Source: Acidiferrobacterales bacterium
Lineage (GTDB): Bacteria > Pseudomonadota > Gammaproteobacteria > Acidiferrobacterales > Sulfurifustaceae
Assembly (NCBI GenBank): GCA_919902925.1
Contig: CAKKRZ010000071.1
Coordinates: 1 to 36,705, forward strand
DNA: 36,705 nucleotides
Reading direction: 5' to 3'
The position numbers and the translations under genes are program-made. The number at the start of each line of letters is the position of its first letter. Positions within the stretch are counted from its first letter, which is position 1. Shown here one piece after another: positions 1 to 36,705 of this stretch. The notes beneath the pieces are model-generated. The model was given only the letters and a program-made list of their open reading frames with translations, was not told where the DNA came from and ran no database searches.

Positions 1-1
1 A

Positions 2-412
2 CTTATTCCCATCGAACGCCTGCGGCGCGCGCGCCTGGCCGCCTATGCCATGGGTGCCAGCATCCTGATCTTCGGCCTGGTCGATTCGCTGTGGGGGGCA
101 CGGCTGGGCCTGATCGCCATCGGCATCTGCGGCGGATTGTTTATGGTGCCGGTCAACGCCGCTCTGCAGGAGATCGGCCATCGCAGCATCGGCAGCGGCG
201 GGGCGGTGGCCTTGCAGAATTTTTTCGAGAACCTGGCCATGCTCGCTGCGGTCGGCGGTTTTGCGCTGGCCAGTTGGCTCGGTGCCAGTCCGGTCCCGGC
301 GATCGTCACCGTCGGCGTGCTGGTGCTGATCGCTACCTTCATCGTCTCGTGGCATCTGCCACCGGATCCTTCCACCCCCCGCGCCGGCGACAGCGACCGG
401 CCGGTCACCTGA
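2..412 (+). CDS. MFS transporter, LplT-like (lysophospholipid transporter), C-terminal part, truncated by window start
   Basis: Frame open from base 2: LIPIERLRRARLAAYAMGASILIFGLVDSLW...; hydrophobic TM segments and LplT-like 'PxExLRRARLAAYxMG' stretch. Confidence 0.7.
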   Translation, partial: LIPIERLRRARLAAYAMGASILIFGLVDSLWGARLGLIAIGICGGLFMVPVNAALQEIGHRSIGSGGAVALQNFFENLAMLAAVGGFALASWLGASPVPAIVTVGVLVLIATFIVSWHLPPDPSTPRAGDSDRPVT

Positions 413-434
413 TTACCCGCGGAGGAAACACGTC

Positions 435-1709
435 ATGGCAGCCCCCCAACAGCGCACCCACCATTACCTCGCCCGTTTGCTGGAACGTTTCGGGATGGAG
501 GAGCTGGCCGAGCGGCTCAGGCCAAAACCCGAGGTGCCGGGCAACGCGATTCCGCGCAATCCCTATCTCACCACCCAGGCGATCGAAGCGCGCTGGAAGC
601 GCATGAATGCCTCTTCCGCCTGTCGCGAAAATCTGCTCGACGCCCAGACCGTCGCCCAGATGAATGTCTACGAACGCAACATCGAGAATTTTATCGGCAC
701 CGTAAAGTTGCCGGTGGGTATCGCCGGCCCGCTGCGCGTGAATGGCCTGCATGCCCAGGGCGACTACCTGGTGCCGCTCGCGACCTCCGAGGCGGCGCTG
801 GTGGCTTCCTACAGCCGCGGCGCCAGCCTGTTGACCAAGGCCGGCGGCTGCACCGCCATGTTGCTCAACGAAGGCGTGACCCGCGCGCCCGGTTTCGCCT
901 TCCGCGACCTGATCGAGGCCGGCCGCTTCGCGGTCTGGGCGACGGAGAATATGGAAGCCTTCCGCGAGGTGGCCGCGTCCACCACCCGGCACGGCCGCCT
1001 GCAGGACATGCGCCTGACCATCGAGGGCAACCATGTCTATCTGGGCTTCGATTACCTGACCGGTGATGCCTCGGGCCAGAACATGGTCACGATCGCCACC
1101 GATGCCGTGTGCCAGCACATCCTCGAGCACACGCCGGTGAAACCGCAGTACTCGTTCGTCGAGGCCAATCTGTCGGGCGACAAGAAGGCGAGCGCCCAGT
1201 CGTTCCTGTCGGTGCGCGGCAAGAAGGTGAGCGCCGAGGTGCGCCTGCCCGGCGAGCTGGTCACGAAAATGCTGCACACCACCTCGCAGCGCATGGTCGA
1301 CTACTGGCGCATGTCGGCCATGGGCGGCGTGCTGAGCGGCACGATCGGCGTGCAGGGGCACTATGCCAACGGACTCGCGGCGCTCTACATCGCCTGCGGC
1401 CAGGACGCCGCCTGCGTGTCGGAGTCGGCGGTGGGCGTGACGCGTTTCGAACTCGGCGACGACGGATCGTTGTACGCCGCGGTCACGATGCCCAACCTGA
1501 TCGTCGGCACGGTCGGCGGCGGCACCGGGCTGCCGAGCCAGCGCGCCTGTCTGGAATTGCTCGGGCTGGCCGGGCCGGGCAACGCCCAGGCGCTGGCCGA
1601 GGTGTGCGCGGCGCTGTCACTGGCCGGCGAGCTGTCCATCATCGGCGCGCTGGCGGCCGGACACTTCACGCGCGCCCATCGCCAACTGGCGCGCGGCACC
1701 AAGGCATGA
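435..1709 (+). CDS. Hydroxymethylglutaryl-CoA reductase (class I-like)
   Basis: 424 aa; ENFIGTVKLPVGIAGPL, ATSEAALVAS (catalytic Glu), SGDKKAS (Lys), GQDAA (Asp), TVGGGTGLPSQ, AAGHFTRAH (His). RBS ggagg upstream. Confidence 0.92.
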   Translation: MAAPQQRTHHYLARLLERFGMEELAERLRPKPEVPGNAIPRNPYLTTQAIEARWKRMNASSACRENLLDAQTVAQMNVYERNIENFIGTVKLPVGIAGPLRVNGLHAQGDYLVPLATSEAALVASYSRGASLLTKAGGCTAMLLNEGVTRAPGFAFRDLIEAGRFAVWATENMEAFREVAASTTRHGRLQDMRLTIEGNHVYLGFDYLTGDASGQNMVTIATDAVCQHILEHTPVKPQYSFVEANLSGDKKASAQSFLSVRGKKVSAEVRLPGELVTKMLHTTSQRMVDYWRMSAMGGVLSGTIGVQGHYANGLAALYIACGQDAACVSESAVGVTRFELGDDGSLYAAVTMPNLIVGTVGGGTGLPSQRACLELLGLAGPGNAQALAEVCAALSLAGELSIIGALAAGHFTRAHRQLARGTKA

Positions 1710-2650
1710 CCACCGCCATGACCAATTTACTGACCGGCAACCGCTGGTGGATCTACCAGCGCGAGCGTTTCCCGCTCGTGGCGCACGGTCCATTGATTTT
1801 CGCTTTCAGCTTCTCGGCGGTAAGTTTCTCGGCGTTGTTGCGTGGTCATGACGGCTGGCCGGCCGGGCCGTCGCTGGCCGTGGCGTTCCTGACCTCGCTG
1901 TTGTTCTTCCTGCAGCTGCGCATCGCCGACGAATTCAAGGATGCCGGCGAGGATGCGAAATACCGTCCCTACCGTCCGGTGCCGCGCGGGCTGGTGCGTC
2001 TGCGCGAACTGGGCGTGATCGGCGTGGCCGGCGCACTGGTGCAACTGATGCTGGCGTGGTGGCTGTACGCGCCGCTGCTGATACTGCTCGCCGTCACCTG
2101 GCTGTACCTGGCGTTGATGAGCCACGAATTTTTTGCGCGCGATTGGCTGAAGGCGCGCCCGGTGACGTATCTGTGGACGCACATGCTGATCATGCCGTTG
2201 ATCGACCTGTACGCCACCGCCTGCGACTGGCTGCTGCAGGGGCAGACGCCGCCGGCGGGATTGCACTGGTTCCTGATCGTGAGCTTCTTCAACGGCATCG
2301 TCATCGAGATCGGCCGCAAGCTGCGCGCGCCCGAGGCCGAGGAGCGCGGTGTCGAGACCTACACCGTGTTGTGGGGACGGGCGCGCGCCGTTACCGCCTG
2401 GTTGGCGGCCCTGACCGTGACCGGTGTGTTCGCGGTGATCGCGGCGCAACGCATCGGCTGGCACTGGCCGATGGCCGCGCTGCTCAGCGTGCCGCTGGGT
2501 TACGCGCTGTGGCTGGGCGTGACGTTCGTGCGTGAGCCGACCACGGTTCGTGGCCAGCGGCTCGAACTGCTGTCCGGTGTCTGGACGCTGGTGTTGTATC
2601 TCGGCCTCGGCGCCGCGCCGATGTTGTGGCGCGCCCTGGCGGGAGGCTGA
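1706..2650 (+). CDS. UbiA-family prenyltransferase (integral membrane)
   Basis: ATGA overlap with HMGR stop; multi-TM; Asp-rich RIADEFKDAGEDAKYRPYRPVPRG and second motif NGIVIEIGRKLRAPEAEERGVETYTVLWG. Confidence 0.85.
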   Translation: MTTAMTNLLTGNRWWIYQRERFPLVAHGPLIFAFSFSAVSFSALLRGHDGWPAGPSLAVAFLTSLLFFLQLRIADEFKDAGEDAKYRPYRPVPRGLVRLRELGVIGVAGALVQLMLAWWLYAPLLILLAVTWLYLALMSHEFFARDWLKARPVTYLWTHMLIMPLIDLYATACDWLLQGQTPPAGLHWFLIVSFFNGIVIEIGRKLRAPEAEERGVETYTVLWGRARAVTAWLAALTVTGVFAVIAAQRIGWHWPMAALLSVPLGYALWLGVTFVREPTTVRGQRLELLSGVWTLVLYLGLGAAPMLWRALAGG

Positions 2651-2651
2651 C

Positions 2652-5312
2652 ATGCGTTATCTCGTCTATTCGGCTGATGACATCACCGGCATCGAACTCG
2701 GCGGCAAGGCCGGGGCCCTGCATGCACTGGCGGCGCACGAACTGCCGGTGCCGCCCTGGTTCGTGATTCGTCCGGAAGCGTTTTGGGCGAGCCTCGATCC
2801 TTCCTTGCGCACGGTGCTGGAAACAGCCGGCCGTGATGTCACCGGCGAGCTGGCTTCGCTGGCGCCGACGGCGGAGGTCGAGGCCGAACTGCGCGCGGCG
2901 CTCCGGCAACTGGCGCCGAACGGCGAACGGCTGGCGGTGCGCTCCTCGGCGGCCGGCGAAGACAGCAGCGGCGAATCGTTTGCCGGCCAGCTGGAGAGCT
3001 GGCTGTTCGTGTCGCCCGGCGACGTGGCGCGACGGGTGGCCGATGTCTGGCGCTCGGGATTCAGCGAGCGCGTGCTGACCTATCGCCGTGAACGCCGGTT
3101 AGGCGGCGCGCCGCCGGCGCCGGCCGTGCTGATCCAGCGCATGGTCAATCCGCAGGCGGCCGGTGTCGCCTTCAGCGCCGATCCGGTCAGCGGCCGGCGC
3201 GGAATCGCCGTGGTCGGCGCCGTCTATGGCGTCGGTTCGGGGCTGGTGTCCGGGGATTGCGACGCCGATACCTATTATGTCGACCGGGCGGGGTCCGTGA
3301 TCGAACGCCGTCTCGTCCGCAAGCTTCATGCCCACCGCCCGGACCCGGCCTCCCCGGATGGGGTCTCGCGCCGCCTGGTCGAGGAGGGGCTGGCCGATGC
3401 GTCGGTGCTCAACGACGAGCAGGTGCGCGCGGTCGCGCGTCTGGCGCGCGACTGTGCCCGGCACTTCGGGCGTCCCCAGGATATCGAATGGGCCATCGCC
3501 GAAGGCCGGCTGGTGCTGCTGCAATCGCGGCCGATCACTTCGCTTGCCGACCTGCCCGATCCGGAGGGCGTGCTCAACCTCTGGGACAACAGCAATATCG
3601 CCGAGAGCTACCGGGGCGTGACCACGCCCATGACGTTCTCGTTCGCGCGCCGTGCCTACGAATCGGTCTACCGCGAATTCTGCCGCCTGCTCCAGGTGCC
3701 GGAACACGCCATCGCCGCGCACGACACGGTGTTCGCCAACATGCTCGGCCTGATTCACGGGCAGGTGTATTACAACCTGCTCAACTGGTATCGCGTGCTC
3801 ATGCTGTTGCCCGGCTACCAGATGAACCGCCACTTCATGGAACAGATGATGGGCGTGCGCGAAGCGCTGCCCGACGAGCTGCTCGCGACCCAGGCGCCGG
3901 TCACGTGGCTCGATCGCGGGCGCGACGGCCTGCGTCTGTTGCGCACCGTGGGCGGCCTGATCGCGAGCCACTGGCGCCTGCCGCGCCAGATCCGCCGGTT
4001 TCACGCGCGGCTCGACGTCGCCCTGGGCGATCCGCAGCCCGCGCTCGCCGATCAGCGGCCCGATGAGCTGGCCGGGTATTACCGCGAGCTCGAACGCCAG
4101 TTGCTGACCCGCTGGGATGCGCCGCTGGTCAACGACTTCTTCGCCATGATCCATTACGGCGTGTTGCGCCGGCTCTGCCAGAAATGGTGCGGCGACGCCG
4201 ATGGCACCCTGCAGAACGACCTGCTGTGCGCCGAGGGCGGCATGATCAGCGCCGAACCGGCGCGCCGGATCCGCGCGCTGGCGGAGATCGCCGCGCGTGA
4301 CCCCGCGCTCGTGCGGGTGCTGACCGGGGGCGCGGTGCGCGAGATCGAACCGGCCCTGAACACCAACCCGGCGCTCGCCGCTGGCGTGCGCGGCTATCTC
4401 GACCGCTTCGGCGACCGTTGTCTGGAGGAGCTCAAGCTCGAAAGCGCCACGCTCGAGGACGACCCCCTGCCGTTCTACCGCTCGATCGGCCATTTCGCCG
4501 AGCGCCTGCAGCGCCAACCCGTGCCGGACGGGGAAGGGCAGGAGCGCGAGCGGCGCCGGGCGGCGGAGACGCGCGTGACGGAGGCCCTCAGCGGCCATTC
4601 CGTGCGGCGCGTGTTTTTCCGCTGGGTGCTGAAACATTGCCGCGCGCGTGTGCGCGATCGCGAAAACCTGCGCTTCGAACGCACGCGCCTGTTTGGCCGC
4701 GTGCGCCGCGTGCTGGTCGAGCTCGGCCGGCGTCTGCACGCGCTCGATCGGCTCGCCCACCCGCGCGACATTTTTTATCTGGAACTCGATGAGGTGCTGG
4801 CGTTCGTGGACGGCACCGCCAGCACCACCAACCTGATGGCGCTGGTGGCGCTGCGCGAGGCCGAGTTCAGCGGTTATCGCGACGCCGATCCGCTGCCGGG
4901 GCGTTTCGAGACGCGCGGCCCGGTCGGCCACGGTCAGGCCTTCCGCTCCACGGTGGCGGAGACTATTCCAACGGGCGACAGCCTGTCCGGCACCGGCTGC
5001 TGTCCCGGCGTGGTGCGCGGACCGGTGCGGGTGATCATCGACCCGCGCGGCGCGCAATTGAAGAGCGGTGAAATCCTGGTGGCGGAACGCACCGATCCGG
5101 GCTGGATCATGCTGTTCCCCGCCGCCGCCGGCCTGCTGGTCGAGCACGGCAGCCTGCTGTCGCACTCGGCCATCGTGTCGCGCGAGATGGGGCTGCCGTC
5201 GGTGGTGGGGCTGGCCGGCATCACCCGCTGGCTGAAGGACGGCGACTGGATTGAAATGAACGGCAGTACCGGGCGGGTGACCCGGATTGCGCCCCCGGGA
5301 GAAACGACATGA
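2652..5312 (+). CDS. PEP synthase / rifampin-phosphotransferase-like dikinase (ATP-grasp + middle domain + phospho-His domain)
   Basis: N-term GGKAGALHAL...PPWFVIRPEAF and RSSAAGEDSSGESFAGQ; AVLIQRMVNPQAAGVAFSADP; C-term GCCPGVVRGPVRVI...GSLLSHSAIVSREMGLPSVVG (His swivel domain), protein ends shortly after. Confidence 0.88.
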   Translation: MRYLVYSADDITGIELGGKAGALHALAAHELPVPPWFVIRPEAFWASLDPSLRTVLETAGRDVTGELASLAPTAEVEAELRAALRQLAPNGERLAVRSSAAGEDSSGESFAGQLESWLFVSPGDVARRVADVWRSGFSERVLTYRRERRLGGAPPAPAVLIQRMVNPQAAGVAFSADPVSGRRGIAVVGAVYGVGSGLVSGDCDADTYYVDRAGSVIERRLVRKLHAHRPDPASPDGVSRRLVEEGLADASVLNDEQVRAVARLARDCARHFGRPQDIEWAIAEGRLVLLQSRPITSLADLPDPEGVLNLWDNSNIAESYRGVTTPMTFSFARRAYESVYREFCRLLQVPEHAIAAHDTVFANMLGLIHGQVYYNLLNWYRVLMLLPGYQMNRHFMEQMMGVREALPDELLATQAPVTWLDRGRDGLRLLRTVGGLIASHWRLPRQIRRFHARLDVALGDPQPALADQRPDELAGYYRELERQLLTRWDAPLVNDFFAMIHYGVLRRLCQKWCGDADGTLQNDLLCAEGGMISAEPARRIRALAEIAARDPALVRVLTGGAVREIEPALNTNPALAAGVRGYLDRFGDRCLEELKLESATLEDDPLPFYRSIGHFAERLQRQPVPDGEGQERERRRAAETRVTEALSGHSVRRVFFRWVLKHCRARVRDRENLRFERTRLFGRVRRVLVELGRRLHALDRLAHPRDIFYLELDEVLAFVDGTASTTNLMALVALREAEFSGYRDADPLPGRFETRGPVGHGQAFRSTVAETIPTGDSLSGTGCCPGVVRGPVRVIIDPRGAQLKSGEILVAERTDPGWIMLFPAAAGLLVEHGSLLSHSAIVSREMGLPSVVGLAGITRWLKDGDWIEMNGSTGRVTRIAPPGETT

Positions 5313-6409
5313 GCACCGAAGTGGCACAACGCGCCGATTTTTCACGCATCCGTTACGCCCAGTGCTGGGAGGATGCCGATATTCTGGTCGAGGCGCTCGA
5401 CCCGAAACCCGGGCAGGTGTGCCTGTCGATCGCCTCGGCCGGCGACAATGCGTTCGCGCTGCTGTCGCGCGCGCCGGCACGCGTGATCGCGCTCGATCTC
5501 AATCCCGCGCAACTCGCCTGCCTGGAACTGCGCGTCGCGGCCTACCGCTCGCTCAAGCATGGCGAGCTGCTGGAACTGATCGGTTCGGTGCCGAGCCTGC
5601 GGCGCGACGGTCTTTACCAGCGCTGCCGCCGGGCGCTGTCAACGGAAGTGCGCGCCTTCTGGGACGCGCACCCGGGCGAGATCGCGCGCGGCATCGGCGG
5701 CGCCGGCAAGTTCGAGCACTACTTCGCGGTGTTTCGCCGTTTCGTGTTGCCGCTTGTGCACACCCGCGCCCGGGTCACCCGGCTGTTGCGCGGTGGCGAA
5801 CACGACGAACGCAACCGTTTCTATCGCGAAACCTGGAACAGCCTGCGCTGGCGGTTGCTGTTCCGGGTGTTTTTCTCGCGCTTCATGATGGGCCGCCTTG
5901 GACGCGACCCGAGTTTCTTCCGCTATGTCGAAGGCAGCGTCGCCACGCGCATCTTTGCGCGCGCCCAGCACGCGCTCACCGAACTCGATCCGGCCGAAAA
6001 TCCCTACCTGCAATGGATCCTGACCGGCCAGCACCAGACGGCGCTGCCGTTCGCGCTGCGCGCCGAGAACTTCGACAAGATCCGCCATCACCTCGACCGG
6101 CTGGAGTGGCGGTTGATGCCGCTCGAGGATTTTCTGGCCGAGGCCGGCCCGCGCGCCATCGATCACTTCAATTTGAGCGACATTTTCGAATACATGTCGC
6201 CCGACAATTACCACGCGCTGCTGGCGCGGCTGGTGACGGCCGGCCGCCCGGGCGGGCGTCTGGCCTACTGGAACATGCTGGCGCCGCGTTCGCGGCCGGA
6301 GTCCATGGCCGGCCAGCTGCGTCCGCTCGACGATCTCGCCGCCCGCCTGCACGAGCAGGACAAGGCGTTTTTCTACAGCCGTTTCGTGGTCGAGGAGATC
6401 AGCGCGTGA
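5309..6409 (+). CDS. DUF3419 / BtaA-like S-adenosylmethionine:diacylglycerol 3-amino-3-carboxypropyltransferase family protein
   Basis: ATGA overlap; RYAQCWEDADILVEAL, CLSIASAGDNAFALL, VIALDLNPAQLACLELR, FNLSDIFEYMS, motifs typical of the BtaA family. Confidence 0.85.
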   Translation: MSTEVAQRADFSRIRYAQCWEDADILVEALDPKPGQVCLSIASAGDNAFALLSRAPARVIALDLNPAQLACLELRVAAYRSLKHGELLELIGSVPSLRRDGLYQRCRRALSTEVRAFWDAHPGEIARGIGGAGKFEHYFAVFRRFVLPLVHTRARVTRLLRGGEHDERNRFYRETWNSLRWRLLFRVFFSRFMMGRLGRDPSFFRYVEGSVATRIFARAQHALTELDPAENPYLQWILTGQHQTALPFALRAENFDKIRHHLDRLEWRLMPLEDFLAEAGPRAIDHFNLSDIFEYMSPDNYHALLARLVTAGRPGGRLAYWNMLAPRSRPESMAGQLRPLDDLAARLHEQDKAFFYSRFVVEEISA

Positions 6410-7740
6410 TCCATCCGCTCATCGGCATGGCGCTGGTGCTGGCCGGACTCGGCGGCCTGCTGGCGACCGCCACCATGCTGCGCCAGCGCCAATGGCTGTC
6501 GGCGGAACTCGCCCGCAAGCTGGTGCACATCGGCATGGGCGTGCTGACCCTGTCCTTTCCCTGGCTGTTTCGCGAATCCTGGCCGGTGATCGCGCTGGCG
6601 GCGCTGGCCGTGGCCACGCTGCTGGTGGTGCGGTTGTTGCCATCGTGGCGACAGCGCGTCGGTGGCGCGCTGCACGACGTGGCGCGCCAGTCGCTCGGCG
6701 AAATCTATTTCCCGCTGTCGGTGGCCATCGTGTTTGTATTCGCGCGCGGCGAGCCGATGCTGTTCGTGGTGCCGATCCTGATCCTGACGTTTGCCGATGC
6801 GGTCGCGGCGCTGGTGGGCGTGCGCTACGGCGCGGCGCACTACACGACCCTGGAAGGGCGCAAGAGCACCGAAGGTTCGGTGGCCTTTTTTGTCGTGGCC
6901 TTCCTGAGTGCCCATGTGCCGCTGTTGCTGTTCACCGATGTCGGGCGCGCCGAGAGCCTGTTGATCGGGCTGACGCTGGGGCTGCTGGTCATGTTGCTGG
7001 AGGCGATCGCCTGGCGCGGACTGGACAATCTGTTCATTCCGCTCGGCGGGTTCGTGCTGCTCAAGGCCTATCTGGTCATGGGTGTTGCCGATCTCGCCGC
7101 GCGCCTGGGCGTCACCGTGGCGCTGGTGGTGTTCGTGCTCGGCTGGCGCGGCCGCACCATCCTGAATGACAGCGCGTTGCTGGCGGCGGCGCTCGCCGGT
7201 TATGCCAGTTGGGCGCTGGGCGGCTGGCAGTGGCTGGCGATGCCGATGGCCCTGTTCATCGTATACCTCCTGTTGCTCACGCCGCGCCGGGTGTTCGGCG
7301 CGGAGCGCGTGCATGACGTGCGCGCGGTGGTCAGCGCCACGCTCCCGGGGCTGACTTGGCTGTTTCTCGCCGGTAGCCCGGTGCTCACAGATTATTTTTA
7401 TCTCGCCACCTTGGCCTATGCCGCTTTCCTCGGCATGTCGACCCTGGCCTGGGCCGAGCAGCGTTTCCCGGGCACGCCCGCGCCGCTCAGGATGGCGGGG
7501 GCATCGCTGGCCGGCGGCCTGCTGCTTCCGCTGTACTGGGAGATCGACGGACCGTCCGTGGCGGGCGCATGGCTGGTGTTGTCGGGTATCGGCCTGACGG
7601 CGCTGGCGGTGGTGGTGTTCCGCGCGTGGCAACCGGCGGTGCACGATTGTCCGGGCGATAGCGCGCGCTGGTGGCGGCAGGGCGGTATCGCGTTTCTGGT
7701 CTCGACGGCGGGCGTGATCCCGCTCGCCTGGGTGAAGTAG
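6406..7740 (+). CDS. Dolichol kinase / phosphatidate cytidylyltransferase-like membrane protein with additional C-terminal TM region
   Basis: GTGA overlap with upstream stop; ELARKLVHIGMGVLTL, FADAVAALVGVRYG, GRKSTEGSVAFFVVAF motifs of the CTP-transferase/polyprenol kinase superfamily. Confidence 0.78.
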   Translation: MIHPLIGMALVLAGLGGLLATATMLRQRQWLSAELARKLVHIGMGVLTLSFPWLFRESWPVIALAALAVATLLVVRLLPSWRQRVGGALHDVARQSLGEIYFPLSVAIVFVFARGEPMLFVVPILILTFADAVAALVGVRYGAAHYTTLEGRKSTEGSVAFFVVAFLSAHVPLLLFTDVGRAESLLIGLTLGLLVMLLEAIAWRGLDNLFIPLGGFVLLKAYLVMGVADLAARLGVTVALVVFVLGWRGRTILNDSALLAAALAGYASWALGGWQWLAMPMALFIVYLLLLTPRRVFGAERVHDVRAVVSATLPGLTWLFLAGSPVLTDYFYLATLAYAAFLGMSTLAWAEQRFPGTPAPLRMAGASLAGGLLLPLYWEIDGPSVAGAWLVLSGIGLTALAVVVFRAWQPAVHDCPGDSARWWRQGGIAFLVSTAGVIPLAWVK

Positions 7741-7769
7741 ACGAGTTACGGCCATGTCCAATCGCTTGC

Positions 7770-7949
7770 GGGCCACATATGTGCTTGGGAATGAATTTCG
7801 CGATCAACGAGGCCATGACCGTGCTGGCGCGCTGTCTGGCCCACATCCGTGTCGAGCCCGTGGCGGGCGCCGCGCCGGTGGTGCCGCTCGCGGGCGTGAC
7901 CCTGCGACCGCGCGATGGCTTGCCCTTGCGTTTCCACTGGCGTGACTGA
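7770..7949 (+). pseudogene. Cytochrome P450 C-terminal remnant (heme-binding loop to C-terminus)
   Basis: In-frame translation GPHMCLGMNFAINEAMTVLARCLAHIRVEPVAGAAPVVPLAGVTLRPRDGLPLRFHWRD* contains the Cys heme-ligand loop (GxHxCxG) and P450-like C-terminal beta-region; no room for the rest of a P450 between 7740 and 7770. Confidence 0.75.
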
Positions 7950-7969
7950 GGCGGAACGGACAACCTGAT

Positions 7970-8977
7970 ATGCACCGGTTTCAATCCCTGCAACACGCGG
8001 ATGACTGGCAGCCGTACCGGGATTCGGTTTTATTGCGCGATGTCGATCCCGCGGCGCTGCTCCGTCAGCGGCCGGATGAATCCTGGCTGGCGCTGGACGC
8101 GCGCGGCGCGCCGGCGGCGCGTGCGTCGCTGTGGTGGAGCGAGGCACCGGCGCTCGCCGGCGAGCGCCTGGGCGCGATCGGGCACTACGGGGCGGTGGAT
8201 GCGGAGTCCGCGGCCGCGCTCCTGCATCACCTGAGCGCGCGCCTGCGCGCGCGCCAGTGCACACTCGCCGTCGGCCCGATGGATGGCAACACTTGGCGTC
8301 GCTACCGCTTCGTCACCGAGCGCGGTCATGCCCCGCCGTTTTTTCTGGAGCCCGAAAACCCGGCCGAATACCCGCAACACTTCCGGGACGCCGGTTTTCA
8401 GGTGCTGGCGAGTTACTATTCCTCGGTCAACGAGGATCTGGCGGTCGAAGACGGGCGCGTCGGGCGCGCCCGCGAGCGCCTCGGCGCGCAGGGCATCACG
8501 CTGCGTTCGTTGCGACCGGATGATTTCGAGAATGAGCTTGACCGGTTGTACGACCTGTCGGTCGTGGCGTTCCGGGACAACTATCTCTATACGCCGATTT
8601 CGCGCGAGGAATTCGTGGCCCAGTATCGGCAGGTCAAACCGTTGCTGGTACCCGGCCTGGTGTGTCTGGCCGAGGCCGACGGCGAGACGGTCGGTTACGG
8701 TTTTTGCCTGCCGGATATTTCGCAGCAGCAGCGCGGCGAGCCGGTCGATACCGCCATCGTCAAGACGGTCGCGGTGCTGCCGGGCCGCCGTCAGGCCGGG
8801 CTCGGCGCCTGGCTGGTGGCGGACGTGCAGCAGCGCGCCCGCGCGCTTGGTTTCCGGCGCGCGATTCACGCGCTCATGCACGAATCCAACCGCTCGCGCA
8901 ACATCAGCCGGCACACGGCGCAGAGCATGCGCGGCTATAGCCTGTTCGCGAAACGGCTGGCGCGGGAGGAAACGTGA
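7970..8977 (+). CDS. GNAT-family N-acetyltransferase
   Basis: 335 aa; VKTVAVLPGRRQAGLGAWLVADVQQRARALGFRRAIHALMHESNRS acetyl-CoA binding region. Confidence 0.75.
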   Translation: MHRFQSLQHADDWQPYRDSVLLRDVDPAALLRQRPDESWLALDARGAPAARASLWWSEAPALAGERLGAIGHYGAVDAESAAALLHHLSARLRARQCTLAVGPMDGNTWRRYRFVTERGHAPPFFLEPENPAEYPQHFRDAGFQVLASYYSSVNEDLAVEDGRVGRARERLGAQGITLRSLRPDDFENELDRLYDLSVVAFRDNYLYTPISREEFVAQYRQVKPLLVPGLVCLAEADGETVGYGFCLPDISQQQRGEPVDTAIVKTVAVLPGRRQAGLGAWLVADVQQRARALGFRRAIHALMHESNRSRNISRHTAQSMRGYSLFAKRLAREET

Positions 8978-10563
8978 ATCTCGTCACGCTCTTGCAGCAG
9001 CAGGCACGGACTCGGCCGGACGCGGCGGCCCTGATCGAAGGCCGCGGACGGGCGCGTCGCGTCACCACCTTCGCGGATCTGGAGCGTCGTTCGCAAAACG
9101 CCGCCGCGCGTCTGCGCGCGGCCGGCCTGCGACCCGGACAACCGGTGCTGATCTTCCAGCCGATGTCGGCCGGGCTGTACGTGGCCCTGGTCGCGGTCTT
9201 TCGCCTCGGGGCCGTGGCCATGTTTCTCGATCCCTCCGCGGGGCGCGCGCATCTGGCGCGTTGTTGTACATTGTCCCCGCCGGTCGCGTTGCTGGCCAGC
9301 CCGCGCGCGTTATGGCTGCGCCTGATCTCGCCGTCCCTGCGACGCATCCCGCGACATTTTCGTCTCGGCGGGTGGGCGCCTTGGGCGCCACCGCTGGAGA
9401 TAAGTATTCCTTCCGTCGCGCAGACGATTGTAGATGTCGATTCGTCGGCGCCGGCCCTGTTGACGTTCACCAGCGGCAGCACCGGCGAGCCCAAGGCGGC
9501 GATGCGCAGCCACGGTTTTCTCATTGCCCAATACCAGGCGCTGGCGGAGAGTCTGGCGCTGGCTCCCGGACAGATCGATCTCGCCACGTTGCCGATCTTT
9601 GTGCTGGCCAACCTGGCGGCTGGAGTCACCAGCGTCATCCCGGCCGCCGATCTCCGCCGCCCCGGCGCGATCAAGGCAGAACCGGTGGTCGAACAACTGC
9701 GCGCCGAAGGCGCCACGCGCTCGGCGGCCTCGCCGGCATTCTATGAGCGGCTGTTGGCCGAGGTTGGCGACGAGCCGCGCGCGCTGGCGCCGTTATCCGG
9801 TATCTACACGGGCGGCGCGCCGGTTTTTCCGCGCTTGCTGGAGCGCCTGTCCGTTTCGGTGGCGTCGGGTGGCCGGGCGGTGGCGGTGTACGGTTCAACC
9901 GAGGCCGAGCCCATCGCCCACATCGCCTGGGACGAGATATCGCCGGCGGATCGCGAGGCCATGCGCGCGGGCAAGGGGTTGCTGGCCGGTCCTCCGGTGC
10001 CGCAGATTGAACTGCGCATCGTGCCGGATCGTTGGGGGACGGTGCTCGGTCCCTGGAGCGGCGCGGAGTTCGCCCACCAGTGGCTGCCGGCCGGCGTCGG
10101 CGGCGAGATCGTGGTCAGCGGCGATCATGTGCTGCCGGGCTATCTCGGCGGTCGCGGCGACGCGGAAACAAAATTCTCCGTCGACGATCGTCGCTGGCAT
10201 CGCACCGGCGACGCGGGCTGGCTCGATGCCCAGGGACGGTTGTGGCTGCTCGGCCGCTGCGCGGCGCGCATCGAAGACCGGCGCGGCGTGCTCTATCCGT
10301 TTGCGGCCGAGTGCGCTGCTCAGGAAGTGCACGGTGTGCGGCGGGCGGCGCTGTTGGCGGTTGGGAAAGAACGCTGGCTCGCCATCGAAGCGGTTCCAGG
10401 CGGCCAACCCGATCCATCCGCCCTGGCGTCGATCACGCAGGCCAGCGATATCGACAGGACCGTGGTGGTGAGAGCAATCCCCGTCGATGCCCGGCATAAT
10501 GCCAAGGTCGATTATCCCGCGCTGCGCCGACTGCTGGGCGGCCGACGGCCGGAGCGGAAGTAA
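8974..10563 (+). CDS. AMP-dependent synthetase/ligase (acyl-CoA synthetase superfamily, OleC-like features)
   Basis: GTGA overlap; LLTFTSGSTGEPKAA P-loop, VYGSTEAEPIAH, HRTGDAGWLDAQGRLWLLGR, C-terminal HNAKVDY (catalytic Lys). Confidence 0.88.
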   Translation: MNLVTLLQQQARTRPDAAALIEGRGRARRVTTFADLERRSQNAAARLRAAGLRPGQPVLIFQPMSAGLYVALVAVFRLGAVAMFLDPSAGRAHLARCCTLSPPVALLASPRALWLRLISPSLRRIPRHFRLGGWAPWAPPLEISIPSVAQTIVDVDSSAPALLTFTSGSTGEPKAAMRSHGFLIAQYQALAESLALAPGQIDLATLPIFVLANLAAGVTSVIPAADLRRPGAIKAEPVVEQLRAEGATRSAASPAFYERLLAEVGDEPRALAPLSGIYTGGAPVFPRLLERLSVSVASGGRAVAVYGSTEAEPIAHIAWDEISPADREAMRAGKGLLAGPPVPQIELRIVPDRWGTVLGPWSGAEFAHQWLPAGVGGEIVVSGDHVLPGYLGGRGDAETKFSVDDRRWHRTGDAGWLDAQGRLWLLGRCAARIEDRRGVLYPFAAECAAQEVHGVRRAALLAVGKERWLAIEAVPGGQPDPSALASITQASDIDRTVVVRAIPVDARHNAKVDYPALRRLLGGRRPERK

Positions 10564-10588
10564 TCCGGATTTTCAAGGAGCAACACAG

Positions 10589-11863
10589 ATGATCAGCCGA
10601 CGCAAGTTTCTGTGGTTAACCGCTGGCACCGCCGCCGGTGCGGCCGCCTGGTATTACTGGCCGGACGAGGGCTTCTGGAATCCGTGCCCGTCGGCGACGT
10701 TGCCGCGCCCGCTGGCCGAGCACGAGGTCATGCGCGCGGCCTGGGACGGCATCGATCCGTTGCAGGTCTGGGACGGGCACGTGCATCTGGCCGGTACCGG
10801 CGACAGCGGCAGCGGCATGTGGGCGTCGCCGAAGATGGATACGCTGCGCCATCCGTTGCAATGGTTGCAGAAGAAGTTCTACCTGAACGCCAGTTGTACC
10901 GAGCGGCCCGGCGAGACCGATCGGGATTACGTCGGTCGCCTGCTCGCACTGCTGGAGGATTTTCGGCCCGGCCCCAAGCTGCTGTTGCTGGCCTTCGATT
11001 GGGCGCACGACTCCGCCGGTCTGCGCCGTGAGGACCTGTCGGCCTTCTACGCCCCGAACGAGTACGCCGCGGCGCTGGCGCAGAAACATCCGCAGTTCGA
11101 ATGGATCGCCTCCATCCATCCCTATCGCCCCGACGCGCTCGAGGCGCTGGACAAGGCGGCCGCCGCCGGCGCGCGCGCCGTCAAATGGTTGCCACCGGCC
11201 CAAGGCATGGACCCGGCCTCGCCGAAATGCGACAAGTTCTACGAGGCCATGGCCCGTCACGGCCTGCCGCTGCTGACCCACGCCGGCGCCGAGCAGGCCG
11301 TGGCCGGCGGCGAGACGGCGGGTTACGGCAACCCGCTCAAGCTGCGCCGGCCCATGGATCACGGTGTCACCGTGATCGTGGCGCACTGCGCCTCGCTGGG
11401 CAGTGGCACCGACCTCGACCGGGGACCGGGCGGGCCGTCGGTGTCGAACTTCGAGCTGTTCGCCCGACTCATGGACGAGGCGCGCTATGAGAAGCGTCTC
11501 TACGGCGAAATCTCCGCGGTCACGCAGGTCAACCGGGTCGGTGTGCCACTGCGAACGTTGATCGAGCGCAGTGAATGGCACGCACGGCTGTTGAATGGAT
11601 CGGATTATCCACTGCCGGCGGTGATGCCGCTGTTTTCGCTCCAGCAGCTGACCGCGCAGCGCTACCTCAGCGCCGCCCAGGCAAAGGTGTTGTCGGACAT
11701 CCGCCGCTATAACCCGCTGCTCTTCGATTTCGTGCTCAAGCGCACGTTGCGCGTGGGCCAGAAAGGTTTTGCCAAGGAAGTTTTTCACACCCGGCGCGCG
11801 TTCGATCGCGCCCCGGCCCCGCCGGCCGCGCCCGCGGCCCCATCACCCGTCCGGAGGAAATGA
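10589..11863 (+). CDS. Amidohydrolase-family (TIM-barrel) protein with twin-arginine-like signal
   Basis: MISRRKFLWLTAGTAAGAAA Tat-like signal; metal-site motifs DGHVHL, AVKWLPP, LLTHAGAE, VIVAHCAS, NGSDYPLP; RBS aaggag. Confidence 0.8.
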   Translation: MISRRKFLWLTAGTAAGAAAWYYWPDEGFWNPCPSATLPRPLAEHEVMRAAWDGIDPLQVWDGHVHLAGTGDSGSGMWASPKMDTLRHPLQWLQKKFYLNASCTERPGETDRDYVGRLLALLEDFRPGPKLLLLAFDWAHDSAGLRREDLSAFYAPNEYAAALAQKHPQFEWIASIHPYRPDALEALDKAAAAGARAVKWLPPAQGMDPASPKCDKFYEAMARHGLPLLTHAGAEQAVAGGETAGYGNPLKLRRPMDHGVTVIVAHCASLGSGTDLDRGPGGPSVSNFELFARLMDEARYEKRLYGEISAVTQVNRVGVPLRTLIERSEWHARLLNGSDYPLPAVMPLFSLQQLTAQRYLSAAQAKVLSDIRRYNPLLFDFVLKRTLRVGQKGFAKEVFHTRRAFDRAPAPPAAPAAPSPVRRK

Positions 11864-11866
11864 CCC

Positions 11867-14542
11867 ATGCCCGTCGTCGCCATCGTCCTCGGTATCCTGT
11901 GCGCCGCGCTGCTGCTGTCGGTCGAGGCCATCGCCGGTTTCCTGCGGCTGGGCAAGGCCTATGCCTGGTTGTTTGAACTGTCGCTGGGCGGGTTGCTCGG
12001 TTATCTCGTGTATGCCGTGGCGGCCACGCAGTCGCGTCTGCGTGCGTTGGAAAGTGGAGTGCTAAAACCGGCAACCGTGTCGTCTCCCGTCCGGCCGACG
12101 GCAGGGCCGGCCGCCACTGTACCGGTGCCGCCACCGGCCGTCGCGCCACCACCAGCCAAGGTGGCGGCTGCCGCCGCGCCAACGCCCAGGTCGGCGGCGC
12201 CGGCCGAACCACCGCGCTGGTGGACGGCCACGCGCGAATTCCTGTTTGGCGGCAACACCGCCGTGCGCATCGGCGTGGTGGTGCTGTTCTTCGGTGTCGC
12301 CTTTCTGCTCAAGTACGCGGCGGACCGGAATCTGTTCCCGGTCGAATTGCGTCTGACCACCGCCGCCCTCGGCGGGCTGGTGCTGCTGGTCTTCGGCTGG
12401 CGCCTGCGCCTGCGCTTGCCCGGCTATGCGCTCGCGTTGCAGGGCGGGGCGGTCGGCATCCTCTATCTGACGGTGTTCGCCGCGCTGCGGCTCTATCACC
12501 TGATTCCGCCGGTGCTCGCCTTCGGCCTGTTGGCGCTGGTGGCGGTGTTCTCGGCCGTGCTGGCGGTGGCGCAGAACGCGCGATCGCTGGCGGTGCTCGG
12601 CGCCGCCGGCGGTTTTCTCGCCCCGGTCCTGGCCTCGACCGGCGCCGGCCAACACGTGCTGCTGTTCAGTTATTACGCGTTGCTCAATGCCGGCATTCTG
12701 GCCATCGCCTGGTTCCGTGCCTGGCGCAGTCTCAACCTGCTCGGCTTCGTCTTCACCTTCGTGATCGGCGCGCTGTGGGGCCGCAAGTATTACCAGCCTG
12801 ACTTGTTCGCCAGCACTGAACCGTTCCTGATTCTGTTCACGCTCATGTACATCGGCATCGCCGTGCTCTACGCGCTGCGCCAGCCGCTCAAGCTGACCGG
12901 GCTGGTCGATGGAACGCTGGTGTTCGGTGTGCCGCTCGTTGGTTTCACGCTGCAGGCTGTATTGCTGCGGCCGTACGAATTCGGGCTGGCCTGGAGTGCA
13001 CTGGCGTTGGGCGGGCTCTACCTGTCCCTGGCGATGTTGTTATGGCGGCGGTTGGCGGAGAAGTCGCGCTTGCTCACCGAATCCTTCCTGGCGCTGGGTA
13101 TCGGTTTTGCCACGCTGGCGGTGCCGCTGGCCTTCGACGGACGCTGGACGGCGGCGGCCTGGGCGCTCGAAGGCGCGGCGCTGCTGTGGGTGGGAGTGCG
13201 TCAACAGCAGCGGTTGGCGCGATGGGCCGGCGCCTTGCTGATTCTCGTATCGGGATTCTTTTATCTCCACGATGCGACGACAAATAATCCGTCCGCCCTG
13301 TTGACGCCGGTTCTGAACGGCCACTATCTGGGCGGCGCGCTGATTGCGATTGCGGCGCTGTTCGGATCGTGGACCTTGAACCGTCACCGCGAACGATTGG
13401 GTTCCCTGGACAAGGTCATCGCCGTCATGCTGTTTGTCTGGGGACTGTTGTGGTGGCTGGGCAGCGGCAGCGATGAAATCGAGCGTCACTTGATCCGCGC
13501 CACCCGCGCCGCGGCCAACGTCGGCTTGGTGGCGCTGACGGTGGTGCTGCTCGAGTTGCTCGGCCGGCGCTTTCGCTGGGCAATGGCCAGCCGGGTGGCA
13601 CCGTGGGGTATCGTGGCGATGTTTCCGCTGCTGCTCGCGTTTTCCCTGTTGCGTGTCAGTCACCCGCTGGCGGACTACGGTTACCTGGCCTGGCCTGCTG
13701 CCTTCGCGATTCACTTCTGGGTGTTGCGTCGTGGCGAGACGCAGCGGCCGGCGGGTCTGGGCGTGGCGCACGCCATCGGCTGGTGGTGGCTGGCGCTGAT
13801 CGCGGCGCTGGAGCTGCACTGGCAGATCGATCATCAGGTCGCGGCGGCGGGTACCTGGAGCGCGATCGCCTGGGCGCTGGTGCCGACCGCGCTGCTGTTG
13901 TGGACGGGCAGCGCGCCTTCGCAACGGCTATGGCCGTGGCGAACGCAGCCCGCCTATTTGACGCTGGGCTCGGCGCCGATCGCCGTGGCACTGGCACTGT
14001 GGGTGTTCATGGCTGCGCTCAGCCTGCGCGGCAGCGCCTGGCCGTTACCCTATGTTCCGCTGCTCAACCCGCTCGATGTGGCGCTGGCATTCGCGCTGTT
14101 CGCACTGTCGGCCTGGTTGCTGCGACTGCAACGGCATCATCCGGGGTCGGCCGACTCGCGCCGTGTCGTGACCATCGGGCTGGCGCTGCTCGCCTTCCTG
14201 TGGCTCAACAGTGCGCTGGTGCGCGCCTTCCATCACCTGGCCGGCGTGCCGTTCGAGTTCGAGGCGATCCTGCGTTCGCAACTCGTGCAGGCCGGTTTCT
14301 CGGTGTTCTGGAGCGTGCTGGCCCTGGCCACCATGGTGCTGGCCACCCGCCGCGGCTGGCGCGTCGTCTGGATCGCCGGCGCCGCGTTGCTCGGCGTAGT
14401 AGTGGTGAAACTGTTTCTCGTCGATCTCGCCAAGACCGCCACGCTCGCCCGCGTCGTGTCGTTCCTGAGTGTCGGCGTCCTGTTGCTGATCGTGGGTTAT
14501 CTCTCGCCCGTGCCACCGCGCCGGGCCAAGGAGTCGGTATGA
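11867..14542 (+). CDS. DUF2339 domain-containing polytopic membrane protein
   Basis: 891 aa, ~25+ hydrophobic segments; FLFGGNTAVRIGVVVLFFGVAFLLKYAADRNLFPVELRL and LGAAGGFLAPVLASTGAGQHVLLFSYYALLNAGILAIAW typical of the family. Confidence 0.85.
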   Translation: MPVVAIVLGILCAALLLSVEAIAGFLRLGKAYAWLFELSLGGLLGYLVYAVAATQSRLRALESGVLKPATVSSPVRPTAGPAATVPVPPPAVAPPPAKVAAAAAPTPRSAAPAEPPRWWTATREFLFGGNTAVRIGVVVLFFGVAFLLKYAADRNLFPVELRLTTAALGGLVLLVFGWRLRLRLPGYALALQGGAVGILYLTVFAALRLYHLIPPVLAFGLLALVAVFSAVLAVAQNARSLAVLGAAGGFLAPVLASTGAGQHVLLFSYYALLNAGILAIAWFRAWRSLNLLGFVFTFVIGALWGRKYYQPDLFASTEPFLILFTLMYIGIAVLYALRQPLKLTGLVDGTLVFGVPLVGFTLQAVLLRPYEFGLAWSALALGGLYLSLAMLLWRRLAEKSRLLTESFLALGIGFATLAVPLAFDGRWTAAAWALEGAALLWVGVRQQQRLARWAGALLILVSGFFYLHDATTNNPSALLTPVLNGHYLGGALIAIAALFGSWTLNRHRERLGSLDKVIAVMLFVWGLLWWLGSGSDEIERHLIRATRAAANVGLVALTVVLLELLGRRFRWAMASRVAPWGIVAMFPLLLAFSLLRVSHPLADYGYLAWPAAFAIHFWVLRRGETQRPAGLGVAHAIGWWWLALIAALELHWQIDHQVAAAGTWSAIAWALVPTALLLWTGSAPSQRLWPWRTQPAYLTLGSAPIAVALALWVFMAALSLRGSAWPLPYVPLLNPLDVALAFALFALSAWLLRLQRHHPGSADSRRVVTIGLALLAFLWLNSALVRAFHHLAGVPFEFEAILRSQLVQAGFSVFWSVLALATMVLATRRGWRVVWIAGAALLGVVVVKLFLVDLAKTATLARVVSFLSVGVLLLIVGYLSPVPPRRAKESV

Positions 14543-15936
14543 ACTTGCGCGTATCCGTACTGTTGCTGTCTTGCCTGGCGCTGGCCCCGGTTCGCGCCGA
14601 GGCCCCGCTGACGCCCATGGATTTTTCCCAGGGCCATGAGTTGCAGGTGCAAGCGGGCCAGGCCTTGCACGAGTTGACCCTGCCGACGGCGATCCATCGC
14701 GGCGTGACGCGCGCCGATCTCGGCGACCTGCGCGTGTTCAACCGCGCGGGCCAGATTGTGCCGCACGCCTTGCGCGAATCGCCGCCGGAGGCGCGCGCGG
14801 CCGCGCGCCGGGTGCTGCCGCACTTCACGGTTGAGGCGCCGCCGGCCGGCGCGCGCGCCGATCTGTTCATGACCGTGCGCACGCGTCCGGATGGAACCAT
14901 CGTCGACGTCCGCTCGCTCGGCCGCGGCCGGCCGGGGGCCGGCGGGACGGCGGCGCAGGTGATCGACGCCAGCCAGACGAAACAACCGCTCCACGCCCTT
15001 GAACTTGCCTGGGCGGCGCCGGCGGCTGGTTTCTTCACCAGCGTCGATGTCGAGGCGAGCGACGATCTCCAGCACTGGCGCCGCGTGAAGAGCCGCGCCC
15101 CGGTCGCGAGTCTCGAGCAGGGCGGCCACCGGCTGGAACAGCGGCGCATCGAGCTGGACGGCGTGCGTGCCAAGTACCTGCGTCTGCGCTGGGTCGAGGC
15201 CGGGGCGCCGACGCTCACCCGCGTCAGCGTCGAACTCGTGCCCGAGGTTCCGCCGCCGCGCCTGGATTGGGAACGGGTGAGCGCGAGCGCGGACGACACG
15301 GGCGGACTGCGTTTCGACTTGTCCGGCCCGTTGCGCGCGGAACGGCTGCGGATCGTGCCGCGCGAGCACAACTCGATTGCCCAGATCGAACTGCTGTCGC
15401 GCCCGGATGCCCGCACGCCGTGGCGCGTGCGCGGCACGGCGCTGATCTATCGCCTGACGGTCGAAGGTCGCACGATCGAGCAGCAGGAAGCGGCGGTCGC
15501 AGCCGGCACCGACCGCGAATGGTTGCTGCGCGTGGCCAATCGCGAGAGCGCCTTCGGCGGTCAACCGCCCACCATCGATGTCGGTTACCGGCCGGCGCAG
15601 CTGGTGTTCGTGGCCCGCGGCGAAGGCCCCTTCCTGCTGGCCTACGGCAGCGGCCGTGCCGGACCGGCCGCCCGGCCGCTCGAGGGTCTGTTGCTGGACA
15701 TGGCCCGTGGCGATCAGAAGGCGGTTCCGGCCCGGGCCAGCCTGGGGGCCGTGAAAATGCTCGGTGGCCCGGATGCGTTGCGCGCCCCCATCAGCCCGCG
15801 GGACTGGAAGGTCATGGCCCTGTGGGCCGTGCTGGTCGCCGGGGTACTGCTGCTGGCCTGGATGGCCCATCGGCTGATCCGGCAGCTGTCGTCGGGCGGG
15901 CCGGGCGGGGCGGCGCCCCCGCCGGCGGCCGGATAG
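14539..15936 (+). CDS. DUF3999 family protein (signal peptide, C-terminal TM)
   Basis: ATGA overlap with DUF2339 gene; LTPMDFSQGHELQVQAGQALHELTLPTAIHRGVTRADLGDLRVFNRAGQIVPHAL; C-terminal TM anchor. Confidence 0.8.
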   Translation: MNLRVSVLLLSCLALAPVRAEAPLTPMDFSQGHELQVQAGQALHELTLPTAIHRGVTRADLGDLRVFNRAGQIVPHALRESPPEARAAARRVLPHFTVEAPPAGARADLFMTVRTRPDGTIVDVRSLGRGRPGAGGTAAQVIDASQTKQPLHALELAWAAPAAGFFTSVDVEASDDLQHWRRVKSRAPVASLEQGGHRLEQRRIELDGVRAKYLRLRWVEAGAPTLTRVSVELVPEVPPPRLDWERVSASADDTGGLRFDLSGPLRAERLRIVPREHNSIAQIELLSRPDARTPWRVRGTALIYRLTVEGRTIEQQEAAVAAGTDREWLLRVANRESAFGGQPPTIDVGYRPAQLVFVARGEGPFLLAYGSGRAGPAARPLEGLLLDMARGDQKAVPARASLGAVKMLGGPDALRAPISPRDWKVMALWAVLVAGVLLLAWMAHRLIRQLSSGGPGGAAPPPAAG

Positions 15937-15947
15937 CGCTGGCGGAA

Positions 15948-15972
15948 TAATGCGTTAGCGGCGGCCTGCCGC
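15948..15972 (+). repeat. Imperfect direct repeat copy A (TAATGCGTTAGCGGCGGCCTGCCGC)
   Basis: 21/25 identical to 21598-21622; flanks the activase/dehydratase gene pair. Confidence 0.5.
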
Positions 15973-16041
15973 GGACTGGATAATTCGCGGTTAACAGTGA
16001 TACGTATTTCCAGGGATGACCCATGGCCCGCACAGGTTTAC

Positions 16042-16069
16042 TTGACTTTCCAGGCCCGGGTTGTAGTTT
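16042..16069 (+). promoter_or_regulatory. Possible weak sigma70-like promoter for the activase operon
   Basis: TTGACT - 16 bp - TAGTTT; -10 match is poor. Confidence 0.3.
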
Positions 16070-16123
16070 GGCGATTACGAACCGTAGACCCGTACAGCCC
16101 ATTGGCACAGGGATCAAGGTGAG

Positions 16124-19855
<3,732 letters not shown>

Positions 19856-19904
19856 CCGGCTGCACCACGGTTGATGGCCGCATGCTGTCGGCAAAGGAGG
19901 AGCG

Positions 19905-21509
<1,605 letters not shown>

Positions 21510-21520
21510 AAGCACGGCCT

Positions 21521-21561
21521 TCCCGGGGTCCCCGCCTCGTTCGGCGGGTTTTTGAGCCCCG
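21521..21561 (+). terminator. Rho-independent terminator after dehydratase gene
   Basis: CCCGCC-TCGTTC-GGCGGG then TTTTT (21531-21553), nested in an outer CCCGGGG...CCCCGGG pair. Confidence 0.75.
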
Positions 21562-21597
21562 GGACGATGGTGCACCGGCCGGGTAGGCCCGTTGAAG

Positions 21598-21622
21598 TAA
21601 TGCGCCAGGGACGGCCTGCCGC
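21598..21622 (+). repeat. Imperfect direct repeat copy B (TAATGCGCCAGGGACGGCCTGCCGC)
   Basis: 21/25 identical to 15948-15972. Confidence 0.5.
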
Positions 21623-21628
21623 TATAAT
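21623..21628 (+). promoter_or_regulatory. Consensus -10 box (TATAAT) upstream of fmdB-like gene
   Basis: Perfect TATAAT; no good -35 at 16-18 bp. Confidence 0.45.
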
Positions 21629-21646
21629 CGTGCTTGCTTTGCAGCC

Positions 21647-21678
21647 CTTCGCCCCCATGCCCTGGGGGCGAAGTTTTT
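21647..21678 (+). terminator. Terminator-like hairpin in the 5' leader of the fmdB-like gene (possible attenuator)
   Basis: Perfect 11-bp stem CTTCGCCCCCA/TGGGGGCGAAG, 5-nt loop TGCCC, followed by TTTTT, ending 12 nt before the ATG at 21691. Confidence 0.7.
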
Positions 21679-21690
21679 GGAGAATGCCCC

Positions 21691-21975
21691 ATGCCGATCT
21701 ACGAATATCGTTGTGAATCCTGCGGCCACCAGTTGGAGGCCATCCAGAAATTCAGCGACCCCGTCCTGAGCGAGTGTCCGTCCTGCGGCCAGGCCGGGCT
21801 CAAGAAGCTGTTGTCGGCGGCCGGGTTCCAGCTCAAGGGCAGCGGCTGGTATGCCACCGACTCCAAGGGTGGCGCCGGCAGCAAAAAAAGCGACGGCGAT
21901 GCCGGCGGTTCTTCCGAGTCCGGCAGCCAGACACACGGCTGCGGCGGCGGTTCCTGCGGCGGCTGCGCGCACTGA
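21691..21975 (+). CDS. FmdB-family zinc ribbon protein
   Basis: MPIYEYRCESCGHQLEAIQKFSD...CPSCGQAGLKKLLSAAGFQLKGSGWYATD; C-terminal Cys/His/Gly tail. Confidence 0.92.
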   Translation: MPIYEYRCESCGHQLEAIQKFSDPVLSECPSCGQAGLKKLLSAAGFQLKGSGWYATDSKGGAGSKKSDGDAGGSSESGSQTHGCGGGSCGGCAH

Positions 21976-21986
21976 GCCAGCCCGCC

Positions 21987-22613
21987 ATGATGGCCGCCCT
22001 GCGCCGTTACCTGATTGCCGGGCTGCTCGTCTGGGTCCCGCTTGGCGTAACGATCCTCGTCATCAAGCTGTTCGTCGATCTCCTGGACGGCATCCTGGCG
22101 GTTCTGCCGGAGGCTTGGCAACCCGACCAACTGCTCGGCTTCCACATCCCGGGTCTGGGCATCGTGTTGGTCACGCTGTTCATGTTGCTGACCGGCATGG
22201 TGGTGCGCAATCTGTTCGGCCGCCAGCTGATCCGCCTGGGCGAACAACTGCTCGATCGCATTCCGCTGGTGCGCTCGATATACGGCGCGGTCAAGCAGAT
22301 CACCGAAAGCCTGTTCAGCGGCAGCGGCAAGTCCTTTCGCAAGGTCGTGCTGGTCCGCTATCCGCACGCGTCCAGTTGGACGCTGGCCTTTCAGACCGGC
22401 GACGGTTTGCCCGAGGCGCGCGCCAAGACCGGGCGCCGGCTGGTCAGCGTGTTCGTGCCCACCACTCCCAACCCAACCTCCGGTTTTTTTCTGATGGTGC
22501 CGGAGGACGAGGTCATCGAACTCGACATGTCGATCGACGACGGCCTGAGAATGCTCCTGTCCGTCGGCGTCGTGGTGCCCGAGCCCAGGGGCGTCAAACC
22601 GCCAGTTCCCTGA
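21987..22613 (+). CDS. DUF502 family membrane protein
   Basis: LRRYLIAGLLVWVPLGVTILVIKLFVDLLDG...IPLVRSIYGAVKQITESLF. Confidence 0.9.
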   Translation: MMAALRRYLIAGLLVWVPLGVTILVIKLFVDLLDGILAVLPEAWQPDQLLGFHIPGLGIVLVTLFMLLTGMVVRNLFGRQLIRLGEQLLDRIPLVRSIYGAVKQITESLFSGSGKSFRKVVLVRYPHASSWTLAFQTGDGLPEARAKTGRRLVSVFVPTTPNPTSGFFLMVPEDEVIELDMSIDDGLRMLLSVGVVVPEPRGVKPPVP

Positions 22614-22646
22614 TCGTCTTCATCCCGTCATTCTCTCGAGCTTTCC

Positions 22647-24452
22647 ATGCGCAGCCACTATTGCGGTGAAGTAAATGAATCGCACATCGGCCAGACCGTG
22701 ACCCTGTGCGGTTGGGCCCATCGTCGCCGTGACCACGGCGGGGTGATTTTCGTCGACCTGCGCGATCGTGCCGGTCTGCTGCAGACGGTGTTCGATCCGG
22801 ACCAGCGCGAGGCGTTCGCGCTCGCCGAGGGCGTGCGCAACGAATATGTGCTGCGCGTCACCGGCCAGGTGCGCCATCGTCCGCCCGGCACCGAGAATCC
22901 GCACCTGTCGACCGGCAAGGTGGAGGTGGCCGCCAGCGCGCTCGAAATCCTCAACCGGTCGGAGCCGCTGCCGTTCCAGCACGACGACAGCGAATTGTCC
23001 GAGCCGGTGCGCCTGCGCTACCGCTACCTCGATCTGCGCCGCGATGTCATGCAGCGCAACCTGCGCCTGCGCCATCGCGCGGTCAAGTCCCTGCGCGCCT
23101 TTCTGGAGCAGCAGGGTTTCACCGAGATCGAGACGCCGATACTGACCAAGTCGACGCCGGAGGGCGCGCGCGATTACCTGGTGCCGTCGCGCACCCACCC
23201 GGGCCGGTTCTTTGCCCTGCCGCAGTCGCCGCAGCTCTTCAAACAGCTGCTGATGATGTCCGGCTTCGAGCGCTACTACCAATTTGCGCGTTGTTTCCGC
23301 GACGAAGACCTGCGCGCCGACCGGCAACCGGAATTCACCCAGCTCGACATTGAAACCTCGTTTCTCGACGAGCAGGGCGTGATGTCCCTGATGGAAGCGA
23401 TGATCCGGTCGCTGTTCCGGACGGTGCTGAACGTGGATCTGCCCGATCCGATCCCGCGCCTGTCCTACGCCGAGGCGATACGCCGCTTTGCTTCCGACAA
23501 GCCGGACCTGCGCAATCCGCTCGAACTGGTCGACGTCGCCGACCTGGTCAAGGGTTGCGAGTTCAAGGTCTTTGCCGGTCCGGCCGGCGATCCGGCTGGG
23601 CGTGTGGCGGCCTTGCGCGTGCCGAAGGGCGGCGAACTCACGCGCAGCCAGATCGACGAGTACACGGTTCATGTCGGCCTGTTTGGCGCCAAGGGGCTGG
23701 CGTATATCAAGGTCAACGACGCGGCCAAAGGGCGCGAGGGATTGCAGTCGCCGATCCTGAAGTTCCTCTCGGACCAGGCCATCGCCGGCATCATGGGCCG
23801 GACGGGCGCGCAGAACGGCGACCTCATCTTCTTCGGCGCCGACAAGGCCAGGGTGGTCAACGACGCCCTCGGCGCGTTGCGCCTGAAGCTCGGCACCGAT
23901 CTGGCGCTGACCGTCAGCGGATGGAAGCCGCTGTGGGTGGTGGATTTCCCGATGTTCGAATTCGATGCCGAGGCCAAGCGATTTGTCGCGCTGCACCATC
24001 CGTTCACCGCGCCGCGCGCCGAGGATGAGGCGATGGTGGACAAGGACCCGGCCAATGTCCGGGCGCGTGCCTACGACATGGTGCTGAACGGCAGCGAGAT
24101 CGGCGGCGGTTCGATCCGCATCCACCGCAGCGAACTGCAGTCGCGCGTGTTCTCCACCCTCGGTATCGAGGAACAGGAGGCCGGCGAGAAATTCGGTTTC
24201 CTGCTCGAGGCCCTGAAATTCGGCGCGCCACCGCACGGTGGCATCGCCTTTGGCATCGACCGCATCGCCGCGCTCATGGCCGGAGTCGATTCGATTCGCG
24301 AGGTCATCGCCTTCCCCAAGACCCAGAAGGCCTCTTGCCCATTGACCGATGCGCCGGGCCCGGTCAGCGAGGCGCAGCTGCGCGAGCTGTCCATCCGCGT
24401 GCGCCTGCCAGCCGCCGAGACCGCGGGTGAACCCGGCGGCAAGAAGCTTTAA
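22647..24452 (+). CDS. aspS: Aspartyl-tRNA synthetase
   Basis: 601 aa; [41 protein letters not shown]; class II motifs; [15 protein letters not shown]. Confidence 0.97.
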
Positions 24453-24888
24453 ACGCCCGGAGTCGGTGCTGGTGGTCGTCGCCACCCGCACCGGCCGTGT
24501 GCTGCTCATGCAGCGGCGCGACGACCCCGGCTTCTGGCAATCGGTGACCGGCAGCCTGCGCTGGGATGAACACAGCCCGATGGACGCCGCTGCGCGCGAA
24601 CTGAGGGAAGAGACCGGGTTGTCGGCCGACGGACTGGCCGATCTGCACTGGGTGCAGCGTTTTCCGATCCTGCCGGTCTGGCGCTCGCGCTATGCCCCCG
24701 AAGTGCAGGAGAATGTCGAACACGCCTTTGCGCTGTGGCTGCCCGCGGAACGGTCCGTGACCCTCAACCCGGACGAACATCTGGCCTTCGGGTGGTTCGG
24801 TTTCGGCCAGGCGCTGACGAAAGCGAGCTCATGGAGCAACCGGCGTGTCATTGAACGTCTGGCCACCGGACCGACAACGGAGGGTTGA
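24427..24888 (+). CDS. nudB: NUDIX hydrolase, dihydroneopterin triphosphate diphosphatase-like
   Basis: [58 protein letters not shown] Nudix box; GTG start overlapping aspS; start inferred. Confidence 0.85.
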
Positions 24889-25313
24889 TGGTGAACAAAC
24901 AATTGATCTTCTGGCCCGTGGCGGTAATGGTGGTGCTGGTATTTCTGGTCTGGTGCCGGCTGTACTTCACCCGGGTGCGGGAGATGCGTGCCCGGCGTAT
25001 TTCACCGCAGGCACTGGCCACGCGCGCCACGGCGCGCCGTCAACTCGTGGATTCACTTCCCGTCGTCGACAACTTCTCGAATCTGTTCGAACTGCCGGTA
25101 TTGTTCTATATCGCCGCGATCCTGTTGTATGCCAGCGACCGGGTGGACGGGCTTTACCTGGCCCTGGCTTGGACGTTTGTCGCGTTGCGCTACGTGCACA
25201 GCGCGATCCACGTCACCTACAACCGCGTGATGCACCGCTTCCCGGTGTACGTGCTGGGCGCGATACCGCTGTGGGTGATGTGGGCGCGGCTGGTCGCGCA
25301 GTGGCTGGCCTGA
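24885..25313 (+). CDS. MAPEG-family membrane protein
   Basis: ATG overlaps upstream stop; NFSNLFELPVLFYIAAILLYA and RYVHSAIHVTYNRVMHRFPVYVLGAIPLW. Confidence 0.8.
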   Translation: MMVNKQLIFWPVAVMVVLVFLVWCRLYFTRVREMRARRISPQALATRATARRQLVDSLPVVDNFSNLFELPVLFYIAAILLYASDRVDGLYLALAWTFVALRYVHSAIHVTYNRVMHRFPVYVLGAIPLWVMWARLVAQWLA

Positions 25314-25319
25314 GCGGAC

Positions 25320-26024
25320 TCAGCTGGCCTCGCTGCGGCTTGTCGGTTGGCTGTCGGCCATCACCTGCTCGGCCAGGGCCGCCAGATTGACCTTGCCGGC
25401 GACAATCGCCAGATTGACCAGCGCCAGCGAGATTATCTGGGCGACGTCATCGGATTTTGACTTATCCGGATAGAGGATCGCCGCCCGCACCAGGTGACCG
25501 CAGCGTTCAGCCAGTTCATCGCGGTCGTGGCCCAGCGTGTCATCGGTGCCGGTCTCGCCCCAGGCGGTCAACGCCTCCAGTTCGCCCGAGGCGCGTTCTT
25601 CCTCTTCCTCGGTCTTGAGCAGGGCCTTGGCGGTCTCCGGGCTGCGGTCGGTTTCGTCCAGCCAGGACTGGGCCCAGCTTTTGAAGTCGCGGTCGGAACC
25701 CAGCGCCATGAACACTTGCAGGCCGAAGGCCAGTTTGTGTTCGAGCACCACGGTTGGAACCGGCCGGACTTCCTTGGTTACGGTGTAGGAAGACGGCTGG
25801 CGCGGGTCGGCTGACACTGTCCAGCAATTGACCTGAAACAGCCGCGCTTGTTCGGCGGGGAGGGAGCTGATCAGTGTGGCCAGCAGCGGCGTATCGCTGC
25901 CGCAGCCGACCAGTTTTGACATCAGGTCGAACTTCTGGCGTGTATCCTGGACCAGCTTGCCAGGTTGGAGTTTTGTGCCCAAGGCAGTGACGCCGTCGGC
26001 ATCAGTCAGTACGTACTTTCTCAT
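25320..26024 (-). CDS. Hypothetical protein (no family recognised)
   Basis: 234-aa ORF MRKYVLTDADGVTALGTKLQPGKL...; ggaggtg-type RBS just upstream on the minus strand; convergent with MAPEG gene. Confidence 0.7.
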   Translation of the reverse strand: MRKYVLTDADGVTALGTKLQPGKLVQDTRQKFDLMSKLVGCGSDTPLLATLISSLPAEQARLFQVNCWTVSADPRQPSSYTVTKEVRPVPTVVLEHKLAFGLQVFMALGSDRDFKSWAQSWLDETDRSPETAKALLKTEEEEERASGELEALTAWGETGTDDTLGHDRDELAERCGHLVRAAILYPDKSKSDDVAQIISLALVNLAIVAGKVNLAALAEQVMADSQPTSRSEAS

Positions 26025-26116
26025 CGGACACCTCCTCAGGTAATCAGTATGCCTGACTGTCCCTGTCGTGAATGTTCACGGGATGTCCCTGTGGTGTCGG
26101 CGGGTAACCGATACTC

Positions 26117-26143
26117 ATTATAGTAGTGCATCAGTCATGCCAA
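26117..26143 (-). promoter_or_regulatory. Candidate sigma70 promoter for the minus-strand hypothetical gene
   Basis: Minus strand TTGGCA - 15 bp - TATAAT. Confidence 0.45.
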
Positions 26144-26341
26144 TACTGTTATGGCAGTACGGATGTGAGACCCGGAAGGGTGGTGTTACACTGCCCGTGG
26201 TTTTGCGGAATTACCTGGATTAAACAATTTAAATCAGTGGGTTAAACGTACAGGACATGGCCGATTTTCCCGACGAATTGCCCAAGGCCGCAAGTTGATG
26301 CGCCAATCATATAAAGTGGCGCGCACCGTGCGCGCCCTCGG

Positions 26342-26450
26342 CTCACTCCCCTCTCCCTTTGGGAGAGGGGGCGGGGGTGAGGGCCGTAAGCAGTTACCGG
26401 AAACCCTCGGCACCCCTCACCCCATCCCTCTCCCAAAGGGAGAGGGGGAG
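26342..26450. repeat. Pair of inverted REP/BIME-like elements
   Basis: CCCCTCTCCC-TTT-GGGAGAGGGG (26348-26370) with GGGGGTGAGGG flank, and inverted copy CCCTCACCCC...CCCTCTCCC-AAA-GGGAGAGGG (26414-26446). Confidence 0.8.
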
Positions 26451-26461
26451 TTGGTTCGCTG

Positions 26462-26995
26462 ATGCGAATACTAGGAATCGATCCCGGATCACGGCTGACG
26501 GGCTTCGGCATCGTCAACGTTTTGCGCAACGGCCGCCTGCAGTATGTCGCCAGCGGCGTCGTGCGCGCTCCCAAGGGTGATCTGGCCGCGCGGCTGAAGA
26601 GTATCTACGACGGTGTGGCGGAACTGGTGGCGACCTATCAACCCACGGTGCTGGCCATCGAACGCGTGTTCGTCGCGCACAATCCCGACTCGGCACTCAA
26701 GCTCGGCCAGGCACGCGGCGCCGCCATTTGCGGGGCGCTGTCGGCCGAATTGTCGGTGGTGGAATATGCCGCACGCCAGATCAAGAGTGCGGTGGCCGGC
26801 CGCGGGTCGGCGGACAAACGCCAGATTCAGCACATGGTCAAGGTTCTGTTGTCCCTGCCGGCGACACCGACCGCCGACGCCGCCGATGCCCTGGCCTGCG
26901 CCATTTGTCATGCCCACCACGGGCTGGTGGGCGGTCTGCCGGGCAAGCGCCGCGGTCGCCACAGCCTGCGGCAGTTCGCGGAGGCAGTGGCGTGA
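26462..26995 (+). CDS. ruvC: Crossover junction endodeoxyribonuclease RuvC
   Basis: [19 protein letters not shown]...; [40 protein letters not shown]. Confidence 0.96.
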
Positions 26996-27101
26996 GCCGC
27001 GGAGCGAGGCCCCGTGCGAAACATGGGGGCGACCGGCGAATCGCCACTAATTGCCGACGGAAAGGCGCAATGGGCCGGTGTGACATGTCGGAGGCAATGG
27101 C

Positions 27102-27686
27102 GTGATCGGCCGGCTCAAGGGCACGCTGTTGCGCAAAGAACCGCCGGCGCTGCTGGTGGACGTGGGCGGCGTCGGCTACGAACTTGAGGCGCCGATGACC
27201 ACCTTTTACGATCTGCCGGCGGTCGGCGAAACCGTCACGCTGCATACCCACCAAGTGGTGCGCGAGGATGCACACCTGTTGTATGGCTTCGTGCGCGAGG
27301 ACCAGCGCCAGTTGTTCCGCGCACTGCTCAAGGTTACCGGGATCGGCCCGCGCATTGCCCTGGCCGTGCTCTCGGGGATGAGCGCCGATGATCTGGCCCT
27401 GGCGGTGGCCGGCGAAGATATTGCCCGGTTGTCGCGTGTGCCCGGGATCGGCCGCAAGACCGCCGAGCGGCTGGTGTTGGAGCTGCGCGACAAGATCACC
27501 GCGCCGACCGGTGTCCCGACGACCGCGCCCGGTGGGCCGACGGACCCGGCCGGCGAGGCCGTGAGTGCGCTGATTGCACTCGGGTACAAACCAAACGAGG
27601 CCGCGCGCGCCGTGCGCGTGGCCCAGGTTCAGGGGGCTTCCGCCGAGGACATCATTCGTCAGGCCCTGAAGAGCATGGCCGGATGA
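27102..27686 (+). CDS. ruvA: Holliday junction DNA helicase RuvA
   Basis: GTG start; [35 protein letters not shown]; HhH motifs [30 protein letters not shown]. Confidence 0.96.
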
Positions 27687-27702
27687 TCAAGGAGGCTTTC
27701 AA

Positions 27703-27740
27703 CCCTTTCCTCTCCTGCTGGCGCGGGAGAGGGGGAGTAG
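27703..27740. repeat. Degenerate REP-like hairpin between ruvA and ruvB
   Basis: CCTCTCC...GGAGAGG stem within CCCTTTCCTCTCCTGCTGGCGCGGGAGAGGGGGAGTAGG; resembles elements at 26342-26450. Confidence 0.55.
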
Positions 27741-27756
27741 GACACAATCCATATAT

Positions 27757-28803
<1,047 letters not shown>

Positions 28804-28819
28804 CCCTTTCCCGCCGCGC

Positions 28820-29254
28820 GTGACGTTACCGACTGCAACCGATCCGGCCGCCGAGTTCCATCTGCCGGTGCGTGTTTATTACGAGGATTCCGACGCGGGA
28901 GGAGTGGTGTACTACGCCAACTATCTGCGCTTCATGGAGCGGGCGCGCACCGAATGGCTGCGCGCGCTCGGCCTGGAGCAGGACGAACTTTCCCGCGACC
29001 CCGGGGTCGTATTCGCGGTGCGCGCCTGTACCCTGGAATTCCGCAAACCCGCCCGTTTCAACGATCTGCTGGCCGTGACGGTGCGCGTCGCCCACCGTGG
29101 CGGCGCCAGCCTGACCTTCGCGCAGCAGGTACGGCGTGAAGGCGAGGTGCTGTGCGAGGGCGAGGTGCGCATCGCCTGTCTGGATGCGCAGCGTTTTACC
29201 CCGCGTCCGTTGCCGCCGGCGCTGATCGACCGGCTGCCGCCGGAGACCGCATGA
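28820..29254 (+). CDS. ybgC: Tol-Pal system acyl-CoA thioesterase YbgC
   Basis: RVYYEDSDAGGVVYYANYLRFMERARTEWLRALG hotdog thioesterase; GTG start inferred. Confidence 0.93.
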   Translation: MTLPTATDPAAEFHLPVRVYYEDSDAGGVVYYANYLRFMERARTEWLRALGLEQDELSRDPGVVFAVRACTLEFRKPARFNDLLAVTVRVAHRGGASLTFAQQVRREGEVLCEGEVRIACLDAQRFTPRPLPPALIDRLPPETA

Positions 29255-29931
29255 TGCCGACGGTCTCTCCCGAGAGCATGAGTCTGCTCACGATGGTCTG
29301 GAAGGCCAGCCTGCCGGTGCAACTGGTCATGTTGCTGCTCGTGACCGCCTCGTTCGTGTCGTGGGCCATGATCTTTCGCAAGTGGTGGGCGCTCAAGGCG
29401 GCCGAGCGCCAGGCGCGGCGTTTCGAAGAGCGCTTCTGGTCCGGCACCAACCTGAACCAGCTCTATACCGAGCTGGCGCGCCAGGATGACAACGACGGCA
29501 TGGCGGCCATTTTCATCGAAGGATTCCGCGAATACCGGCGCCTGAGCGGACAGGGCGATATCGAATCCGCCGATCTGCTCGACGGCGTGCAACGCGCCAT
29601 GCGCGTGGCGCTGTCGCGCGAGACCGATGAACTGGAGATGCACCTGTCGTTTCTGGCCACGGTCGGGTCGACCAGTCCCTACGTGGGCCTGTTCGGCACC
29701 GTGTGGGGCATCATGAACTCGTTCCGCTCGTTGTCGACGCTGGCCGATGCCACCCAGGGTATCGCCGAGGCGCTGCTGGCCACCGCCATGGGCCTGTTCG
29801 CGGCCATCCCGGCGGTGATCGCCTATAACCGCTACTCCAACCAGGCCGAACGGCTGATGACGCGCTACGAGAACTTCTCGCAGGAGTTTGCCAGCGTCCT
29901 GCAACGCCAGGCGGTGGCGCGCCGGCCATGA
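29251..29931 (+). CDS. tolQ: Tol-Pal system protein TolQ
   Basis: ATGA overlap with ybgC; FLATVGSTSPYVGLFGTVWGIMNSF. Confidence 0.96.
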   Translation: MMPTVSPESMSLLTMVWKASLPVQLVMLLLVTASFVSWAMIFRKWWALKAAERQARRFEERFWSGTNLNQLYTELARQDDNDGMAAIFIEGFREYRRLSGQGDIESADLLDGVQRAMRVALSRETDELEMHLSFLATVGSTSPYVGLFGTVWGIMNSFRSLSTLADATQGIAEALLATAMGLFAAIPAVIAYNRYSNQAERLMTRYENFSQEFASVLQRQAVARRP

Positions 29932-30374
29932 TGCGCCATCGCCATCGCCGCCGGCGCCTGATGAGCGAGATCAACGTCGTGCCGCTCATCGACGTGATGC
30001 TGGTGCTGCTGGTGGTGTTCATGATTACCGCCCCGATGCTGGCGCAGAGCGTGAAGGTGGAGCTGCCGCGGGTTGCCGCCGGTCCGGCCGATAGCTCCGA
30101 TCGGGAGACCATCATCGTGACGGTTGACCGTCAAGGCGTGTATTTTCTCAATGACCGGCGCGTCAGTGAGTCGGCCCTGAAGCGCGAGGTGGCCGAGCGC
30201 CTGGCCCGGCGTCGTGACACCCCGGTGCACGTGCGTGGGGACCGGCAAGTGCCGTACGGCGCGGTGGTGCGGGTCATGGCCCTGCTGAAGGACGCGGGCG
30301 CACCGGGCGTGGGCCTGATTACGTTACCGGATGCAGCGGCGGATCGTCGTGGCCGCCCACCGGAAAAGCGCTGA
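29928..30374 (+). CDS. tolR: Tol-Pal system protein TolR
   Basis: MSEINVVPLIDVMLVLLVVFMITAPML. Confidence 0.95.
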   Translation: MMRHRHRRRRLMSEINVVPLIDVMLVLLVVFMITAPMLAQSVKVELPRVAAGPADSSDRETIIVTVDRQGVYFLNDRRVSESALKREVAERLARRRDTPVHVRGDRQVPYGAVVRVMALLKDAGAPGVGLITLPDAAADRRGRPPEKR

Positions 30375-31095
30375 ACCCGGCGCGCTGACGGCCGGCGGCC
30401 GGCGGCCGGCGGCGGTGCGCCACGCCGGCTGGCGGCGGGCAATGCTGTACGCCCTGGCCGTGCACCTGTTGCTGCTGACGGTGTTGTTTGTCAGCCTGCG
30501 CTGGACGACACGCCCCGGCGACGAACAGACCATCATTTCGGCGACGCTGGTGGACGAGGGCGTGGGCACCGGCCGGCCGATCCCGGTGCCGGAACCGGCC
30601 AAGCCGCGCGAGCCGCCACGAGCCAAGGAACCGGACAAGGAATCGCGCCAGCAGGAACTTGAACGTCAGCGCCAGCAGAAGCAGGCGCAGGCGGAACAGC
30701 AGCGCCGGCGCGAAGTCGAGCGGCGTCAGCGCGAGGCGCGCGCCGATCTGGGTCGCCGGCTGGCAGCAGAGGAACAGGGCCGGGATGAAGCGGCCCGGGC
30801 GGCCCGCCGCAAGGCCAGTGCCGACAGCCACTTGTCGGTCATCGTGCGCGAGCTGATGCGTCGCTGGCACCGGCCGCCCGGATTGCCGAAGGGTTTGCGT
30901 TGTACAATGCGCGTGCGTCTGGGCCCGAACGGTGAGGTGTTGCAGGTGGTGGTGGTGAAGGGCAGCGGGAATTTTGTTTTCGACCAGTCGGTGGTGAATG
31001 CCCTGGAGAAGGCGCCCCTGCCGATGCCCGATGACAAGACGCTGGCGAACCTTTTTTTTCGTGAACTGACGTTTGTATTTGCCCCGGAGGATTGA
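30331..31095 (+). CDS. tolA: Cell envelope integrity protein TolA (start ambiguous: 30331 or 30442)
   Basis: Single N-terminal TM, long Arg/Gln/Glu/Ala-rich helix, C-terminal TonB/TolA domain; position between tolR and tolB. Confidence 0.88.
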   Translation: MQRRIVVAAHRKSAEPGALTAGGRRPAAVRHAGWRRAMLYALAVHLLLLTVLFVSLRWTTRPGDEQTIISATLVDEGVGTGRPIPVPEPAKPREPPRAKEPDKESRQQELERQRQQKQAQAEQQRRREVERRQREARADLGRRLAAEEQGRDEAARAARRKASADSHLSVIVRELMRRWHRPPGLPKGLRCTMRVRLGPNGEVLQVVVVKGSGNFVFDQSVVNALEKAPLPMPDDKTLANLFFRELTFVFAPED

Positions 31096-32420
31096 TGCGC
31101 AGTAGACGTGGAGTAGCCCTGTGGGTACTGGCGGCCGTCATGGCGGCGCTCGTGGCGCCGGCGCGCGCCATGTTGACCATCGAGATTACGCGCGGCGCCG
31201 AGACCGGCATCCCGGTGGCGGTGGCGCCATTCACCTGGCCCGGCCCGGGCCCGTTACCGCACGATGTCTCCGCGGTGGTGGCGGCCGACCTGGCCCGCAG
31301 TGGCCTGTTCAACGTGGTGGCCCGCGACCGCATCCAGGGCATTCCGGCCGATAACCGCAACCTGCCCTTCGATCGCTGGCGCGCGACCGAGGCCGAGGCG
31401 CTGGTGATCGGCAACGTCCAGAAACTCGCGAACGGGCGTTACCAGGTCGAGTTCCGGCTGTTCGATGTTATCCGCCGCACCCAGCTGGCCGGGTTCCGTT
31501 ACACGGTTGGCCCCGAGCTGTTGCGGCGCACCGCCCACCAGATCAGCGATATCGTGCACGAGAAGCTGACCGGCCACCCGGGCGCCTTCAATACCCGTAT
31601 CGCCTACATCACGCGCGAGCAGCCGGCCAGCGGCCCGCCGCGCTTTCTGCTGCGCGTCGCGGATGCCGACGGTTACGGTCCGCAGGAGATCGTCAACTCG
31701 ATCGAACCGCTGCTGTCGCCGGCCTGGTCGCCGGACGGCAAGCAGCTGGCCTATGTGTCATTCGAGAAAAAACGCCCGATCTTGTACCTGCAGGATGTCG
31801 CCACCCGGCGCCGTGAGGTGCTCGCCGATTTCCAGGGCATCAACTCGGCACCGGCCTGGTCGCCGGACGGCAAGCGCCTGGCGCTGACCCTGTCGCGCGA
31901 CGGCAATGCGGAGATCTACGTGCTCGATCTGGCCACGCGCGCGCTCACGCGCCTGACCAACGAGCCGGCCATCGACACCGAGCCGGCCTGGTCGCCGGAC
32001 GGCCAGGCGATCGTGTTCACCTCCGACCGTTCCGGACAACCGCAGATTTACCGGGTGGCCGCCGCCGGCGGTACGCCGGAGCGCCTGACGTTCGAGGGCG
32101 ATTACAACGCCCGTGCCTCCTACGCGCCGGACGGCAAGACCCTGACGCTGGTGAGCCGCCACAACGGCCGCTACCACATCGCCGTGCTGCAAGTCGACAA
32201 CAAGTCCCTGCAGGTCCTGACCGACAGCGTGCTCGACGAGTCGCCCACCTATGCCCCGAACGGCCGCCTGATCCTGTATGCGACCGAGGTGCGTGGACGT
32301 GGCGTGCTCGCCTCGGTGTCGGCCGAGGGCCGCACGCGCCAGCTGTATCGTTTCGACCAGGGTGATGTGCGTGAGCCGGCCTGGTCTCCCTACAACCGTG
32401 AACTGCAATACAAGGAGTGA
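31095..32420 (+). CDS. tolB: Tol-Pal system beta propeller protein TolB
   Basis: Signal peptide; repeated PAWSPDGK propeller motifs; TGATG overlap with tolA. Confidence 0.95.
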   Translation: MRSRRGVALWVLAAVMAALVAPARAMLTIEITRGAETGIPVAVAPFTWPGPGPLPHDVSAVVAADLARSGLFNVVARDRIQGIPADNRNLPFDRWRATEAEALVIGNVQKLANGRYQVEFRLFDVIRRTQLAGFRYTVGPELLRRTAHQISDIVHEKLTGHPGAFNTRIAYITREQPASGPPRFLLRVADADGYGPQEIVNSIEPLLSPAWSPDGKQLAYVSFEKKRPILYLQDVATRRREVLADFQGINSAPAWSPDGKRLALTLSRDGNAEIYVLDLATRALTRLTNEPAIDTEPAWSPDGQAIVFTSDRSGQPQIYRVAAAGGTPERLTFEGDYNARASYAPDGKTLTLVSRHNGRYHIAVLQVDNKSLQVLTDSVLDESPTYAPNGRLILYATEVRGRGVLASVSAEGRTRQLYRFDQGDVREPAWSPYNRELQYKE

Positions 32421-32425
32421 TTGTC

Positions 32426-32929
32426 ATGACGAGAAACACTGCTGTTCGTATCGTAACCCTGATCTCGGCGCTGTGGCTGGCCGGTTGCGCCACCGACAAG
32501 GGCGCCCCGCCGGTGGAAGACCCGGCCCAAACGCAGGGGGTCGGTACGCCCGGCCCGGTCGAGGGCGCGCCCCTGCCGGCCAAGGACAGCAAGGCCGACC
32601 TGCTGGCCAAGAAGCGCGTGCACTTCGCCTTCGATTCGAGCACCATTGATGAAGAATCGCGCGCCATCATCGAGGCCCACGCGGCGCACCTGAACGCCAA
32701 CCCGCAGCTCAAGGTGAAGCTGGAAGGGCATTGCGACGAGCGCGGCACGCGCGAATACAATCTGGCCCTCGGCGAACGCCGCGCCAAAACGGTGGAACGC
32801 CTGTTGCGCGTGATGGGTGTCGCGGCCAACCGCATCACCACCAACACCTACGGCGAGGAAAAACCGCTCGATCCCGAGCACAACGAGTCGGCCTGGCGTC
32901 TGAACCGCCGCGTCGAACTCATCTACTGA
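32426..32929 (+). CDS. pal: Peptidoglycan-associated lipoprotein Pal
   Basis: Lipobox LAGC; HFAFDSSTIDEESRAIIEAHAAHLNANPQLKVKLEGHCDERGTREYNLALGERRA OmpA-like domain. Confidence 0.96.
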   Translation: MTRNTAVRIVTLISALWLAGCATDKGAPPVEDPAQTQGVGTPGPVEGAPLPAKDSKADLLAKKRVHFAFDSSTIDEESRAIIEAHAAHLNANPQLKVKLEGHCDERGTREYNLALGERRAKTVERLLRVMGVAANRITTNTYGEEKPLDPEHNESAWRLNRRVELIY

Positions 32930-32936
32930 GCCCGCC

Positions 32937-33680
32937 ATGCGTCATCGCTTGACGGCATTGCTGTGGTCGGCTTTGCTCGTGACCGGCACGGCCACGGCCG
33001 AGCCGCCCGAGCGGCGCGGCGGCGATCGGGAGACCACTCCCGCCGCCGTCGCGTCGTCGCGCGAGACCGTGGTCGACCTGCTGTTGCAGGTCGACCGTCT
33101 GCAAACCGAACTGCGCCAGCTGCGCGGGCAGGTCGAGACCCAGGGACACGAGATCGAACGCCTGAAGGCGAAGAACCGCGACCTGACGGCCGATATCGAC
33201 CGGCGCCTGCGTGAACTGGAGCAAGCGCGTGGCGGCACAGGCGCTGCCGCGCCCGCCGGCCGGCCGGCCGTATCCACGGCGGAGGAGCAGAAGGACTACG
33301 ACCGTGCCTTTGCCCTGCTCAAGCAGGGGCAGTACGAACGTGCGGCCAAGGCCTTGCAGGCGTTCCTGGTCAAGTACCCGAACGGCGCGTTGGCCGCCAA
33401 TGCCCGCTACTGGCTGGGCGAAAGCCACTACGTGATCAAGAATTTTCGCGAGGCGCTCGCGGATTTCCGGCGCGTCCTGAAGGATCATCCCGACAGCGAC
33501 AAGGCGCCCGATGCGCAGCTGAAGATCGGCTACGTCCACATTGAGCTCGGCGAACCCGACAAGGCGCGGTTGGCGCTGGCGGACGTCGTCAAGCGCTACC
33601 CCAATACGCGCGCCGCGCGCAGCGCCGAGGAACGGCTGGCGCAGCTGAAAAAACCGGAAAAGGCCAAGGCCGCGCGCTGA
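32937..33680 (+). CDS. cpoB: Tol-Pal system protein CpoB/YbgF
   Basis: Signal peptide, coiled coil, TPR repeats DYDRAFALLKQGQYERAAKALQAFL...; position after pal. Confidence 0.93.
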   Translation: MRHRLTALLWSALLVTGTATAEPPERRGGDRETTPAAVASSRETVVDLLLQVDRLQTELRQLRGQVETQGHEIERLKAKNRDLTADIDRRLRELEQARGGTGAAAPAGRPAVSTAEEQKDYDRAFALLKQGQYERAAKALQAFLVKYPNGALAANARYWLGESHYVIKNFREALADFRRVLKDHPDSDKAPDAQLKIGYVHIELGEPDKARLALADVVKRYPNTRAARSAEERLAQLKKPEKAKAAR

Positions 33681-33755
33681 CCGCGGCCGCGGCTTTCTTC
33701 ATCGTTCAGGCCCGGTGTAAGCTGGTGCCCACCGCGCCAAGGCCGGTCTGCCACG

Positions 33756-34433
33756 ATGAACACCGCCCCTGATCCAGTTACCGTTTCCCCGTCGTCGCGC
33801 CTGCGGGTCAACGAGATTTTCCATTCCCTGCAGGGCGAGGCGCGCACGGTCGGAATCCCCACTGTTTTTATCCGCCTGACCGGCTGCCCGCTGCGTTGCG
33901 GGTACTGCGACACCAGCTACGCCTTCAGCGAGGGACACTGGCAGACGATCGACGACATCATGGACGAGGTCCGGTCGCTGGGCGCCCGCTATGTGACGCT
34001 CACCGGCGGCGAACCGTTGGCGCAACGCGAATGCCGCCCCTTGTTGAATCGTTTGTGTGACGCCGGCTACCGGGTCTCGCTGGAGACCAGCGGGGCGCTC
34101 GACATCGCCGACATCGACCCGCGCGTCAGCATCGTCATGGACCTCAAGACTCCCGGTTCGGGCGAGGAGTCCCGCAACCGCTACGAGAACATCGCGCTGT
34201 TGCGCGCCGATGACCAGGTCAAATTCGTGATCCGCGACCGCGCCGATTACGACTGGAGCGGCGAACAGTTGCGGCAACACCGCCTGGCCGACAAGGTGGA
34301 GGTGCTGTTCTCGCCGGTGCACGGTGTGCTCGCCGCGGGCACGCTGGCCGACTGGATCCTCGCCGATCGGTTGCCGGTGCGCCTGCAGGTGCAGTTGCAC
34401 AAGCTGCTGTGGGGCGAGGCGCGGGGACGCTAG
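33756..34433 (+). CDS. queE: 7-carboxy-7-deazaguanine synthase QueE
   Basis: Radical-SAM motif [46 protein letters not shown]. Confidence 0.94.
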
Positions 34434-34435
34434 CG

Positions 34436-35104
34436 ATGGCCGATGCCGTGGTGTTGCTCTCCGGCGGACTCGATTCGGCCACGGTCCTGGCCATCGCCCG
34501 CGAGGAAGGACTCACCTGCCATGCATTGACCTTCGATTACGGCCAGCGCCATCGCGTGGAACTGGAGGCCGCCCGGCGCGTGGCCGCCAGTCTCGGCGTG
34601 GCCGACCACCGCATCGTTCCGCTGGCGCTCGGCTGGATGGGCGGCTCCGCCCTGACCGATCCGGCGATCGCCGTCCCGAAGACCCCCGGCGAAGGCATCC
34701 CGGTGACCTACGTGCCGGCGCGCAACACGGTGTTCCTGTCCATCGCCCTGGGCTGGGCCGAGGTGCTCGGCGCCCGGCACCTGTATCTCGGTGTCAACGC
34801 CGTCGACTACTCCGGTTATCCCGATTGCCGTCCGGAATACCTCGAGGCCTTCGAGCGGCTGGCCAACCTGGCCACGCGCGCCGGTGTCGAGGGGCGGCCG
34901 TTGCGCCTGCATGCGCCGCTGTTGCACATGACCAAGGCGGACATCATTGCGCGCGGGGCGTTGCTGGGCGTGGATTTTTCGCTGACCCTCTCCTGCTATG
35001 ACCCGGACGGAGAAGGGCGCGCCTGCGGGGGCTGCGATTCCTGCCGGCTGCGTGCGCACGGTTTCGCCGAGGCCGGCCGGCCGGACCCGACCTGCTACCG
35101 GTGA
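34436..35104 (+). CDS. queC: 7-cyano-7-deazaguanine synthase QueC
   Basis: [19 protein letters not shown]-loop; [35 protein letters not shown] zinc Cys. Confidence 0.96.
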
Positions 35105-35244
35105 CGCGCGCCGGCGGTATTTATTCCTGCCGGCGGGAGCGTCTGGACCCGTCCCGTGGAAGGCGTCCGCTGAAATCAGTAGAATACCGGCCCAGCACGC
35201 AGTACATCTTTCCCTAAACAATCTACAGGCGAGGCCGAGGAAAC

Positions 35245-36384
35245 ATGGAATTCACCATTCACGTTCAAGTCCTGCTGGGGGTGTTCCTGATCGCGATGGT
35301 CATGGGCGCCGTGGCCAACAAGACCAATTTCTGCACCATGGGCGCGGTTTCCGATTGGGTGAACATGGAGGACAAGGGCCGCCTGCGGGCCTGGATGCTG
35401 GCCATCACCGTGGCCATGGTCGGCGTACTGGCGCTGGAGGCGATGGGCACGATCAAGCTGCCCGGCGGCACCTTCCCGCCGTACCGCAGCGAGAACTTCG
35501 CCTGGTTGCGCTATCTGCTCGGCGGGCTCATGTTCGGGGTCGGCATGACGCTCGGCAGCGGTTGCGGCAACAAGACGTTCGTGCGTATCGGTGGCGGCAA
35601 TCTCAAGTCGCTGGTCATGCTGGTGCTGTTCGCCGCTCCGGCTTCCTACCTCATGCTCTGGGGCAGCATCGGTGAGCAGGGTTTCTTCGACGTGGTTTTT
35701 GGCGGCTGGATCAATCCTACCACCATCGATCTCGGCCAATACGGCATCCGCAGCCAGGATCTCGGCGCGCTGGCAGCGGGCGCGACCGGCATCAAGGATG
35801 TGACTGTTCTGCGCTTGGTGATCGGCGGGCTGATGGCCGCGGGTTTCCTGTACTTTATCTTCAAGTCGGCGGATTTCCGCAGCAGCCGCGACAACATCCT
35901 GGGCGGTGTCGTCATCGGCCTGGCCGTGGTGCTGGGTTGGTGGATCACCGGCGGTTCGATCGGCAATGAATGGAAAGAGTTCGCCGATTTCCAGTCCAAT
36001 GTCCCGAGCCGCGTGGCGGTGCAGTCCTACACCTTCATCAGCCCGATGGGCGATTCGGTCCGTTACCTCAGTAACCCGGCCAAGTTCCAGAACATCAACT
36101 TCGGGGTCATGGCCCTGGCCGGCGTGATCGTCGGGTCGTTCCTGTACGCGCTGATCAGCCGCAGCTTCCGCATTGAGTGGTTCGCCAACCTCAAGGACTT
36201 CATTGCCCATGCCATCGGCGGTCTGCTGATGGGTTTCGGCGGCGTGCTGTCGATGGGATGCACGATCGGCCAGGGCGTCACCGGTTTCTCGACGCTGGCG
36301 CTGGGTTCGATCCTGACCTTCCTGGCCATCATTGCCGGTGCCGCCGTCACCATGAAGGTTCAGTACAAGATGATGGGCGGCTGA
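35245..36384 (+). CDS. YeeE/YedE-family membrane transporter (sulfur-compound transport)
   Basis: ANKTNFCTMGAVSDWV, GMTLGSGCGNKTFVRIGGGNLKSL, GGVLSMGCTIGQGVTGFSTLALGS Cys motifs. Confidence 0.88.
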   Translation: MEFTIHVQVLLGVFLIAMVMGAVANKTNFCTMGAVSDWVNMEDKGRLRAWMLAITVAMVGVLALEAMGTIKLPGGTFPPYRSENFAWLRYLLGGLMFGVGMTLGSGCGNKTFVRIGGGNLKSLVMLVLFAAPASYLMLWGSIGEQGFFDVVFGGWINPTTIDLGQYGIRSQDLGALAAGATGIKDVTVLRLVIGGLMAAGFLYFIFKSADFRSSRDNILGGVVIGLAVVLGWWITGGSIGNEWKEFADFQSNVPSRVAVQSYTFISPMGDSVRYLSNPAKFQNINFGVMALAGVIVGSFLYALISRSFRIEWFANLKDFIAHAIGGLLMGFGGVLSMGCTIGQGVTGFSTLALGSILTFLAIIAGAAVTMKVQYKMMGG

Positions 36385-36406
36385 CGCTTACCGGCGTTCA
36401 TCGTGT

Positions 36407-36437
36407 GCACGGGCCCGCTTGCGGGCCCGTGCCTTTT
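36407..36437 (+). terminator. Rho-independent terminator
   Basis: GCACGGGCCCGC-TT-GCGGGCCCGTGC followed by CTTTTC. Confidence 0.8.
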
Positions 36438-36502
36438 CGGTTTGACAGGGGTTGGGTGGCTCCGGATAATGCCGCCTCCCCGAGTAGTCCATCCCGGTTC
36501 CC

Positions 36503-36578
36503 GGGCCGTTAGCTCAGTCGGTAGAGCAGCTGGCTTTTAACCAGTTGGTCGGCAGTTCGAATCTGCCACGGCCCACCA
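36503..36578 (+). tRNA. tRNA-Lys (anticodon TTT), CCA encoded
   Basis: GGGCCGT acceptor/ACGGCCC, D-loop AGCTCAGTCGGTAGAGC, anticodon loop CTTTTAA, T-arm GCAGTTCGAATCTGC, 3' ACCA. Confidence 0.96.
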
Positions 36579-36638
36579 TTCTTGCGTAAGATGTTTCCGC
36601 GGTCGCGGTAGTCCCCGCGCCTGTGGCAAGCTATTCGA

Positions 36639-36705
36639 ATGAGCGAGCCCACGACCGTCCTGTCCGGCGACCGTCAGCGGTTGTTTCTGGCCATCTGGCC
36701 GGACG
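36639..36705 (+). CDS. thpR: RNA 2',3'-cyclic phosphodiesterase / 2'-5' RNA ligase-like, N-terminal fragment, truncated by window end
   Basis: MSEPTTVLSGDRQRLFLAIWPD; RLFLAIWPD N-terminal signature. Confidence 0.6.
   Translation, partial: MSEPTTVLSGDRQRLFLAIWPD

Follow-up and report, generated by a model that had tools for sequence, protein, structure and literature searches.

A seven-gene cassette conserved across bacterial phyla as a candidate pathway for an undescribed lipid-like metabolite

The window analysed here, 36,705 nucleotides of contig CAKKRZ010000071.1 from an Acidiferrobacterales bacterium, contains at 435-10563 a seven-gene unit encoding an HMG-CoA-reductase-like enzyme (HMGR), a UbiA-superfamily prenyltransferase, an RPH-like dikinase, a BtaA-like protein, a membrane enzyme termed CTPt, a GNAT N-acyltransferase and an AMP-forming ligase (AMP-ligase). 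The same cassette recurs across phyla with joint inheritance and conserved gene order. We put at about even odds (roughly 0.5) the reading that it constitutes a self-contained, horizontally spread pathway for an amphiphile that bears an N-acylated amino acid group. The sequence-only reading of this DNA proposed, on the strength of UbiA and BtaA, a prenylated or homoserine-headed product, which is a reasonable but unproven suggestion.

Results

Domain calls are Pfam and NCBIfam profile matches on the window ORFs (Table 1). On re-check the ORFs and head-to-tail junctions were as first described: HMGR/UbiA and RPH/BtaA overlap by ATGA, BtaA/CTPt and GNAT/AMP-ligase by GTGA, and UbiA/RPH are separated by a 1-nt gap. 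The core operon originally drawn at 435-7740 is real, but the conserved unit is longer and takes in GNAT and AMP-ligase.

Table 1. Features of the cassette and its immediate neighbours in the window
Feature	Position	Strand	Length and supporting match
LplT-like transporter fragment, cut by contig start	2..412	+	NF008397 101.8, partial
HMGR-like (HMG-CoA-reductase-like, class I fold)	435..1709	+	424 aa; PF00368 392.8 bits
UbiA-superfamily membrane prenyltransferase	1706..2650	+	314 aa; PF01040 48.3 bits, cut-off 34.2
RPH/PEP-synthase-like dikinase	2652..5312	+	886 aa; PF01326 and PF00391 only
BtaA-like (DUF3419), presumed SAM:3-amino-3-carboxypropyl transferase	5309..6409	+	366 aa; PF11899 238.2 bits
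CTPt, membrane enzyme, phytol/dolichol-kinase-like N-half	6406..7740	+	hhalign
Cytochrome P450 remnant	7741..7949 (ORF 7671-7949)	+	PF00067 positions 406-447 of 462
Tandem-repeat GNAT N-acyltransferase	7970..8977	+	335 aa; PF00583
AMP-forming acyl ligase, PRK09274/OleC neighbourhood	8974..10563	+	529 aa; PF00501 171 bits
Tat-signal amidohydrolase	10589..11863 (10589 is the better start)	+	PF04909

HMG-CoA reductase is an enzyme of the cholesterol pathway. The cassette enzymes share with class I HMG-CoA reductase the fold, the catalytic Glu/Lys/Asp/His and most residues of the CoA and NADPH sites, but differ in lacking Ser684 and Lys735 (human numbering) and in belonging to hosts without a mevalonate pathway. 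The window HMGR keeps catalytic E119, K250, D324 and H415, and residue tables show the catalytic set retained in 45 of 45 cassette HMGRs. At the HMG-carboxylate site E243 and S294 replace Ser684 and Lys735; neither residue is kept in any of the 45, the substitute for Ser684 being Glu in 44 and Asp in one, and the canonical control at locus L129 retains both. Lys735 forms a salt bridge with the terminal carboxylate of HMG (PMC9500038). The window protein also scores below the TIGR00533 equivalog cut-off (355.9 against 441.8 bits). Of 40 cassette genomes, 39, among them that of the window, have neither HMG-CoA synthase nor diphosphomevalonate decarboxylase (MDD), Dxr of the MEP route is present in 38 of the 40, and a second, canonical HMGR occurs in the single genome where a mevalonate pathway exists. 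These findings do not support the initial statement that the enzyme makes mevalonate. Host pathways and active-site residues together indicate that the cassette HMGR is not the mevalonate enzyme; it seems to have taken on another function.

UbiA carries a first acidic motif, D74-E75-x-x-D78-x3-D82, conserved in 55 loci, and a second metal-motif region (E-GRK...P--EE-GV-TY) that is acidic but atypical, with Glu replacing Asp. The RPH-like dikinase combines an ATP-grasp domain with a swivelling phospho-His domain (H838; conserved SH-AIV-RE motif; nearest solved sequences 5fbs and 5hv1) and has no PEP-binding domain, an architecture shared with rifampin phosphotransferase, PigC-RedH and PEP-synthase-like dikinases. 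It differs from these in a middle, acceptor region of its own conserved type and in falling below all curated cut-offs (305.9 against 999 bits for the RPH equivalog).

The BtaA-like protein matches DUF3419 (238.2 against 28.2 bits) and shares WEDxD, IxSxGxN and D63 with a BtaA-BtaB-type protein of Rhizobium, 44 cassette-conserved residues being common to the two; its sequence matched none of the PDB sequences at E 1. Like the transferase of the BtaA/BtaB (DGTS) pathway it would move 3-amino-3-carboxypropyl from SAM, presumably to a lipid hydroxyl, but it belongs to a distinct subfamily, which plasmid-borne rhizobial DUF3419 proteins match at 24-32% identity.

By homology the N-half of CTPt belongs with the phytol and dolichol kinases, which are CTP-dependent lipid kinases. 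It aligns at an hhalign probability of 99.6% (E 1e-24) with a cyanobacterial phytol-kinase-like protein, whose own assignment comes from motif, genome and length rather than from an assay, and is homologous to VTE5/SEC59-type kinases over 206 positions, with RKxxH, D-AAxxG and KSxEGS-type motifs in common. Unlike those kinases, CTPt has an additional membrane C-half that is weakly DUF92/VTE6-like (weak DUF92 matches in 8 of 40 members, best 5e-4; hhalign E 0.06 against DUF92/VTE6, catalytic motifs missing). A bifunctional VTE5-VTE6 enzyme converting prenol to diphosphate was considered and rejected, the N-half being clear and the C-half unsupported. A fold search of the PDB with the AlphaFold model (pLDDT 92.8) returned nothing below E 0.3. 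For GNAT (pLDDT 95) the PDB fold matches were generic tandem GNATs only (MAB_4324, VipF, MshD and MprF), with no substrate hint. AMP-ligase conserves the TSGSTGxPK and final K motifs and lies below curated cut-offs (PRK09274 356.3 against 478 bits; OleC 202 against 900).

Neighbouring genes are less constant. The P450 remnant, which comprises the C-terminal heme-loop end only, is probably a decayed tailoring gene; an intact P450 immediately precedes GNAT in L023 and another follows AMP-ligase in L055. In L085, a same-family relative, a homologue of the amidohydrolase (63%) is the gene immediately 5' of HMGR, and L048 has a weak relative (36%); the amidohydrolase is a lineage-specific accessory outside the conserved cassette. 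LplT, considered as part of the system and rejected, is a neighbour only, no homologue having been found in 80 related loci. Flanking genes elsewhere vary by locus and include PLD, an MGDG-synthase-like glycosyltransferase, SelO, AIRS and TatD.

Conservation was assessed in 80 loci retrieved with BtaA. All seven genes occur together in 30 of these and in the window, mostly as overlapping genes, and span 14 NCBI phyla, a count in which the labels of some MAGs may be wrong; Cyanobacteria, Planctomycetes, Verrucomicrobia, Chloroflexi, Deinococcota, Proteobacteria and Bacillota are among them. No further conserved gene was found across the related loci. UbiA-based searches gave a less biased sample. 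The window's order (57 genomes) yielded two new matches, both with all seven genes, and the class (274 genomes) yielded five, namely two complete cassettes, one with six genes (all that its contig can hold), a 3-kb HMGR-UbiA fragment and a variant. The UbiA relatives found in order and class at 48% identity or more all lay inside a cassette. Protein distances correlate in all 21 pairs (r 0.57-0.86, p 0.001), phyla are intermixed in the BtaA tree, and a Roseinatronobacter plasmid carries all seven genes; many unrelated bacteria thus appear to share the cassette by horizontal transfer. With conservation spanning phyla, the arrangement cannot be due to chance. The test that the first reading set for its own refutation, core genes kept together only in close relatives, did not refute it, the set being conserved in 14 phyla. 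The first view that the genes form one biosynthetic unit, probably lipid-directed, is supported.

Among 25 genomes whose loci are incomplete, UbiA and BtaA co-occur at genome level in 22, and cyanobacteria with dispersed genes still have HMGR, UbiA and GNAT in the genome. HMGR is absent from 20 of the 25 reduced-locus genomes; CTPt occurs in several of these and is therefore not strictly dependent on HMGR.

Variant loci offer hints to function. A formyltransferase replaces GNAT at L046, L057 and L162, and genome-wide search of the first two found no GNAT; the interchange of the two enzymes is seen at these three loci. Kinase genes are adjacent to or fused with HMGR. In L162 an HMGR-APH kinase fusion is followed by a fusion of two CDP-lipid enzymes, PssA/archaetidylserine-synthase-like and CarS-like, and BtaA, absent here, is therefore not universal. 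In L019, where the locus has no CTPt, a DAGK gene follows HMGR; an apparent HMGR-DAGK fusion was an artefact of ambiguous frame-breaking bases. L162 joins UbiA to relatives of the archaeal-type phospholipid enzymes (UbiA-type DGGGP synthase, CarS, archaetidylserine synthase), but the likeness is confined to this variant, falls below curated cut-offs and comes with no geranylgeranylglyceryl-phosphate synthase seen.

Discussion

Our results suggest a model in which AMP-ligase would turn a carboxylic acid into an activated form, probably a CoA thioester, from which the HMGR-like enzyme would produce a primary alcohol by four-electron reduction; AMP-ligase stands immediately 5' of HMGR in type-B operons, L048 and L019. 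The resulting lipid alcohol would enter membrane-lipid chemistry through phosphorylation, with the CTP-dependent kinase CTPt as the enzyme or, in the variants, DAGK or APH kinases. An alcohol-then-phosphate order is proposed because of the HMGR-APH fusion in L162, the DAGK gene after HMGR in L019 and the homology of CTPt; by analogy with these variants, the HMGR product of the standard cassette may pass to CTPt. UbiA would attach a prenyl chain, the dikinase would activate or phosphorylate an intermediate, and BtaA would install a homoserine-type group from SAM whose amine GNAT may cap. N-capping is proposed because formyltransferase takes the place of GNAT in the three variants. In L162 a serine-type CDP-alcohol transferase could supply the amino-acid group in place of BtaA, with the formyltransferase as cap.

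A different assignment of AMP-ligase and HMGR is possible, though we consider it unlikely. Their target might be the carboxyl of the homoserine group that BtaA installs and GNAT caps, giving an amino alcohol (a homoserinol ether) for phosphorylation by CTPt, the group becoming a glycerol- or sphingoid-like phospholipid backbone. Capping nitrogen before activating a carboxyl is chemically sensible, the lost carboxylate site, with an acidic residue in place of Ser684, would accommodate a substrate that lacks a distal carboxylate or carries a cation, and the position of AMP-ligase immediately 5' of HMGR recurs in several independent arrangements. However, the L162 HMGR-kinase fusion ahead of CarS-like and serine-transferase-like enzymes fits an HMGR-made lipid alcohol better, and in L046 and L057 AMP-ligase has diverged and HMGR has not.

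It is improbable that the operon houses two independent pathways, BtaA-GNAT-AMP-ligase and UbiA-RPH(-HMGR-CTPt), as the separation of BtaA-GNAT-AMP-ligase from UbiA-RPH by about 5-6 kb in L009, L040, L071 and L074 might imply. The full set co-occurs, the distances of all protein pairs correlate, UbiA accompanies BtaA in most incomplete-locus genomes, and AMP-ligase diverges jointly with UbiA and RPH in L046, L057 and L162. Still less probable is a DGTS-like, phosphorus-free membrane lipid built from diacylglycerol. The DUF3419 homology and shared SAM-site residues favour it, but no methyltransferase equivalent to BtaB was found in the conserved cassette, unlike the Rhizobium locus; an N-acyltransferase stands where N-methylation would be needed, the amine is probably acylated, not methylated, and of the six other enzymes UbiA, RPH, AMP-ligase, HMGR and CTPt would be left unexplained. 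That HMGR-derived mevalonate feeds prenyl diphosphates to UbiA, as the PF00368 match and intact catalytic residues might suggest, is largely refuted by the missing HMG-CoA synthase and MDD, the prevalence of Dxr, the replaced carboxylate-site residues and the separate canonical HMGR of the one mevalonate-pathway genome.

No description of the cassette or its gene combination was found in a search of open-access journal papers, in keeping with the earlier remark that no named pathway has this combination. The pathway is apparently undescribed, with each enzyme drawn from a known superfamily. The fullest version of the proposal is more tentative than the N-acylated amphiphile alone: a novel bacterial class of lipids or lipid-like metabolites, spread to at least 14 phyla by transfer of a compact cassette. 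Here the HMGR relative would be a dedicated reductase for an acyl-CoA other than HMG-CoA, and an unprecedented combination of UbiA, dikinase, BtaA and CTP-kinase chemistry would use the alcohol to make a prenylated lipid with an N-acetyl- (or N-formyl-) amino acid as its head.

The cassette contains no terpene synthase, PKS or NRPS genes, and cluster finders that seek these would therefore probably miss it. Among the culturable carriers, in which the model is open to direct test, are Desulfobulbus rhabdoformis DSM 8777, Alkalilimnicola ehrlichii AK92 and Roseinatronobacter sp. S2. The cassette would add a bacterial lipid or metabolite class, and DUF3419/BtaA proteins would, if the model is true, gain a role outside betaine lipids. 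The HMG-CoA reductase family would likewise have a second physiological reaction, in which case a mevalonate-synthesis annotation should not be given to 'HMGR' where the bacterium uses the MEP pathway.

A seven-gene functional unit

The window takes in the whole 36.7 kb contig, from a genome that is 88% complete (2.2 Mb, 200 contigs). Re-checking bore out every ORF, overlap and family assignment of the sequence-only reading, although the extent then proposed, 435–7740, falls short of the full unit at 435–10563, which takes in GNAT and the AMP-ligase. As an intact P450 occupies the site equivalent to the window's remnant in locus L023, and follows the AMP-ligase in L055, a tailoring enzyme seems, from gene content, to have been lost from the window's cassette. 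Two large ORFs at 16124–21509, by eye like 2-hydroxyacyl-CoA dehydratase activator/component proteins (BcrA/BadF-like ATPase start), are unrelated to the cassette.

Cassette genes of the window and the variant operon L162
Feature	Position	Remark
HMGR-like	435-1709	
UbiA	1706-2650	
RPH-like dikinase	2652-5312	
BtaA-like	5309-6409	
CTPt	6406-7740	
P450 C-terminal remnant	7741-7949	directly 5' of GNAT
GNAT	7970-8977	
AMP-ligase (AMPl)	8974-10563	
L162 operon	L162:1716-12415	HMGR-APH kinase fusion, CDP-alcohol transferase + CarS-like fusion, formyltransferase, hydrolase-AMP-ligase fusion, UbiA, RPH

With BtaA as query, a search of 84,980 species genomes yielded no fewer than 130 relatives. The analysis covered the top 80 loci, which show 55–70% identity and come from 17 named NCBI phyla. 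All seven genes are intact at 30 of the 80 and in the window, across 14 phyla as labelled in the record titles. Clustering of all ORFs gives seven families present in 40–73 loci each, the next reaching at most five. Neighbouring cassette genes overlap or abut at most loci, in two circularly permuted orders, HMGR-UbiA-RPH-BtaA-CTPt-GNAT-AMPl and GNAT-AMPl-HMGR-UbiA-RPH-BtaA-CTPt.

To remove selection bias, UbiA replaced BtaA as query in the window's order and class. It occurs in three of 57 genomes of the order, both new ones carrying all seven genes, and in six of 274 of the class, with five new matches: L160 and L161 (seven of seven genes), L163 (six, on an 8 kb contig, apparently the same record as L016), L164 (HMGR-UbiA on a 3 kb contig) and the variant L162. 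UbiA is likewise found in 22 of 25 genomes with an incomplete BtaA locus, and four cyanobacteria with a solitary BtaA have HMGR, UbiA and GNAT matches elsewhere (one GNAT match is a contig-end fragment). Given these UbiA-based searches and the persistence of dispersed genes, the set is a functional unit with patchy distribution. HMGR and CTPt are optional, HMGR being absent from heterocystous cyanobacteria, some Verrucomicrobia and some Chloroflexi. In filamentous cyanobacteria without HMGR (L025:3257-5957; L065, L066, L076), UbiA is immediately preceded by a radical SAM/SPASM gene together with two genes that match no Pfam family.

Several results point to transfer of the cassette. Pairwise distances are correlated for all 21 protein pairs (r 0.57–0.86, permutation p 0.001). 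With 17 phyla as labels, the BtaA tree requires 29 changes, and some of its well-supported clades mix Geobacteraceae with Nitrospirae and Desulfobulbus with a planctomycete. A 137 kb Roseinatronobacter plasmid bears all seven genes in diverged form (34–52% identity). Mis-binning of MAG contigs could account for individual cases of phylum mixing but not for the isolates Brevibacillus, Alkalilimnicola, Desulfobulbus and Roseinatronobacter.

The HMGR-like enzyme

The earlier assumption that this HMGR makes mevalonate is contradicted by both host pathways and active site. HMG-CoA synthase (HMGS) and MDD were each not found in 39 of the 40 cassette genomes searched, and Dxr is present in 38. Across 45 aligned cassette HMGRs (human numbering), Glu559, Arg590, Lys691, Lys692 and His866 are invariant and Asp690 and Asp767 are kept in 44. 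Lys735, which salt-bridges the terminal carboxylate of HMG (PMC9500038), is replaced in all 45 (Ser in 34, otherwise Gly, Ala, Thr or Cys), as is Ser684 (Glu in 44, Asp in one). Only G030 encodes both HMGS and MDD, and it carries two HMGRs. The cassette copy has Glu and Ser at the two positions; as the second copy, L129, which lies apart, retains Ser684 and Lys735, this exception is consistent with the rule. Judged by these pathways and residues, the cassette HMGR is not the mevalonate enzyme, and we infer that it reduces a non-HMG acyl-CoA to an alcohol. Nitrospirae genome G036 (record of L075), in which Dxr had no match, has two cassette-type HMGR genes, L114 and L128, on separate contigs, which suggests two cassettes.

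Pathway and variants

The cassette is not a betaine-lipid operon, since it lacks BtaB, nor is it a mevalonate operon or rifampin resistance. The sequence-only reading knew of no named pathway, and no description of the gene set was found in the full text of open-access papers, an absence that does not prove novelty.

Cassette BtaA shares SAM-site residues, by sequence comparison, with a Rhizobium DUF3419 protein whose gene is followed by a methyltransferase of BtaB kind. DUF3419 proteins also occur in a different context: on a small Deefgea piscis plasmid (L089:5273-7502), IS elements flank one whose neighbours are SpeD (SAM decarboxylase) and an iron-containing redox enzyme. The CTPt N-half has a cyanobacterial phytol-kinase-like protein as homologue (hhalign, 99.6%), and the C-half shows weak similarity to DUF92. 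The RPH-like protein keeps ATP-grasp and swivelling-His domains with a conserved acceptor region of its own type, GNAT has a tandem-GNAT fold, and the AMP-ligase's nearest models are PRK09274/OleC, with scores under their cut-offs. A Verrucomicrobia-specific expansion separates RPH from BtaA in L009 (4634-9914) and L040: it comprises a PigE-like aminotransferase (best match prodigiosin PigE, under the PigE cut-off), a SnoaL-like protein and an additional dikinase of RPH/PigC type.

In our pathway model, in which we infer the placement of every step, the AMP-ligase would act before HMGR-like reduction to a lipid alcohol; UbiA would prenylate, the RPH-like protein would perform a dikinase step, and BtaA, GNAT and CTPt would supply 3-amino-3-carboxypropyl, N-acyl and phosphate, respectively.

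L046 and L057 lack GNAT at the locus and elsewhere in either genome, and each has a small formyltransferase bearing N-H-D residues, found at none of the remaining original loci. Genomes with dispersed loci have GNAT elsewhere. The chance of both formyltransferase loci landing in the three GNAT-less genomes, versus ~71 with GNAT, is p ~0.001. GNAT and the formyltransferase are therefore probably alternative caps for one kind of amine. L162 is a third formyl-type locus. BtaA, CTPt and GNAT are all missing there, and no BtaA lies within ~40 kb. Its CDP-alcohol transferase is of serine type and fused to a CarS-like CTP enzyme, and its HMGR is fused to an APH-type kinase; these predicted functions spell out a series of reduction, phosphorylation, CTP activation, attachment of serine and formylation. 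L019 lacks CTPt at the locus and has a DAGK gene after HMGR. Taken together, these variants suggest that HMGR yields a lipid alcohol, which then passes into phospholipid-like chemistry, and that either BtaA or a CDP-alcohol transferase attaches an amino-acid group whose amine is capped. The L162 sister operon is possibly a separate new phospholipid pathway. What we can claim most generally and most safely is that the cassette forms one mobile pathway and that its HMGR acts on a different substrate.
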